Below are positions 1-64,000 of a stretch of 64,000 nucleotides of DNA, one piece after another. The notes under the pieces are model-generated. The model ran no database searches. It worked only from the letters and a program-made list of their open reading frames with translations, and was not told where the DNA came from. Source of the stretch: Ignavibacteriales bacterium (GTDB lineage Bacteria; Bacteroidota; Ignavibacteria; UBA10030; SZUA-254); contig JACRMQ010000005.1 of assembly GCA_016214905.1 (NCBI GenBank), positions 1-64,000 of the forward strand, given 5' to 3'. The translations under genes and the position numbers were made by a program. Each line of letters starts with the position of its first letter. The first letter of the stretch is position 1.

Positions 1-200
1 AGTTTTTAATGGCTTTCGGAAGATTAAAGAACGGAAGAAAAGAATTTATCACTCGTTTTCAATCTGCTTTCGGAACAAACAAAATCACTTCGTTCTTCTC
101 ACCTGTTTCCCATTTTAAATTTCTCGATGGTTTTAAATCTAAGAGGTTTATTCTTTCAGTTTCGTTTTGTTTCATATTCCTTCAATCATTGGGAAATCAG

Positions 201-243
201 ATTCTTACTCTCGTCCCAAACAAAATGGGACGAGAGTAAGAAT
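201..243. terminator. Perfect 18-bp hairpin after the OPT gene
   Basis: Seen: attcttactctcgtccca (201-218) pairs without mismatch with 226-243 around a 7-base loop (aacaaaa). It starts 8 bases past the stop codon of the minus-strand transporter gene at 251, so a transcription end or 3' RNA stability role is likely. On the minus strand no clear T run follows it, which is odd for an intrinsic terminator. Because it is symmetric, it could also act on a plus-strand transcript. The remaining bases 1-200 hold no gene that I can support. Confidence 0.6.
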
Positions 244-250
244 AACAATA

Positions 251-2296
251 TTACATTACTGCAGTTGGTGGAGCAGGTTCATCTGGACGACCAGCGTTCT
301 TAACCGGTATCTGAATCAAGAGCCATGCTATGAATACAAATACGATTGAACTTACATAGAACGGGAATGGGAATCCTGCAAATACTGCAGGTAACCATGC
401 ATCGTACTTAATGTCGGCAACCGCGAGTCCGGCAAAAAGCAATCCGATTAAAGCTTCACCCGCAATTAAACCTGCGGCAAGAAGAACACCTGTATTCTCA
501 ACCCGCGCTTTTTGCGCATCGTTGAATTTCTTCTTTGCTACAACCTTATCGACCATACCTTTGATTATACCGCCGATGAAAATGGCGAATGTTGTTTCAA
601 GAGGTAAATACATGCCGACGCTAACAAGCATCGGGCTTTTTACCTGCATCAAAATGAAACCAAGACCCATCAGCATTCCTACTATAATAAGAGGCCAAGC
701 CATTTGTCCGCCAACAATTCCCTGAGACAATAATGCCATCAAACTTGCCTGTGGAGCGGGATAAGTTTTACCTCCCAATCCGGTTCCACCCATATTAATA
801 TCACCTTGATGTAAAATTACGAGCGGGAAAAACATAACAGCCGCCGCAAGTCCGACACCAATAAGATCACCCACCTGCATCTTCCACGGTGTACCGCCGA
901 GTATATGTCCAACTTTAAGATCTTGCAACATCTCGCCTGCAACTGCAGCCGCAACGCAAACAACTGCCGCAACACCTAAAACTGCTGCAACCCCAGTTTG
1001 TCCCGACATACCAAGCGCCACCATAAGAAGAGCAGCAACAAGCAGGGTTGATAGCGTCAGACCACTTATAGGATTATTGCTTGAGCCGATTATTCCGACA
1101 AGATAACCGGAAACTGCTGCGAAGAAAAATCCCGCAATAATCATCACGATTGTTGCGACCAACGCTGCAACAACATCCTGCGCGAAGTAATTATAGATGA
1201 AAAATGTCAAAACTCCTGTCAACAGAATTCCAATCATAACCCATTTGAAACTTATATCCTGTTCGGTTCTCACGGTTACATGTTCGCCTGTTGCAGCTTT
1301 TTTCACATCGCCGATTGAACGTTTTAATCCCGCGCCCAAACTTTTTCTCATTCTAAATAATGTGAATGCTGCACTCATCAACATACCGCCGATTGCAATC
1401 GGACGAACAATATAACGCCATACATTATTCGCCATTGCTGTCCATGAACCGTCATCCATCGGTGTTGTTGAAGTTGACATCAATGAGGGACCTATGAAAT
1501 ACGTAAGAATCGGAACGAACAATCCCCACGCAAGTAATCCGCCGCTGAAGTTCAGTGAAGCAAGTTTCGGTCCGATAATGTATCCAACACCCATGTAAGA
1601 TGGATTGACTCCGGGTGTGGTTAAAAGAATACCGCTTTGTGCTGCAACCGAACCGCTTGTTTTTAAACCGATTGTTGCTTTTGAAAATTCAATGAATTTT
1701 TCAGCCGATTCAGCAAAGAATCTCAAATTACGCATCGCCTGAATTATTGCACCAATACCCATTGCTGCGAATAAAAACTTCGCACCCGTTCCACCGCTAC
1801 GACCGGCTTTATGGATTTCAGATGCTGCAACCGATTCCGGAAATGGCAACTCAACATCTTCTACCATAACCCGCCGTAAAAGTGCTACGAACATAATTCC
1901 AAGCACGCCACCGGCAAGCATGATGAGAGATGATTGAAGATAATGACCTACAGTAAAGAACTCTTCCCAAATTCCCGCGATAAAAAATGCCGGAAGTGTG
2001 AAGATAGCCCCCGCTGCAACCGATTCACCTATTGAGCCGACTGTTCTAGCCATATTCTCTTCAAGAATATTCCCTTTGACTAATCGCAAGAATGCCATGC
2101 CGATAACCGCAGCGGGATAAGTAGCAGCGATTGTCATACCTGCCTTCAATCCTAAGTATGCATTAGCGGCGCCCAAAACGACGCACATGATCAAGCCGAT
2201 AAAAAGCGCTCTGCCGGAAAATTCCGTCATCACTTTATCAGCCGGAACGTATGGCGTAAACTTTTTAGCTCCGCCACCAGATTGTGTATCTGCCAT
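251..2296 (-). CDS. OPT-family oligopeptide transporter
   Basis: 681-residue polytopic inner-membrane protein of the oligopeptide transporter (OPT) superfamily, which imports small peptides or metal chelates using the proton gradient. Seen: more than a dozen hydrophobic segments spread over the whole length, an N-terminal YVPADKVMTEFSGRA stretch typical of bacterial OPT proteins followed by GAANAYLGLKAGMTIAA, and an internal NNPISGLT motif near residue 405 that is usual in the family. Length is normal for bacterial members. The ATG at 2296 has a good Shine-Dalgarno sequence (aaggag, 8 bases away). It is the last gene of a minus-strand run with proline dehydrogenase 50 bases upstream, which fits peptide and amino-acid catabolism. 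The exact substrate cannot be read from sequence. Confidence 0.93.
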   Translation of the reverse strand: MADTQSGGGAKKFTPYVPADKVMTEFSGRALFIGLIMCVVLGAANAYLGLKAGMTIAATYPAAVIGMAFLRLVKGNILEENMARTVGSIGESVAAGAIFTLPAFFIAGIWEEFFTVGHYLQSSLIMLAGGVLGIMFVALLRRVMVEDVELPFPESVAASEIHKAGRSGGTGAKFLFAAMGIGAIIQAMRNLRFFAESAEKFIEFSKATIGLKTSGSVAAQSGILLTTPGVNPSYMGVGYIIGPKLASLNFSGGLLAWGLFVPILTYFIGPSLMSTSTTPMDDGSWTAMANNVWRYIVRPIAIGGMLMSAAFTLFRMRKSLGAGLKRSIGDVKKAATGEHVTVRTEQDISFKWVMIGILLTGVLTFFIYNYFAQDVVAALVATIVMIIAGFFFAAVSGYLVGIIGSSNNPISGLTLSTLLVAALLMVALGMSGQTGVAAVLGVAAVVCVAAAVAGEMLQDLKVGHILGGTPWKMQVGDLIGVGLAAAVMFFPLVILHQGDINMGGTGLGGKTYPAPQASLMALLSQGIVGGQMAWPLIIVGMLMGLGFILMQVKSPMLVSVGMYLPLETTFAIFIGGIIKGMVDKVVAKKKFNDAQKARVENTGVLLAAGLIAGEALIGLLFAGLAVADIKYDAWLPAVFAGFPFPFYVSSIVFVFIAWLLIQIPVKNAGRPDEPAPPTAVM

Positions 2297-2346
2297 TGAT
2301 GTCTCCTTTATATATAATAGAAGAATTAATAATTAACATTTCATTT

Positions 2347-3243
2347 TCAATTGAATAACGCTTTAAAAACATAACCGGCCATCTGAGGATTTTCTTTAAA
2401 CCGCCGGATCGAATATCTATACCAGTGTTCTCCAAATGGAACATAAACCCGCATCCTGTGTCCATCCTGAACTATCTTCGATCGCAAATCGTCTTTCACA
2501 CCGAGCAACATCTGAAATTCATACTGGTGCTTTTGCAACTTCATAGCTTGTATAATTCGGAATGCCGCATCAACCAAATAATCATCGTGAGTGGCAATAC
2601 CGACGTAAGCTTTTTGTTCGAGCATTTTCTTCAACACCTGAACAAAATTCTGATTGACCTCATCGTGTCCTTTGAATGCGATCTCCGCCGGTTCAACATA
2701 AATCCCCTTGCACAATCTAAAGTGTCCGAGTCCGTCTTTTATTAACTCATCAGCATCGTTTTCAGTTCGTCGCATGTACGCCTGAAGCACAATTCCGCTG
2801 TTGTTAAAATCTTTCCGGATTTGACGGTACACCCAAATCGTATCGTCTGTTGTTGGAGAATCTTCCATATCGATCCGGACGAAATTGTTAAACTCCTTTG
2901 CCTTGGCTATAATCATTCGAACATTATCAAGACAAAAATTTTTATCTAAAGCTAAGCCAAGTTGAGTGAGTTTGATTGAAACATTCGAATCTAATTTTTC
3001 TTTTTGAATGGTTGGAAATAATTCTAATATTTCATTCCGTGCAGCAATGGCTTCTTCTTTAGTTGAGATCGCTTCACCCAAAACATCTAAAGTTGCCATG
3101 ATTCCCTTGAAGTTCAATTCTTTGACAACCCGAACTGCATCCAAAAGAGTCTCGCCGGCAATATATTTATTTGCAAATTTTCTTACAATTGGTTTTGGAA
3201 CGACTGGGAGCGTGGTAACAATAAGCTTATTTAGTAGATTCAT
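2347..3243 (-). CDS. Proline dehydrogenase (monofunctional)
   Basis: 298-residue FAD-dependent proline dehydrogenase that oxidises proline to pyrroline-5-carboxylate, the first step of proline use. Seen: the PRODH TIM-barrel in the compact monofunctional form rather than a PutA fusion, with signature stretches SNVSIKLTQLG, RIDMEDSPTTDDT, LQAYMRRTENDADEL and the C-terminal VYVPFGEHWYRYSIRRFKENP that binds substrate and FAD in the family. No pyrroline-5-carboxylate dehydrogenase gene is in the window, so the second enzyme must be elsewhere. The neighbouring peptide transporter suggests peptide-derived proline as the source (inference). I did not assign putA because the protein carries only the first activity. 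Confidence 0.95.
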   Translation of the reverse strand: MNLLNKLIVTTLPVVPKPIVRKFANKYIAGETLLDAVRVVKELNFKGIMATLDVLGEAISTKEEAIAARNEILELFPTIQKEKLDSNVSIKLTQLGLALDKNFCLDNVRMIIAKAKEFNNFVRIDMEDSPTTDDTIWVYRQIRKDFNNSGIVLQAYMRRTENDADELIKDGLGHFRLCKGIYVEPAEIAFKGHDEVNQNFVQVLKKMLEQKAYVGIATHDDYLVDAAFRIIQAMKLQKHQYEFQMLLGVKDDLRSKIVQDGHRMRVYVPFGEHWYRYSIRRFKENPQMAGYVFKALFN

Positions 3244-3345
3244 TTACTTTATTCAAAAAGGAATTGAAAATCTTGTTTATTTCGGCATTATGGGAAAATT
3301 AAACTTGCTGAATATAGGCACAATCGCCATAAAAATCAAGAAATC

Positions 3346-3888
3346 TCAACCGAATATAAGATTTACAATCCATACCGACATAAATATTCCCACAACATCT
3401 GCAACAATTCCGGCAGGGACTGCTTGTCTGGTTTTACTTATGCTAACCGAACCAAAATAGACAGCAAGCACATAGAATGTCGTTTCACCACTGCCCATCA
3501 TCACTGCAACCATTCGTCCGATGAGAGAATCTGGTCCGTGAGATTTAATTGTTTCCGCCATCACTCCTAATGCACCGCTGCCGGATAACGGACGCATAAT
3601 TGCCATCGGTAATGCTTCAGCAGGCATGTTGATCAAATTTGTAAGTGGTGATAATAATTTTGAAAGCAATTCCATCGCCCCACCCGCACGAAATATTCCG
3701 ATTGCAACAAGCATTGCAACAAGATATGGAATAATTCTGACGCCTATGTTGAACCCCTCCTTCGCACCTTCAACGAAAGCTTCATAGATTTTCACTTTTT
3801 TAACAGCGCCGTAAATTATGATGAATAAGATAAGTGCCGGGATTGCCAAAACAGAAATCATAGCCACGATATCAACAAAATTTTTCAT
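3346..3888 (-). CDS. SpmB-like nucleoside-recognition (Gate) protein
   Basis: 180-residue membrane protein of the spore maturation protein B family (nucleoside recognition/Gate domain). Seen: four to five hydrophobic helices and the family phrase IMRPLSGSGALGVMAE followed by MMGSGETTFYVLAVYFG. In Bacillus the SpmA/SpmB pair is needed for spore core dehydration. In non-spore-formers such as this one the role is unknown and a small-molecule transport function is only inferred. The start overlaps the spmA stop by 4 bases (ATGA), so the two are translationally coupled and probably form one complex. Confidence 0.9.
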   Translation of the reverse strand: MKNFVDIVAMISVLAIPALILFIIIYGAVKKVKIYEAFVEGAKEGFNIGVRIIPYLVAMLVAIGIFRAGGAMELLSKLLSPLTNLINMPAEALPMAIMRPLSGSGALGVMAETIKSHGPDSLIGRMVAVMMGSGETTFYVLAVYFGSVSISKTRQAVPAGIVADVVGIFMSVWIVNLIFG

Positions 3889-4841
3889 GGTTTCGCCTCC
3901 ACCTCAAGTTGCTTCCTGAAAATTCGCAATTTTGCCAGTAACTTTACAGTAATAATTCCAACAATTGTATTGACCGTAGTGACAACAATTACAGGCCCAA
4001 TAATATCTGTCGGATTAGATGCCCCCGCAGATGCTCTAATTGCTATCACTGTTGCCGGAATCAACTGCACATTACTAGTGTTGATAACTAAAAATGTACA
4101 CATAGCATCGGTTGCTGTTCCTAATTTTTTATTCAGCTTATTTAATTCTTCCATAGCTTTCAAACCGAGTGGCGTTGCAGCATTTGCAAGACCGAGCATG
4201 TTAGCAGATATATTCATTATCATCGCACCCATAGCAGGATGATCGGCGGGGACATCCGGGAATAATCTGGTTGTAACAGGTTTCAGTAGACCTGCAAGCT
4301 TGGCAATCAGTCCCGATTGCTCGGCAATCTTCATAATGCCAAGCCACAGAGCCATTATGCCGATAAGCCCGAGGGCAAGCTCGACGGCAATTTTTGCGTA
4401 TTTAATTATTCCATCGTTAGTAACGGCATTCAGTTTGACAAATTTAATCGGATCAAAAACCATTTTGCATTTGATATTATTGCCGTTAAAAACATCGTAG
4501 CTGATATGAGCAGAAAGATATTTTTCATTCTTTTGCATCTTAAAAATTTCTTGCCACAGAGGCGGAGTGTTCTCGTCGACAAAAATATGGAGAGTACCGG
4601 AATTACTTTTGCCAGCAACAATTTCGGCTTTCTGTGTCATGCCGAGTTCACACGAATAAATTAGTGTACAAGGATAAACCTGCGATTGCCTCAAAGGATA
4701 AGGTGGTGGCTCTTCAAAATGTAGAACGGTTTCTATCACTTCACCATTATGGTATTTGTTTGAAGAAAGTTCTTTCCAATCGCCCCAAACGGCAACCGTT
4801 ATTCCGATCACTATTAATCCCAACCAAATATAATTGAGCAT
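3885..4841 (-). CDS. SpmA-like protein with inserted extracytoplasmic domain
   Basis: 318-residue partner of the SpmB-like protein. Seen: an N-terminal membrane helix (residues 2-18), then about 120 mostly hydrophilic residues (22-145), then the Gate domain from about 150 with the family phrases MGAMIMNISANMLGLANAATPLGLKAM and TDAMCTFLVINTSNVQLIPAT (each quoted stretch is read in parts). Bacillus SpmA is about 196 residues and lacks the large insert, so this form carries an additional domain, probably on the outside of the membrane. A near-perfect sigma70 promoter lies 105 bases upstream. The insert is not one I recognise. Confidence 0.85.
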   Translation of the reverse strand: MLNYIWLGLIVIGITVAVWGDWKELSSNKYHNGEVIETVLHFEEPPPYPLRQSQVYPCTLIYSCELGMTQKAEIVAGKSNSGTLHIFVDENTPPLWQEIFKMQKNEKYLSAHISYDVFNGNNIKCKMVFDPIKFVKLNAVTNDGIIKYAKIAVELALGLIGIMALWLGIMKIAEQSGLIAKLAGLLKPVTTRLFPDVPADHPAMGAMIMNISANMLGLANAATPLGLKAMEELNKLNKKLGTATDAMCTFLVINTSNVQLIPATVIAIRASAGASNPTDIIGPVIVVTTVNTIVGIITVKLLAKLRIFRKQLEVEAKP

Positions 4842-4945
4842 AGCTCTACCTTTTCATGATATTGTAACTCTCAACACTTAGCTCTTAGCCCTTAGATTTT
4901 TTAATTTTAACTTTCTACTTCAGACTTCCGACTTCACAACGTGTT

Positions 4946-4974
4946 AATATAACGGATTATTGGGGAGATGTCAA
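4946..4974 (-). promoter_or_regulatory. sigma70-type promoter for spmA-spmB
   Basis: Seen on the minus strand: TTGACA (4974-4969), exactly 17 bases, then TATATT (4951-4946). It sits about 105 bases before the spmA start at 4841 and is back-to-back with the plus-strand promoter of the tyrosine phenol-lyase gene starting at 4987. The match to the classical consensus is close enough that I call it a promoter; transcription itself is inferred. Confidence 0.65.
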
Positions 4975-4986
4975 CACCGATCCACT

Positions 4987-5018
4987 TTTGCACAACTCCC
5001 AAATTTACCATATCTTTA
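4987..5018 (+). promoter_or_regulatory. Bacteroidetes-type promoter of the lyase gene
   Basis: Seen: TTTG at 4987-4990, 20 bases, then TATCTTTA at 5011-5018, about 62 bases before the ATG at 5080. This matches the known Bacteroidetes consensus TTTG / TAnnTTTG with one base off. The spacer begins cacaactcccaaa, which is repeated exactly in the promoter at 6743, suggesting a shared operator or a recent common origin. Confidence 0.6.
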
Positions 5019-5055
5019 ACTCAAATTTAATCCGCATTTAACCGCAACAAATTAA

Positions 5056-6465
<1,410 letters not shown>

Positions 6466-6473
6466 TATACAGC

Positions 6474-6500
6474 GGCGGTTTCGTCAAATCCGGAACCGCC
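6474..6500 (+). terminator. Intrinsic terminator after the lyase gene
   Basis: Seen: ggcggtt (6474-6480) pairs with aaccgcc (6494-6500), with an extra T-G pair possible inside, and is followed by tcatatttta. It lies 8 bases after the lyase stop codon. Confidence 0.65.
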
Positions 6501-6581
6501 TCATATTTTATCTAACTCACCACTCACAAATTAACTACTCAGTAGAGACTTCTGAAATATTATATTAATCAGCAAAAGACT

Positions 6582-6696
6582 GTCACGCTGAGACTTCGGC
6601 GTGAGCTCAGTCGAACGCTTGTCGAAGTGTGATTCCATAGCAAAAAGTCATGGTTCGATCCCTCGATAAACTCGGGATAAACTTGCTCACCATGAC
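6582..6696. repeat. Two adjacent interspersed inverted-repeat elements
   Basis: The gap 6501-6742 contains no gene. Seen: one unit of about 51 bases (6582-6632) starting gtcacgctgag and ending gaagtgtga, whose ends are imperfect inverted repeats, and a second of about 48 bases (6648-6695) with 7-base perfect ends tcatggt / accatga. Both contain ttcga/tcgataaact-like words familiar from dispersed repeats in FCB genomes. I see no coding potential. They look like small non-autonomous repeats inserted between the lyase terminator and the TPR-gene promoter. Confidence 0.55.
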
Positions 6697-6742
6697 ATTG
6701 AATTTATTATTCAGATGTTTCCACTATACAGCCCTCCTTCCG

Positions 6743-6774
6743 TTTGCACAACTCCCAAAATTGAGCTATCTTTG
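6743..6774 (+). promoter_or_regulatory. Bacteroidetes-type promoter of the TPR gene
   Basis: Seen: TTTG (6743-6746), 20 bases, TATCTTTG (6767-6774), a full match to the Bacteroidetes consensus TTTG / TAnnTTTG. The spacer starts cacaactcccaaa exactly as in the lyase promoter at 4987. Confidence 0.65.
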
Positions 6775-6820
6775 AAAGAATTTACAATTATCGATTGACA
6801 ATTAAGCATTGGCAATTCAA

Positions 6821-9800
6821 ATGTTTAGACGAAAAAAACACACATCTCACAATAATTCTTTGCCTTTAATTTTTAGCACTCATTTCTCAGCTCAAAGCTC
6901 TAAGCTCTCTGCCCAAAGCCCCCGGCTCATTTCTCTCAGCCCTAAGCCCTCTGCTCTAAGCTCTATACTCTTAGCTCCTAGCTCATGGCTGTTGGTTATT
7001 GGTTATTGGTCATTACTCCTTTGTTTTTTGTTATTCGTGGTTAGTGAACCGATGCATGCTCAGGATAAAGAAAACTCCGAATTCAAATTAGCAGTCGGTT
7101 TGTACAACGACGGGATGTACGATTTGGCAGTTGAGCAATTTAAAAATTTCATCAATACATATCCGAATACATCCAACGGCATCGAATCGCGCTTTTACCT
7201 CGGCACCACGCAACTAAAATTAAAAAGGTACGATGAGGCAAGAGTAACTTTTCAGAATTTTGCGCTTACATACGTTGAACACCCGAAAGCGCCCGAAGCG
7301 TGGTTGAAAGTTGGCGATGCCTTCCTCGCCCTCAACAATGTACGTGAAGCCGCTTCCGCGTACGAGCGGGTAAAAGTTTTTCATCCTAAAAGTCAGTTGG
7401 TGCCCGAGGCGCTGTTAAAAGCGGGTCAGTTATATCGTCAGTTGGAAGATCGGGAGAATGCTAAGAAAATTTTCCGCATCATCATTCAGGAATATCCGAC
7501 AACCTCAAGTGTGTTGCCGGCGCGGTTTGCTATCGGAGAGATGTATGCCGAAGAAGGTCAAACGGAATTGGCAGAACGCGAAGCACGGCGTGTTGCCGAA
7601 AGCGATGCCCCTCCCGAGGTCAAGGCAAGCGCTTTATTCTCGATCGGTAAACTGCAGGTATTGAACTGTTTATTCGCTGAAGCCGAGGCAACATTCAAAT
7701 CGGTGATTTCAAATAATAAAAAATCATCTGCCGCAACAGCAGCGGCATTCGAGCTGGGAAAGTTAGCCGCGAGCGGGCGCGACTATAATACCGCGATAGA
7801 TTATTTTAAAAAAGTTTTCTCAGACGAGTCTGCGGATGATTCACTCCAATCCAGAGCGATGCTTGAGACTGGTAAAGCTTTCCGGAATCAGAAAGAATAT
7901 TCGAATGCCAAAAAATCATTTGATAAACTTATCTCGAAATTCCCGAAATCAACGCTGGCAGATCAAGCGATTGTTGAAGCGGGCAGATCGGCTTTTTTGA
8001 ACGAAGATTTTAAAGAGGCGCTTCGATATTTTAAAAAAATAATTTCCAATCCGAGTTCTCATTATTTGGGAACAGCTTTACTTTCTGCTGCCGACGCGTC
8101 ATTCATGCTCAAGCAGTACAACGAGGCTTGCCGCTATTTGTTGAACTATGCCGGGGTTTTACCAGATAATATTCAGACTCCATCTGCATTGCTCAGGTTA
8201 GGAAGAATCTTCGAGAATAATTTACAGGAATACAGAAAAGCGATAAATATTTACGATCAATTGACTCAAAAATTTCCGCAATCACCGTTGGTTGTTGAAG
8301 CCGCGATTGGAATTGCTGCTTGTCAGGAGAAAGCCAACGATTTCGACGACGCGTTAAAAACATACATCGATCTTCAAACCCGTTATCCCGCGAATGATTT
8401 CTCCGATTCGGTTTCGGGCAAAATCGAATTCATTCAGAATCACCGAATCAAAGACCGGGATGCCGGAATTGAAAAACTTGCGCGACTGATGGGCGAAGTC
8501 TTAACAGATAAAAATAAATCTGAACTCTCTTTCAAATTGGGTGAAATATACTTTAACGATTTAAAAGATTATGAATCTGCGGCAAAGCAATTCACATCGG
8601 CAATCGACGGAGGATTGGATGAAGATCGGCTATTCAATGCTTATTATTTTCGCGCACGATCATATCATCTTTTATCTGAATTGAAACCTGAAGCGATCAC
8701 TCCGGCGATCGAATTTTATGATGCTCTTCTAAAAAAATATCCGAAGAACAACGCGAATGATGACGTCGCATTTTATTCTTACAAATTAAAATCCCGTGCG
8801 AAAAATCCGACCGAGATTATCGGCATGGCTCAGGAATATTTATCACAATATCCCTCATCCGGTCATTGGGATCAGATTTTACTGGAGTTGGCAAACGCAT
8901 CCGCGATGGCTCAGGCACCCAACGATGCGATATCAACTCTCCGGCTTTTAGTCACGGAATATTCAAAATCTCCTATCTTATCCGACGCATATTTTGAATT
9001 GGGTGATCTGTATAAGCAACTTAAAAACCCCGACTCATCTGAGCTGAATTGGCAAAAAGCAGTTTCCTCTGAGCATGTCAGGCCTTCTACACTCCAATCG
9101 CTTTGGAATCTTGGCGAACACTATAATCAGAAGCGTAACTATCCCGAAGCGATTAGCATACTGAAACGGCTGGTCAATGATTACTATTACAGTTTCATTT
9201 CAGAAAAAGCGGCATCGGTAATACCCGAGCTGCACATAGCGAATGCCGAGTATGACGAAGCGATTCAACTTTATTTTGAATCGTTGAACAAATATCTTAC
9301 CGACGAATCAAAAACAAACAGCGTAAATCAAATCTATTTTTCGCTGGCAACGGTTTATGAAAAAAAGGGTGAGCGTCAAAATGCTTTGAAATATTATACG
9401 GAATATTTGATTGGTGATAGGAAAGGAGTTTACGCGAGCAAAGTATTTTACTCGCTCGGAACTCTTGCCCGCTCCGAGGGACGCCTTGATAAAGCATCCT
9501 CTTATTTCAGGCAAGCCGTATCGCTTGGCGACGCCGGTTCCACGACGAGCGATATTGCCGACTTACTTTTTCAAACCGAACAATATGGCGAAGCTGCAAA
9601 GCAATATTCCCAACTTGCCCAGGCAAACGACAGTTTGAAAGATAAGCAGTATTTTCAATCGCGTACTATCGTTTCCACCCTCCGTGACAACCGACTTGCT
9701 GAAGCCCAAAAACTCGTAAACGATTTTTACAAAAACTACAAAGATGCGGAAAGATATAAAGCCGAGTTCGAATATGAAACCGGACTACTTCACTACAGAA

Positions 9801-10609
9801 AACAAGATTATAATACCGCAAAAAAATTGTTTGAAAACGTTGCGGACGATTATGAAGAAACCAGATTCGGCGCGTGGGGCAATTATTATATCGGTAAAAT
9901 TTCAGAAGTTTTGAATAAGCTTGAAGAAGCTGCAAAAAAATATGAATCGGTGCTCAAGAAATTTCCCGATTCAGACGTGATACCGAGAGTACTTCTATCG
10001 CTCGGGAACATGCACTTCAACGCTGAAAGATATGAACAATCGATTAGGTTTTATCAGGAAATCATAAAGTCACCGAGCAAATCGGGCGACATACTATCGT
10101 ACGCGATGAACAACCTGATAGAAGCGTATGAATCAACGAAACTGTATGATGACGCTTTAAAGATTACACGCGATTACATTGAAAGATATCCTAACGATGA
10201 GGCTATAATCGATAAGAAAATTAAACTCGGCACCCTCTACACAAAAATAGGTTATTACGATCAGTCGGTTTTGCATTTCCAGAATTTAATTCCAGAAGCG
10301 GGCAACTTATTGGAAGCTGAGATCCGGTACAATATCGGCGAGGCATATTATTATAAAGGCGATTATCAGCAGGCGATTCTCGAATTTTTGAAAGTACCTT
10401 ATCTGGTTACCAAACAGGGAAAAGTAAATTGGACTGCTACATCGCTTTATATGGCAGGACAGTCGTACGAAAAAATGTCAAAATTCAGCGAGGCAATCAG
10501 CATGTACCAACAGGTGATCGATAGATCCGGAATCGACGCGACATTCAAAGCGGCTGCGCAAAAAGAAATTAACAGGGTAAATTCAATTATCAAGAAAGAA
10601 TCCCGTTAG
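6821..10609 (+). CDS. Large exported TPR-repeat protein
   Basis: About 1262 residues. I place the start at the ATG at 6821; a TTG at 6809 is also in frame and neither has a Shine-Dalgarno sequence. Seen: a hydrophobic export signal (LLVIGYWSLLLCFLLFVV) ending near EPMHAQ, then some 30 tetratricopeptide-like repeats to the C-terminus with the YxxA...A...Y/F..FP..... pattern, e.g. FINTYPNT, KFPKSTLADQA, RYPNDEAI. Many units resemble the YbgF/BamD-type outer-membrane-lipoprotein TPR. The protein is probably periplasmic and scaffolds an envelope assembly. Residues before the signal are translated from an agctctaagctc-like repeat, giving a low-complexity Ser/Leu/Pro leader. The stop overlaps the next start by one base. 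Confidence 0.85.
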   Translation: MFRRKKHTSHNNSLPLIFSTHFSAQSSKLSAQSPRLISLSPKPSALSSILLAPSSWLLVIGYWSLLLCFLLFVVSEPMHAQDKENSEFKLAVGLYNDGMYDLAVEQFKNFINTYPNTSNGIESRFYLGTTQLKLKRYDEARVTFQNFALTYVEHPKAPEAWLKVGDAFLALNNVREAASAYERVKVFHPKSQLVPEALLKAGQLYRQLEDRENAKKIFRIIIQEYPTTSSVLPARFAIGEMYAEEGQTELAEREARRVAESDAPPEVKASALFSIGKLQVLNCLFAEAEATFKSVISNNKKSSAATAAAFELGKLAASGRDYNTAIDYFKKVFSDESADDSLQSRAMLETGKAFRNQKEYSNAKKSFDKLISKFPKSTLADQAIVEAGRSAFLNEDFKEALRYFKKIISNPSSHYLGTALLSAADASFMLKQYNEACRYLLNYAGVLPDNIQTPSALLRLGRIFENNLQEYRKAINIYDQLTQKFPQSPLVVEAAIGIAACQEKANDFDDALKTYIDLQTRYPANDFSDSVSGKIEFIQNHRIKDRDAGIEKLARLMGEVLTDKNKSELSFKLGEIYFNDLKDYESAAKQFTSAIDGGLDEDRLFNAYYFRARSYHLLSELKPEAITPAIEFYDALLKKYPKNNANDDVAFYSYKLKSRAKNPTEIIGMAQEYLSQYPSSGHWDQILLELANASAMAQAPNDAISTLRLLVTEYSKSPILSDAYFELGDLYKQLKNPDSSELNWQKAVSSEHVRPSTLQSLWNLGEHYNQKRNYPEAISILKRLVNDYYYSFISEKAASVIPELHIANAEYDEAIQLYFESLNKYLTDESKTNSVNQIYFSLATVYEKKGERQNALKYYTEYLIGDRKGVYASKVFYSLGTLARSEGRLDKASSYFRQAVSLGDAGSTTSDIADLLFQTEQYGEAAKQYSQLAQANDSLKDKQYFQSRTIVSTLRDNRLAEAQKLVNDFYKNYKDAERYKAEFEYETGLLHYRKQDYNTAKKLFENVADDYEETRFGAWGNYYIGKISEVLNKLEEAAKKYESVLKKFPDSDVIPRVLLSLGNMHFNAERYEQSIRFYQEIIKSPSKSGDILSYAMNNLIEAYESTKLYDDALKITRDYIERYPNDEAIIDKKIKLGTLYTKIGYYDQSVLHFQNLIPEAGNLLEAEIRYNIGEAYYYKGDYQQAILEFLKVPYLVTKQGKVNWTATSLYMAGQSYEKMSKFSEAISMYQQVIDRSGIDATFKAAAQKEINRVNSIIKKESR

Positions 10610-11673
10610 TGCTGGAACGCGAAACTGAAAATATATTAAAGACAATCAAACAACTCCTGCCGGATAAGGGAACCGGCGTTGCCTGCTTAAAAGATATTCT
10701 GGCGGTTGATTTACCAAATTCATTAAAATATTATTTCAGAGCCGAGGTTGAAGCGTTACTTCGAAACGAACAATTAAGGTTCGCGAAAGAAAGCCGCTTC
10801 AATCATAACCAGCCTGAAATCAAGAGCTTGCAACAACAAATCGATTCTGTACTCATCCTGAATTATAAGTTTCAGAATATGGAACATCACATGGATGATA
10901 CGATTCATTTGATGATAAATTACCTAATCCGTCCGCAATGGACTTTATCGAACCTGATTTTTGAAAAAAATAAAACAGTTTCTGCTCAAAATCTCATCGA
11001 TATATTCAGATATTTCGCGCCGTATGATTATTTAAAAGAAATCGTAATAAAATATTTTTCAGAAAAAAAGATTACCGCGATAACCGAAAAAGAATTCAAG
11101 ACATTGCTGTGGAAAGCCGACAGCGAATATATAAAACGAAAATCGGGTTATGAACTCGCCGAAACAATCTCACCCGTATTTGAACTTTTTAATCACTATA
11201 TTAGAAGCACCAACTACTTGTTACCGATCAAAGCGATCATCAAGTATTTTGAAGATAAGGGGCTAAATCTAGCAATTCCCCGTCTTGAAGGTGAAATTGC
11301 GCAAGGCAAAACTGAAATCAGTAAAAAAGAACTCGGAGAATTTCTTGAAGACTGCAGGCACGCGCTCGGTTCGTTCCAGGCGGATATCCCGAATTGGGAT
11401 CAACAGGTTAATGATGATTCTGCCGTTCAATCGATTCCGAAGATAAAATTTGAAATTTCGGAATCTGACAAAAGAAAATTTATAAAGAAAATATTCAGTC
11501 ATAATGAACAGGCATATCTCTCACTTCTTGATACCCTGACGAAACAATCGTCATGGAAGCAGGCATCGAAATTAATCGATGAGATTTTCATAAAATATGA
11601 TGTTTATCCGTATTCACCGGAGGCGACAAAATTTGTAGAAATAATGTCCGAGCAATTTCATCCTAAAAAATGA
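10609..11673 (+). CDS. Uncharacterised protein coupled to the TPR gene
   Basis: 354 residues, not recognised. Start is GTG at 10609, whose G is the last base of the TPR gene stop codon (TAGTG), so the two are translationally coupled. No signal peptide or membrane helix is seen; the protein is charged and mostly helical (for example IKQLLPDKGTGVACLKDILAV and a C-terminal DKRKFIKKIFSHNEQAYLSLL). This suggests a cytoplasmic partner or a regulator of the exported TPR protein, but that is inference from position only. The next gene, obg, starts 88 bases later after an AT-rich stretch. Confidence 0.75.
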   Translation: MLERETENILKTIKQLLPDKGTGVACLKDILAVDLPNSLKYYFRAEVEALLRNEQLRFAKESRFNHNQPEIKSLQQQIDSVLILNYKFQNMEHHMDDTIHLMINYLIRPQWTLSNLIFEKNKTVSAQNLIDIFRYFAPYDYLKEIVIKYFSEKKITAITEKEFKTLLWKADSEYIKRKSGYELAETISPVFELFNHYIRSTNYLLPIKAIIKYFEDKGLNLAIPRLEGEIAQGKTEISKKELGEFLEDCRHALGSFQADIPNWDQQVNDDSAVQSIPKIKFEISESDKRKFIKKIFSHNEQAYLSLLDTLTKQSSWKQASKLIDEIFIKYDVYPYSPEATKFVEIMSEQFHPKK

Positions 11674-11761
11674 TTCGATATTTTATACTTGAAAAAACAA
11701 TCTGTCCTCTCGGCTATATTAACTTATTTTTATTTTTAACTTTTTAATTTTGAATTGAACC

Positions 11762-12754
11762 ATGTTCATTGATGAAGCAACGATATATGTAAAAGCCGGT
11801 GACGGCGGGGATGGGATGATAAGTTTCCGTCGCGAAAAATATATTCCCAAGGGGGGACCCGACGGTGGTAACGGCGGCAAGGGTGGAGATATAATTTTAC
11901 GGGCCGACAGGCAACTAACAACATTGATGGACTTCCGCTACAAGCGAAGATATAATGCGAGTGATGGTAATAAGGGAGAAACATCTAACAGAACCGGTAA
12001 GAGCGGCGAAGATACTGTTCTGAGAGTTCCGGTCGGCACTATTATACATGATTCTGAAACAAACGATATTATCATCGATTTAAAACGCGAAGGTGATGAA
12101 ATTGTGATCGTCAAAGGTGGTCGCGGCGGCAAAGGGAATGCCGAGTTCGCAACATCAACAAATCAAGCGCCGCGTAAAGCGACAAAAGGTACACCGGGTG
12201 AAGAACGAAACATCAATCTTGAATTAAAACTTCTTGCCGACGTCGGACTTGTCGGATTTCCCAATGCGGGTAAATCAACTTTAATCTCTCGTATATCTGC
12301 CGCAAAACCAAAGATCGCAGATTACCCATTCACAACACTCATTCCGAATCTCGGCATTGTAAGATACAGCGAAGAAAAAAGTTTTGTTGTCGCCGATATG
12401 CCGGGACTTATCGAAGGGGCACATACGGGCAAAGGACTTGGTATTGAATTCCTGCGGCACATTGAAAGAACAAGCGTGATCGTATTCCTCATCGAATGCA
12501 CGAGCGAAGATCCGAAAGAACAATATAAAACTTTAGCCAACGAGCTAAAATCATTCAACGAGAAAATGCTCAAGAAACCCCAGATCGTTGCCGTATCTAA
12601 AATGGATTTGGCAAATGCTGATCTTAAAAAAGCATTGAAGAAATTGAAATTCAGAAAAACCATAAAGGTTATTCATATATCTGCCGTCACCGGAGAAGGA
12701 TTGAAAGATTTAATTGATGAGATGTGGCGAAAAGTAAGTCGAAATATTAAATAA
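11762..12754 (+). CDS. GTPase Obg (CgtA)
   Basis: 330-residue ribosome-assembly and stress GTPase. Seen: the glycine-rich Obg fold at residues 1-158 (GGDGMISFRREKYIPKGGPDGG, read in parts), then the G domain with G1 GFPNAGKST, G3 DMPGLIEGAH, G4 SKMD and G5 SAVTGEG. There is no C-terminal OCT extension, and the length is normal for that form. The protein binds the 50S subunit. The start has no Shine-Dalgarno sequence and is preceded by a run of ttttaactttttaattttga words. Confidence 0.97.
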   Translation: MFIDEATIYVKAGDGGDGMISFRREKYIPKGGPDGGNGGKGGDIILRADRQLTTLMDFRYKRRYNASDGNKGETSNRTGKSGEDTVLRVPVGTIIHDSETNDIIIDLKREGDEIVIVKGGRGGKGNAEFATSTNQAPRKATKGTPGEERNINLELKLLADVGLVGFPNAGKSTLISRISAAKPKIADYPFTTLIPNLGIVRYSEEKSFVVADMPGLIEGAHTGKGLGIEFLRHIERTSVIVFLIECTSEDPKEQYKTLANELKSFNEKMLKKPQIVAVSKMDLANADLKKALKKLKFRKTIKVIHISAVTGEGLKDLIDEMWRKVSRNIK

Positions 12755-12769
12755 CATGAGATTATTTCA

Positions 12770-13609
12770 ATGAAAACAATTTATATCAATATATTCTTTT
12801 TAATTTTATTCATCTCAACACCAAGACAAAACTTTGCTCAAAATGAAAATGAATTAGCTCGCGGTTCGGTTGAAATATTCGATCCCGCTCGCGACGCGGC
12901 TGCCGATATTCGTACGGCAATCATTGAAGCGACCCGAAGCGATCGCAGAATCATACTCGATGTCGGCGGTAATTGGTGCATCTGGTGCAAACGGCTCGAT
13001 ACTTTATTCATGAAGAATAAAGATTTAACCGAATTTATGCTTAAGAATTACGTTGTTGTCAAGATTAATTTCAGCAAAGAAAATGAAAACGAAAAAGTTT
13101 TATCACAATACCCGGAGATCAAAGGATATCCGCATATATTCGTGCTGGAAAAAGACGGTAAACTGATTCATTCACAGAATACCGGAGATTTAGAGTCAGG
13201 TAAAGGACACAACAAGGAAAAAGTTTTTGAATTTCTCAAGAAGTGGGCGCCCGCTTCTTCACGTTCGCAAGACGAGTTCGATATAAAGATAGGTGAAGAA
13301 AATTATACGATGAAAAAATATTTCTTCTGTCTATTGAAGAAAGGTCCGAACAGAAACCAGGATTCCGTTGCGGCAAAAATGATTCAGGATAACCACCTCG
13401 CTCACCTCAGCAAATTAGGCAAACAAGGTTTAATTTCTATTGCGGGACCATTCGATGGTGATAACGAATACCGCGGAATAATAATTTTCAATGTGAGATC
13501 AAAAGAAGAGGCAGAAAAATTGGAAGGTGAAGATCCTGCGGTTATATCGGGAAGATTATCAATGGAGATATTGCCGGTATGGCTCGCGAAGGGATCGAAG
13601 CTACCTTAA
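12770..13609 (+). CDS. Exported thioredoxin-like protein fused to a YCII domain
   Basis: 279 residues. Seen: an N-terminal signal sequence ending near NFAQ (residue 24), a thioredoxin-like domain at about 35-165 with the active-site CIWC (C70, C73) in GGNWCIWCKRL and a cis-proline at KGYPHIFVLE, then a separate C-terminal domain (about 178-275) starting MKKYFFCLLKKGPNR, with LAHLSKLGKQGLISIAGPF, that matches the YCII-related fold. The first part should act as a disulfide reductase or oxidase in the envelope. YCII domains are normally cytoplasmic, so the fusion is unusual. It sits 15 bases after obg and its stop overlaps the pabA stop tail to tail. Confidence 0.85.
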   Translation: MKTIYINIFFLILFISTPRQNFAQNENELARGSVEIFDPARDAAADIRTAIIEATRSDRRIILDVGGNWCIWCKRLDTLFMKNKDLTEFMLKNYVVVKINFSKENENEKVLSQYPEIKGYPHIFVLEKDGKLIHSQNTGDLESGKGHNKEKVFEFLKKWAPASSRSQDEFDIKIGEENYTMKKYFFCLLKKGPNRNQDSVAAKMIQDNHLAHLSKLGKQGLISIAGPFDGDNEYRGIIIFNVRSKEEAEKLEGEDPAVISGRLSMEILPVWLAKGSKLP

Positions 13610-14178
13610 TGATTCAGCCAGTTACTTAAAATCTTTTTACCTTCAGTCGTCATAATCGATTCCGGATGGAATTGAATCCCTCTAACATCAAACTCTTTGT
13701 GCGCGATCGACATAATGATTCCATCATGATCGGTTGCGGTTATTTCAAAACACTCAGGGAGATATTTTTTTGATACCATCCATGAATGATAAAGACCCGC
13801 CTCGAATTTAGCCGGGAGTCCGTTAAATAAATATTCATCTCTTCGTAAAACTTTCAGCTCTCTCTTCATTCCGTGAGAGACACGCGGCATTCTGATCAAT
13901 TTGCCGCCGAATGCTTCCGCGATTGCCTGATGCCCAAGGCAAATTCCTAATATTCGTTTTGTGGGCGCAAACTTTTTGATAACGGGTATCAATTTTCCTG
14001 CCTCAGCGGGAATGCCCGGTCCCGGACTGATCAAAATATTTTCGTATTTATTAATCTCGGTGATGTCTATTTCATCATTTTTAATTATCTTGACGCCAAA
14101 ACCCTGACTTTCAACAATTTGTATTAAATTGTATGTGAATGAATCATAATTATCAATTAAAATTATTTTAGTATTCAT
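13606..14178 (-). CDS. Aminodeoxychorismate synthase glutaminase subunit
   Basis: 190-residue class I glutamine amidotransferase that supplies ammonia to PabB for p-aminobenzoate, or to anthranilate synthase. Seen: N-terminal LIDNYDSFTYNLIQ, the oxyanion stretch SPGPGIP, the nucleophile elbow GICLGHQAIAE (Cys) and the catalytic His/Glu in GIQFHPESIMT. Assigned to folate rather than tryptophan because the divergent neighbour is PabB. Only 12 bases separate its ATG from that of pabB, and neither start has a Shine-Dalgarno sequence. Its stop codon overlaps the thioredoxin-YCII stop. Confidence 0.92.
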   Translation of the reverse strand: MNTKIILIDNYDSFTYNLIQIVESQGFGVKIIKNDEIDITEINKYENILISPGPGIPAEAGKLIPVIKKFAPTKRILGICLGHQAIAEAFGGKLIRMPRVSHGMKRELKVLRRDEYLFNGLPAKFEAGLYHSWMVSKKYLPECFEITATDHDGIIMSIAHKEFDVRGIQFHPESIMTTEGKKILSNWLNH

Positions 14179-14190
14179 AAATTTATTTTG

Positions 14191-15189
14191 ATGAAATTTT
14201 TATTACCTTTAACATCAATGAATAGATCAGATGCCATACAAACGATGAATAGGTTAGGGAAGAATAATGTTCCTTTCCTTTTTATCATCGATTATGAGAT
14301 GCGGAATCCACAAATCCTTAAATTAGACGATATCGACGAAACGAAAATATTGTACGATATCAACGGTATTCACAATGATTTTGTTAAGCCAATATTGCAG
14401 AAAAATATATCTTTCGCAAAAAAACCTGTTTCTCATAAAAAATACATGCGGGCGTTCAATAATATCCAAAAACATATCGGCGCGGGTAATACATATCTCT
14501 TAAATCTAACTTTCCCGACCGAGATTAAAGTAAATCTGACCCTGCTTGAAATATTTCTTCACAGCGAAGCAAAGTACAAATTATTTTTTAAGAATAAGTT
14601 TGTTGTGTTTTCTCCTGAGCGATTCATTCAAATCTCCGATGGACGGATTTCATCCAATCCTATGAAAGGAACGATTGATGCCTCGATATTAAACGCGAAA
14701 AATATTATCTTGAATGATATTAAAGAACAAGCAGAGCATAATACTATAGTCGATTTAATCAGAAACGATCTCAGTATGATTGCGAAAAATGTTCGCGTCG
14801 AGAAATTCCGGTACATCGACAAAATTAAAACACATAATAAAAACTTATTTCAGGTCAGCTCTAAAATCGTCGGTGAACTCGATCGGAATTATAAATCCAA
14901 AATTGGAGATATTATTTTTGCATTATTACCGGCCGGCTCAATAAGCGGCGCACCAAAAAAGAAAACGATTCAAATTATTTATGGAACTGAAAATTATAAA
15001 CGAGGATATTACACCGGAGTATTCGGATATTTCGACGGGGATTATCTCGATAGCGGTGTGATAATCCGATTCATAGAACGAAACAAAAATAAATTCATCT
15101 ATAAAAGCGGGGGTGGAATAACCTCACTCAGTAATCCTAAATTAGAGTACAATGAAATGGTAGATAAAATATATGTGCCCATTGTTTGA
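14191..15189 (+). CDS. Aminodeoxychorismate synthase component I
   Basis: 332 residues; joins ammonia to chorismate to make 4-amino-4-deoxychorismate on the way to folate. Seen: the chorismate-binding domain with SSNPMKGTID, where the Lys corresponds to the PIKGT nucleophile that marks PabB (TrpE has PIAGT), then LPAGSISGAPKKKT and GGGITSLSNPKLEYNEM. The N-terminal domain is short compared with the roughly 450-residue enterobacterial form. I chose the ATG at 14191; the in-frame TTG just before it is less likely. Overlaps pabC by 17 bases. Confidence 0.93.
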   Translation: MKFLLPLTSMNRSDAIQTMNRLGKNNVPFLFIIDYEMRNPQILKLDDIDETKILYDINGIHNDFVKPILQKNISFAKKPVSHKKYMRAFNNIQKHIGAGNTYLLNLTFPTEIKVNLTLLEIFLHSEAKYKLFFKNKFVVFSPERFIQISDGRISSNPMKGTIDASILNAKNIILNDIKEQAEHNTIVDLIRNDLSMIAKNVRVEKFRYIDKIKTHNKNLFQVSSKIVGELDRNYKSKIGDIIFALLPAGSISGAPKKKTIQIIYGTENYKRGYYTGVFGYFDGDYLDSGVIIRFIERNKNKFIYKSGGGITSLSNPKLEYNEMVDKIYVPIV

Positions 15190-15772
15190 AACAATAAAAG
15201 TTGAAAATAGAATTCTGCACAATCTCGAATATCACAACGAGAGGTTGAACAAATCCCGGAAGAATCTATTCGGATGCAACGATATTATCGACTTAAATGA
15301 GATGATATCAATTCCCGAAGATCTGAGCGATGATATTATCAAATGCCGGGTTGTCTATTCAGAAGAAATCGAGCAGATTCAATTCGCCAATTACGTCAAA
15401 CGACAAATTCGAACACTCAAGCTGGTCGAGTGCGATAATATTGTATATTCTTACAAATACGTTGACAGAAGAATATTCAGCGAACTCATGGATTCAGTCA
15501 ATACCGATGATATTCTTATCATCAAGAATGGAAAGGTAACGGATACTTCATTTTCAAATATAGTTTTTTTTGATGGTACGAAATGGGTAACCCCCTCGCA
15601 TCCTTTGCTGCGCGGGACAAGACGAGAAAAGTTGCTGAGGGATAATATCATTTCAGAAGCTAACATCGGGGTTGAAGATTTATATCTGTTCGATAAAGCA
15701 ACTCTGATTAATTCTATGATTGATTTTGGCGAAGGTCCGATAATTGACATTTCCGATATCACGCGCCAATAA
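15173..15772 (+). CDS. Aminodeoxychorismate lyase (short class IV form)
   Basis: 199-residue PLP fold-type IV enzyme that releases pyruvate from aminodeoxychorismate to give p-aminobenzoate. Seen: N-terminal PLFETIKVENR, the probable PLP lysine in YSYKYVDR, TDTSFSNIVFF and LLRGTRREKLL. It is shorter than the roughly 270-residue E. coli PabC, lacking part of the N-terminal domain, which is common in this lineage. It begins inside the 3' end of pabB, so the two are coupled. Confidence 0.88.
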   Translation: MCPLFETIKVENRILHNLEYHNERLNKSRKNLFGCNDIIDLNEMISIPEDLSDDIIKCRVVYSEEIEQIQFANYVKRQIRTLKLVECDNIVYSYKYVDRRIFSELMDSVNTDDILIIKNGKVTDTSFSNIVFFDGTKWVTPSHPLLRGTRREKLLRDNIISEANIGVEDLYLFDKATLINSMIDFGEGPIIDISDITRQ

Positions 15773-16011
15773 TATTTAATTTTACTCTTCATCGAAATAA
15801 AAATCAATTTTACAACGCGGGTATTCATTTTATATTCCTTGCAATTAATGAGCGAGTAATGTATATTCCTCGTGTCTTGCATGATAAATCGAACTAAAAT
15901 GAATCAGAACACCATTCCGGTTATTCCACAGCAACTGTTGCGGTTTTACAACGTATTAATCTATTGGCATCATGCAATATTTCTTGAACAATAATTTTTA
16001 AGGGTATTTAT

Positions 16012-16170
16012 ATGAAACCAAATTCATTGGGTTTTTTAGGTTTATTGGGCTTTCTTGGCACTCTTGGTTTCGTTCTTGATAAACCATCATTTTACGGGCT
16101 TTATGGATTATTTGCTCTCTTTAGTTTATTCGGAATTCAATCCAAGAACAGTAACAATCGTAAAAAATAA
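16012..16170 (+). CDS. Small hydrophobic Gly/Phe/Leu protein
   Basis: 52 residues, MKPNSLGFLGLLGFLGTLGF at the N-terminus, then a second hydrophobic stretch YGLYGLFALFSLFG and a basic end NSNNRKK. AGGG lies 7 bases before the ATG. The FLG.LG..G pattern and total size resemble small membrane proteins of the DUF3796 type known from other phyla, but I cannot confirm membership. It probably sits in the membrane. The 239 bases before it (15773-16011) hold no other feature that I can support, and the 165 bases after it hold only an unconvincing ORF. Confidence 0.55.
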   Translation: MKPNSLGFLGLLGFLGTLGFVLDKPSFYGLYGLFALFSLFGIQSKNSNNRKK

Positions 16171-16335
16171 ATTCGATAAAAATATTTATTTATTTGCACC
16201 AATTGCTTATGAGAAGCATAAATTTTTATTCACGGGAATGAAAATTACCGGATCACAAAAGTATGACATTTCTTTACCCAGATTTCCGCTGGCATTGGGT
16301 ATCCGGATTAACACGATGAATCCCATTCTGACTTA

Positions 16336-17490
16336 ATGGACAATAAGTCAAACATATCATCGACCGATAATTCGACTGCATTAGTTATTGAACGGATCCA
16401 AAACAATAAATATCTGAACGAATTCATCCGTCTCCCTTGGCAGATTTACAAAGATTATCCTCATTGGATTCCCCCTCTCATGCGGGATGTGAGGTTCAAA
16501 TTAAATCAATCGAAACATCCTTTCTTCGAGCACGCAAAAATCGAATTATTCATCGCCAGACGAGGAACAACTATCGTCGGACGTATCGTTGCAATTGTTG
16601 ACAACCGTTACAACGAATTCCATAAAGAACGCACCGGATTTTTCGGTATGTTCGAGTGTTCCGAAGATTACGAAGCGGCTAAAGCATTATTCTCTTCCGC
16701 AGAAACATGGTGCAAAAATCAGGGCATGAACCGAATTCGAGGACCGATGAATTTAAGCATGAACGACGAATGTGGATTCCTACTTGAAGGTTTCGACCGC
16801 GATCCTGTTATGATGATGCCGTATAATCCAAAGTACTACCTTGAATTTTGCGAGAGGTACGGTTTTGTTAAAGCGAAAGATCTTTATGCCTTTCTGAAAA
16901 GCGACATAGGAGTAGTCGATCGGGTTGCGAAATTAGTAGAGCGGGTGAAGAAAAAAGAAAATGTTGTAGTCAGACCGGTTAACCTGAAAGATTTTAACAG
17001 CGAGGTAGCGATCATCAAAGATATATATAACGCGGCGTGGGAACTGAACTGGGGTTTTGTACCGATGACTGAAAAGGAAATGGATCTCATGGCGAAAGAA
17101 TTGAGACCCATTTGTGAACCGGAACTCGTTTTGTTTGCCGAAGTCAACGGAGAACCGGTAGGTGTAAGCATCACTCTTCCTGATATGAATCAGGTGTTGA
17201 AAAAGCTCAACGGAAAACTTGGCCCCATCGGTCTCTTAAAATTTCTCTATTACAAAAAGAAAATTACCGGGGCGCGGGCGATCGTGTTCGGCATTAAAAA
17301 AGAATACCGGCTCACCGGTATCAGCAGCGTGTTGTATTACGAGACAGTAAAGAGAGGTGCGCGATTAGGATACACTTGGTGCGAGATGTCGTGGAACCTC
17401 GAGGATAACGATCTGATCAATCGCTTCGATGAAGCTGTTGGCGGGAAACTGTACAAGAAATACAGAATTTATGAAAAAGAGCTTACCTGA
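16336..17490 (+). CDS. GNAT-like N-acyltransferase (YghO type)
   Basis: 384 residues. Seen: N-terminal FIRLPWQIYKDYPHWIPPLM, a first GNAT-like half with FFEHAKIELFIARRGTTIVGRI and GRIVAIVDNRYNEFHKERTGFFG (read in parts), the signature MNRIRGPMNLSMNDECG, and a second half ending KKEYRLTGISSVLYYETVKRG and LYKKYRIYEKELT. This layout is that of the YghO-like double-GNAT family found widely in FCB bacteria; the acyl substrate is unknown. The last 12 codons have a diverged duplicate at 20013-20048, see the accessory-zone finding. Confidence 0.85.
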   Translation: MDNKSNISSTDNSTALVIERIQNNKYLNEFIRLPWQIYKDYPHWIPPLMRDVRFKLNQSKHPFFEHAKIELFIARRGTTIVGRIVAIVDNRYNEFHKERTGFFGMFECSEDYEAAKALFSSAETWCKNQGMNRIRGPMNLSMNDECGFLLEGFDRDPVMMMPYNPKYYLEFCERYGFVKAKDLYAFLKSDIGVVDRVAKLVERVKKKENVVVRPVNLKDFNSEVAIIKDIYNAAWELNWGFVPMTEKEMDLMAKELRPICEPELVLFAEVNGEPVGVSITLPDMNQVLKKLNGKLGPIGLLKFLYYKKKITGARAIVFGIKKEYRLTGISSVLYYETVKRGARLGYTWCEMSWNLEDNDLINRFDEAVGGKLYKKYRIYEKELT

Positions 17491-17522
17491 TCTATTAGAT
17501 TAACGATGATAGCCTTGTAGTT

Positions 17523-17547
17523 TTAGGAATAGTTTGATTATTCCTAA
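17523..17547 (+). terminator. Hairpin after the GNAT-like gene
   Basis: Seen: ttaggaata (17523-17531) and tattcctaa (17539-17547) form a perfect 9-bp stem with a 7-base loop, 32 bases after the stop codon. No T run follows, so termination is weakly supported. A second 7-bp hairpin is at 17648-17667. The hairpin lies at the left edge of the accessory zone, so it could instead be part of an insertion boundary. Bases 17548-17727 show no gene. Confidence 0.4.
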
Positions 17548-17727
17548 GGTGCGCATAATTAAGTCCATAATATTCAAAACAAATTTGATAATTTTAAGTA
17601 TAATATGGAAGTTACTTGGAATAAAAATCTTTTCAATCATTGAAGTAATTGTTTGTAGTAAAACAATGAGCAAGCTAATAAAACCGCTACAACCCGGCAT
17701 TTGCGGAAAACCAAGGGGGGAAATCCA

Positions 17728-19992
17728 TTGAAAAAAATGAATCAAGAAAACATTCTAAAGAATGTCCTGGAATCATACCATAACCTTATCGAACATCTTA
17801 AACTTGGTGTTTATCGCAGTACACCCGGACCACAGGGAAAATTTCTCGAAGTCAATCCCGCCCTTTTAAAAATGCTTGGCTGCAAAAGCCGGAATGAACT
17901 CCTTAACCTTCCAATTTATCAATTTTATCAAAATCCCAAGGACAGGCGCCGGTTCAGTGAAAAACTATCCCGCAAGGGAGTTGTGTATAACGAAGAGTTG
18001 ATTCTTCGGCGAAAGAACGGTTCTCCCCTGATAGTCTCCGAGATAGCTGTTGCAGTTCGCGACAGCTATGGAAAAGTTTTATTTTTTGAAGGACTGGTGG
18101 AAGACATAACAAACCGTAAACAATCCAAGAGGCAGTTCGACCTTCAAAAAACATATCTTGAAAAACTCTTTAATGCGGCTCCGGAGGCAATCGCATTGCA
18201 TAATAACCATGACCGTATAGTAGACATCAATGATGAATTCACAAAGATGTTCGGGTACACTCGCGAAGAAGCAATAGGTAAACAAATAAATGAACTGGTA
18301 GCACCTGAAGAATTGCTTGAGGAGGCAAAAGATATTTCTCATCGTGTTATACTTGGAGAACGTATAGAATTAGAATCTAAAAGGAAGCGAAAAGACGGAG
18401 TTCTTATTGACGTATCGATTCTTGGAGCTCCGATTTTTCATCAGGGGAAACAGGTCGGCGATTATGCAATTTACCGAAATATCACGGAACGGAAAAAAGC
18501 GGAAGAAGAAATACGAATTCAGAAAACTTACATGGAAGGTCTACTTAACAGCGCACCCGAGGCAATTATTTTTCACGACACGAATGACATTGTAGTAAAT
18601 GTAAACAATGAGTTTCTCAAAATGTTCGGCTATACTCGCGAAGAAGCAATTAGTAAACCGATCAATTCACTCGTCGCTCCAATAGAATTGAAAGACGAAG
18701 CAGCAAAACTTTCAGACACCGTTATTCACGGACATCGAGTGGAGGTTGAAACAAAACGCCGGAAAAAAGACAACACATTATTTCACGTTTCAATTCTTGG
18801 AGCTCCAATCTTTCATCAAGGGAAGCAAATCGGTGTATTTGCGATTTATCGAGACATTTCGGATAGGAAAAGAACAGAAGAAGAAATCCTCATACAAAAA
18901 ATCTATTTCGAGCGATTATTCAACAGCGCCCCTGAAGCAATCTTACTGCACGACAATGATGATCGCGTAGTAAGTGTGAACGAGGAATTCGTGAGGATGT
19001 TCAACTACTCACGCGAAGAAGCAATCGGCCGTCCTGTGAACGAACTTGTTGCTCCGACTGAATTAATGGAGGAAGCAACTCGCTTTTCACAGATGAGTTT
19101 TAGAGGAGAGCGTGTAGATGCTGAGACAAAACGTAAGCGAAAAGATGGAACGCTCATTGATGTTTCTGTACTGGGTGCACCCGTTTTTCATGAAGGAAAA
19201 CAAATTGCTGTATACGCGATTTACCGGGATATCACTGAACACAAGAGATTAGAAGAGGAGCGCATTCGCGAGAAACAAGAAGCACAGATGGCAAGGGATA
19301 TACAATTAAACTTTTTACCTAAATCCAATCCGATAGTTCCGGGATATGATATTGCCGGGAAAAGTTTACCGGCTATGAATGTAGGCGGAGACTATTATGA
19401 TTTCATCCGGTTAAACGATCACCAAATTGCAATCGGGCTTGGTGATGTGAGCGGAAAAGGATTAGCGGCATCGCTGGTAATGGCAAACTTGCAAGCAACT
19501 ATTCGTAGTGAAGCATTGTATGGTTCTGACCCGGCACATTGTCTCGAACGGGCAAACAAACTTCTTTTTAACAGCACCGATGCACGGACTTTTATATCTC
19601 TATTTTATGGGATACTCGATACCGGTAACAACTCACTTATCTATGCTAATGCTGGTCAAGATCCTGCTGTCCTCTTTTCCGAAGCAAAGTCACCGATATC
19701 GTTATCGACTCGAGGTATGGCTCTCGCGTTGACAAACGATGCTGACTATAATGCTCGAACCATCTTTCTGAATCCGGGTGACTTCGTCATATTTTATTCT
19801 GACGGAATTACTGAAGCTGTGAATGACAAAATGGAAGAATTCGGGAGAAACCGAATTTGGGATCTTGTCATCAATAACAAAACAGAACCATCAGCCATAA
19901 TACTCGATAAGCTTTTCGATGCAGTTCATGGGCATGCAAACAACGGCTCAGATCAGGATGATATGACGGCAATTTTACTGAAACGCATTTGA
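17728..19992 (+). CDS. PAS-repeat PP2C (RsbU-type) phosphatase
   Basis: About 754 residues. I chose the TTG at 17728 because a strong GGGGGG lies 7 bases before it; an upstream TTG at 17701 lacks one. Seen: one PAS domain (about residues 15-130), then three more PAS domains repeated with an exact period of 375 bases (units beginning at 18148, 18523 and 18898), a short coiled linker, and a SpoIIE/RsbU PP2C domain with GGDYYDF, LGDVSGKGLAASL and IFYSDGITEAV carrying the metal-binding Asp residues. Such proteins dephosphorylate anti-sigma-factor antagonists; no partner gene is nearby. Cytoplasmic, no membrane helix. Lies between the GNAT-like gene and a displaced copy of that gene's 3' tail. Confidence 0.9.
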   Translation: MKKMNQENILKNVLESYHNLIEHLKLGVYRSTPGPQGKFLEVNPALLKMLGCKSRNELLNLPIYQFYQNPKDRRRFSEKLSRKGVVYNEELILRRKNGSPLIVSEIAVAVRDSYGKVLFFEGLVEDITNRKQSKRQFDLQKTYLEKLFNAAPEAIALHNNHDRIVDINDEFTKMFGYTREEAIGKQINELVAPEELLEEAKDISHRVILGERIELESKRKRKDGVLIDVSILGAPIFHQGKQVGDYAIYRNITERKKAEEEIRIQKTYMEGLLNSAPEAIIFHDTNDIVVNVNNEFLKMFGYTREEAISKPINSLVAPIELKDEAAKLSDTVIHGHRVEVETKRRKKDNTLFHVSILGAPIFHQGKQIGVFAIYRDISDRKRTEEEILIQKIYFERLFNSAPEAILLHDNDDRVVSVNEEFVRMFNYSREEAIGRPVNELVAPTELMEEATRFSQMSFRGERVDAETKRKRKDGTLIDVSVLGAPVFHEGKQIAVYAIYRDITEHKRLEEERIREKQEAQMARDIQLNFLPKSNPIVPGYDIAGKSLPAMNVGGDYYDFIRLNDHQIAIGLGDVSGKGLAASLVMANLQATIRSEALYGSDPAHCLERANKLLFNSTDARTFISLFYGILDTGNNSLIYANAGQDPAVLFSEAKSPISLSTRGMALALTNDADYNARTIFLNPGDFVIFYSDGITEAVNDKMEEFGRNRIWDLVINNKTEPSAIILDKLFDAVHGHANNGSDQDDMTAILLKRI

Positions 19993-20012
19993 TAACATTT
20001 GGATGTACACCT

Positions 20013-20048
20013 TACAATAAATACCGGATTTATGAAAAGGAACTTTGA
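20013..20048 (+). pseudogene. Displaced 3' tail of a GNAT-like gene
   Basis: Seen: the codons here read PYNKYRIYEKEL-stop, against LYKKYRIYEKELT-stop at the end of the intact gene at 17490. About 27 of 32 aligned bases match and several differences are synonymous (aga/cgg, gag/gaa, aaa/aag). It starts 20 bases after the phosphatase stop codon. It is a relic of the end of a related gene, not of the resident copy by recent duplication. Confidence 0.7.
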
Positions 20049-20082
20049 TATTACGGATAGCTACTCATACATCGTCCCCTTC

Positions 20083-20102
20083 CCTGCCTGCCAGCAGGCA
20101 GG
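20083..20102. repeat. Short perfect palindrome
   Basis: Seen: cctgcctgc (20083-20091) and gcaggcagg (20094-20102) around two bases, inside a larger imperfect pair ccccttcc / gaaagggga. It resembles small dispersed palindromes. The rest of 20049-20378 shows no gene that I can support; one ORF of 37 codons (20235-20348) lacks a ribosome binding site. Confidence 0.5.
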
Positions 20103-20378
20103 TCTAATTTTAGAGAAAGGGGAGCGTTTGGGTGGAGGTTGAGTTCAATTAATTCTCCACCCGGATTTTCAAACAATATATTTCTTAAACGAGTGGTTGC
20201 AATTTAAATATGAGTGTTGTACATTCAAATCGAAATGAAAATTATAAATAATATGGAGGACACTCTAGTTTTGGGAAAGGTACTCATCACAGAAAATCCA
20301 ATAATCGTGGCATTTATAAACGGGAAAAAAGAATTGTTAATACATTAGTTATATGATATGCCGCTCGGATAAACAGTT

Positions 20379-21275
20379 ATGAATGGTAAATGTCTTCTTT
20401 GTTCAAAGAACAGGACACTCATATTAAGCCACATTATTGCCAAGTTCGTTTTTGCTTACTTGAAAGAATCTGCCCCAAGTGCTATACGTACAGTTTCTGT
20501 ACCAAATCAACGAGTCCAAGATGGAATCAAAGATTACCTACTATGTGGAGAATGCGAGCAACTTTTTGGAACATGGGAAAAAGCTTTTTCTGAGTGTATC
20601 TTCCTCCCATTGCACGACCCATCGCCAATGACTTCTCCTATTCGATATGAATCGTGGGCAATCAAATTTGCAGTCTCAGTTTCATGGAGAGTATTACATC
20701 ATTACTTAGAAACCGCTTCATCGGAGTTTACTGAAAAACAGATGGAGTATACTAGACGTGCTTTCACAGCTTGGCGTTCATTTCTTCTAGAAAAACAAAA
20801 ACATCCAGGTGAATTCGAACAACATCTATTACTTTTAGATACGGTCGAAAACCATACGGCGAGCGATACATCTCCATTCTTGAACCGTTATTTCTTAAGG
20901 ACGATTCACATGGATTTACTAACAACTGATACATCCATCATGATTTACACCAAGATGTGCCGTATTATTATTTTTGGCTTTATACGTCAGAATAATTCAA
21001 ATAGATGGAAAGGAACAAAATTACATATCAACCATGGCACGATAGTTCCAAGAACAAGATATATTATACCGGCTGGCTTAGCTGCTTATTTTAATGAGAA
21101 AGCGGACGAAGCAAAGGCTGCATTGAATTCTTTATCACCAAATCAAGAACGCAAAGTTGAAAACGCAATTAAACAGAATCTTGATGGAATTGCAAATTCA
21201 GAGATATTTCGTGCAATAGCATCAGATTTTGCTCAATCTGGAACAAAAGCATTCAAGGAACAGAAGAAACGATAA
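20379..21275 (+). CDS. Zinc-finger/HNH-like protein of accessory regions
   Basis: 298 residues. Seen: an N-terminal metal-binding unit with C5xxC8, LILSHIIAKFVF (H18) and DYLLCGECEQLFG (C56xxC59), as in treble-clef HNH-related proteins, followed by about 230 residues without recognisable motifs. The CxxC...SHI.(P/A)KF...CxxCE arrangement recurs in a widespread uncharacterised family, often in variable regions. The first H of an HNH site is present but I cannot place the later catalytic residues, so nuclease activity is not established. No Shine-Dalgarno sequence. It stands alone between two relics of the flanking genes. Confidence 0.7.
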   Translation: MNGKCLLCSKNRTLILSHIIAKFVFAYLKESAPSAIRTVSVPNQRVQDGIKDYLLCGECEQLFGTWEKAFSECIFLPLHDPSPMTSPIRYESWAIKFAVSVSWRVLHHYLETASSEFTEKQMEYTRRAFTAWRSFLLEKQKHPGEFEQHLLLLDTVENHTASDTSPFLNRYFLRTIHMDLLTTDTSIMIYTKMCRIIIFGFIRQNNSNRWKGTKLHINHGTIVPRTRYIIPAGLAAYFNEKADEAKAALNSLSPNQERKVENAIKQNLDGIANSEIFRAIASDFAQSGTKAFKEQKKR

Positions 21276-21403
21276 AAGGCTAAACAAATACATCGAACTT
21301 TTATGAACGGTATATAACATAACACTATGTACCCATTCCGTTCGTGCGTCATTGCGCGTGCACGGCTTGTGCACCTTGTTTACGCTACATGCCCTTCATC
21401 TTA
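21276..21403. other. GC-richer spacer with gtgcac palindromes
   Basis: No gene seen. Between about 21341 and 21400 the composition is GC-richer than the surroundings and includes gtgcac-ggctt-gtgcac. An integron attC site was considered and not supported (see rejected). It ends at the tandem stop codons of the flippase relic. Confidence 0.35.
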
Positions 21404-21520
21404 TTACCTACTCTTCCAAAGTCTTTCCATTACAGAAATCTCTCCTGCTTTAAAAAACCTCATCAAATACATCAGCATCAAGAAAAGTACAATCAGGAAT
21501 ATATTCCAAAGAAAAACTAT
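21404..21520 (-). pseudogene. Displaced 3' tail of a flippase gene
   Basis: Seen on the minus strand: 38 sense codons and a stop (TAA TAA) that match the C-terminal part of the intact flippase at 22260-23768; 29 of 38 residues are identical (e.g. IFLIVLFLMLMYLM) and about 84% of bases. The intact gene continues 12 residues further, so this relic has its own C-terminus and comes from a related, not identical, gene. It lies in the same orientation as the intact gene, about 890 bases away, with the toxin-antitoxin pair between. Confidence 0.8.
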
Positions 21521-21581
21521 CTCCTGCCAAGTTGTAGAAATCCGAAAGTTTGCTTATGTTTTATATGAAAGGAGAAATGAT

Positions 21582-21806
21582 ATGACAGTTCAGCAGATAG
21601 AAAAACAGGTATTAAAATTAGATGCATATTCTCGTGCAAAGCTTGCAAGCAAGCTTCTATCAAGTCTTGACGAACTTTCCGACGTAGAAAATGAAAAATT
21701 ATGGACAGAAGAAGCAATCCGTCGACACAACGAGCTATCGAGCGGTAAAGCGAAACCCAGGTCAGCGAAAGTAGTATTCATGAATGCACGAGCACGACTG
21801 AAATGA
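21582..21806 (+). CDS. Antitoxin of the addiction-module component family
   Basis: 74 residues. The start is set by GGAG 7 bases before the ATG at 21582; a longer reading frame runs upstream but crosses the flippase relic. Seen: TVQQIEKQVLKLDAYSRAKLASKLLSSLDE, read in parts, which matches the small helical antitoxins of the putative addiction module component family (TIGR02574). It would bind and neutralise the toxin encoded next and repress its own promoter. The stop overlaps the toxin ATG by 4 bases. Confidence 0.85.
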   Translation: MTVQQIEKQVLKLDAYSRAKLASKLLSSLDELSDVENEKLWTEEAIRRHNELSSGKAKPRSAKVVFMNARARLK

Positions 21807-22105
21807 TTAAAACTGTTTCATTTCACGAAATGGCAGAGTTAGAGTTGTATGAAGCCGCGAAATATTATGAATCACAAGCGTCTGGTCTAGGATTAGTCTT
21901 TCTCAATGAAGTCAAGCATGCCACAAAAGCTATTCAACAAAATCCCGAATCATCCCCACGAATCTTAAAAATTGTTCATCGAAAATTATTACGGCGTTTT
22001 CCGTACAGCATAATGTACTCTATCATAGATGAATCAATTTATATCCTGGCAATAGCGAATCAAAAACGACGTCCGTTTTATTGGCGGAATCGGAAAGAAA
22101 CCTAG
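21803..22105 (+). CDS. RelE/ParE-type toxin
   Basis: 100 residues. Seen: FHEMAELELYEAAKYYESQ, LGLVFLNEV, PESSPRIL, RKLLRRFPYSIMYSI and the end IANQKRRPFYWRNR, the pattern of ParE/RelE toxins paired with TIGR02574 antitoxins. The target (gyrase or mRNA in the ribosome) cannot be told from sequence. ATGA overlap with the antitoxin gives coupled translation. The pair is convergent with the flippase gene, 154 bases away. Confidence 0.9.
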   Translation: MIKTVSFHEMAELELYEAAKYYESQASGLGLVFLNEVKHATKAIQQNPESSPRILKIVHRKLLRRFPYSIMYSIIDESIYILAIANQKRRPFYWRNRKET

Positions 22106-22259
22106 AAGAATAAATAATTTATTGTCTTACCCTCCTTCAAAGTTACTTTATAACAAAGATATCTTTTCTTTTATAAACTTCCTTACTTAATTTAAAGCAA
22201 GGGTATACCCTAATAATCCATTTGCAATAATAAGGATATAATCTTACAATACGCCGCGC

Positions 22260-23768
22260 TTAAATACTATCAGAAATATCACTAACTCCTTTTTCTTCTC
22301 TCCTGTTCCAGAGTTTTTTTATTACAGAAATTTCTCCCGTTTTAAAAAACTTCATCAAATACATCAGCATTAAGAAAAGCACAATCAAAAATATTTTCCA
22401 GAGAAAACCAATTACCGCCGTGCCGGACAACGCCTCAACCGGCATGAAATAATATAACATTATCACGACCGATGCCGAACTGGTAACCTTAAGCAAGCGG
22501 CTGAACTCATAGTTCACCGGATATATACGCTGGACAACGATATACATAGTCACAGCCATGATGAAGTAAGCAATAAACGTTGCCCACGCCGCACCCAACA
22601 TTCCGAAAGGAGGAATCAATAGAAAGTTTGCCGCGACATTCACAAAAGCGCCAATACCTGTAACAAGAGGTGAATACTTGGTTTTCTTCTCAATATAAAT
22701 TCCCGCTGAGAGATTTGTAGAGATGCCGAGGAATAAATAACCAAGCAAGACAACCGGCACAATATTCAAACCACTCCAGTAACTTTGTCCGATTATATGC
22801 CTGCCGAAAATACTGATCTTCGCAAAATCTCCGATGAAGAAAGTCAGCACTAAAAAGATTGCCGACATAAACAGGACAAGATAAGTCAGCACGCGCGCGA
22901 AGATTTCTTTCGCATTCGCTTCTTTAGACATCGAAAAATAAAATGGTCTCCATGCATAATCGTACATTGAAACAATCAACATCATGAAAATTCCTAACCG
23001 GTAATTCGCCTGATAGATTCCAACGGTCGCATCATCCGTAAGCGCGCGGAGAATTGGCCGATCAATAACTTGGATTGCCATTGCCGCAAGTCCCGACGGA
23101 ATATACGGTAATCCGAACTTCATCAGTGCCTTCCAGAGCGGCAGGTTGAATTCTTCTGTGAGATAACGGAATATTGTCGGCATCAGTATCAATACCGTCA
23201 GTGCAGAAGCGGCAAGTCCGCTTATGAACACTCCAATCACACCCATCCTGAAGACGAGAAGAAGAATGAGATTCATTCCCACATTCACAACTATGTTAAG
23301 AAACTTGATCGTCGCGAACAGTTTCGCTTTGTGCTCCATCCTCAGCGCCGCGAACGGAATGATTGCAATCGCATCGAATGCTAAAATGCCTACTGTATAA
23401 AGCAGGATCGATTCATATTCTATCGGAACATTTATCATTTTCAATATCGGCGATGCGAGTAAAGCGAGTACCATTGAAAAAATAAACGACGTACCAAGAA
23501 GCGATATGAACGGTGTACTGAAATTTTGCTTTGCTGTTCCAATCTCCAGTGTTGATGAATATTTAAAATACGCAGATTCCATCCCGTAAGAATAAAAGAC
23601 ATTAACGAAAGCGATCAGGGAATAAACATAAGCAACAATCCCGTAATCGCCCGGGGCAAGAACGTTTGTATAAAACGGAACGAGAAGAAAATTAAGGAAG
23701 CGGCCGAGAATGGTGCTTATGCCGTAAATTGCCGTCTCGGTTCCGAGTCGCTTAATTTGCTGAAACAT
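22260..23768 (-). CDS. Polysaccharide flippase (MATE/Wzx-like)
   Basis: 502 residues with about 14 membrane helices. Seen: N-terminal MFQQIKRLGTETAIYGIST followed by ILGRFLNFLLVPFYTNVLAPGDYGIVAYV, read in parts, typical of polysaccharide biosynthesis exporters that move lipid-linked sugars across the inner membrane. A second flippase is in the cluster at 39291, so this one may handle another glycan. The ATG follows the nadC stop codon directly. The 3' end is a duplication boundary: a diverged copy of its C-terminal region is at 21404-21520. Confidence 0.88.
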   Translation of the reverse strand: MFQQIKRLGTETAIYGISTILGRFLNFLLVPFYTNVLAPGDYGIVAYVYSLIAFVNVFYSYGMESAYFKYSSTLEIGTAKQNFSTPFISLLGTSFIFSMVLALLASPILKMINVPIEYESILLYTVGILAFDAIAIIPFAALRMEHKAKLFATIKFLNIVVNVGMNLILLLVFRMGVIGVFISGLAASALTVLILMPTIFRYLTEEFNLPLWKALMKFGLPYIPSGLAAMAIQVIDRPILRALTDDATVGIYQANYRLGIFMMLIVSMYDYAWRPFYFSMSKEANAKEIFARVLTYLVLFMSAIFLVLTFFIGDFAKISIFGRHIIGQSYWSGLNIVPVVLLGYLFLGISTNLSAGIYIEKKTKYSPLVTGIGAFVNVAANFLLIPPFGMLGAAWATFIAYFIMAVTMYIVVQRIYPVNYEFSRLLKVTSSASVVIMLYYFMPVEALSGTAVIGFLWKIFLIVLFLMLMYLMKFFKTGEISVIKKLWNRREEKGVSDISDSI

Positions 23769-24641
23769 TCAGACAGATTTTGGTAAGTGAATAACCTTTA
23801 AAGAAATATCGAGCGCTTTCGGAGAGTGTGTGAGAGCTCCGACAGAAATAAAATCGACTCCCGTTTCCGCAACAGTTCGAACATTTTGCAATGTCACATT
23901 TCCGGATGCTTCCACCTCCACTCGATGACCGATGAGTTCAACCGCTTTTTTCATTCCATCAATCGAGTAATTATCGAGCATGATACGGTGGATTTCTTTA
24001 AATTTCAATGCCTCTTTTACTTCATCGATATTTTTTGTTTCAACTTCGATTTTTATCTTATATTTTTTTGTTGAAAGGAAATCCAGACAAAGTTCGATTG
24101 CACGCGTTATTCCTCCTGCCGAAGCGATATGGTTATCCTTAATTAAAACCATTTCGTCTAATCCGAACCTGTGGTTCGTACCGCCGCCTAACTTGACAGA
24201 TAATTTATCCAGATATCGCAATCCCGGAGCGGTTTTCCGTGTATCGGTTATTTTCGCACGGGTTCCACGAACAGCTTCGACAAACTTCGAAGTTATGGTT
24301 GCTATACCGCTCATCCGCTGAACAATATTCAGCACGGTGCGTTCTGCCCGTAATATAGATCCGAATGAACCATCAACCGCACCGATAATCGTATTGGTAT
24401 CGACAATCGATCCATCGGCGATGAAATGTTTGAACTGCAGTTCCGGATCGATAAAATGAAATATTTTTTCGGCGATTTCAATTCCTGCAACAATTCCCTG
24501 CTCTTTCGCCAGCATTTCGCCGTGCCCCAATAAATCGGGTGGTACAATCGACTCGGTTGTGATATCCCCGAGTCCGACATCTTCAACTATCGCTTCTTGG
24601 ATTATTTGATTAATTTGTCCGTTATCGTAATGCTGATCCAT
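23769..24641 (-). CDS. Nicotinate-nucleotide pyrophosphorylase
   Basis: About 290 residues. Makes nicotinate mononucleotide from quinolinate and PRPP in NAD synthesis. Seen: EDVGLGDITTESIV, AERTVLNIVQRMSGIAT, ITDTRKTAPGLRYLDKLSV, GGGTNHRFGLDEMVLIKDNH and EVEASGNV (the longer ones read in parts), carrying the phosphate and quinolinate binding Arg/Lys/His residues. I chose the ATG at 24641 (a second ATG at 24644 is adjacent) because GGAGGG ends a few bases upstream; an in-frame start at 24668 is upstream of that signal. It overlaps the Trm112-like gene by about 20 bases. No nadA or nadB is in the window. Confidence 0.93.
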   Translation of the reverse strand: MDQHYDNGQINQIIQEAIVEDVGLGDITTESIVPPDLLGHGEMLAKEQGIVAGIEIAEKIFHFIDPELQFKHFIADGSIVDTNTIIGAVDGSFGSILRAERTVLNIVQRMSGIATITSKFVEAVRGTRAKITDTRKTAPGLRYLDKLSVKLGGGTNHRFGLDEMVLIKDNHIASAGGITRAIELCLDFLSTKKYKIKIEVETKNIDEVKEALKFKEIHRIMLDNYSIDGMKKAVELIGHRVEVEASGNVTLQNVRTVAETGVDFISVGALTHSPKALDISLKVIHLPKSV

Positions 24642-24810
24642 CATTTCCCTCCAAATTATTATCATCAATTATTAATATTGGAATATCATTTTCGATTTTA
24701 TAAATCTTATCGCATTTTAAACATTTGAGTTGATTTTCTTTTTCATTATAATCAAGGTCATCGAGACACTTCGGGCAGCAGATTATTTTTAACAATTCCT
24801 GAGATAGCAT
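24622..24810 (-). CDS. Trm112-like/UPF0434 zinc-ribbon protein
   Basis: 62 residues. Seen: LLKIICCPKCLDDLDY then QLKCLKCDKIYKIENDIPILI, two CxxC pairs in the arrangement of Trm112p-like/YcaR small proteins. In the family they bind zinc and often activate methyltransferases or sit near lipid A and cell-surface genes. The stop lies inside the nadC 5' end. Length is normal (about 60). Confidence 0.85.
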   Translation of the reverse strand: MLSQELLKIICCPKCLDDLDYNEKENQLKCLKCDKIYKIENDIPILIIDDNNLEGNDGSALR

Positions 24811-24822
24811 CTCGTTTTCTCC

Positions 24823-25251
24823 TTATCTATTTTTAAGTGTATCGGAAAACAATTTTGATACGACATCAAGAAATATTTTCGGTGCGCGTGTCGGCTTCCC
24901 GGTCAGCGCATTTATGAAACCGTGTTTCGTGTAACCGGCAACAAGTAACTCGTTAGAGTCCGCATTCAAGATTGCGTATTCAATAGTGATGCGCGCTTGA
25001 GGCGCTTCCGTGAGCATTGTTTTAACATTAAGAAGGTCATCGTATCTTGCCGCTTTGAGGAATCTCGCATGAGCTTCTATGACCGGTAAATAAATTCCCA
25101 TTCCTTCAATTTTCGGATACGGAATCCCTATTTCGCGCAATAAATCGGAGCGCCCTTGCTCAAAATATTCGAGATATTTCGCATGATACACCATCTTCAT
25201 CTGATCTGTATCGGCATAACGAACGCGAATTTTAGTGTCAATGGAGACCAT
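24823..25251 (-). CDS. Acyl-CoA thioesterase (4HBT, YbgC-like)
   Basis: 142 residues with the hot-dog fold. Seen: VRYADTDQMKMVYHAKYLEYFEQGRSDLLRE, read in parts, with the catalytic Asp in the RYADTDQMKMVYHA motif used by 4-hydroxybenzoyl-CoA thioesterases; YITVIEAHARFLKAARYDDLL-like region follows. It hydrolyses acyl-CoA; in some bacteria YbgC works with the Tol-Pal envelope system, but no tol genes are here. Upstream lie AT-rich phrase-like repeats (25263-25320). Confidence 0.9.
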   Translation of the reverse strand: MVSIDTKIRVRYADTDQMKMVYHAKYLEYFEQGRSDLLREIGIPYPKIEGMGIYLPVIEAHARFLKAARYDDLLNVKTMLTEAPQARITIEYAILNADSNELLVAGYTKHGFINALTGKPTRAPKIFLDVVSKLFSDTLKNR

Positions 25252-25322
25252 CGATAGTTGTGGGATGTGGAATATGAGTTATGAGTTATTGATATTTTTA
25301 CTTTTTACTTTTTAATTTTGCA

Positions 25323-26273
25323 TTATTCTTCATACTCGCCCATCTTAGAAAATTTTTCTACACGTTTTTCGATTAACTTATCAGTTTTAAGTTTTTTTAA
25401 TTTCGAAATTTCTTCCAACAAAATTCCTTTTAGAATTTCTGCCGCTTGCAGCGGATTTCTGTGAGCGCCACCCAGTGGTTCCGGCACTATCCTGTCAATA
25501 ATCCCCTGTGCAAGTAAATCGGGAGCGGTTAGTTTCAATGCTTCGGCAGCTTGTTCTTTAAAGTTCCAGCTTCTCCATAGAATGCTTGAGCATGACTCCG
25601 GAGAAATAACAGAGTACCATGTATTTTCCATCATTAAAACTCTATCGCCAACACCGAGACCGAGAGCGCCACCAGACGCTCCTTCACCGATAATGACAAT
25701 CACTATAGGAACAGGTAAATGCGACATCTCGAATAAATTTCTCGCAATTGCCTCAGCTTGTCCGCGTTCTTCCGCTTCCAATCCCGGGAAAGCTCCCGGC
25801 GTATCGATAAGAGTAATTACTGGACGTTTAAATTTTGCCGCGAGCTTCATCAATCTTAAAGCTTTACGATAACCTTCGGGATTCATCATCCCGAAATTTC
25901 TGTAAACGTTTGATTTTGTATCACGACCTTTCTGCTGCCCGATTATCATCACCGGTTCACTCCCCAAAAATGCAAGTCCGCCCACAACCGCTTTATCATC
26001 ACGGAACGAGCGGTCACCATGAAGTTCTATGAAATCGGTTGTCATCATATTTATATAGTCGAGGGTATAAGGCCTATCAGGATGACGAGCAAGTTGAACT
26101 TTTTGCCAGCGAGTCAATCCTTCGTACACAGATTTACGGAGTTGATTGACTTTTTCTTCCAACGTGGTTATTTCCTCGCCGAGATCCAGCGACTCGGAAT
26201 ATTTTTTCATCTCCGCTATCTTTTTCTCCAGCTCAATAATCGGTTTTTCAAATTCTAGTACCGTTTTTGCCAT
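25323..26273 (-). CDS. Acetyl-CoA carboxylase carboxyltransferase alpha
   Basis: 316 residues; forms with AccD the carboxyltransferase that makes malonyl-CoA for fatty acid synthesis. Seen: the N-terminal coiled segment, [82 protein letters not shown] and [10 protein letters not shown], all AccA hallmarks. Length is normal. Its ATG shares a base with the upstream glycosyltransferase stop (TGATG), tying lipid and surface-glycan genes into one transcript. Confidence 0.97.
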
Positions 26274-28282
26274 CAGTAATTTCTTTCCTTCTTTATTATC
26301 ATAGTTATCGTCTTAATCAAAATCTCAAAATCAAGAATCAACGATTGATTCTTCGCGTAATACAAATTATAATTTTCAATCTCCTCGATTGTAAGGTCGT
26401 TTCGATAATTTAATTGAACCAGTCCTGTCACACCGTATTTCCCGCAATACTCATGCATTTTATTATCATCTGAAGATAATAAATAATTAGGAGGCCCAAC
26501 CAGACTCAATTTTCCTTTCATCACATCAGGAATTAATATAATTGTTTTTCCAAATTTTCCCAACGGGGCTGACGATTTTTTACGAATTAAAATAAACGGA
26601 TAAACTAACAATAATAAAATACCGGCGATTATTATATCGAATATTCTTTTCAGAATGCGTCTGGACGTTTTATTGATATTATAATCGATGTCAACCAGCG
26701 GTATATCATCAAGCTCATCGATATGCGTTTTACCAACTATGACATCGAGACTGCTTGGAACCATTCTGAAGTTCACAGCTCTGTTTGTGCCGCGCGCGAT
26801 CACCGTTAGAATATCTGTATAAGGAAGCGAATCTGTTGAAAATATCACATCTGAAACTCTTTTTTCTTCGATAATCTTACCAATATTGTCAATACTTCCG
26901 AGAATTTCAACTCCGGAAATTTGCTCTCCGATATATTTTCGAGACATATCGATAAATCCCACCACTTCGTAACCGTCATCAACGCGTGTTCGAAGTTTGC
27001 GCAGCAATTCCTCTCCTTTTTTATCGACTCCAACGATAAGAGTTCTGCGCCCGAACAAACTCCTTTTTTGATGTTCAGGGGATTTCAAAATGGAACGAGC
27101 GATCAACCGCCATCCGGGTAAAAGGAAAAAATTAAGGACTCCCGATATTGCAACGACCATCCGGCTGAAAGCGTATTGCTTGAAAAAGAATGTCAACGCT
27201 GAAAGTATTATATACCCGAATATCACCGCGCCACTCGCATGTGTTGCCGATAATTTCCGCTTTGTGTAAATGCCGAAAAAATACATCGAACTGATTATGA
27301 TTAAAGCGGGAACGATAAAAATAACCGGGTATGCGTGAGAAGGGAAATGTAATATTTCTCCGAACCAAATATATTCTCCGACCAATAAAGATAAATTCAC
27401 AAAAACAAAATCCGATATCGGCGCCTGCAATTGGCGGATCGATTTACTGATCAACGCGGCTAATTCTCTGACGGCAATTCCGAAACTTAACAATCCCGTG
27501 GAGATTATCCCCCTGGAGAAATGCTTTTTCACAAACAGCCGCATTGCTTCGTAAAACAATTTCACTTCATCTATGTTGCTGCGCCGTACACTTTCTCCTT
27601 TGTAATGGATCACTTGGGTTTCGTGTACATAATATATTTTCCATCCGGCTTCTTTAATGCGGTAACACCAATCAAGATCTTCCCCATACATGAAGAATTG
27701 CTCATCAAGTCCGCCAACTTCTTCCGCTACTTTCCGTCGCACGAACATGAACGATCCGCTAACTGCGTCGACTTCATAAGATTTTTCCGGGTCAAGATAT
27801 TCAAGATTATATTTCCCGAAAAGCGGAACACGTGGAAAAAGATTACTTAATCCGATAATTTTCGTGAAAGCAACCCAGGGTGATGGGAAACTGCGTCTGC
27901 AGGCAAGTTGTAATGATCCATCCGGATTGAGTATCTTACATCCTGCTAATCCTACATCCTTATTTCTTTCGAGAAAATTCAACATTATCTTAATTGTATT
28001 CTCTTGAAGTATGGTATCGGGATTCAGTAGTAGAAGATATTCTCCTTTGGATATACGAATACCCTGATTGTTAGCCGCCGCAAATCCCACATTTTTATTG
28101 TTTACCATTAAATTGATTTGCGGGAATTTTTGCCTCACCATCTCGATACTTCCATCGTCCGACGCGTTATCGACAACGATGATTTCACCGTCGATACCTT
28201 TGAGCGCTTTCAATACGGAGTTCAGAGAATTTTCTAAGAACGCGCGAACATTGTAATTTACTATGATTACCGAAACCTGCAT
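26273..28282 (-). CDS. GT2 glycosyltransferase fused to a degenerate phosphoglycosyl transferase
   Basis: 669 residues with two parts. Residues 1-250 are a GT-A family 2 glycosyltransferase ([27 protein letters not shown] as the DxD region, [19 protein letters not shown]) as in rhamnosyltransferases. Residues 290-400 carry several membrane helices, 410-540 a CoA-binding-like Rossmann domain ([16 protein letters not shown]), and 541-669 the end of a WcaJ/WbaP phosphoglycosyl transferase ([34 protein letters not shown]). Compared with the intact enzyme at 30717-32105, the stretch carrying KFRTM and the catalytic DE dyad is missing, about 50 residues. The second half is therefore predicted to be inactive. 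Confidence 0.88.
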
Positions 28283-28289
28283 CGCCGTG

Positions 28290-29006
28290 TTAAAGTTTCC
28301 CGAATATTTGTTGAAACTTTAATTTCCAAACCATAAAAACAGCTTCGTAAACGATCTTCTTCGACATTTTAGAAACCCCGGATTGCCTGTCCATAAATAT
28401 TATCGGATGCTCGGATAATTTAAATCCTTTATTCCATGCTTTATAATTCATTTCGATCTGAAATGCATAACCGTTAGAATGAATTTTATCCAAATCGATC
28501 GCCTCTAAGACCTGTCTGCGAAAACATTTAAAACCACCGGTTGCATCCTTTATCGGCATCCCGGTTATTACACGTGTGTAAACATTCGCGCCGTAACTTA
28601 AGATCAAACGTCTGATGGGCCAATTGATTACGCGTACACCATCTGTATAGCGTGAACCGATCACAAGATCGCAACTCTTAATTTTATCGATAAAGTTTGG
28701 AAGCTCGTCGGGGCTATGAGAAAAATCAGCGTCCATCTCACAAACAAAATCGAATTTATTTTCGATCGCGTATTTGAAACCGGCAACATACGCGGTTCCT
28801 AAACCCATTTTGCCTGCGCGGCGAATCAGATGAATGCGCGGGTTTTGTGCTTTTAATTTCTCAACTATGTTCCCGGTCCCATCCGGCGAGTTATCATCGA
28901 CAACGAGAATTTCAATTTCAGGGGATTCTCCAAGAACCTGTCCGATAAATTTTTCAATGTTTTCCGCTTCATCATAAGTCGGTGTTACTACGAGTGTTTT
29001 TGGCAT
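28290..29006 (-). CDS. Polyprenol-phosphate mannose synthase-like GT2
   Basis: 238 residues. Seen: TLVVTPTYDEAENIEKF, VVDDNSPDGTGN, CEMDADFSHSPDELP (the DxD metal site), LVIGSRYTDGVRV and DATGGFKCFRRQVLE, the pattern of dolichol-phosphate mannosyltransferases. It lacks a C-terminal membrane (GtrA-like) domain, as in soluble class members. It would charge polyprenyl phosphate with a hexose for use by membrane glycosyltransferases. Confidence 0.92.
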   Translation of the reverse strand: MPKTLVVTPTYDEAENIEKFIGQVLGESPEIEILVVDDNSPDGTGNIVEKLKAQNPRIHLIRRAGKMGLGTAYVAGFKYAIENKFDFVCEMDADFSHSPDELPNFIDKIKSCDLVIGSRYTDGVRVINWPIRRLILSYGANVYTRVITGMPIKDATGGFKCFRRQVLEAIDLDKIHSNGYAFQIEMNYKAWNKGFKLSEHPIIFMDRQSGVSKMSKKIVYEAVFMVWKLKFQQIFGKL

Positions 29007-29036
29007 AGAGAAGATCTCAATTGATGATTGTTTAAA

Positions 29037-30716
29037 TTAATATTCTACCCATAATCTGATCGAACCATAATGATCGTTTTCAATCAGATGTAGAACATTT
29101 TTTTCTATCTGTTGATATTCATACAGGCCCGAGATGAAGAAATTCGTTAACGGTTCATATACAGCTTTCAGTTGAAAACGATATGTTGTTTCCATATCTC
29201 CTTCCAAAAACCTTGCTGTTTCTGAATCGTATTGGCGGTGACCATGGTCTATATTGCCGCCATAATTTTCTAAAACTATACCGTCGATAATTTTGTTTTC
29301 ACCGTGGCGCGATTTTCCAAAACCAATCCATGTCCGCAGCCGTTTATTTGGGCGATATGCAAATTGCAAAACTAATTCATCGGAATTCGGTTGCAGGTGA
29401 TGAGCTAAACCGATTGAGTTATTCGTAAATGAATTGCCGGATATTCGGTTACTGTAAACGTACGGTTCCAAACGGGTATATTCGATAAAACCGTCGATAT
29501 TTTCAAATCCTGCCAAGTCAGTCGCAATCAAACCACCCTGCCAGCCGAATTCATTCCCCCACCAACCGGTTCCCATTTTTTTGAAATCCAGATCATCGAT
29601 AAGCCAGGTGCCGTAAAATTTATAACCGGCAAAAGGGAATACTTCAAGATCGAAATTTAAAAATGCGTTATCTTTATCGCGAAGTGAATGTTCCGATGAT
29701 TTATAGAAATTAATCGGATTCATATAAGCAAAATCAACCGAGTTCCTTTGGTAAAGGATCATTTCCGATAATCCGACATTCATTACATTAAACAGTGAAA
29801 ATTGAGCGCGATGAAGAGCGAGATATTTATTCGATGCCGACATCTGATCGACGAGCGATCCTTGCATGAACAAAAATCGGAACGATTTATATTGGAAATC
29901 TAATTTCAAAAAATCAAAAACAGGCGCGTTCGAAGAAAGAAGCAGGCGGTCGGAATATCCTGTTCCGATCATATTATGCTCTCTGCCGAACTCAAGATTG
30001 AACCAATCGAGATCGGCACGAAGATAAGCTTCGGTAAAATCGAAATATGGCGAATCAAGATCGTTTAGTTTAACATTCCCCTTCAACCGCGGATCTGATA
30101 ATGCGAATTCTCTGTTACCATACATTGTTCCGTTCGTCGCTTGCAAATAATATCCTAACCGATTCTTAATCGTCCCGCGGATTCTGCCGCCGTGTTCCTC
30201 GAATGTTGAATATGCCGCACCGTAACTATCACCGGATATCTGCCGATGTTCCAATGAACCTATAAATTCCATATAAAAAGAAATCGTGGAATCTCTGAAA
30301 TCATAAAGATATTTTTCTTTATCGGAAACAAGATTCTCGAATGAGCTTCCACCGAACAAAACAGCAGGATTCTCATCGGAGGGATTTATCTCATGCATAA
30401 ATTCTTCTCTGAATTTATCCAGATATTCAACCTCTGTGTTATTGAGCTTATCCCTTTGTTCATCAACCCTGATCAGATATTCTGCAACTTCTTTTCTCGA
30501 AATTGGAATCATCGTATTTGAATAAAGCGGAATAATTCCTTTCACTCCCATCCTATCTAAAAATTCGTACACCTGATTATTCACCGGAACATTTTCAATC
30601 TGAGATAACGAAACGTTACTAACAACAATGATCATTGTCCATAACCAGATTAATAATCTTCTTAACAATCGAATATCGAACATCGAATATCTCACATCCC
30701 AAATCCCAAATCTCAT
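29037..30716 (-). CDS. Wzi-like capsule assembly outer-membrane protein
   Basis: 559 residues. Seen: export signal LLIWLWTMIIVVSNVSLSQ, an N-terminal periplasmic region with VYEFLDRMGVKGIIPLYS, then many alternating beta strands ending in an aromatic residue (LWVEY), as in outer-membrane beta-barrels; WFNLEFGREHNMIGTGYS and DLDWF features fit the capsule assembly Wzi family. It would hold the exported polysaccharide at the cell surface. The first codons (MRFGIWDVRYSMFDIR) are translated from the gggatttgggatgtgag-type phrase repeat, and the true start may be one of the later Met codons. Its ATG directly follows the stop of the next gene. Confidence 0.8.
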   Translation of the reverse strand: MRFGIWDVRYSMFDIRLLRRLLIWLWTMIIVVSNVSLSQIENVPVNNQVYEFLDRMGVKGIIPLYSNTMIPISRKEVAEYLIRVDEQRDKLNNTEVEYLDKFREEFMHEINPSDENPAVLFGGSSFENLVSDKEKYLYDFRDSTISFYMEFIGSLEHRQISGDSYGAAYSTFEEHGGRIRGTIKNRLGYYLQATNGTMYGNREFALSDPRLKGNVKLNDLDSPYFDFTEAYLRADLDWFNLEFGREHNMIGTGYSDRLLLSSNAPVFDFLKLDFQYKSFRFLFMQGSLVDQMSASNKYLALHRAQFSLFNVMNVGLSEMILYQRNSVDFAYMNPINFYKSSEHSLRDKDNAFLNFDLEVFPFAGYKFYGTWLIDDLDFKKMGTGWWGNEFGWQGGLIATDLAGFENIDGFIEYTRLEPYVYSNRISGNSFTNNSIGLAHHLQPNSDELVLQFAYRPNKRLRTWIGFGKSRHGENKIIDGIVLENYGGNIDHGHRQYDSETARFLEGDMETTYRFQLKAVYEPLTNFFISGLYEYQQIEKNVLHLIENDHYGSIRLWVEY

Positions 30717-32105
30717 TTAATGTCCTTTCCCCAATAACACTACCGTGATTGTATTGAGAAGTATTTTAAAATCCATTCTCAGCGACATATTCTCAATATA
30801 GAAAAGATCATACTGGACTTTCTTTCTAACATCCTCTATATTTTCATCATATTTGTGCTTAACCTGCGCCCAACCGGTTATACCGGGGCGCACTTTGAGC
30901 CGTCGTTTGTAAAGTGGAATTTCCTTTGAAAGCTGTTCAACAAAAAAAGGTCTCTCCGGTCGTGGACCTACCAAACTCATGTTTCCATCTAAAATGTTAA
31001 TGAGTTGTGGAATTTCATCGACACGCAGTTTGCGCAAAATTTTACCGACACGCGTAACGCGTGGATCTTGCCTGTTTGCCCAGACCGGACCTGATTCACT
31101 TTCGGCATTAGCGAACATTGTTCTGAACTTAATAATCGGGAAATGCTTTTCATCTTTTCCAACCCGCTCCTGAGTGTAAAAGACCGGACCTTTAGTATCA
31201 ATTTTGATTGCAATTGCGACAAGAATCCAAATAGGCAATCCAATTAAAAGTACAATCGCAGAGAATAAAATATCGAGCGTTCTCTTGATTGCCCGCTCCC
31301 ATGGCTGCATTATCTCGGGCATTATTTCGATAAGCGGGAAACCATAGATTTGATTTGTTCGCGCCTGTCCGCTTATTATATCGTATAGGTCGGGAATAAT
31401 TTTCAAACCGACTGCCCGCGTATTGCATGTGGCAATGATGCGAAGCAGATTATCGTGCTCAGAAGAATCGAGAGCTATAAGTATCTCTCTCACATTACTC
31501 TCATCAACAAACATTGGGAGATCTTCGATTACACCTTTTATCGGGATACCATCGTATTCAGAATCATTTTTTCCGTTGGTAACCGGAACAATCCCGATGA
31601 TTTTATATCCGAGGGCTGGAGAATTTTTCACGGATTTGAAAAGCTCGCGTGCTCTATCCGACCAACCGACGATCAGAGTGTTCCGTAAACCGATTCCAGC
31701 CATCAGCAAACGACGCTGAAATGTGTGCATTAAAAAACGTCCTGAGCCGACAAAAGTGAGCATTAACACCCAATACAATAGAATGAGCAACCGCGATTTA
31801 AGTGGCGAGCCAACACCACCATCGTCAATAAAAATAGCGAAGAATAAAAATAACACTCCGAATGTTGTCGCTTTGAATATAGTTGCAAATTCATCGAAAC
31901 GAGATTTCGCGTACCAAGGGCGGTAGAGTCCGAAAAAGAAAAATATAATAAGCCAAAATATTCCGACTGCAATCATCGGAACAATAAAATCGGGTTCTAC
32001 CGAATATGTGAGCCATCCGCTTTTAATTCGGAAAAGATAATAGCACAACCAGGCACAACATACAGCGACCAGATCGATTGATATAGTTCTGATTTTTTCG
32101 CTCAT
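30717..32105 (-). CDS. Polyprenyl phosphoglycosyl transferase (initiating)
   Basis: 462 residues; adds the first sugar phosphate to undecaprenyl phosphate. Seen: four N-terminal membrane helices, a CoA-binding-like domain ([12 protein letters not shown], about 140-265), then the catalytic domain with [14 protein letters not shown] (326-330), the DE dyad D363-E364 in [22 protein letters not shown] and PGITGWAQV. This is the WbaP/WcaJ type. It is the only intact initiating transferase in the cluster. Confidence 0.95.
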
Positions 32106-32115
32106 GCTAATTATA

Positions 32116-33273
32116 TTAACGCTTTATATCCCATGTTGAACGTTGTAAACCCATTACTGATTTAAAAAATCCTATGAAAAGTGCTAAGTTCATTGCAATA
32201 AAATAATAAGGAAATCCTAAAATACCTAAACCGGTTTTTTTCTTTTCAAACAAAAACCCGATTGCACCCGTAAGCATAAAGACAATCTGAATATAAAATA
32301 ACAAACCATAAAACTCCGATTTCAGCGCCAATATTAACGATAAAATCAAGATTGCCAATAGAAAAAACGGAGCAAACCAACGAATAATTTTATGAGACCA
32401 AAGCCCGAACGCTATGAAGCCGTACTTTGGATTTAGCAGATCGATGAACTCAGAAATACCATTAAAATTCGATGCACCAATTCTTACTTTTCTATGGAAT
32501 TCTCCGATTACCGTACCGGCAGAGTCTTCGTATGCTATCGCCTCCGGCTCATACAATATTCTATATCCGCGTCTTACAACTTCCATAGGAATCAGAAAAT
32601 CATCCACAATTGCTTTTGATACCGGTAATGGCTTGAACAAAGATTTACGGATCGCATACACTCCACCTGTCGCTCCAAGTAATGTTTGGTATCGGCTCTC
32701 CAATTTTTTTAAAATACTTTCATACTGCCAATATGAAGTTTCACCAATCTCGCCGACTGATTTCTTGTTTATCTGAAGACGGAGTTCGCCGCAAACGCCG
32801 CCAATCGACGGATCTTGAAAATGTTTTACAAGTTTTCTAATCGATAATTTATCGTACATCGTATTTGCATCTGAGAATACAATAATTTCTCCGTTTGCTC
32901 CGGGAATCAGCTTATTTAATACGTTTGCTTTACCGGTGCGCTTTTGGAATTTCTCAACCTTTATATTAGATACTGAAATGCCAGACAAAATAGAATTTGT
33001 TTTATCATTCGAACCATCAGACCCGAATATGAATTCGATCTTGTCTTTAGGGTAATCGAGAAGAAATATGTTATTAAATTTTTCGGAAAGAATATTTTCT
33101 TCGTTATACACGGAGATAACAACCGATACTGTTGGCAGATATTCCTTGTTCTCAAAACTGTTGACTCGCTTTTTAAACAAAGAAATGACAAAAACAATAA
33201 TAGGATAGATACAATAAGTGTACAAAACAATTCCGGTTGAACACCAAAGTATAATTTCGATTGCCCGCATCAA
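32116..33273 (-). CDS. Membrane GT2 glycosyltransferase
   Basis: 385 residues. Seen: an N-terminal membrane helix (5-27), a family 2 catalytic domain with VSVVISVYNEENI, FIFGSDGSNDKT, FSDANTMYD (DxD), and AIVDDFLIPMEV, and three to four C-terminal helices. It is arranged like processive membrane glycosyltransferases (PgaC/cellulose synthase-like) but lacks a clear QxxRW motif (TAYEDSAGTVIGEFHRKVRIG is in that place, with R-K-R), so chain-synthesising activity is not certain. Confidence 0.88.
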   Translation of the reverse strand: MMRAIEIILWCSTGIVLYTYCIYPIIVFVISLFKKRVNSFENKEYLPTVSVVISVYNEENILSEKFNNIFLLDYPKDKIEFIFGSDGSNDKTNSILSGISVSNIKVEKFQKRTGKANVLNKLIPGANGEIIVFSDANTMYDKLSIRKLVKHFQDPSIGGVCGELRLQINKKSVGEIGETSYWQYESILKKLESRYQTLLGATGGVYAIRKSLFKPLPVSKAIVDDFLIPMEVVRRGYRILYEPEAIAYEDSAGTVIGEFHRKVRIGASNFNGISEFIDLLNPKYGFIAFGLWSHKIIRWFAPFFLLAILILSLILALKSEFYGLLFYIQIVFMLTGAIGFLFEKKKTGLGILGFPYYFIAMNLALFIGFFKSVMGLQRSTWDIKR

Positions 33274-33343
33274 ATCTTCTTTCTAAACATAGCAGCAACC
33301 AATCTATAGCGCATTATTATATAAACCTGAAACATAATTGATT

Positions 33344-34444
33344 TCATAAATTAGTTAAAAGCCCAATCTTGGAAAATATATCAACAAACCTTTTCTCATA
33401 CGTATGATCACGCAACGCCCGTTGAAATCCCGCTTGGCGAATGTTTTCGCGTTCTTCATCGTTACTAAGATAATATTTTATTTTATCTTTTAAATCATTG
33501 GTATCCGAAAATACTGCAATCTCTTTCCCGGGAATAAAATATTCATCAAGATTATCCGCGTATTGGGTTAAAAGAAATCCTCCGGAACCCGGGATCTCGA
33601 AATTACGCCCTTTAATTTGATGTCGCCGCTTGCCTGTTAACACTTTTATATTTCGTAACATTTGAAGCGGAGAATTAAAGTGCAGAGAATCATCGGCGCG
33701 GCGGTTAATGAATACTTTTGTTATAGGTTTCCAATCAAAGACGATCGAACTTTCGGTAAAGTTCAAATTGATTTTACTGCGTGAGAACATTTTTACCATA
33801 TCCTCGTGATTCAATCGACCATTTTCCCAACCCTTACCCCAGCACTTAATATTCAAGCCGTTTTTCTCTAATTGGTGTAAAATCCGCTTCCTGTTTGAAT
33901 GAGACTGACCGATAAAAGTAACGTCATGCTCTTTAACTACGTCATGATTCTTATATAGATGATGGTTGAAACCCCATTGAGTCTTGATGACATTTTTACA
34001 ACCAATTCTTTGATACATATCGACCGATAGGCTATCAGTAGTAGAGATCCAATCGAACAATGGCGCCCAGTGCTTAGAATAATTTTCAAATCTCCAATGA
34101 TCGTCGCCAAACCAATTAAAAGTAATACTGCCCGACTTCTCTGTAATCGTTTGGATGGTTTCCTTCTTAATCTCATCTGTGAACAAAACGAAAAAACAGC
34201 AATCCGGTTTTAACTCATGAACAGTTTCAATCAGTCGCTTGTTCATATTATCCCGGCCAATATCGCGCATAATTTCGTCGAACGGGAAGAAGTCAACTTG
34301 GTAATTTTCGGAACGGATTAAAGAATTATATAAATTGAAATACTCGTAACTGAAACCGAGTTCCGGTTTTCCGTAATCGTATTTTAAGCCGATGTAAAGT
34401 AAACGAGTTTTCGTTGATTTATTTGTATCTGGCGATGGAGTCAA
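33344..34444 (-). CDS. CgeB-like glycosyltransferase
   Basis: 366 residues. Seen: TRLLYIGLKYDYGK, a Rossmann half with CFFVLFTDEIKKETIQ and WFGDDHWRFENYSKHW, and a C-terminal half with DVTFIGQSHSNRKRIL, KCWGKGWENGRLN, SKINLNFTESS and EIPGSGGFLLTQY. This matches the CgeB/GT-B spore-protein-like glycosyltransferases. Soluble. Its start overlaps the preceding gene by 4 bases. Confidence 0.85.
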   Translation of the reverse strand: MTPSPDTNKSTKTRLLYIGLKYDYGKPELGFSYEYFNLYNSLIRSENYQVDFFPFDEIMRDIGRDNMNKRLIETVHELKPDCCFFVLFTDEIKKETIQTITEKSGSITFNWFGDDHWRFENYSKHWAPLFDWISTTDSLSVDMYQRIGCKNVIKTQWGFNHHLYKNHDVVKEHDVTFIGQSHSNRKRILHQLEKNGLNIKCWGKGWENGRLNHEDMVKMFSRSKINLNFTESSIVFDWKPITKVFINRRADDSLHFNSPLQMLRNIKVLTGKRRHQIKGRNFEIPGSGGFLLTQYADNLDEYFIPGKEIAVFSDTNDLKDKIKYYLSNDEERENIRQAGFQRALRDHTYEKRFVDIFSKIGLLTNL

Positions 34445-35613
34445 TTGTTTAATTTTTTGTTTAACAACTTTTTATTTTCAATTTCTTCTATTTTTTGTGA
34501 CAATAATTCACCGATAGCATCCCAAGAATATTTTCGTGCTATCATACGCCTTTCTTCTTTTTCTTCCAAACTATTTCTTCGTAAAGCAACGTCTATAAGA
34601 GAAATGAATTCGTTGTCGTCTTCAGCGATAAGAATAGAATTACCGAATCTTCTAGCTTCCGGCAGATTAGTTGATATTACCGGTAACCCCAGCGCAAGAT
34701 ATTCAAGTATTTTAATAGGATTTGAAGCGATGGTTAATTCGTTTAGAACAAAAGGAACAATTCCAGCATCAAATAAACGTGCGTAGTTTGGAAGCTCATC
34801 ATAAGAAACTTCACCAAGGTAAATAAAATTTTCCAACCGTGAATATTTCCCAATATCAACAGTCGCTCTGCCAATCAGTACAAACGAAACCGATGGATAC
34901 GCTTTCGCACATTTAAAAACAAGTTCAATATCCACCCAGGTAGTAATCAAACCAAAAAAACCGACGATTGGTTTTTTAATATTTTTTATTCGTTCCGGTA
35001 TAGCCACAGTTGTTTGTTGAAAATGTTCCACCTCTACCCCCTGAGGAAGAAAGTGATTCTCACCGGTTTTACATCGTCGGGTTTGTAAGAGTGTATCGGA
35101 GACAGCAAAACAGCCATCAACCAGATTTAATATCTTTTTTTCCATCTCATTTAAAGATTTGAACACATTATCAAATCGATTGTAATCATCGAAGCAGAGA
35201 TAATAACTTGATTTTTCCCGCAATTTTCCAACGATATCACATGCAACAGGAGTAGATACCAATAAAATAACATTTGAGAAATTAAGTTCTTCGATTTTGA
35301 GAAGGATTTTTCTCTTCAATAAAAAATTATTTAGCCACCTGATTAACCTAATATCATAAAAAGGAAAAATGAACGGATGTATTTCGATAATGTTGTTATG
35401 ATTTAATTTTTTAGGATTTGTTGAAACAATATTTTTAAATTTTTCTATTATTCTTTTAAAATCATAAAAGCGAAAGCGTGGCGACCGCAACCCCAATGAA
35501 CTAACCCATAATATACGGTTAGACACTGATAAAACGCGAGCAATGTGCTGGATTGTTGACGGATGCCTACCCCAGTCATCACCAAAAATTATTATGTCGC
35601 GATCTTGAAGCAT
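34441..35613 (-). CDS. GT-B glycosyltransferase (family 1/4-like)
   Basis: 390 residues. Seen: N-terminal DIIIFGDDWGRHPSTIQHIARVL, middle YYLCFDDYNRFDN and DGCFAVSDTLL, then the donor-binding half KPIVGFFGLITTWVD, FVLIGRATVDIG, YLGEVSYDELPNYARLFDAG and ASNPIKILEYLALGLPVISTNLPEARRF (read in parts). The E..A.G.PV motif is typical of the glycosyltransferase group 1 superfamily. Probably transfers a sugar to the lipid-linked repeat unit. Confidence 0.88.
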   Translation of the reverse strand: MLQDRDIIIFGDDWGRHPSTIQHIARVLSVSNRILWVSSLGLRSPRFRFYDFKRIIEKFKNIVSTNPKKLNHNNIIEIHPFIFPFYDIRLIRWLNNFLLKRKILLKIEELNFSNVILLVSTPVACDIVGKLREKSSYYLCFDDYNRFDNVFKSLNEMEKKILNLVDGCFAVSDTLLQTRRCKTGENHFLPQGVEVEHFQQTTVAIPERIKNIKKPIVGFFGLITTWVDIELVFKCAKAYPSVSFVLIGRATVDIGKYSRLENFIYLGEVSYDELPNYARLFDAGIVPFVLNELTIASNPIKILEYLALGLPVISTNLPEARRFGNSILIAEDDNEFISLIDVALRRNSLEEKEERRMIARKYSWDAIGELLSQKIEEIENKKLLNKKLNN

Positions 35614-35640
35614 GAGAACTTTTTAAAATACAAAGTATAG

Positions 35641-36591
35641 TTATTTATTTTTAAAAATAAATGGATTAATTCTGATCAAATGTTTGAGGGAGTACCAGTA
35701 ATATTTAAATTTTTCTACATGATTGAAATTATTCTTTGTTGTTATGCGACTCACTAAGATTGCCAAAGCCCATATGAAAACACGCAATCCAACTGCACAG
35801 AACATTTCTAGGTATGCAATGAAGGCGTATAGGAATCCATAGTGTTTTCTATAATATTCTACTTCACTGGTATAAAGCATGAATCTGGCTGAATATTCTT
35901 TTATTGTACTACTTCCACCTTCATAATGGTAAATCGATCCGTGCGGCCAATAAACAATTCTCCAATGCTTTTTTACCCTAAAGCAAAAATCTTGTTCCTC
36001 GGAATACAGAAAGAATCTTTCATCAAATCCGCCTAATTGATCTATTATAAGCCGTCGAGTAAGTAAAAATGCACCTTTGACAATTTCAACATCTTGCTCT
36101 CGATTATAATCGGTTACCCAAGGATTTCGAAACCAGCCGGTATGCGATAAAAACTTAGAAATCGCAAGCATTTCTAAAAAAAGAGTCCAAATTGTCGGAA
36201 AATCTCTCGCAGATGATTGTACGCTTCCATCAGGATTTAATATTTTACAACCAAGTATGCCAACATCCGAATTTTCATCTAAGTACTTAACTGAACTATC
36301 TAATACTCCAGTGTTAATTATTGTATCTGAATTTAGAAACAAGATGTATCTTCCCGATGAATTTGCTATCCCGATATTGTTTGCCGATGCAAATCCTACA
36401 TTTTTATTATTTCTAATTACCTTTACCCATGGAAATTTATTCTCAATCAATGATACACTACCATCACTTGAATTGTTATCAACAACAATCGTTTCATATC
36501 TAATTCCTTGACCATATTTATGAATAGAGTCCAAGCAAGAGATTAATAAATCTTTTGTGTTAAAATTAACAATAATAATTGATAAATCCAT
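35641..36591 (-). CDS. GT2 glycosyltransferase (rhamnosyltransferase-like)
   Basis: 316 residues. Seen: LSIIIVNFNTKDLL, VVDNNSSDGSVS, LFLNSDTIIN as the metal-binding region, GAFLLTRRLIIDQLGGFDERFFLYSEEQDFC (read in parts), and a C-terminal amphipathic end. Similar in its catalytic part to the N-terminal half of the fused protein at 26273-28282. Soluble or membrane-associated. Confidence 0.9.
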   Translation of the reverse strand: MDLSIIIVNFNTKDLLISCLDSIHKYGQGIRYETIVVDNNSSDGSVSLIENKFPWVKVIRNNKNVGFASANNIGIANSSGRYILFLNSDTIINTGVLDSSVKYLDENSDVGILGCKILNPDGSVQSSARDFPTIWTLFLEMLAISKFLSHTGWFRNPWVTDYNREQDVEIVKGAFLLTRRLIIDQLGGFDERFFLYSEEQDFCFRVKKHWRIVYWPHGSIYHYEGGSSTIKEYSARFMLYTSEVEYYRKHYGFLYAFIAYLEMFCAVGLRVFIWALAILVSRITTKNNFNHVEKFKYYWYSLKHLIRINPFIFKNK

Positions 36592-36614
36592 TATCGATAG
36601 ACTTGTTTTGAGGG

Positions 36615-37949
36615 TTAACCACTGATGGAATAACGGTTTATTCTCTTGAACTTATCAAGTATATAACCTATTCCCGTTGCTCCAAAAAGATACACCAATA
36701 ACACACCACTACGGGTTGCCATTACAAAAATGCTCATCCCAATCACGACGAAAAAATACGATAAAAAAGCAAGATCAACATAATTGTTATTTTGCATGTA
36801 CCTATACCAGAATATTGATGTTACAAATCCGATTAAATAAGGGCCCAGCAAAATGCCGATGAGTCCAAAATCAGCATGTAATTCGCGAAGATATGTCCCA
36901 GTATTCGCCCCAGTGGGAGTATTATACCGAACCTGATATGTTTCAACTTGAGTGTCTAAACCTAATTTATTAAGAAAACGATAAAGTGGTGCAAAAGTAT
37001 GACCACCCGGAATTGAAAATTCACCGTCCCCCTTTAGGTATTGATTGAGAACACCAAAATTAGCAGTAAAGTATAAATAAATTGAGGGTGTAATGAAACT
37101 TGATTTTCGCATTTTAAGAAGCGTGCTGCTAGAGCCCCTAAATGTTTCGATTGCCCCCCTCGCACTTCTTATCATTTCAGCTCCAGCAATTATAATAAAA
37201 AATATTATGAATAATGTTATCCATCTTTTAAATGTGAATATACCATCTTTGAATTTAGTATGTAACTTTTCTTTCTTTGTAAAAAAATATCCACAACTAA
37301 AAAGCAATCCGGCAATAACTAGATTAGCTCGACCCATATTTGTAACTTCAGTGATGAGAACAATAATTAATGGTAAAACCGCTACAAATTTTAATCGACC
37401 TTCTTTTCTAGTAACAACACCGGCTAAAAGAGTTGCACTCAGCGCTAACGAACTCATATACGGAATACTTCCCGGTAGTCCCTCAGAAACTCTATAGGAA
37501 TATAACAAACTCCCAAACGCCAATAAATTAGTCAGATTCCCAAATATCTTTAATACTAAGTACAATCCATGTAATGCGGCTAATAATGAAATAATGTTTA
37601 TTACCCATAACATCTTTTTTAGCAGAATATTTTCATCAGTACACGATCTATACTGTATATCAGAATTGTTAAACAATACCGCAGATTTAACCTGAGCATA
37701 ATGCAATTTAGTCATAGAATTTGTGGTGGCTCCAAGCACAAAAGTTAGCCAACCGACTATTATAACAATCCATGTCTCGTTTTCTATGGGATAATAATCG
37801 ATCAAGCGCAATTCAAAAAATACTAGCGAAAAACCCCAAATTCCAGTATAGATAGTTACATGATTAAACCAACAACCATAAATCCAACGACCAAACAGGC
37901 AGAATATTCCTCCAAAGAAAAGTAATACCAGAATTAACATACCGGGCAA
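36615..37949 (-). CDS. Wzy-like polysaccharide polymerase, copy 1
   Basis: 444 residues with about 12 membrane helices. Seen: VSEGLPGSIPYMSSLALSATLLAGV, read in parts, and the long external loop with GGHTFAPLYRFLNKLG, TPTGANTGTYLRELHADFG. It is a paralog of the gene just upstream, matching it throughout (SEGLPG.IPY.SSLAL, GANTGTYLRE.HADFGLIG). The O-antigen ligase/polymerase-type fold predicts joining of repeat units on the outer face of the inner membrane. Start overlaps the upstream copy by 16 bases. Confidence 0.82.
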   Translation of the reverse strand: MPGMLILVLLFFGGIFCLFGRWIYGCWFNHVTIYTGIWGFSLVFFELRLIDYYPIENETWIVIIVGWLTFVLGATTNSMTKLHYAQVKSAVLFNNSDIQYRSCTDENILLKKMLWVINIISLLAALHGLYLVLKIFGNLTNLLAFGSLLYSYRVSEGLPGSIPYMSSLALSATLLAGVVTRKEGRLKFVAVLPLIIVLITEVTNMGRANLVIAGLLFSCGYFFTKKEKLHTKFKDGIFTFKRWITLFIIFFIIIAGAEMIRSARGAIETFRGSSSTLLKMRKSSFITPSIYLYFTANFGVLNQYLKGDGEFSIPGGHTFAPLYRFLNKLGLDTQVETYQVRYNTPTGANTGTYLRELHADFGLIGILLGPYLIGFVTSIFWYRYMQNNNYVDLAFLSYFFVVIGMSIFVMATRSGVLLVYLFGATGIGYILDKFKRINRYSISG

Positions 37950-39283
37950 GGAGATTTATGAAGGTTTTTTGTCATCTTTTCATGACAGAGTTTTCGATCG
38001 ATAAGATAACCGAATCCAAGCGACCCAATTAAACAAACTAATAAATCACCGCTTCGTGTTGCTATATAAAAAAGACTCATTGCAATCACAACCAATAAAT
38101 AAGAAAAGACTGCCATATCCGTATACCTACCACTTCTTTTCATTCGATACCAGAAAAACGACGAGAAAATTCCTAATAAATATGGACATATAAAAACACC
38201 TATGAGACCAAAATCAGCATGAAATTCCCTCAAATATGTACCAGTGTTAGCTGATACAGGTGTTGGATATTTAATCTGATAGGTCTCAACGTGTGTATTA
38301 AATCCGAGTTTTGCCATTATTCTAAACAGGGGGGCAAAAGTATTGCTTCCCCAAAAATTATTTTCACCATCATGCTTTAGATATTGGTTAAACACACCAT
38401 GATGAACAGTTAGATAAAGATAAATCGAAGGCGTAATAAAACTCATACCACCTAATTTTTCTAATGTTTGACTTGCACCATGAAATTTTTCGTTAACTCC
38501 ACGAGTGCTCCTCACGAATTCTGCGCCTATGATAAGAAATGCAATTGCAACTATAAATATCGCGATCTTTTTAAAAATATTGGAAATTGATTTCCGATAC
38601 TTCTGCCGATGTTCTTTACCCATAAAATAAAAGCCGCTAAAAAATAAGACGCCAGCCATTATCAATTTGGCTCTTCCCATACTTGCAATTTCTAAGATTA
38701 TAATAATTACGAAAGGAATGACTGCAACAATTTTCAATCTGCCAACCTTTGAAGTGTATACACCCGCCAGTAATATACTTGTTAACGCAAGCGAACTGAC
38801 ATAAGGAATGCCGCCTGGTAATCCTTCCGACACTCGATATGAATATAAAAAATTACCATAGATAATCACATTGGACAAACTACCGAATTTGTTAATGAGG
38901 ACATTCCATTGGTATATTGTCGTTAAAAATGTTATAACATTCAAAATCCACAATATTTTTTTTAAAAGCCTCAGTTCATCAGTAATTTTATCAGATTTCT
39001 CTATGGATATTGAACATGACAAATTATTTTTTTGCAAGGGAATATTTTTATAAGCAAAATAAACAGTAATTGCACCAAGGATAAAAGCACACCATCCGCA
39101 AAAAATAATAATCCATGTTTCAATCTCAATTTTATAGTAATTGATCAAATTTAATTCAAAGAGCAGCAGGGATACGCCCCAGGTCGCCGCATAAAGACTA
39201 ACATGGGTAAACCACACCCCGAATATCGTCCGAGACAGAATAATAGATCCGACTGTTGCAATTATAATAAGTATAATTATCAT
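37934..39283 (-). CDS. Wzy-like polysaccharide polymerase, copy 2
   Basis: 449 residues, about 12 membrane helices, paralogous to the next gene over its whole length: YRVSEGLPGGIPYVSSLAL, SMGRAKLIMAGVLFF, SNTFAPLFRIMAKLG and VSANTGTYLREFHADFGLIG. Both copies keep the same conserved loops, so neither looks dead. Two polymerases could make two linkages, or one may act as a ligase or accessory subunit. Confidence 0.82.
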   Translation of the reverse strand: MIIILIIIATVGSIILSRTIFGVWFTHVSLYAATWGVSLLLFELNLINYYKIEIETWIIIFCGWCAFILGAITVYFAYKNIPLQKNNLSCSISIEKSDKITDELRLLKKILWILNVITFLTTIYQWNVLINKFGSLSNVIIYGNFLYSYRVSEGLPGGIPYVSSLALTSILLAGVYTSKVGRLKIVAVIPFVIIIILEIASMGRAKLIMAGVLFFSGFYFMGKEHRQKYRKSISNIFKKIAIFIVAIAFLIIGAEFVRSTRGVNEKFHGASQTLEKLGGMSFITPSIYLYLTVHHGVFNQYLKHDGENNFWGSNTFAPLFRIMAKLGFNTHVETYQIKYPTPVSANTGTYLREFHADFGLIGVFICPYLLGIFSSFFWYRMKRSGRYTDMAVFSYLLVVIAMSLFYIATRSGDLLVCLIGSLGFGYLIDRKLCHEKMTKNLHKSPCPVC

Positions 39284-39290
39284 CTATAAA

Positions 39291-40823
39291 TTATCTGAAT
39301 AATTTCGATCGTATTAACACCAAATTTTCTTTCTCCTGAGAATTTAGAAAATAATACCATACTGTTAAGAAATATAGCAATAAGAACGCGACAGAAATTA
39401 TAGCATTTACTAGATTGTTGGAAGAGATAAAAAAGATTATCAATGACAGAAATGCAACGATCAGATGGAAAGGATACCTTCCATAATTGATAAATAAACT
39501 TTTGAATTCAAATGATTTAACTGATATACGATTCACGCCTGCAAAGAGAAGAACCGCATCTATAACAACACGAACTGTCCAGGCAATTGCTGCCCCCATA
39601 ATACCAAATATAGGAATCAAAACGAGATTTAGTATAATCAATATTGGCAACTCAATTAAATGAAATTTTGCAGTTAAATCAGGGCGATTCAATGCATGTA
39701 ATGTGGTTGCCGGTATTTGGGCGAGAGAATTAAAGAAAAAACCAATCAAGAGAATTTGGAAAATAATTATGCTTTCCGAAGCATAACCGTTTCCTATCCA
39801 GATATTAATAATCTCTTGAGTATTAACAATCAAGAAAATAATGATAGGTAATAGAAATATAAACAAATATTTTATTGATTTATCATAAATATCCATTACT
39901 TTGTTTCCACCGGCATTCAATACCGACTGACCGCTAAGCGCGGGGAACAATGTAGTCGTAAGACTCAATGGAATAATTAAGAAGCGGCTGATAGCTTCTT
40001 GTGGCAGAGTGTATACGGCGACAGCACTCAAAGACAACAATATTCCAATCAAGAAGCGATCTAAATATAAAAACAATGGACTTATAATTTGAGATATTGT
40101 TAACCAGCTTCCAAATTTTAAAATACTTTTAATAGTATCTTTATCCCAAATATTTATACTATCATAAATATGGGGGATCAACCTGGATAAACCAGCAAAT
40201 GCAATAATTGTCATTAAAATTCGAATACCAATTGTCAAGTAAATAATTTCTTTTATCCCAAATCCAAATGTAATTAGAAGCACTGCTCCTAGCCATTGGC
40301 CAACACCTAAAATACTTTGAAAAATATTTACTAAATCGAAACGCTGAAGAGCCATTTGAAACCCTTTAATACTTCCAAACAAAAGCATAAAGGGAAGTCC
40401 TATCGCAGAAGCGATCATAGACGATATGGCAATGTTCATCAGTGATTCGTCAACTTTGAATATATCCCTTACAAAAATCGGAGTTAGGGATATTAACATA
40501 ATACCAAAAACTATTCCGATTATTGATGTTATAAAAAGAGAAGTCCAAACTAATTTTCTAATATTTAATTTATCATCTAATGCTACTGCTTCCGCAAGAA
40601 ACTTTGTATTAGCCCTGCTAAGCCCAAAATCAAATAAACTGAAATAACCGATAACCGCCCAAATTAATGATAGAAGTCCGAAACCCTCTTTCGACAAACC
40701 ATGGAGAATATTTGGTAAACTCCATATTACAACAGCCATCAAGATTAGTTGTGTGATAAGATTATAAAAAGTGTTCTTAACCACTAAGAAAGTTAATGGT
40801 TGATTATTCTCCAAATTTTTCAC
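39291..40823 (-). CDS. Wzx-like lipid-linked oligosaccharide flippase
   Basis: 510 residues, about 12-14 membrane helices of the MATE/MOP superfamily. Seen: GLSKEGFGLLSLIWAVIGYFSLFDFGLSRANTKFLAEAV, read in parts, and HALNRPDLTAKFHLIELP, typical of polysaccharide biosynthesis flippases. It lies between Wzz and the polymerases, as in Wzx/Wzy clusters, and is the better candidate for the cluster's own flippase than the one at 22260. Confidence 0.9.
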   Translation of the reverse strand: MKNLENNQPLTFLVVKNTFYNLITQLILMAVVIWSLPNILHGLSKEGFGLLSLIWAVIGYFSLFDFGLSRANTKFLAEAVALDDKLNIRKLVWTSLFITSIIGIVFGIMLISLTPIFVRDIFKVDESLMNIAISSMIASAIGLPFMLLFGSIKGFQMALQRFDLVNIFQSILGVGQWLGAVLLITFGFGIKEIIYLTIGIRILMTIIAFAGLSRLIPHIYDSINIWDKDTIKSILKFGSWLTISQIISPLFLYLDRFLIGILLSLSAVAVYTLPQEAISRFLIIPLSLTTTLFPALSGQSVLNAGGNKVMDIYDKSIKYLFIFLLPIIIFLIVNTQEIINIWIGNGYASESIIIFQILLIGFFFNSLAQIPATTLHALNRPDLTAKFHLIELPILIILNLVLIPIFGIMGAAIAWTVRVVIDAVLLFAGVNRISVKSFEFKSLFINYGRYPFHLIVAFLSLIIFFISSNNLVNAIISVAFLLLYFLTVWYYFLNSQEKENLVLIRSKLFR

Positions 40824-40844
40824 AATCGACCAAAAATAATACCT

Positions 40845-41972
40845 TTATAAGCTGATCTTTATTTTATAAAGAGCTATGATCCTATTGACAAATCCCTTGA
40901 GCCGATTTTCCGTAAGATTTTCTATTTTATTCTTAAGAAATATTGCGTGCATCCAAAATGATAACAGAATTGAAAGAAATAATGTAATCATGGTAGTGGA
41001 AAAAACTATTAACGATCTTTGAGGTTTCGCTTTACGAGTAGGGGGAACCGCTTTATCCAAGACAAGTAATACCGGTACATCTTTTTGCTCATCTATTTTG
41101 GATTGTTCATATAATGGTATCAACACTTCTAATATTTTTTGCCCTATTGCAACATCACGATACAAACGGTAAGATTCGAGACCAATTTGAGGAAATGTGG
41201 ATAATTTTTTTTCCATCTCGCCTAATTCAATTAATTTTTGATTAAGGATTTCATTGTCTTTTCCAAGGTTACGCTGGATGATTGCAATCTCAATTTCTTT
41301 TTTTGCTTTCATTGAATATAATTCAGCAATAGCAGAAATTGCACCCGTTTGCTCGGGAGAAATTATTATACCTTTTTGTTCTTGTTGCTTTACCAATGTT
41401 TCTTCAGCTTTTTTTAAATTTTCTCTAGCATCATTTAAACGACGTTCAATAAATTCTCTATTGCTGTGGGCTTCTCGGGTTGCTAACCGTATGCTCGTCT
41501 CGTTCAAAACAGCGATAAAATAATTTGCCATTGCAGATGCGCGAATCGGATCTTTATCATAAACATCTATCGTGATATAGTCATCGTCTTGGTACTCGAA
41601 TGCAACATTTTCCCGAAGAGATTTCACACAATCCTCCATAGAAGAATCGGAGATATTATACACTTCAAATAAATTGAATTTCCTTATAACATCTTCCATG
41701 ATAGTGCGACTTTTTAATATCGCGAAATAATTATATGCGCCTGGGTTTTGACCAAACCCTCCTATTTTAGGTAATGCAGATAATCCACGAAGAACACTGC
41801 TTCCACCGGCAAACAGATTTAGTATCCCCTGCTCTTTAGGTGACATTATAGTTGCTGTCCCTTTGTACCATTTGGGAAGCATCAAACTAAGAATAATTGA
41901 AAAGACAGCAATCACTAAAGTATTGGCAATTATAAATTTCCGCCATTTTACTAGGATATCTATGTATATCAT
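40845..41972 (-). CDS. Wzz-type chain-length determinant
   Basis: 375 residues. Seen: helices at residues 12-32 and about 332-352 enclosing a periplasmic region with coiled-coil segments (REFIERRLNDARENLKKAEETLVKQQ, read in parts), and the proline-rich VLDKAVPPTRKAKPQRSLIV before the second helix, the hallmark of polysaccharide co-polymerases. No cytoplasmic tyrosine-kinase domain is attached. It would set chain length together with the polymerase. Confidence 0.9.
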   Translation of the reverse strand: MIYIDILVKWRKFIIANTLVIAVFSIILSLMLPKWYKGTATIMSPKEQGILNLFAGGSSVLRGLSALPKIGGFGQNPGAYNYFAILKSRTIMEDVIRKFNLFEVYNISDSSMEDCVKSLRENVAFEYQDDDYITIDVYDKDPIRASAMANYFIAVLNETSIRLATREAHSNREFIERRLNDARENLKKAEETLVKQQEQKGIIISPEQTGAISAIAELYSMKAKKEIEIAIIQRNLGKDNEILNQKLIELGEMEKKLSTFPQIGLESYRLYRDVAIGQKILEVLIPLYEQSKIDEQKDVPVLLVLDKAVPPTRKAKPQRSLIVFSTTMITLFLSILLSFWMHAIFLKNKIENLTENRLKGFVNRIIALYKIKISL

Positions 41973-42039
41973 TTAACTGTCTTTCTTTGCTTAAATTAAA
42001 ATTAATTTTTCAATATCTTTTTATCAAAATCATTATGAT

Positions 42040-43683
42040 TTATTTAGTCACTTGTACGACTATCACCATAATTCCCACAACCACACTCAGCACACTTGCT
42101 GCCTGACTCGCGATTGTCATGTAATATGAGAACGGACGGTCCGGGTCCTTCGGTATCCAGATGTAATCACCTTCTTCAATCGTGGTTTCATCGGGATCGA
42201 GCCATTGTTTAGTTTTGCTTTTGATAATTTGGACATCGCTTTTACGGGCTCTGTCTGTGTACCCGCCGGCTTTGGATATATAATAATTAACATTCATCCC
42301 ATCGATATAGGCAATGTGCCCCGGCAAAACAACCTGCCCGAAAACATATATCGTCTTTTTTACAGATGGAACTAGGATATAATCCTCATCCTGCAAAATC
42401 ACGTCTTGAGAACTATCGCCGCTCAAAAATAATTTTTCAAAATCAATACTTACAATTTCTTTTTGAAGACGGAGCTCTGTTTCTAAATAATAATCCAAAC
42501 TGTCTTCGGTAGAAACTCCTCCCCGCGCGCTTAAAAGACGTTCGGTTTGAACTTCACGGGGTTGAATGGACCTTCGGTTGAGCGTGGCAGAGTTCAATGA
42601 TGCAAATTCAGTAAAACCCCCTGCTTGCTGTACAACTTCAGATATTTTTGTTTTGTTTTTTGTAATTGGGTAAGTGCCGGGATACATTACCTCACCCAGA
42701 ACAACAACACGATAATCTTCACGCAATTCTTTACGGGCTTTTACAACAATTCGGTCTCCCGGTTCTAATGGGAAATTAGGTTGAGCGCCGTTTATAATTG
42801 GATCAACATTAATTACCTTGCTCGTTAAAATTGTTCCATCCAACGAAAGACGTGTAAACTCAACGCTGTCTCGCATTGCTAGATGAGTACAACCCATTCC
42901 GATTTTGAAGGCGTCGAGCAAACTGTCTCCTTCAACAAATTCATATCTTCCGGGAGAGTTGACTTCGCCGTAGATACCGAAAACATTTTTCACCGGATTT
43001 TTTCTCGGAACAACGATAACATCACCTTCACGTAAAAACGGATTCCAGCGATCTTCTTTTGTCGCAAGGAATTTTGTGATATCAACATGATCAATCGTTC
43101 CGTTCCGATGTCTCAGTATAATATTTCTTGTAGACATTCCCTGCACAACAGCATTGGCCTGGTCCTGATTTTGCGATCGAGTCGGTTTATTAGCTTCTTC
43201 GATGGCACGTGTGGCTCGATCTATAGCAACCAGTGTGTATAATCCCTCGTTCAGCACGTTACCTGTCACAGTTACAATAATCGGACGCGGTTTGAGAAGT
43301 GTAACGGTTATATCGGCAGATAAATATTTTTTTCTCGTTTCCTGATAAACTTTTTCTTTAACTTCAGCGAGCGTAATATCGGAGACTTTAACTTCACCAA
43401 CCGTCGGAATAATCAACGTACCCTCCGGAGTAACAGTCAATGAAAAATTGAACGGTGGACTCATCCAGATATTCACGGCGATAACATCTGATGGACCGAC
43501 AAAATATTTTTCAGGATCGATCGTCGATTCAAGAGCTATTCCCATCGGTTGCACAATGGTTGGCGATGTTTTATCCTGAAGCTGTAACCCGAAATCATCA
43601 ATCTTTTGCTTGTCCTGAGAGGTTGACAGGGACATCAATAAAACCAAGAGTACAACTATCTTAATCATATATTTAAAATACAT
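42040..43683 (-). CDS. SLBB-domain polysaccharide export protein
   Basis: About 547 residues. I prefer the ATG at 43683 because AAGGG lies 5 bases before it and the protein then begins with a clean signal (MYFKYMIKIVVLLVLLMSLS); the in-frame ATG at 43704 lacks a signal for translation. Seen: the Poly_export region YFVGPSDVIAVNIWMSPPFNFSLTVTPEGTL, read in parts, then three SLBB-type repeats (VNSPGRYEFVEGDSLLDA, VMYPGTYPITKNKTKI, VVLPGHIAYIDGMNV), and a C-terminal helix (TIASQAASVLSVVVGIMVIVV). A Wza-like channel, here ending in a helix that may anchor it. Confidence 0.9.
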   Translation of the reverse strand: MYFKYMIKIVVLLVLLMSLSTSQDKQKIDDFGLQLQDKTSPTIVQPMGIALESTIDPEKYFVGPSDVIAVNIWMSPPFNFSLTVTPEGTLIIPTVGEVKVSDITLAEVKEKVYQETRKKYLSADITVTLLKPRPIIVTVTGNVLNEGLYTLVAIDRATRAIEEANKPTRSQNQDQANAVVQGMSTRNIILRHRNGTIDHVDITKFLATKEDRWNPFLREGDVIVVPRKNPVKNVFGIYGEVNSPGRYEFVEGDSLLDAFKIGMGCTHLAMRDSVEFTRLSLDGTILTSKVINVDPIINGAQPNFPLEPGDRIVVKARKELREDYRVVVLGEVMYPGTYPITKNKTKISEVVQQAGGFTEFASLNSATLNRRSIQPREVQTERLLSARGGVSTEDSLDYYLETELRLQKEIVSIDFEKLFLSGDSSQDVILQDEDYILVPSVKKTIYVFGQVVLPGHIAYIDGMNVNYYISKAGGYTDRARKSDVQIIKSKTKQWLDPDETTIEEGDYIWIPKDPDRPFSYYMTIASQAASVLSVVVGIMVIVVQVTK

Positions 43684-43690
43684 AACACCC

Positions 43691-44701
43691 TTATCTATTT
43701 CCATACAATTTCTGATAATATTGTTGATACTCGCCGCTGATTATCCGGCGCCACCATTGCTCGTTGTTAAGATACCAGTTTACGGTTTTTTCCAAACCGA
43801 TTTCAAATGTGACGCTTGGCTTCCATCCGAGTTCCGTTTCGATCTTCGACGCATCAATCGCATACCGCCGATCATGGCCCGGACGGTCTTTCACATATTT
43901 AATCAGCGATTCCGGTTTATTAAGAATTTTCAATAGTAATTTCACTATGTTGATATTCGCCCACTCATTATTTCCTCCGATATTATAGATCTCTCCGACT
44001 TTCCCTTTGCGAAGCACTACATCAATCGCGATGCAATGATCTTTAACATAAAGCCAATCTCGTATATTCATCCCGTCGCCGTAAACAGGCAATGGTTTAT
44101 TATCGAGCGCGTTGGCAATCATCAATGGTAAAAGTTTTTCGGGAAACTGATAAGGTCCGTAATTATTGGAACAGCGGGTTATGACAACAGGCAATCCGAA
44201 TGTATGTTCGTAAGCAAGCGCTAACAGATCGGCGGAAGTTTTTGATGCGGAATAAGGACTGTTAGGATGAAGCGGCGTTGTTTCCGTGAATTTCCCTTCA
44301 TTCCCCAGTGATCCGTAAACCTCATCGGTTGAAATCTGCACGAACTTTTTAATACCGATCTCTTTTGCAATCTGTAACAAAACACCTGTTCCGGTGATAT
44401 TCGTTTCTATGAAAACGGCAGGTCCCAATATACTGCGATCGACATGCGATTCAGCGGCGAGGTTTATGATAACATCGATATTAAATTTCTTGATACAGTT
44501 TTCAACTTCAATTCGGCTGCAGATATCACCTTTTACGAAATGATATTTGGGATTCTTTTCGATATCAGTCAAATTTTCCAGATTACCGGCATAGGTCAGT
44601 TTATCGAAATTAATTACAATATCTTCCGGATAAGTATCAAGTATGTACTTAACAAAATTGCTGCCTATGAATCCGCAACCGCCTGTAACTAATATCGTCA
44701 T
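43691..44701 (-). CDS. dTDP-glucose 4,6-dehydratase
   Basis: 336 residues; makes dTDP-4-keto-6-deoxyglucose for deoxysugars. Seen: the NAD motif GGCGFIGSNF, ISTDEVYGSL, the catalytic YSASK, TRCSNNYGPYQFPEKLLPLM and NIRDWLYVKDHC. The rest of the rhamnose set (rfbA, rfbC, rfbD) is not in the window. It is the first gene of the polysaccharide cluster, with a possible promoter 46 bases upstream. Confidence 0.96.
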   Translation of the reverse strand: MTILVTGGCGFIGSNFVKYILDTYPEDIVINFDKLTYAGNLENLTDIEKNPKYHFVKGDICSRIEVENCIKKFNIDVIINLAAESHVDRSILGPAVFIETNITGTGVLLQIAKEIGIKKFVQISTDEVYGSLGNEGKFTETTPLHPNSPYSASKTSADLLALAYEHTFGLPVVITRCSNNYGPYQFPEKLLPLMIANALDNKPLPVYGDGMNIRDWLYVKDHCIAIDVVLRKGKVGEIYNIGGNNEWANINIVKLLLKILNKPESLIKYVKDRPGHDRRYAIDASKIETELGWKPSVTFEIGLEKTVNWYLNNEQWWRRIISGEYQQYYQKLYGNR

Positions 44702-44746
44702 AGATTTACTGCTTTGAGTCCTGATTGAATATATAAAATAGACGAA

Positions 44747-44778
44747 TTAAAGTACGAAAATGATGAGTTAAAAACAAT
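44747..44778 (-). promoter_or_regulatory. Possible promoter of the polysaccharide cluster
   Basis: Seen on the minus strand: ATTG (44778-44775), 20 bases, then TACTTTAA (44754-44747), 46 bases before rfbB. It has the spacing of the Bacteroidetes consensus but two or three mismatches to it, so confidence is low. Confidence 0.3.
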
Positions 44779-44784
44779 AAAATG

Positions 44785-44817
44785 ATTCAGAAATGGCGAA
44801 AAATCGCTCTTCTGAAT
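44785..44817 (-). terminator. Terminator of the Bat operon
   Basis: Seen: attcagaa (44785-44792) pairs with ttctgaat (44810-44817), and inside it gcga-aaaa-tcgc (44796-44807). On the minus strand the hairpin is followed by a T-rich stretch (cattttattgttttt). It lies 80 bases after the batE stop and before rfbB, separating the two operons. Confidence 0.6.
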
Positions 44818-44896
44818 GAAAGTTTATAGTATTATTCGCTTGTAGCAAGTAGTAAGAAATGAATTCCTTTGATTATCTATAGAGATTTCAAGTGTA

Positions 44897-45649
44897 TTAA
44901 ATAATTTGAACATCACCGGCCGGCAGCCATCCAATCTTCCCATCGGCAAGACGGATTTTACGCCATTCGCCAATGGCATCTAGAAACTCAACTTTAACAC
45001 CTTCGTGCAATACGAAAAGATCGGTGCTTTGAGAGTCGGGCGCGCTTTTCACTGAAACGGTTTTAGTGAATACAATTCCGGTTCCATTACTGTTTTCACT
45101 TCCAATTTGTTTAAACGCGCCTATAAAAGCCAAAACTGTAAAAGCAATAAACACAAGTACGGACAAAAACAATAATCGTTGAATGGTTATCCCTCTTACG
45201 ACAAAAATCATTATTCCGGTAATAGCAGATAGCCACAAAAAGGTTATTCCGATTGTTGACCAACTTCCGGATGAATATAAATTGATGAACGAGGAGTACC
45301 AATTCAGAAAAAATAATCGTGGAATCGGCTCTATCTTATCGACAACACGAAGATTTACAAGACGCAGATTGTAATTTATATCTTCGTCGTCGGGTGATAT
45401 TTTTTTTGCACGTTCATAATTCAGAATGGAAGCTGGGATATTTCCCATTTTAAAATAGGAGTTGCCGAGGTTGTAATACAACTCCGCGCTTTCGAACCCA
45501 TTCTTAACAACCTGCTGATATAACTGTGATGCTTTTTCGTACTCACCGCTGCGATAAAGTTGGTTTGCCTGATCGAATTGATGCGACGCTTCCTGAGCAA
45601 GTGCATAACAAGATATTAGAGATAATAATACGATTAATAATTTTCTCAT
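44897..45649 (-). CDS. BatE-like TPR and SH3 protein
   Basis: 250 residues. Seen: signal sequence MRKLLIVLLSLISCYALAQ, two TPR units (FDQANQLYRSGEYEKASQLYQQV, YNLGNSYFKMGNIPASILNYERA, read in parts), two membrane helices, and a C-terminal bacterial SH3 domain (VFTKTVSVKSAPDSQST, GWLPAGDVQII). This is the last gene of the Bat operon and should anchor the complex in the membrane. Its start overlaps batD by 4 bases. Confidence 0.9.
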   Translation of the reverse strand: MRKLLIVLLSLISCYALAQEASHQFDQANQLYRSGEYEKASQLYQQVVKNGFESAELYYNLGNSYFKMGNIPASILNYERAKKISPDDEDINYNLRLVNLRVVDKIEPIPRLFFLNWYSSFINLYSSGSWSTIGITFLWLSAITGIMIFVVRGITIQRLLFLSVLVFIAFTVLAFIGAFKQIGSENSNGTGIVFTKTVSVKSAPDSQSTDLFVLHEGVKVEFLDAIGEWRKIRLADGKIGWLPAGDVQII

Positions 45650-47490
45650 CGCAATTGCTCCTCAATAGTTGAAATCAATTCGACGGTTTCTTTGTAAACC
45701 TGATCCATTTGAACAGCGTCGGCAGAGGGAGCGAAGCGTGCAAATTCGCACATTTCGATTGTTGAAGAAAGCTTTGCTATCAATTCAACGTTTATTTTTT
45801 TATTCTCGAGCGACGAACGCACAAGGTCGATAGATAAATCGGAAGGAGATATTCCTAATTTATCAGCGATATACCCCCATAGCGCGCGTGATATCTCCGT
45901 ATAAAATTCTTCTTTCTTTTTCCCATCAAGAAATTTTTTAGCATCGGTAAGCCGTTTGCGTGCGATCTTTTGTGCTTTTCTATTTCTCACAAGAACAATA
46001 TTACCTGTTATTTTCTCACGCCGTTTTAAGAAGATAAGAAAACCTATGAAGCCGAAAATTGGACTTATTACCAAAATAAAAAAGAGTGCACTCCCTGTGA
46101 ACGTCTCTCCTTTTCGATGTATAGTAATATTACCGCTTTTGATAAATCTGATATCTTCTCCGAGGAGCTTTACGTCTTCTTTGCTCACTCCAGCGGCATA
46201 AGTCGATTGGATGTCACTTCCTTTTTCGACCGCGATTGTAAATTCAGGACTTTTCAGCGTAATATAATTTTTCTTTTCAATATCGAAATATGTATATGGG
46301 AAAGATGGAATCTTATGTTCTCCGGGATGTCTTGGTATTAACAAAAACTCAAATGTGCGGCTTCCGGTGATTTGATCGCCTTGTTTGGTGATATTATCGG
46401 AATTTTTCGGATCGTACTTTTCGATATCCGTTGAAACATTCACCATCGGCGCATCGAGAAGTTTGAGGTTCCCTCTTCCGGATATTTTCACTTTAAGCGT
46501 GACAGGTTCATTCGTTTTAGTTTGAGATTTATCGAGCCATGTCTCCATACTGAATTTACCCACTCCGCCAGAAAATCCTGCGGGTACATTATCGCTGGGC
46601 AGCGGCAGAACTGTGATAGCGACCGGTTGGTTTCTCACTTTATGATTTACATTAGAAACTCCACCAAAGAAAGGATCATTGAAAAACTGATCGAACAAAT
46701 CGTTAGAACGGCGTCTCCCCTGCACTTGCACTACACATTCGATCTCCATCGGGTCGATTGTAAGGGTACCGCTCTTTTGGGGGAATAGAGCAACTTTTTT
46801 TAAAATTCCCACTCTATATTGCTTGCCGTTAAAAACTTCCGTAGAAAGTTGGACCTGCTTAGGGACATCGAGTTCTTCACTCCAAAATCCGGTAAGAGAC
46901 GGCATCTTTGAAAGATTATAATTTGCAATATTGACGCGGGTGTAAATTTTATATGTCGCGGTAATTTGTTCTCCCTGAAAGACACGCGATTTATCTATAG
47001 ATACTTTTAAAAATAGATTATCACCAATCTGTTTACTGATATCAGTATCTTGCTGTGATTGTTTGGATTGCGGTTGTGTTTTGGTTTGGGGTGCGCCTTT
47101 AGTCACTTCAATCGTGATCGGTTGTGTTTGAAGTTGTTTACCATTGTAATTGATGAACGCGGGACCTACAACAAATTTACCTTCACTCCTTGGCTGAACG
47201 ATATAACTGTAAGAGACCGAAGCAGACATTGCACCGTTAATGAATTGCATATTGGTGGATTGATTGGGACCCGAAAGTGTTTGGAAATCGGTGAATGACG
47301 GCGGACGAAAATTACTTCCGCCGCTCGATCCGTTCAGAGTGAATGTAATTTCAATCTGCTCCCCCATAGCTATTTTATTTCTATCCACGGACGCAGTGAA
47401 CGACGCGTCTTGAGCAACGGCGGTCAGAGCAAGCGTAAAATAGAGTCCTAAAATTTTTCCAAATTTTTGTATATACTTATTGACTGTCAT
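45646..47490 (-). CDS. BatD-like oxygen tolerance protein
   Basis: 614 residues. Seen: signal sequence to TAVAQ, Ig-like BatD repeats (ASFTASVDRNKIAMGEQIEITFTL, read in parts, and LKVSIDKSRVFQGEQITATYKIY), VKISGRGNLKLLDAP, a membrane helix near residue 475, and a cytoplasmic tail with EFYTEISRALWGYIADKLG. It should bind BatA and BatB in the periplasm. 58 bases of phrase-like repeat separate it from batC. Confidence 0.92.
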   Translation of the reverse strand: MTVNKYIQKFGKILGLYFTLALTAVAQDASFTASVDRNKIAMGEQIEITFTLNGSSGGSNFRPPSFTDFQTLSGPNQSTNMQFINGAMSASVSYSYIVQPRSEGKFVVGPAFINYNGKQLQTQPITIEVTKGAPQTKTQPQSKQSQQDTDISKQIGDNLFLKVSIDKSRVFQGEQITATYKIYTRVNIANYNLSKMPSLTGFWSEELDVPKQVQLSTEVFNGKQYRVGILKKVALFPQKSGTLTIDPMEIECVVQVQGRRRSNDLFDQFFNDPFFGGVSNVNHKVRNQPVAITVLPLPSDNVPAGFSGGVGKFSMETWLDKSQTKTNEPVTLKVKISGRGNLKLLDAPMVNVSTDIEKYDPKNSDNITKQGDQITGSRTFEFLLIPRHPGEHKIPSFPYTYFDIEKKNYITLKSPEFTIAVEKGSDIQSTYAAGVSKEDVKLLGEDIRFIKSGNITIHRKGETFTGSALFFILVISPIFGFIGFLIFLKRREKITGNIVLVRNRKAQKIARKRLTDAKKFLDGKKKEEFYTEISRALWGYIADKLGISPSDLSIDLVRSSLENKKINVELIAKLSSTIEMCEFARFAPSADAVQMDQVYKETVELISTIEEQLR

Positions 47491-47548
47491 TTGTCAGTTG
47501 TTATTGATTCTTTGCCCAAAACTCATAACTAATATCTCATATCCCGTA

Positions 47549-48256
47549 TTACCAGTCTTTTTCCACACGGATTCTTGCGGGTGTTTGTTTCTTCAATTTC
47601 TTTTGAACATCTTTTTCCTGATTTTTCAACGCTTCAAGAATTCTTTCTGCGTCCTGCTTTGATATCTGCTGTTTTTTCTGTTGAGCTTGTTTCTGTTGCT
47701 CTTGTTTATCCTTTTGCTGCTGCTCGTCTTGTTTTTGCTGATCCTGTTTTTGCTGATCTTTTTTATCTTGTTTTTGGTCTTTCTTCTGATCTTGTTTCTG
47801 ATCTTGCTTTTGTTGTTGTTGCTGCTGCTGTTTTTGAAGCATCCTTTTCGCGTATTCAAGGTTATACTTTGTATCTGCATCTTTAGGGTTCACCTTCAAA
47901 GCTTCCTTATAAGCGGCGATTCCCTCAGGAAATTTTTGTTCTTTTACGAGCGCATTTCCAAGATTGTGGAGTGCCTGAGATTTTGTCTCTTCATCTTTTT
48001 GATTTTGAGCGGCTATCCTATATTGTTCCGCGGCTTCACCGTACCTCTCTTGCTTGTAGAGCGCATCTCCAAGGTTGAACGCTCCCTGCTTCAGTTCTTT
48101 ATTTTTCTCGAGTGCCTTCCGGTAGCTCACTTCCGCATCAGAATATTTATCCTTTTTATATAACTGGTTTCCTTCGCGAATCAATGAACGTTCCGATTGG
48201 GCATTCAACCGGCTCATCGATAAAAGCGATATAAGTAATGTAATAAATATTTTCAT
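47549..48256 (-). CDS. BatC-like TPR protein with Q/K/D-rich tail
   Basis: About 235 residues. The start chosen at 48256 overlaps batB by ATGA and gives a signal sequence (MKIFITLLISLLSMSRLNAQ); an in-frame ATG at 48280 is upstream. Seen: three TPR units (SLIREGNQLYKKDKYSDAEVSYRKAL, read in parts), then about 65 residues almost only of Q, K, D and E, and a basic end. A low-complexity linker of this sort is normal for BatC, though the run here is long. Confidence 0.88.
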   Translation of the reverse strand: MKIFITLLISLLSMSRLNAQSERSLIREGNQLYKKDKYSDAEVSYRKALEKNKELKQGAFNLGDALYKQERYGEAAEQYRIAAQNQKDEETKSQALHNLGNALVKEQKFPEGIAAYKEALKVNPKDADTKYNLEYAKRMLQKQQQQQQQKQDQKQDQKKDQKQDKKDQQKQDQQKQDEQQQKDKQEQQKQAQQKKQQISKQDAERILEALKNQEKDVQKKLKKQTPARIRVEKDW

Positions 48257-49290
48257 TTTCGTTCTTTGAAGAAATTCCATTTTGATAACCAGCGGTTTTT
48301 CCGTTCCGAAATAAAATATTCGATCAATAATAATAAAAGTCCGATTGCAAGAGAATATTGAAACCTGTCTTCATACTCGGTAAATATTTTCGCTCCGAAT
48401 TCTTTCTTCTCCATAGATTGTATGTTTTTAAAAATCGTATCAAGCTCATCTTGCTGATTTGTTGCTCTGATATACATTCCCCCGCCTGATTCTGCAATTT
48501 GCTTTAAAGCTTGTTCATCAAGTTTGGTCACAACCGTGTTTCCATCCTGATCTTTTCTGAAACCCGATTGAATTCCATTTTGATAAACCGGTATCGGAAC
48601 ACCGTCGGGTGAACCCATACCGACAGTATGAACGACAGCTCCATCCTCAACCGCATCTTTAGCGGTTGTAATTGCATCGTCCTCGTGATTCTCTCCGTCC
48701 GAGATGATGATAATTACTTTATGTTTCTTTTCGCCCGAGGCAAATGATTTCATCGCGAGTTTAACCGCAGATCCGATAGCGGTTCCGGGAATCGGAACAA
48801 CATCTGTATCGATAGTGCTGAGTATAAGACGGGCGGCAGAGTAATCTGTAGTGAGCGGCAACTGCAGATAACTATCGCCCGCGAATACGATTAATCCGAG
48901 ACGATCATTCTGGAATTTATCTATCATGTGAGATATTTCCTGCTTGGCACTTTCAAGCCGGTTCGGTTTGATGTCTTCCGCCTTCATGCTGTTCGAGACA
49001 TCTAACGCGATCATAATATCTACACCTTCGCGTTTAACTTCTTCCATCTTAGTTCCGATTTGAGGATTAGCGATGCCAAGAATTATAAATGCGAATGCGG
49101 TAAAACTTGTGAAGAATTTTATAGATTTTTTGTACCTGCTCAACATCGGCATTAAATTATCCAGCAATGAGGGATTGCCGAATCGATCTAAATTTTTCTT
49201 CCGCATTCTCAACGACCAGTAGAACAAAATTACGAGCACCGGTAAAAGTGCGAGTGCGTAAAGATATGCCGGATGTGCGAATCTGATCAA
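48253..49290 (-). CDS. BatB-like VWA protein
   Basis: 345 residues. Seen: N-terminal helices (AYLYALALLPVLVILFYWSLRM), a second helix, a von Willebrand A domain with the MIDAS motif DVSNSM (IALDVSNSMKAEDIKP), ISDGENHEDDA, and a C-terminal helix before YFISERKNRW. Overlaps batA and batC by 4 bases each. It should act with BatA in a metal-dependent complex across the inner membrane. Confidence 0.94.
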   Translation of the reverse strand: MIRFAHPAYLYALALLPVLVILFYWSLRMRKKNLDRFGNPSLLDNLMPMLSRYKKSIKFFTSFTAFAFIILGIANPQIGTKMEEVKREGVDIMIALDVSNSMKAEDIKPNRLESAKQEISHMIDKFQNDRLGLIVFAGDSYLQLPLTTDYSAARLILSTIDTDVVPIPGTAIGSAVKLAMKSFASGEKKHKVIIIISDGENHEDDAITTAKDAVEDGAVVHTVGMGSPDGVPIPVYQNGIQSGFRKDQDGNTVVTKLDEQALKQIAESGGGMYIRATNQQDELDTIFKNIQSMEKKEFGAKIFTEYEDRFQYSLAIGLLLLLIEYFISERKNRWLSKWNFFKERK

Positions 49291-50270
49291 GGTATCTTCC
49301 TGAATAATGTTTGAGCGAAAATTAATTCTAAAACCAAAAATAATCCGGCAAAAATTGCGGTGGTGTAATATTCTTCTTTGTGGCGACGGAATTGGGTTAC
49401 CTCTATCTTTGTTTTTTCAAGCCGATCAATCTCATCGTAGATGGCTTTTAATTTTTTATTATCTGTAGCGCGGTAATACTTTCCACCGGTTTGATCTGCA
49501 ATCTGCTGTAGTAATTTTTCATCAATCTCGACAGGGACGTTTTGATATTGCGTTCCGAATGGTGTTTGCACGGGATATGGCGCCATGCCTATTGTCCCGA
49601 CTCCTATCGTATAGACACGGATACCAAATTCTTGCGCGATTCCCGCGGCTGTCATCGGATCGATAAAACCTCTGTTATTTATTCCGTCGGTCAGAAGAAC
49701 AATTACCTTGCTTTTCGCTTTACTATCTTTTAACCGGCTTACAGCCGTGGCTAATCCCATTCCGATTGCAGTGCCATCTTCGATCATTCCGCTTTTAATT
49801 TCCGATAAAACATTTTTCAATACCGCATGATCGAGCGTGAGCGGACACTGAGTAAAACTTTCACCCGAAAAAACAACCAATCCGATTCTGTCTGTCAATC
49901 GTCCATCTATAAAATCGATAGCCGTTTTCTTTGCCGCCTCTATCCGATTCGGTCTGAAATCTTCCGCGAGCATGCTTCCAGATATATCGTTGACCAATAC
50001 GATGTCTATTCCTTCAGTCGAGACGTTTTCACCCTTTGATGTCGATTGAGGTCTCGCAAGCGATATGATTAAAAATATAACAGCCAAAATTCTTAGCAAA
50101 AATAATGTGTGCCTGAACCTTTGCCTCCAGCTTCGTGGGACAGATTGAAATACTTTTATTGTGGATACCTGCAATTCCACTATTTGCTGTTTTTGTTTCT
50201 TCCAGTACCAGTGAATCATAAGCGGCAAGAAGAGAAGCAAAAAGAAATATTCAGGATTGGCGAAAGTCAT
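49287..50270 (-). CDS. BatA-like VWA protein
   Basis: 327 residues. Seen: N-terminal helix (FFLLLFLPLMIHWYW), a VWA domain with MIDAS NDISGSM and LLTDGINNRG, DFRPNRIEAAKKTAIDFI, and a C-terminal helix (AIFAGLFLVLELIFAQTLF). Close relative of BatB next to it. ATGA overlaps on both sides show tight translational coupling. Confidence 0.94.
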   Translation of the reverse strand: MTFANPEYFFLLLFLPLMIHWYWKKQKQQIVELQVSTIKVFQSVPRSWRQRFRHTLFLLRILAVIFLIISLARPQSTSKGENVSTEGIDIVLVNDISGSMLAEDFRPNRIEAAKKTAIDFIDGRLTDRIGLVVFSGESFTQCPLTLDHAVLKNVLSEIKSGMIEDGTAIGMGLATAVSRLKDSKAKSKVIVLLTDGINNRGFIDPMTAAGIAQEFGIRVYTIGVGTIGMAPYPVQTPFGTQYQNVPVEIDEKLLQQIADQTGGKYYRATDNKKLKAIYDEIDRLEKTKIEVTQFRRHKEEYYTTAIFAGLFLVLELIFAQTLFRKIP

Positions 50271-51256
50271 GCTGCTACCTCTTCCACCGGTATCTCTTTT
50301 GGAGTTTCAATTCTTTCTCGCCATGTTTCTTCGACAAAATTAAATCCAAGCGCTAAACTTTTCTCGTTCTCTTCTGCCACCGGTTGAAACTTCGCGAACT
50401 TGACAAGATCGGCCCGTAATAGTATTTCTTTCAATTCCTCTTTGGAATTATTCTTGATAGTCTCTTTTCCAAAAGCATTCAGAATTTCATCAGTCGTCGA
50501 TTCCATCGCGAGTATTTTAAATCGCCTTTCGATGTATAAACGAACGATGTCGGTAAGTTGGGAATGAAACTCTTTTAATTTCCCACGTTGCCAAAGTTTT
50601 TCAGATTCGAGAGAGCGAAGAGCTTCAATGGCTAATTCGTTTGCGGGTCTTGATGGTGCTTCGGGAATTAACGGTTCACCTCGTTTGCGCTTTCTGATAA
50701 TATATCGCGCAAGCCACACAATTCCCGTTACTCCAATAAGCACAAGCAAATACGGCAGAACATCTGCAAATGTAATTGGAACCGAAAGAGGTGGTTTAAC
50801 GTCTTTTATGTCTTGTGAAGTATCAACTGCAACGGTTCCAACATTCATTATTATTGGTGAGGTTTCAATAAAATATTTTGTGGTATCACCGGTGCGTGTA
50901 TAATTAACAGCGATTGCGGGAATTATATGCATGCCCGAATCGAATGATGTAACGATGAAATCTTGAACTCTCAAAGTTCGTTGATCGATTCGCTTTATAG
51001 AAGGTTCTTCCCGCTTGATGATTTCAAATCCTTCAAGCGAATCGGGAAAGGACGGAATAGCAACATTGATATTATTCGGATGTTCGATTTCAAGATGAAG
51101 CTTGAACCAATCGCCTATCATGATATGATTGGAATCGACTTTGGCAATCGCTTTTACATCCTGAGAAAAAGAGAACTGATTTAATAAAAATAACAATCCA
51201 AGAATCAACAAAATCCGCAATCCCAAATCCGCAATCCCAAATCTAAAATTCACCAT
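50267..51256 (-). CDS. Bat-operon protein between DUF58 and batA
   Basis: 329 residues. Seen: signal sequence, a BatD-like beta-rich region (VKAIAKVDSNHIMIGDWFKLHLEIEHP, read in parts), a membrane helix near residue 170, and a cytoplasmic helical tail (LKEFHSQLTDIVRLYIERRFKI, MESTTDEIL) resembling that of BatD. This small gene between DUF58 and batA is common in FCB Bat operons but has no established function. Its first residues (VNFRFGIADLGLRI) are translated from a gggatttgggattgcgg phrase repeat. Confidence 0.82.
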   Translation of the reverse strand: MVNFRFGIADLGLRILLILGLLFLLNQFSFSQDVKAIAKVDSNHIMIGDWFKLHLEIEHPNNINVAIPSFPDSLEGFEIIKREEPSIKRIDQRTLRVQDFIVTSFDSGMHIIPAIAVNYTRTGDTTKYFIETSPIIMNVGTVAVDTSQDIKDVKPPLSVPITFADVLPYLLVLIGVTGIVWLARYIIRKRKRGEPLIPEAPSRPANELAIEALRSLESEKLWQRGKLKEFHSQLTDIVRLYIERRFKILAMESTTDEILNAFGKETIKNNSKEELKEILLRADLVKFAKFQPVAEENEKSLALGFNFVEETWRERIETPKEIPVEEVAA

Positions 51257-52125
51257 CTTTTCTCCCTCGCTCTGAAGAAATTCATAAGCGGATTGATATA
51301 CGATTGATCGATACGTATATCGATACCGTCCACTCCGCTGCGGCGGAATAGTTTAGTCCGTTCTTCCTGTCGATCACTCCACCATTTTCCGTATCGCTGA
51401 ATAACGCGCCTGTCCGATGAATCTACCCAAATTGATTCTCCTGTCTCAGCATCAACAACTCGCATCAGTCCAACAGGCACCATACCTGATTCCCGCGGAT
51501 CGAACAACCTGACACCGATGAGATCATGCTTTCGCGCGGCAATTTTAAGCGCGTCATCATATCCTTCATCGAGAAAATCGGAAATTAAAAAGGCAATGCT
51601 TCTTTTTTTAATCGCGCTTGTCAAGTAACGTAATCCTTCTGATATTTTTGTGCCACGATGAGAAGGTTGAAAATCGAGAAGCTCACGAACGATGCGAAGC
51701 ACATGAGTTCTTCCTTTTTTCGGTGGAATGAATTTTTCAATTACATCGCTGAAGAAAATAACTCCCACCTTATCGTTGTTCTGAAGCGCGGAAAACGCGA
51801 GCACAGCGCAAAGCTCGGCGGCAATATCTTTTTTCATTTGATGAACCGTACCGAATTCACCCGAACCACTTACATCTACAACCAGCATCACTGTAAGCTC
51901 GCGCTCTTCTTCGTATATCTTCACATAAGGATGATTGAATCGAGCTGATACGTTCCAGTCGATTGAGCGGATATCGTCCCCGAACTGATATTCCCGAACC
52001 TCGCTGAACGACATACCTTTCCCTTTGAACACGCTATGGTATTCACCTGAAAAGATTTGGTTAACCAAACCTTTCGTTCGGATTTCAATCTTTCGGACTT
52101 TTTTTATTAACTCTGATGTTTCCAT
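51250..52125 (-). CDS. DUF58 protein of the MoxR/Bat operon
   Basis: 291 residues. Seen: IEIRTKGLVNQIFSGEYHSVFKGKGMSFSEVREYQFGDDIRSIDWNVSARF, read in parts, the signature of DUF58, followed by a VWA-like part with LVVDVSGSGEFG and FLISDFLDEGYD. In this operon it would be a substrate or adaptor of the MoxR ATPase. Cytoplasmic. Overlaps the next gene by 7 bases. Confidence 0.93.
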   Translation of the reverse strand: METSELIKKVRKIEIRTKGLVNQIFSGEYHSVFKGKGMSFSEVREYQFGDDIRSIDWNVSARFNHPYVKIYEEERELTVMLVVDVSGSGEFGTVHQMKKDIAAELCAVLAFSALQNNDKVGVIFFSDVIEKFIPPKKGRTHVLRIVRELLDFQPSHRGTKISEGLRYLTSAIKKRSIAFLISDFLDEGYDDALKIAARKHDLIGVRLFDPRESGMVPVGLMRVVDAETGESIWVDSSDRRVIQRYGKWWSDRQEERTKLFRRSGVDGIDIRIDQSYINPLMNFFRAREKRW

Positions 52126-52130
52126 GAAGA

Positions 52131-53117
52131 CTAAGGAACTTCGATGGTATTTAAAATCTCATCTACAATATTTTCCGATGTCAGATTTTCCGCTTCGGCT
52201 TCGTATGTGACAGCGATACGATGGCGGAGAACATCATGGCAAACCGCGCGAATATCTTCGGGTATAACATATCCACGCCGCTTTATAAAAGCGAACGACT
52301 TAGCCGCAAGAGCAAGGTTGATGCTCGCTCGCGGTGACGCGCCATAGCTGATAAGATTGGTCAGTTTTTCCAATTTATAATCTTTAGGTTTCCGTGTTGC
52401 GAAAACTATATCAAGTATGTACCGCTCGATCTTCTCATCCATATAAACTTCCTGAACAACCGAGCGTGCCTTTAGAATATCAGCGGGATTCACAACCGAT
52501 TTTACCTGCGGTTGTGTATCTGCAATATTCTGCCGCATGATTAACCGCTCTTCATCACGATTGGGATAATCAATTTTTATTTTCAGCATAAAGCGATCCA
52601 CTTGCGCTTCGGGCAAAGGATATGTTCCTTCCTGTTCAATTGGGTTTTGAGTCGCGAGCACAAGGAACGGCTCATCGAGCTTAAACGTGTTCTCGCCAAT
52701 TGTTATCTGCCGTTCCTGCATTGCTTCGAGCAGAGCACTCTGAACTTTCGCAGGCGCGCGGTTAATTTCATCGGCAAGTATGAAGTTTGCGAAGATAGGA
52801 CCTTTGCGAACCGTGAACTCGGCATTCTTCTGATTGAAGATCATCGTTCCGATTACGTCTGCCGGCAAAAGGTCGGGCGTAAATTGAATTCGTTGGAACT
52901 TCGCCTGAATAGCAGCAGCAAGCGTCTTGATCGACAATGTTTTTGCAAGTCCCGGCACACCCTCCAACAACACATGACCGTTAGATAGCAATCCGATGAG
53001 CAAACGCTCGACCATATATTTTTGTCCGATGATAACTTTACCGACTTCCATCTGAAGAAGATCGACAAAGGCGCTTTCCTTCTGGATTTTTTCGTTGAGT
53101 AATTTAATATCTGTCAT
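52131..53117 (-). CDS. MoxR-family AAA+ ATPase
   Basis: 328 residues. Seen: Walker A EGVPGLAKT, Walker B FILADEINRAP, sensor region ATQNPIEQEGTYPLPEAQVDRF (read in parts), and SYGASPRASINLALAAKSFAF as in the APE2220/MRP subgroups. First gene of the Bat operon. It likely acts as a chaperone for the VWA proteins encoded downstream. 13 bases separate it from DUF58. Upstream, 53118-53341 holds no gene; a TATAAT-like box at 53162-53167 on the minus strand has no clear partner. Confidence 0.96.
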   Translation of the reverse strand: MTDIKLLNEKIQKESAFVDLLQMEVGKVIIGQKYMVERLLIGLLSNGHVLLEGVPGLAKTLSIKTLAAAIQAKFQRIQFTPDLLPADVIGTMIFNQKNAEFTVRKGPIFANFILADEINRAPAKVQSALLEAMQERQITIGENTFKLDEPFLVLATQNPIEQEGTYPLPEAQVDRFMLKIKIDYPNRDEERLIMRQNIADTQPQVKSVVNPADILKARSVVQEVYMDEKIERYILDIVFATRKPKDYKLEKLTNLISYGASPRASINLALAAKSFAFIKRRGYVIPEDIRAVCHDVLRHRIAVTYEAEAENLTSENIVDEILNTIEVP

Positions 53118-53341
53118 TTCTCACTCGATAATTGTGAATAAAAACTTCTGGTTAAAAATAGATTATACAGCGGTTATAAATTCATTAGATGAAATAATCC
53201 GTTGTACGGTTGACGTTGATAATTATTATTTTAGCGTTTTTTCTAAAATAGTATCAATTTTGCAGGTTGTTTACCTCGATGGGGAACATAATTTAATTGT
53301 CAAAATGTATGAAATTTTCCATAAATTTCCAATTTTATTGA

Positions 53342-53373
53342 TTTGCATTTAACAATTTCTCTCACTAACTTCT
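53342..53373 (+). promoter_or_regulatory. Bacteroidetes-type promoter of the T9SS protein
   Basis: Seen: TTTG (53342-53345), exactly 20 bases, then TAACTTCT (53366-53373), matching six of eight positions of TAnnTTTG. It lies 43 bases before the ATG, which has a GGAGG 4 bases upstream. Confidence 0.5.
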
Positions 53374-53416
53374 TGTAATCTTGTATTCATTGATAACTAT
53401 TTTAATTGGAGGTTAA

Positions 53417-54316
53417 ATGAAAATTTTATCTGTAAAATCAATGATGTGGATTATATTTTTTACATTTCTTTTTAGTGGAACATCATTTACTCAAACACAC
53501 ATAGAATATTGGATAGAAGTTACCGATAACCAAGGGTCAAGTCCATTAAAAATGATATTCGGCAACGCTGTTGGTGCCACAAACGGACTTAATTTAGCTC
53601 AGTTGGATTCCATAAATTCAACCATAATCGAACGTGAAGCACCACCGCCTAATCCAGACCTCTCCGTTGTTTGGAGACCACCCTGGCGTGGAGCAAACTG
53701 GGGCAACGGATTATTAACTTACGACTTCAGACCATTAAATGATTTCTGGCAACGTGACACATTTGTATTGAAGTTTATGAATCAGCAGGCACCTGATGCC
53801 GATATTATTTTTACATGGCCCAACAGTATTTATTTACGATGCCGATGTGATAGTATGTTTCTTGTTGATACTTCAGGCCGCCTTCCTAAAATTGATATGT
53901 TCAAACAACAACAATTTACTGTCCATGCCGCAGGGGATTCTGGAATAAGCATACTCCATATCATCAAAAAAGGGGCTAATCCAATAATAGACTGTGAAGG
54001 TGAGGTAGTGGAAGATTTTCATAGCGTACCACATAAATATGAATTATATCAAAACTATCCCAACCCATTCAATCCAACAACATCAATTAAATATCAATTA
54101 CCGTTTAGCAGTCAAGTCAAACTAAAAATCTATAATGTCCTTGGCGAGAAAGTAGCTTTGCTCACAGATGAAATTCAACAGGCAGGATTCAAGTCGGCAA
54201 CTTGGAATGCGACCGATGCGGCAAGCGGGGTATATTTCTATAAGTTAGAAGCGATAAGCGTGAGCGATCCGAGTAAAATTTTTACACAAGTCAAGAAGAT
54301 GTTGTTGGTAAGATAA
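53417..54316 (+). CDS. Secreted protein with type IX sorting domain
   Basis: 299 residues. Seen: signal sequence (IIFFTFLFSGTSFTQ), a middle region of about 185 residues that I do not recognise, with VVWRPPWRGANWGNG and an IYLRCRC segment, and a C-terminal type A sorting domain from residue about 212: YELYQNYPNPFNPTTSIKYQLP (read in parts), VKLKIYNVLGEKV, GFKSATWNATDAASGVYFYKL and KKMLLVR. It would cross the outer membrane through the type IX system and be released or anchored. No type IX machinery genes are in the window. Confidence 0.9.
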   Translation: MKILSVKSMMWIIFFTFLFSGTSFTQTHIEYWIEVTDNQGSSPLKMIFGNAVGATNGLNLAQLDSINSTIIEREAPPPNPDLSVVWRPPWRGANWGNGLLTYDFRPLNDFWQRDTFVLKFMNQQAPDADIIFTWPNSIYLRCRCDSMFLVDTSGRLPKIDMFKQQQFTVHAAGDSGISILHIIKKGANPIIDCEGEVVEDFHSVPHKYELYQNYPNPFNPTTSIKYQLPFSSQVKLKIYNVLGEKVALLTDEIQQAGFKSATWNATDAASGVYFYKLEAISVSDPSKIFTQVKKMLLVR

Positions 54317-54357
54317 TTTTTTAAATTGCGGGTATGCAAATATTAGCTAGCTTCTGG

Positions 54358-54636
54358 ATTCCCGCATTCGCGGGAATGACAGTGTAACTATTTATTTTCT
54401 ATACAAACATTCATTATTGTCACTCCCGCTTGTTTTTAGCGGGAGTCCAGTCATTGGCTGTCGTCTGGATTCCCGCTTTCGCGGGAATGACAGTCCAGTA
54501 CTAATTTCAGATTAACAATTCACTTTTTTTGTCCTGCCCGTACGTTTTAAGCGAGTATCCAGTCCTTAGCATTAGTCTGGATTCGCTATCGGATCATTCG
54601 GTAATGACAGCATCCTCTTCCCGGGAATCCAGAATT
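54358..54636. repeat. Array of REP-like hairpins
   Basis: The gap 54317-54639 holds no gene. Seen: attcccgc-attc-gcgggaat (54358-54377), actcccgct-tgttttt-agcgggagt (54422-54446) and attcccgc-tttc-gcgggaat (54469-54488), each followed by gacagt or preceded by ctgg, and degenerate copies to about 54636 (gtctggattcgctatcgg, cttcccgggaatccag). A further partial copy (agcgggaatgacagtagc) lies on the other side of the GIY-YIG gene near 55011. It is typical of short interspersed palindromes. Confidence 0.75.
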
Positions 54637-54639
54637 TTT

Positions 54640-54957
54640 TTATTCTCTTTCCAATAATATAATATCTCCCTCGTTATAGAGATCTAACCATTTTGGATTG
54701 TACTTTTCGATTAGATCTATTTTCCATGCCCTGTTCCATTTTTTCATTTGCTTCTCCCGTTGTATTGCGCTATGAATATTCCCATGCTCTTCATAATAAA
54801 CAAGCAAAGAAACATTATACTTTTTTGTGAAACCTTTCACCATTTTTTCTTTATGCTCATATATTCTGCGCACAAGATCATTTGTTACGCCAATATACAG
54901 AGTGCCGTTTCTTTTACTGGCTAATATGTAAACAAAATATATTTTATCCTCATACAT
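54640..54957 (-). CDS. Small GIY-YIG nuclease
   Basis: 105 residues. Seen: FVYILASKRNGTLYIGVTNDLVRRIYEHKEKMV, read in parts, the GIY-YIG catalytic core with Tyr pair, Arg (VRRIYEH) and a downstream Glu (IQREKQMKKWNR). It is like the URI/UPF0213 stand-alone nucleases. SD-like AGGAAA lies 8 bases before the ATG. REP-like hairpins flank it on both sides, and it is not obviously part of an operon. Confidence 0.88.
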   Translation of the reverse strand: MYEDKIYFVYILASKRNGTLYIGVTNDLVRRIYEHKEKMVKGFTKKYNVSLLVYYEEHGNIHSAIQREKQMKKWNRAWKIDLIEKYNPKWLDLYNEGDIILLERE

Positions 54958-55029
54958 CTAAGTTTCCTTTGTCATGCCTGCATCTCCGCATGTTGTTAGC
55001 AGAGATTTAGCGGGAATGACAGTAGCATT

Positions 55030-56661
55030 TTACATCTTCTCAGGCGCGTGGATGCCGAGAATTGCAAATCCGTTGGCAAGGACTGTCTTGGTTGCAAGAC
55101 AAAGCGCGATGCGTGAAGCGGTGATCTTTAAATCTTCTCCCACAACTCGATGCTCGTGGTAAAACTTATGGTAACTGCCGGCAACATCGTGCAAATATTC
55201 CGCGAGCCGGTGCGGCTCATAAGTTACCGCACACGATTCAACCATATCGGGAAATTGCGACAAGAGCTTTATCAAAGAAATCTCTTCGGTTTGAGTTAAG
55301 AGCGACAAATCGCACGACTTACTCAAATCAACACCTTTGCTTTCGGCAAGCCGCACTATGCTTGCGATACGAGCATGCGCGTACTGTAAATAGTAAACAG
55401 GGTTTTCTTCCGATTGTTCTTTTGCAAGCTTGAGATCGAAATTCAAATGACTTCCAATCCCCCGCATCAAAAAGAAATATCTAACCACGTCAGCGCCAAC
55501 TTCATCAATCAACTCATCAAGAGTGATGAAGTTCGCCTTACGTGTCGACATCTTAACAACCTCACCCTCCTGCAAGATTGTAACAAACTGATGAATCAGA
55601 ACTTTTATTTTCGATTCATCAAAACCGAGGGCTTTTATTCCGGCAAGAACATCGGGATATGTTGCAACGTGGTCGGCGCCGAGAACATCAATAGTTAATT
55701 CAAATCCCCTTCTAAGCTTATCGCGGTGATAGGCAATATCGGGTAACCTGTAAGTTGGCTCGCCTGTTGCCTTCACAATTACTTTATCTTTCTCGCCACC
55801 GAAGACTGTCGATTTGAACCAGACTGCTCCATCCTGATCGTAAGCCAAATCTTTTTTTCTGAATTCCTCTATAACTTCTTTTACCTGTCCGGTTTCGTAG
55901 AGTGTGTTTTCATTGAAGAAAACATCATGCTTAACTCCGATACGCGACAGAGTTTTCTTGATATCATCAAATATTTCGGTCTCGGCTTGTTGTTTGAATT
56001 TACCTTCAGCCAGCTCGTCTTTTAAATTTTTTCCGTGAAGACCGATCAAATGTTGCGCGATTTCCTTGATATACTCGCCTTGATAGTAGTCATCGGGAAA
56101 ATCGACCTTCTCGCCAATCAATTCGAGATAGCGCAACCGAACAGAATCGCCAAGCACACGCATCTGCCTGCCTGCGTTGTTGAAATAATATTCGCGCGTA
56201 ACATCGTAACCTGTCCATTCAAGAAGTCGCGCAACAGTATCGCCGTAAACCGCGCCGCGTCCGTGTCCCACTGTAAGAGGTCCGGTCGGGTTTGCGCTTA
56301 CAAACTCAACCTGAGTTTTTAATTTTTCACCTGTTTCCGATTTCCCGAACTGATTTCCTTTTTTCAGAATGTCGGCTAATTGAGAATGATAATATTTATT
56401 CGAAAACCTGAAGTTAATAAATCCGGGACCGGCAATCTCGATTTCAGCAACAAGAGTTTTATCTAGATCTAAAAACTGTATTATCTGTCGTGCAACATGA
56501 TTAGGATTTGTCTTCAAATGCTTTGCCGCTATCATGGCGATATTTGTAGTCAGATCACCGTGAGATTCGATCCGCGGTTTTTCAAATGTCGGCACAATAG
56601 ATTCAGGAACACCGAGTGCCCGCAGCACAGGTGAGAGTTGTAATGAGAGGTATTTTTTCAC
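55030..56661 (-). CDS. Arginyl-tRNA synthetase
   Basis: 543 residues; charges tRNA-Arg. Seen: N-terminal Add-1-type domain (ESHGDLTTNIAMIAAKHL), the HIGH-like motif VGHGRGAVYGD, EYYFNNAGRQM, DVLGADHVATYP, KMSTRKANF near residue 375 in the KMSKS position, and a C-terminal anticodon domain with YLQYAHARIASIVR. Initiates with GTG at 56661, overlapping the rsfS stop (GTGA). Length is normal. Confidence 0.96.
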   Translation of the reverse strand: MKKYLSLQLSPVLRALGVPESIVPTFEKPRIESHGDLTTNIAMIAAKHLKTNPNHVARQIIQFLDLDKTLVAEIEIAGPGFINFRFSNKYYHSQLADILKKGNQFGKSETGEKLKTQVEFVSANPTGPLTVGHGRGAVYGDTVARLLEWTGYDVTREYYFNNAGRQMRVLGDSVRLRYLELIGEKVDFPDDYYQGEYIKEIAQHLIGLHGKNLKDELAEGKFKQQAETEIFDDIKKTLSRIGVKHDVFFNENTLYETGQVKEVIEEFRKKDLAYDQDGAVWFKSTVFGGEKDKVIVKATGEPTYRLPDIAYHRDKLRRGFELTIDVLGADHVATYPDVLAGIKALGFDESKIKVLIHQFVTILQEGEVVKMSTRKANFITLDELIDEVGADVVRYFFLMRGIGSHLNFDLKLAKEQSEENPVYYLQYAHARIASIVRLAESKGVDLSKSCDLSLLTQTEEISLIKLLSQFPDMVESCAVTYEPHRLAEYLHDVAGSYHKFYHEHRVVGEDLKITASRIALCLATKTVLANGFAILGIHAPEKM

Positions 56662-57056
56662 TTTTTCTTTTTCGTGGTGCGTGGTTTGCGTGTGGCTTTC
56701 TTCGGTGCAGGTTTATCAACAACCTCTTCAATTTTTGCGTCGCCCCAAAGTTTTTCAAGTCCGTAAAATTTTCTCATCTCTTTATGAAAAATATGTACTA
56801 CAACATCGACATAATCGAGCAAGACCCATTGCCGGTTAGTTAAACCTTCCTGATGCCATGGCGATGAACCGGCATTTTCCATTCCATCAACAATGGCATC
56901 CGCAATTGCTTTAACTTGCACATCGGAATCGGCGGAACAGACGACGAAAAAGTCTGCCATGTCTGTTAACTTTCGCAAATCCAGGATTAAAACATCTTTC
57001 GCTTTTTTCGAAAGCGCAAGATTTGCGATTTTTTTTGAAAGTATCTTAGGTGTCAA
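56658..57056 (-). CDS. Ribosome silencing factor RsfS
   Basis: 132 residues. Seen: DVLILDLRKLTDMADFFVVCSADSDVQVKAIADAI, read in parts, then PWHQEGLTNRQWVLLDYVDVVVHIFHKEMRKFYGLEKLWGD, the signature of the RsfS/DUF143 family, and a Lys-rich tail (PAPKKATRKPRTTKKKK). It binds L14 of the 50S subunit and blocks subunit joining in stationary phase. Overlaps argS by 4 bases, an atypical neighbour. Confidence 0.95.
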   Translation of the reverse strand: MTPKILSKKIANLALSKKAKDVLILDLRKLTDMADFFVVCSADSDVQVKAIADAIVDGMENAGSSPWHQEGLTNRQWVLLDYVDVVVHIFHKEMRKFYGLEKLWGDAKIEEVVDKPAPKKATRKPRTTKKKK

Positions 57057-57073
57057 TATTTCTCCAATAATTG

Positions 57074-57568
57074 TTAGTGCTTTACTTTTAATTCTGAAAA
57101 ATCTTTCCCAATGATTACCGAAACTTCAACGAAGTAATCGGGATTAATTTGCTGTATGATGTTTTTTTCACTCACTCCTAACGCGGCGGCAACACGGCGG
57201 GCTGAAGATAAATCTCCTATCCGGTCAACAACAAGCGTTTTATTGACTAAAAAACTTTTATAGTTCTTCATTTCAACAACATCGAATCCATTCGCACGCA
57301 GAAAATCGGTTAAGCGTGAACCCACACCTTTTGCACCGCATCCGTTCAGGACATCGAGTTGAATGATTCGCGGCGGTTGCAATTGCGGGGTTTCTTCAGG
57401 CGTTACAACTTTTCCAAGAATATACGGGTATCCGAAATAAACAGCCACCACAACAACTATTATTATTGAACTAATAATAATCAGTTTGGGTGATTTATTT
57501 TTCTTCGGAAGAATTGGAGTCGGTTCGTACGACGGTTCTTCCAGATCATCAAATTCAAGCGGCATCAT
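57074..57568 (-). CDS. Membrane-anchored LytR C-terminal-domain protein
   Basis: 164 residues. Seen: a short acidic/basic cytoplasmic start (LEFDDLEEPSYEPTPILPKKNKSP), a membrane helix (LIIISSIIIVVVVAVYFG), and a LytR_C domain from residue about 66 (IQLDVLNGCGAKGVGSRLTDFLRANGFDVVEMKN, read in parts). The catalytic LCP phosphotransferase domain of LytR is absent, so it is a peptidoglycan- or glycan-related accessory protein. Immediately upstream of rsfS. Confidence 0.85.
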   Translation of the reverse strand: MMPLEFDDLEEPSYEPTPILPKKNKSPKLIIISSIIIVVVVAVYFGYPYILGKVVTPEETPQLQPPRIIQLDVLNGCGAKGVGSRLTDFLRANGFDVVEMKNYKSFLVNKTLVVDRIGDLSSARRVAAALGVSEKNIIQQINPDYFVEVSVIIGKDFSELKVKH

Positions 57569-57657
57569 GCGACGTAAAATCGGAAATGTTTTTTAAATTT
57601 AAGATACCCTCCGCTGGAAAAAATAAAAATTACAATGAAGAAAGTTTCCAACGCCCC

Positions 57658-58146
57658 TTATTCACCTTCACCAAAAAATGAATCTGAATACGGACTGTAC
57701 CACGGGTTGAATCTCCCATAATAATTCATAGGTATTCTGTTATATTCGAACTTGACGAAAAAGTTTTCCCACGGACGATAATTCAACTCTGCGCGACTAA
57801 GGAAAACTCCGTTGAGTGAATTCTGGAACTGTGATTGTCCGAACGGCGATCCTTGAAGTGTAACATCGAAGCGAACATTCAGCGGATCTGATATTTTATA
57901 AAACAAACTGTTTGTGTACGAAGCGACCGAAACACCCATGTTCCCCATCGACATATAATTGAACGAAAGACTGTGGCGCATAAAAAGATTATCGGGATTT
58001 ATTAAACCCAACAAACTTCCAACACCCGACATAGGTTTTACAAGTGAGCGGGCAACGCTGGCTTGCTCGCCCTGAGATTTAAATTGGGCAAAGCTCAACG
58101 CGACTATTAACAACGATAAAATTCCGATATACAATATTCTTTTCAT
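57658..58146 (-). CDS. Small secreted/outer-membrane hypothetical protein
   Basis: About 162 residues. I use the ATG at 58146, 7 bases after AAAGG, over an in-frame GTG at 58164. Seen: signal sequence MKRILYIGILSLLIVALSFAQ, then SGVGSLLGLINPDNLFMRHSLSFNYMSMGNMGVSVASYTNSLFY (read in parts) and a C-terminal aromatic/Pro-rich region (FNPWYSPYSDSFFGEGE). The pattern of short beta-like segments suggests an envelope protein but I do not recognise it. Confidence 0.7.
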   Translation of the reverse strand: MKRILYIGILSLLIVALSFAQFKSQGEQASVARSLVKPMSGVGSLLGLINPDNLFMRHSLSFNYMSMGNMGVSVASYTNSLFYKISDPLNVRFDVTLQGSPFGQSQFQNSLNGVFLSRAELNYRPWENFFVKFEYNRIPMNYYGRFNPWYSPYSDSFFGEGE

Positions 58147-58587
58147 ATTCAAACCTTTCAACACTATACAATAATACAGAAATTGGTAGATATAATCAAA
58201 CTCTTTAAAAACTCTAATTTGGTCTTACGGTTAATAAGTGAATATGTTAAGAATAATCAAACCGGGATTTCCGTAATTATTCACGCAATCCCCGGAACAA
58301 GCATCCAGCATTCAAAATCAAGCACGGCAGTGTAACTATGGCCTAGACATTACTGCGACAAAACGATGAAAATCATTCATTTTATGAAGAAATCTCGGCA
58401 AGAACGGCACAACTTTATACCAAATTGCTTAATAATAATTGAATGGTTATCTTCAATTAGTCTACACGAATATAAGCCCGCTAATGATTGAAGACCTGAC
58501 TTAGTATTCGTGCGTTATTCCTAGTGTTACTTGTGCAGTTTAAAGCATTCAACACCTATTGAAGCAAAATGTTTCAGGAGAATCACT
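58147..58587. other. Intergenic stretch without recognised gene
   Basis: No gene seen. One weak hairpin (ccgggatt 58262-58269 with aatccccgg 58287-58295, one bulge). I do not see a clear promoter for the downstream binding-protein operon, though it must lie here. Confidence 0.4.
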
Positions 58588-58734
58588 ATGAATCAAAATA
58601 TACTATTCGGGCAATCTTCCTCCGATCTATTATCTTCTCCTATCAATTTAAACAACATTACCCGGTGCGAACAAGCGGGACAAATTTTTACCGATAGAAT
58701 TCACTTGATTATATTACCACCGGACATCGGATGA
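58588..58734 (+). CDS. Possible 48-residue leader ORF
   Basis: Seen: ATG 8 bases after AGGAG, 48 codons (MNQNILFGQSSSDLLSSPIN, ... LIILPPDIG), stop TGA overlapping the ATG at 58731. Not recognised; it could be a translational leader controlling the binding protein or a chance ORF. The better start of the next gene is 58749, with GGAGG inside this end. Confidence 0.4.
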   Translation: MNQNILFGQSSSDLLSSPINLNNITRCEQAGQIFTDRIHLIILPPDIG

Positions 58735-58748
58735 AAAAGGAGGCAACG

Positions 58749-59660
58749 ATGAACCGAAGAATTTTAACAACCTTTCTGCTTCTTATTGTTATCGGCATTT
58801 TCATGGGATGTGATAAGAAATCTGAAAACCAGGGACCGAAATTCGGGACGAAGCCGGTCTCATCGAAAACCGCCATCTATCACTTTGCCGTTCACCCCCT
58901 GTATAATCCCGCTAAACTCGTTGAAGCATATGAACCGCTGGTTGATTATCTGAAAAAACGAGTCGAGGGTGTGCAGTTGGAATTAGAAGCGTCCAGAGAT
59001 TATGCCGCGTTTGAAAAAAAATATAAGGAGCTCAAGCCGGAGTTCATACTTCCCAATCCATGGCAAACTCTTCAAGCAATGAAAGTCGGATACCATGTAA
59101 TTGCAATGGCCGGAGAACCGCAAGATTTCAAGGGAATTTTTGTGGTACGCAAAGACAATAGCTTGAAGAATCCCGAGGACCTGAAAGGTAAGGCAGTCAG
59201 TTATCCATCGCCAACAGCGCTGGCGGCATGCATCATGCCTCAATATTTTCTCTATCAACACGGCGTTAACATTAATTCTGATATCGAAAACCGTTACGTT
59301 GGCTCACAAGAGTCATCCATCATGAACACCTACCTGGGATTAACAGCTGCAGGTGCAACATGGCCCCCCCCCTGGCGGACATTTCAAAAAGATCATCCGC
59401 AGGAAGCGGAAAAAATGAAAGTCATTTGGGAAACAGAATCACTCATCAATAATTCCGTAATGGTGCGCGATGACATCCCGGCTCAAATTCAAGAACAAAT
59501 CCAAGCGCTCTTGCTCGGATTAGACAAAACGGCGGAAGGAAAATTAATTCTGGCGGGAATGGAAACAAAACGTTTCCTTCCAGCGGCAAATAGCGACTAC
59601 GATGTAGTGCGCCGATACATCGACAACTTTGAACTCAAAATCAGGCATATAGGGGAGTAA
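58749..59660 (+). CDS. PhnD-like substrate-binding lipoprotein
   Basis: About 303 residues. I choose the ATG at 58749 because GGAGG is 5 bases upstream; an in-frame ATG at 58731 exists. Seen: lipoprotein signal MNRRILTTFLLLIVIGIFMGC with a Cys after IFMG, then a periplasmic binding fold with IYHFAVHPLYNPAKLVEAYEPLVDYLKKRV (read in parts), FKGIFVVRKDNSLKNPEDLKGKAVSYPSPTA and an NNSVMVRDDIP hinge part, as in PhnD/phosphonate-type binding proteins. There are no permease or ATPase genes; the next gene 5 bases on is a sensor kinase, so a sensory role is inferred. Confidence 0.88.
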   Translation: MNRRILTTFLLLIVIGIFMGCDKKSENQGPKFGTKPVSSKTAIYHFAVHPLYNPAKLVEAYEPLVDYLKKRVEGVQLELEASRDYAAFEKKYKELKPEFILPNPWQTLQAMKVGYHVIAMAGEPQDFKGIFVVRKDNSLKNPEDLKGKAVSYPSPTALAACIMPQYFLYQHGVNINSDIENRYVGSQESSIMNTYLGLTAAGATWPPPWRTFQKDHPQEAEKMKVIWETESLINNSVMVRDDIPAQIQEQIQALLLGLDKTAEGKLILAGMETKRFLPAANSDYDVVRRYIDNFELKIRHIGE

Positions 59661-59665
59661 TAATT

Positions 59666-62600
59666 ATGAATAAACTATCTCGTTTTCTTTTTGGTACAAT
59701 TCGTGGTCGAATAATCATAAGTGTGGCTTTAGTGCATGCCGTGATGATGTCTTTATTTATCGTTGACTTGACCAGACGTCAACGCGACATGCTTCTAAAC
59801 CGCCAGACTGAAGAAGCAACCGCGCTATCTCAATCACTCGCAACCTCCAGCGCGGGATGGATTGCTGCCGCCGACATTGCCGGGTTGCAGGAATTAGCAG
59901 ATGCCCAAAGCCGGTATCCCGAAGTAATCTTCGTGATCATTGCCGGTAAAGATGGGCGTGTACTGGCAAGCACCGATAAATCCCAACGGGAACAATTCAT
60001 GGTTGATCTCCCTCGTGAAGCAGACGTAACGGTAATCTCGAGTTCTTCTTCGTTGGTGGATGTTGCAGTCCCTGCAATGATCGCGGGAAAGCATGTGGGA
60101 TGGACACGCGTAGGGATAGGTCAACGAGTAGCCGGCGAAAAACTTACAGAGATCATTAGGGATGGTGTTTTGTACGCTATTGCGGCAATAATTATCGGTT
60201 CTATCATTGCCTGGTTGATGGGCAGACAAATTACGCGGCGGCTTTACTCTGTTCAAGAAACATTCGACAAGGTCCGCTCGGGTAATTACCTGGTTCGTTC
60301 TGACCTTTCAGGGAACGACGAAGCGGCTGTAATGGCGCGTGAGTTCAATTCCATGCTGGATACTTTAGCAAAACGCAATGCAGAACTACGCGAAAGCAAT
60401 GAATTATTATCATTGTTCATTAAATCCTCCCCTATCTATGCTTACATCAAGGATGTAACTCCGAAAGAAAGCCGGGTTTTAGTGGCAAGCGAAAATTTCC
60501 AGGATATGATCGGTATACCGGGCTCTCAGATGGTGGGCAAAACAATGAATGAACTGTTCCCACCAACTTTTGCAGCAAAAATTACTTCCGATGATTGGAA
60601 TGTAGTTGCAGAGGGAGAAATACTCAAGGTTGATGAGGATTTGAATGACCGTAATTATACAACCATCAAGTTTCCTATAACAATTGGTGGAAAAAAATTA
60701 CTTGCAGGTTACACGATAGACATCACCGAGCGCAAGCGTGTGGAAAAGGCGCTGCATAATAGTGAAGCCAAGACACGGACCATTCTTGATTCTATCTCAA
60801 CGGGAGTTATGATTATCGATCCGGAAAAACACATAATTACGGATGTAAATTCAGCAGCAATGAGTATGATAGGTGAATCGAAAGAAAAAATTATCGGGAG
60901 CCACTGCCATAAATTCGTTTGTCCGGCGGAATATGGAAAATGCCCGATTACAGATCTTGGGCAAACGATTGATAATTCTGATCGTATATTAATAAATAAA
61001 GAAGGCGTAAGAATCCCTATTATAAAGACTGCAGTCAAAGTAGCATTAGAAGAACAAATGTTCCTTCTTGAAAGTTTTACAGATATCACCGCACGTAAGC
61101 AGATGGAAAATGAATTGACGCAAAGCGAAGAAAAATGGCGCTCGCTTGTTGCAAACTCCCCAGATTATATTGCCCTACATGACGTCGAAGGAAGATATTT
61201 GTTCCTGAATCACTACGCTGAAGGTTTTTCGGAAAAGGATGTCCTAGGGAAAAAAGCGTATGATTATATTTCAGAAGAATCCAGGGAAATTTATAAAACC
61301 GCGTTCGAAAAGTGCATTCACACGATGGCAAAGCAAGAAATCGAATATAGTGCCCCCGGGGATAATTTAAAAACGAGACTCTACGAAAGTTCGCTTGTAC
61401 CATTAATTGCCAAAGGAAATGAGATCAACGTGTTAGTCGTTGCCCGCGACATCACCGCACGCAAGCAGATGGAAGAAATGTTGCGGGAGAACGAGGAACG
61501 CTTTCGTTCACTCTACGAAAATTCCACTATCGGACTTTATAGAACCACACCAGATGGAAAAATTATTTTAGCGAATCCTACCTTAGTCAAAATGCTTGGG
61601 TTCTTATCTTTTGAAGAACTTGCTCAAAGGAATCTTAATAAGGAAGGTTATGGATCTTCATATGAGCGCAAATATTTCATCGAACAAATAGAAAAAAATG
61701 GAACCATTCAAGCGTTAGAATCTTTATGGGATAAAAAAGACGGAACAACTATTTTTGTAAGTGAAAGCGCTAAAGTAATCCGGGACTCTAACGGAAAAAC
61801 TTTGTACTATGACGGAACAGTGGAAGACATCACCGAGCGCAAGCACGCGGAACAGTTAATACGTGAGAGTGCAAGAAAATATCGGATGCTACATGAGAGT
61901 ATGATGGACGCCTATGTGGCTACTGATATACAGGGACACATAATAGATTTCAACCATTCATATATAGAGATGCTTGGATATAATGAAGCAGAAATCAGGA
62001 ACCTAACTTATATTGATTTAACACCTGCAAAATGGCATGAATTTGAGGCAAAGCTAGTACAGGAACAGATTCTGCCGAACGGGTATTCCACAATTTATGA
62101 AAAGGAGTATATCAGGAAAGACGGAACTACCTTCCCTGTGGAATTGAGAGTTTCCGTAATAAAGGATGATACAGGCAATCCTTCTTTCATGTGGGCGATA
62201 GTACGTGATATCACCGAGCGCAAGCAGGCCGAAGAAGCGTTGCGTGTAAGTGAATTGCGATTTAAACACGTATCGGAAAGCGCGCAGGAGTGGATTTGGG
62301 AAGTCGATAGTACAGGGAGGTATACATATTCAAGTTCGATTATAAAAAAATTATTGGGTTACGAACCTGAAGAAATTATAGGTAAAAAATATTTTTATGA
62401 TTTTTTTGAACCAAAAGATAAAGAACAACTAAAACGAGGCGCTCTCGGAGCGTTTGCCCGCAAAGAAAGTTTTAATGATTTTGTTAACTGTAACATTCAT
62501 AAAGATGGCAGAAAAGTTTTTCTATCCACAACCGGTTCACCGGTCCTCGATAAAAATGGTAATCTTATTGGCTATCGGGGAGTTGACGTTGACATAACCG

Positions 62601-64000
62601 AACGAAAGCGTGCTGAGGATCTTTTGCGGGAAAATGAAAACCGTATGCGCATGATTATAGAAGGAACCCCATATTTATTTTTCTACACTCAAGACGAGAA
62701 TGCAAAAACTACTTACGTTTCGCCCTCAGTTGAACAGATCACAGGATATCCTGTACACAAATGGATGAACCAGTCGGATTGGTTCATAACCGACAACAAG
62801 ATAAATGAATATGCACAAGAAAGAACAAAAGCTCACTTGCGGGGAGAAATCACAGAAGGTCCAATATTAGTGGAAGTACTACATTCTGCTAATTATCCTA
62901 TTCTTCTGGAAGTTTATGAGAACCCGATATTATTAAGTGGTAAAGTCATAGGAATCCAAGGTGTAGTACATAATATAACCGAGCGCAAACGGGCAGAAGA
63001 ATCTTTAAAGATGTGGGCGAATATCTTTGAGCATGCTGAGTGGGGAGTCGGCGTCAGCAGTAAAGACGGCAAGAGTTTGGCAAATTTAAATCCGACATTT
63101 GCAAAAATGCACGGTTATACAGTAGAAGAACTCATGGGTCAACCCCTTCTTAATTTATATCCAAGAGATGTTCACACAGACTTTGAAGACGAAATTCAGA
63201 TAGCCCAGAAGAAAGGTCACCACATATTTGAAACCTTACATATTAGAAAAGATGGAACTGTCTTCCCGGTTCTTATGGATGTTACGGTTGTGAGAGACCA
63301 GAATGGAGAATTCCTCTATCGTATTGTAAACGTTCAGGATATCACAGAGCGTAAGCGTGCGGAAGAAAATATCCGTATGCTTTCACGTGCGATGGAACAA
63401 AGCCCCGCCTCAATTGTCATAACCGATCTTGAGGGAAAGATAGAATATGTTAATCCTAAGTTTACACAAGTTACCGGCTACACTTACACCGAGGCAATAG
63501 GTCAGAATACACGCATACTAAAATCAGGTGAAAAATCGCCCGACGATTACAAACAACTGTGGGGAACGATAACAGCCGGTAAAGAATGGCGGGGAGAATT
63601 CCATAACAAGAAAAAGAGCGGTAAGCTTTATTGGGAATCTGCATTAATCTCTCCGATCAAGAATGTATCGGGTGAAACTACTCATTATCTTGCCATCAAA
63701 GAAGATATTACGGAAAAGAAATTGCTCGAAGAGCAACTGTTACGAGCACAACGGATGGAAAGTATCGGTACACTCGCCGCAGGAATCGCGCATGATCTTA
63801 ATAATGTTCTCGCACCCATAATGCTATCGATAGAAGTTCTCAGAAAAAGAACCATCGGAGAAGATACCAAACGTATGCTCGACACAATCGAGTCGAGCGC
63901 CAAACGCGGATCGGATATAGTAAGGCAGGTTCTAACATTCAGCCGCGGCGTCGAGGGTGAACGGGTTCTGCTCCAACCTAAACATCTGATTGACGAAATA
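59666..64000 (+). CDS. Nine-PAS membrane histidine kinase (incomplete)
   Basis: 1445 codons to the window edge with no stop. Seen: membrane helices at residues about 17-34 and 169-187 with a periplasmic region between, HAMP at 188-240, then nine PAS domains starting near residues 249, 367, 487, 608, 735, 863, 990, 1117 and 1239, most ended by a DITERKRAEE-type linker. The HisKA H-box is AGIAHDLNNVLAPI with H1376; the catalytic ATPase domain lies beyond the window. PAS2 contains HKFVCPAEYGKCPI with three cysteines near a PAS core, which could bind metal or heme. Probably senses ligand through the upstream PhnD-like lipoprotein. Confidence 0.93.
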   Translation, partial: MNKLSRFLFGTIRGRIIISVALVHAVMMSLFIVDLTRRQRDMLLNRQTEEATALSQSLATSSAGWIAAADIAGLQELADAQSRYPEVIFVIIAGKDGRVLASTDKSQREQFMVDLPREADVTVISSSSSLVDVAVPAMIAGKHVGWTRVGIGQRVAGEKLTEIIRDGVLYAIAAIIIGSIIAWLMGRQITRRLYSVQETFDKVRSGNYLVRSDLSGNDEAAVMAREFNSMLDTLAKRNAELRESNELLSLFIKSSPIYAYIKDVTPKESRVLVASENFQDMIGIPGSQMVGKTMNELFPPTFAAKITSDDWNVVAEGEILKVDEDLNDRNYTTIKFPITIGGKKLLAGYTIDITERKRVEKALHNSEAKTRTILDSISTGVMIIDPEKHIITDVNSAAMSMIGESKEKIIGSHCHKFVCPAEYGKCPITDLGQTIDNSDRILINKEGVRIPIIKTAVKVALEEQMFLLESFTDITARKQMENELTQSEEKWRSLVANSPDYIALHDVEGRYLFLNHYAEGFSEKDVLGKKAYDYISEESREIYKTAFEKCIHTMAKQEIEYSAPGDNLKTRLYESSLVPLIAKGNEINVLVVARDITARKQMEEMLRENEERFRSLYENSTIGLYRTTPDGKIILANPTLVKMLGFLSFEELAQRNLNKEGYGSSYERKYFIEQIEKNGTIQALESLWDKKDGTTIFVSESAKVIRDSNGKTLYYDGTVEDITERKHAEQLIRESARKYRMLHESMMDAYVATDIQGHIIDFNHSYIEMLGYNEAEIRNLTYIDLTPAKWHEFEAKLVQEQILPNGYSTIYEKEYIRKDGTTFPVELRVSVIKDDTGNPSFMWAIVRDITERKQAEEALRVSELRFKHVSESAQEWIWEVDSTGRYTYSSSIIKKLLGYEPEEIIGKKYFYDFFEPKDKEQLKRGALGAFARKESFNDFVNCNIHKDGRKVFLSTTGSPVLDKNGNLIGYRGVDVDITERKRAEDLLRENENRMRMIIEGTPYLFFYTQDENAKTTYVSPSVEQITGYPVHKWMNQSDWFITDNKINEYAQERTKAHLRGEITEGPILVEVLHSANYPILLEVYENPILLSGKVIGIQGVVHNITERKRAEESLKMWANIFEHAEWGVGVSSKDGKSLANLNPTFAKMHGYTVEELMGQPLLNLYPRDVHTDFEDEIQIAQKKGHHIFETLHIRKDGTVFPVLMDVTVVRDQNGEFLYRIVNVQDITERKRAEENIRMLSRAMEQSPASIVITDLEGKIEYVNPKFTQVTGYTYTEAIGQNTRILKSGEKSPDDYKQLWGTITAGKEWRGEFHNKKKSGKLYWESALISPIKNVSGETTHYLAIKEDITEKKLLEEQLLRAQRMESIGTLAAGIAHDLNNVLAPIMLSIEVLRKRTIGEDTKRMLDTIESSAKRGSDIVRQVLTFSRGVEGERVLLQPKHLIDEI

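Follow-up and report, generated by a model that had tools for sequence, protein, structure and literature searches.

In rhs C-terminal displacement, incoming ends push the end of the resident gene downstream, where displaced ends lie in strings (Jackson et al. 2009, PMC2935791). The orphan immunity arrays of the Vibrio cholerae T6SS, as far as the cited part of Kirchberger et al. 2017 (PMC5361080) describes them, grow by sequential insertion beside one gene, older content being shifted back; the 3' end of the effector gene is displaced in one described case, and homology-facilitated illegitimate recombination was proposed. For integrase-free hotspots, the model of Oliveira et al. 2017 (PMC5635113) has content exchanged by double crossover in both flanks, and the portion of that paper used here gives 45% (under half) as the share of hotspots encoding an integrase and 27% as the share without integrases and transposases altogether. 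In CIME accretion, layers accumulate in tandem where a target gene ends, and the att site that bounds each layer contains the end of the gene (from the part of PMC5704250 cited here).

The site studied here is the gap between a GNAT-family acetyltransferase gene and a polysaccharide flippase gene, both intact, in a stretch of 64,000 nucleotides (the window) from an Ignavibacteriales genome, here G000. Like rhs loci, it carries displaced 3' ends in the orientation of the gene beside the intact gene. Unlike rhs, in which the displaced tip is a variable domain, its tails are the constant, homologous ends of ordinary genes, its payload is an unrelated operon between the tails, and two different anchor genes are involved. 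The payload of the T6SS arrays is the site's own effector-immunity pair, whereas here it consists of PP2C, methylase, toxin-antitoxin, Fic and HNH-like genes. The site shares with the integrase-free hotspots variable cargo between conserved genes, the lack of a mobility gene and recombination in a flanking gene, but displaced gene ends and stacking, both present here, are not described in the cited part of that model (PMC5635113). CIMEs need an integrase and att cores, whereas the site has boundaries that appear to vary and no tyrosine integrase on its contigs; this latter feature, together with repeats that are gene ends, would also set it apart from an integron cassette array.

A variable gap between two conserved genes

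The gene order and coordinates proposed by a sequence-only reading of the window were confirmed (Table 1). Its inventory of relics was right for one GNAT and one flippase relic, but lacked a third relic, again of the flippase, and the fossil of an upstream region (together 22122-22246). The relic identity of about 84% that it gave holds for the best-matching cores, the longer alignments reaching 77% (GNAT) and 81% (flippase).

Table 1. Features at the GNAT-flippase site, in window coordinates
Feature	Position	Strand	Basis or remark
GNAT-family acetyltransferase, left anchor gene	16336..17490	+	Pfam Acetyltransf_1
PAS-SpoIIE/PP2C phosphatase, ATG at 17737	17701..19992	+	Pfam PAS and SpoIIE
Displaced GNAT 3' end, KYRIYEKEL plus stop, in frame	20013..20048	+	Similarity to GNAT ends, shuffle test
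Old GNAT-downstream leader	20193..20298	+	88% identity, common to G006 and G002
298-aa cargo protein, CxxC...SHI...CxxC motif	20379..21275	+	phrog_26326 family; HNH-like by motif only
Relic B, displaced flippase 3' end, gene nt ~1336 onward	21394..21542	-	BLAST and profile of residents
Antitoxin, Unstab_antitox	21582..21806	+	Pfam
ParE-like toxin	21803..22105	+	PDB 8c26 ParE2, E=4e-5
Relic A, degenerate displaced flippase 3' end	22122..22183	-	Match to G006 relic A
Fossil upstream region of deleted mobile mystery protein A/B operon	22199..22246	.	Similarity to G001
Polysaccharide flippase, right anchor gene	22260..23768	-	Pfam Polysacc_synt

Close GNAT orthologues are present in G001 (91%), G006 (89%) and G010 (83% and 97%, in two pieces), and the flippase orthologues of G001, G002 and G006 are 87-89% identical. 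The gap between the two genes holds the HNH-like gene in G000, a methylase and associated ORFs in G001, DUF4145 and DGQHR genes in G006 (where the site is split across two contigs) and unknown ORFs in G002 (where the GNAT side is unassembled); a Fic gene is also among the cargo of the site. In more distant loci, a conserved gene pair lies downstream of the flippase in 7 of 11. The gap appears to be a clade-specific hotspot of variability. The sequence-only reading had described a cargo hotspot with 3'-end relics and one cargo set per layer, to be checked by mapping cargo diversity, and the different cargo in each of the four genomes supports that description. An RNA or tRNA as the insertion target was rejected, as the window contains no tRNA and no Rfam match at the gathering threshold.

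Displaced gene ends and the order of layers

Relic B aligns with the resident flippase end over 127 nt at 81% identity without gaps (21394-21520 versus 22286-22412; 108 nt at 85% by BLAST), and a profile of the four resident flippase 3' ends recovered it at 21401-21542 with E=3.4e-30. Its counterpart in G002 lies at L049 2379-2489. Relic A of G000 is weak alone, with E=0.81 by profile and equal scores in 26, 29, 87 and 0 of 1000 shuffles against the residents; against relic A of G006 (L048 1459-1530, itself E=2e-13), none of 1000 shuffles scored as high. Counting this weak copy, the site has five flippase relics: G000 and G002 carry two each, and G006 carries one. G001 retains a 22-nt trace that agrees with relic B of G002 at 20 positions; across the entire gap, 1 of 300 shuffles scored as high for that relic, and for the G000 relic B the number was 7 of 300.

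Relic B differs from the resident tail of its own genome with pS 0.44 and pN 0.13, while residents differ from one another with pS 0.36-0.61 and pN 0.07-0.14 (counts made without a forced 'relic A' of G001); the tails therefore diverged mostly as functional genes. Its lowest pS, 0.20, is to the congener G001, a difference based on about 23 synonymous sites. The relics B of G000 and G002 group together with 91% ultrafast bootstrap, apart from the G002 resident; the tree of flippase bodies is poorly supported (50 and 43). Short as these sequences are, they argue with moderate strength that the displaced flippase ends derive from other lineages rather than from local duplication. Tandem duplication of gene ends in place, followed by neutral decay and independent arrival of cargo, has a precedent in short tail duplications with no cargo between at L068, L075 and L079 (at most 220 nt downstream), yet we regard it as very improbable here, given that relic B, with a low pN/pS, differs from the resident of its genome as much as the residents of separate species do from one another, its proximity to G001 at synonymous sites, and cargo between relic and gene each time.

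On the other side of the gap, the copy of the GNAT tail at 19999-20045 matches 17438-17484 (47 nt, 77%). Its core, 20013-20045, is 85% identical to the resident and 91% to the GNAT ends of G006 and G010; none of 300 dinucleotide shuffles of 17491-20400 scored as high, and its 9 codons show no amino-acid difference from the resident. Both this relic and relic B are still in frame. The PP2C gene forms the cargo layer between the GNAT gene and its displaced tail and was seen in G000 only; other sequence stands behind GNAT in G001 and G006, and the nearest relative of PP2C among 15 genomes searched is in G007 (58-62%).

Beyond the GNAT relic, the leader (20193-20298) recurs about 107 nt behind the intact GNAT gene in G006 and upstream of another cargo in G002; read by eye, it is possibly a promoter with a short 5' remnant of an older gene. 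It is present once per genome in 3 of 20 genomes, on which ground its interpretation as a repeated integron-like element was rejected. Because the leader adjoins intact GNAT in G006 and recurs in G002, the inner block, from GNAT relic to flippase relic, is best read as old resident content, and on this comparison is not foreign. The sequence-only reading had offered two models, of which separate 3'-end insertions stands and insertion of a related strain's whole GNAT-to-flippase block into the resident gap does not. The latter would account for the mirror-image layout and for tails 77-91% identical, but the leader behind intact G006 GNAT, a relic B and antitoxin common to G002, an inner block of resident content and outer layers of different ages leave it hardly any credence. 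It was to be proved by a genome whose matching tails enclose the HNH-like gene alone; the gene is absent from the gaps of G001, G002 and G006.

The toxin-antitoxin pair noted earlier from the letters alone, and suggested there as a possible stabiliser of the site, held up as two overlapping ORFs, an Unstab_antitox antitoxin and a ParE-like toxin, the latter assigned by one PDB match and lacking a Pfam match. Since the junction of relic B and antitoxin is common to G000 and G002 (88.6% over 342 nt), this layer is old. Further antitoxin copies lie on contig 23 of G006 and contig 156 of G002; the toxin ORF is absent in G002, and a search of the G001 gap did not reveal the pair. Next to the flippase, 22199-22246 matches the region preceding mmpA in G001 (L046 4612-4659) with 93.8% identity across 48 nt, and G000 has no match to mob_myst_B. 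The mobile mystery A/B genes (TIGR02612/TIGR02613; mob_myst_A/B) are present at the site in G001 and, with A truncated, in G002, and make up one older layer of the stack.

Taken together, these junctions indicate that cargo arrived in at least three steps: the toxin-antitoxin and mystery A/B layers beside the flippase are older and common, and PP2C beside GNAT is seen only in G000. The reconstructed stack would have run GNAT, leader, variable cargo, relic B, toxin-antitoxin, relic A, mystery A/B, flippase; lineage-specific deletions would have followed, with PP2C added behind GNAT in G000.

Proposed recombination at gene ends

We think it somewhat probable that the gap was built by recombinase-free serial gene-end displacement of the kind put forward for rhs loci, with the homologous recombination of the cell itself doing the work. 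Each cargo operon would carry along part of the 3' end of its anchor gene, the donor order being gene body, tail 2, cargo, old tail 1. One crossover would fall in the gene body (or tail) and another in the displaced tail; alternatively, a circle carrying cargo and tail would enter by a single crossover. The recipient would then hold a working gene with a new tail, followed by the cargo and, further outwards, its own old tail as a relic; because content beyond the displaced tail stays, layers would stack with the newest nearest the gene. RecA would presumably act rather than a site-specific enzyme, by way of a circle or double-crossover intermediate, and each cassette may have originated by illegitimate joining. 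A counterpoint is that the relics are about 47-150 nt long and now 77-91% identical. Such length and identity are near or below what RecA uses well. The retained ends of the anchor genes make the order and origin of insertions readable at the site, and give 'recombination at flanking genes' the form of a definite step that can be tested.

Recombination within the flippase gene is visible between G001 and G006, whose copies diverge by 12.3% over the body and by 27.4% over the final 175 nt. The best breakpoint, nt 1335 (support 1263-1337), was matched by none of 2000 permutations and coincides with the start of relic B at nt ~1336. Among six flippase pairs the shift is strong in this one only (G000-G006, p=0.0040; the other four, p>0.1). 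The coincidence is also compatible with a site-specific crossover. Displacement of a gene end with restoration of the gene is the classical outcome of site-specific integration, and the layers might each be a decayed or trans-mobilised element whose att site brought a replacement gene end, the recombinase having since been lost. Tandem accretion of this kind is described for CIMEs (in the cited part of PMC5704250), and G000, G001, G002 and G006 all encode tyrosine integrases elsewhere in their genomes. None of their PF00589 matches lies on the site contigs, however (0 of 9, 0 of 5, 0 of 8 and 0 of 4, respectively), which agrees, for tyrosine integrases, with the earlier statement that the window has no recombinase, and the scanned ORFs of the four gaps contained nothing recognisable as an integrase, relaxase or structural phage gene. 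The site uses two adjacent anchor genes that are unrelated to each other, and the relics start at different distances from the stop codon: ~175 nt for flippase relic B, ~95 nt for relic A (~75 nt nearer the stop than B), ~47 nt for GNAT and 83 nt for a DUF454 gene treated below, although decay may have shortened the flippase and GNAT relics and nt 1335 recurs. We therefore hold integration with later recombinase loss to be unlikely, if still deserving some weight.

The apparently varying inner boundaries of the relics among layers would also fit one-sided homology-facilitated illegitimate recombination each time, anchored in the gene tail and joined at the other end without homology, with no reusable tail-flanked cassette. 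This process has been put forward for the effector-immunity arrays of the T6SS, in which effector genes have lost their 3' ends to displacement (in the part of PMC5361080 cited here), but by itself does not predict that the old tail survives beside new cargo, and we judge it improbable as the whole account. It overlaps with serial displacement by homologous recombination, because each layer could have started, at least, with a one-sided event.

As a baseline for tail copies, we took 847 genes from 69 loci (some loci being one region fetched twice) and searched the 836 with at least 200 nt downstream, the full 6 kb being available for 577, at E<=1e-4. Copies were found at the site for the flippase and GNAT genes of G000 and the flippases of G002 and G006; elsewhere, besides the three short duplications above, they were found at L151, a locus chosen for its mystery A/B content, and for two genes of L117.

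More tentatively, and with more doubt than confidence, cargo between two copies of a gene's 3' end may itself be a self-sufficient mobile unit, the displaced tail serving as a second homology arm. Any cell with the same gene could then take up the cargo by homologous recombination, whatever adjoins outside; ordinary gene ends would serve small defence and toxin-antitoxin operons as attachment sites that need no recombinase, and relic tails would be a fossil record of insertions. Were tail-flanked cassettes general, displaced gene ends would be a search key for unknown defence or addiction operons without a mobility gene.

Mystery A/B loci and the HNH-like gene

G004 offers a second case of tail-flanked cargo within the family: its mystery A/B pair has a DUF454 gene on one side and, on the other, a copy of the 3' end of that gene (83 nt, 90% identical). 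With flanks of ~1-1.5 kb, direct repeats at E<1e-7 bordered 5 of 30 mystery A/B loci, including that of G004, versus 0 of 491 random control segments (11 of 491 at E<=0.01). With 3-kb flanks and E<=1e-5, repeats occurred at 6 of 35 mystery A/B loci, 7 of 72 control segments of the same loci and 3 of 215 segments elsewhere; the 35 loci represent 33 of the 34 genomes over the cut-off (G017 was left out) plus G001 and G002, and 4 of 32 have repeats once this site and G004 are set aside. Mystery A/B pairs are therefore not clearly enriched for flanking repeats, and their role as the driver of displacement was rejected, the excess having vanished with 3-kb flanks and same-locus controls. By eye, the repeats of L157/L214 and L164/L192 are intergenic and not at recognisable gene ends.

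The product of 20379-21275, called HNH-like in the sequence-only reading, keeps that resemblance in its motif, although it matched no HNH family model nor any other family of Pfam or NCBIfam. PADLOC gave weak GajA and BrxC matches only (best E=7e-4). Matches were found in 9 of 395 Bacteroidota genomes, its own included, and outside these in one phage record (33% over a third of the query) and nine plasmid records (below 60% identity), with no confirmed viral contig among the matches. The protein, whose gene may have a phage source, aligns along its whole length (E=9e-51) with phrog_26326, a family of phage proteins without assigned function, and on the basis of this full-length match the family occurs in phages too.

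Gene content and displaced gene ends of the GNAT–flippase gap

Contig C5 of G000, a 3.3-Mb genome, carries the window, and the gap between its convergent GNAT and flippase genes holds cargo together with displaced 3′ ends (relics) of both genes. Putative cargo functions are read from family names; the HNH-like protein matches phrog_26326 (unknown function) over its full length (E=9e-51).

Features of the gap and of related loci (window coordinates unless a locus is named)
Feature	Location	Strand	Remark
GNAT acetyltransferase	16336-17490	+	converges on gap from left
PAS-SpoIIE/PP2C protein	inside gap		
GNAT relic	20001-20046		sole GNAT profile match besides genes, E=2.9e-4
Leader	20193-20298		
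HNH-like protein, 298 aa	inside gap		no Pfam or NCBIfam match
ParE-like toxin and Unstab_antitox antitoxin	inside gap		
Flippase relic B (larger, beside antitoxin)	21401-21542		profile E=3.4e-30
Flippase relic A (degenerate, nearer flippase)	22122-22183		weak profile match, E=0.81
Counterpart of mmpA upstream region	22199-22246		
Flippase	22260-23768	-	converges on gap from right
Flippase relic, G002	L049 2379-2489		profile E=3.2e-18
Flippase relic, G002	L049 2754-2817		profile E=1.3e-8
Flippase relic, G006	L048 1459-1530		profile E=2.4e-13
342-aa ORF, G001	L046 5146-6174		
Mystery A/B between DUF454 gene and displaced 83-nt copy of its 3′ end, G004 contig 22	L151 5049-5131, 5155-6236, 6329-6691		
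Second toxin-antitoxin place, G006 contig 23	L149 3777-3833, 4294-4872		
Second toxin-antitoxin place, G002 contig 156	L150 3659-4237		

Flippase relics were sought with a profile built from the 3′ ends (last 400 nt) of four resident flippases. Relic A of G000 aligned with the G006 relic better than all 1000 shuffles did; in the comparisons with the four resident tails, shuffles did equally well in 26, 29, 87 and 0 of 1000 cases. The GNAT relic, about 25 nt past the PP2C stop, translates in frame (by eye) as KYRIYEKEL plus stop, and its score was equalled by none of 300 shuffles of downstream DNA. The background rate of tail copies was gauged on 69 loci, some of them duplicated (836/847 genes searched). 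Copies were rare away from the site (L151, two L117 genes, L068, L075 and L079), those in L068, L075 and L079 being adjacent duplications without cargo.

Close GNAT orthologues occur in G001, G006 and G010 (60 genomes searched, G000 included), and close flippase orthologues (87–89%) in G001, G002 and G006 (searches of 14 and 15 genomes). Cargo differs among the relatives' gaps: G001 has an N6/N4 methylase, an unmatched 342-aa ORF, an HTH protein and the mobile mystery A/B operon (mmpA, mmpB); G006 has DUF4145 and DGQHR proteins and, beyond a contig break, an unmatched 372-aa ORF; G002 has three ORFs without match, an antitoxin without toxin, and mystery B with a truncated A. Among 11 distant flippase loci, picked from those at hand, seven have one conserved downstream gene pair, three have other genes and one is too short. 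Given this conserved pair and the differing cargo, the variability of the site seems to have arisen within this clade. The 342-aa ORF of G001, flanked by the methylase and HTH genes, has no match in Pfam, NCBIfam, PADLOC or PHROG and is by context a candidate restriction endonuclease.

Order and origin of the layers

The leader is present once each in G000, G002 and G006 (3/20 genomes). It lies behind the intact GNAT gene in G006 and behind the displaced GNAT tail in G000, which indicates an insertion of PP2C that separated GNAT from its former surroundings. The junction of relic B with the antitoxin is common to G000 and G002 (88.6% over 342 nt), and the two relics B form one clade (91% ultrafast bootstrap) separate from the G002 resident. 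The stretch next to the G000 flippase is 93.8% identical to the G001 sequence directly upstream of mmpA, and G006 carries a counterpart (92% over 50 nt). As mob_myst_B has no match in G000 and only one weak match, on a different contig, in G006, the mystery A/B operon was probably deleted from both sites. A 22-nt trace in G001 with relic-B-specific letters, adjoining the mmpA upstream region, is suggestive of a relic B remnant.

From these shared junctions, the ancestral stack probably ran from the leader through cargo, relic B, toxin-antitoxin, relic A and mystery A/B to the flippase, with lineage-specific loss and cargo exchange afterwards. The sequence-only reading had offered two accounts. 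Acquisition of a related strain's whole GNAT–flippase block into the same intergenic is contradicted by the junctions and the reconstructed stack, which support the other, separate insertions at gene 3′ ends, as a stepwise process. The toxin-antitoxin might stabilise the site; the toxin ORF missing in G002 and the pair absent from the G001 gap show that it can be lost. The leader stands upstream of differing cargo genes in its three genomes, with a possible conserved 13-codon start, and may be a promoter expressing whatever cargo occupies the site.

Between relic B and the G000 resident, pS is 0.44 and pN 0.13 (40 codons), much as between flippase residents of different species (pS 0.36–0.61, pN 0.07–0.14); its nearest synonymous neighbour is G001 (pS 0.20, about 23 synonymous sites). 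The GNAT relic has no amino-acid change in nine codons. These tails thus diverged largely within functional genes, before becoming neighbours. Decay has since affected the relics A and the G002 copy of relic B (pN 0.26–0.46 versus residents), which carry in-frame stops or frameshifts.

Exchange of the flippase tail and proposed mechanism

Flippases of G001 and G006 diverge by 12.3% at nt 1–1334 and by 27.4% at nt 1335–1509, with the best breakpoint at nt 1335 (support 1263–1337; 0/2000 codon permutations equally extreme); relic B starts at about flippase nt 1336. G000 and G006 show a weaker shift at nt 1283 (p=0.004), and the remaining four of six pairs show none; the flippase-body tree lacks resolution. 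The breakpoint links cargo insertion to exchange of the flippase tail, whichever enzyme carries it out.

Cargo flanked by gene tails would enter by homologous recombination, as a circle or by double crossover. The main rival is site-specific accretion of elements at gene ends; homologous recombination is favoured, given the use of two anchor genes, the varying boundaries and the lack of any tyrosine integrase match on the site contigs. The circular-intermediate model set out for rhs tips by Jackson et al. (PMC2935791) is in essence proposed here too. The portions of the literature searched, including PMC2935791, PMC5361080, PMC5635113, PMC2884548 and PMC5704250, showed no case in which unrelated cargo accompanied displaced ends of ordinary genes.

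Similar arrangements elsewhere

The same family supplies one further example, the DUF454 locus of G004, where differences in the tail copy are mostly synonymous (by eye). A general association of mystery A/B with flanking repeats was not upheld. The toxin-antitoxin module is present at a second place in G006 and G002. At this place in G006, two copies of a 57-nt toxin-antitoxin upstream stretch bracket a small PEMT/ICMT-type methyltransferase gene, a signature like that of the GNAT–flippase site with a different anchor. In L190 (G356 contig 4), close to a contig end, mystery A/B is flanked by a 663-nt direct duplication (91%), with copies 46–708 nt past mmpB and 648–1310 nt ahead of mmpA. Imperfect intergenic repeats of 53–148 nt lie on both sides of mystery A/B in L192 and L214 (G276 and G160); in L192 they recur elsewhere in the locus and are possibly attC-like or part of another cassette array.
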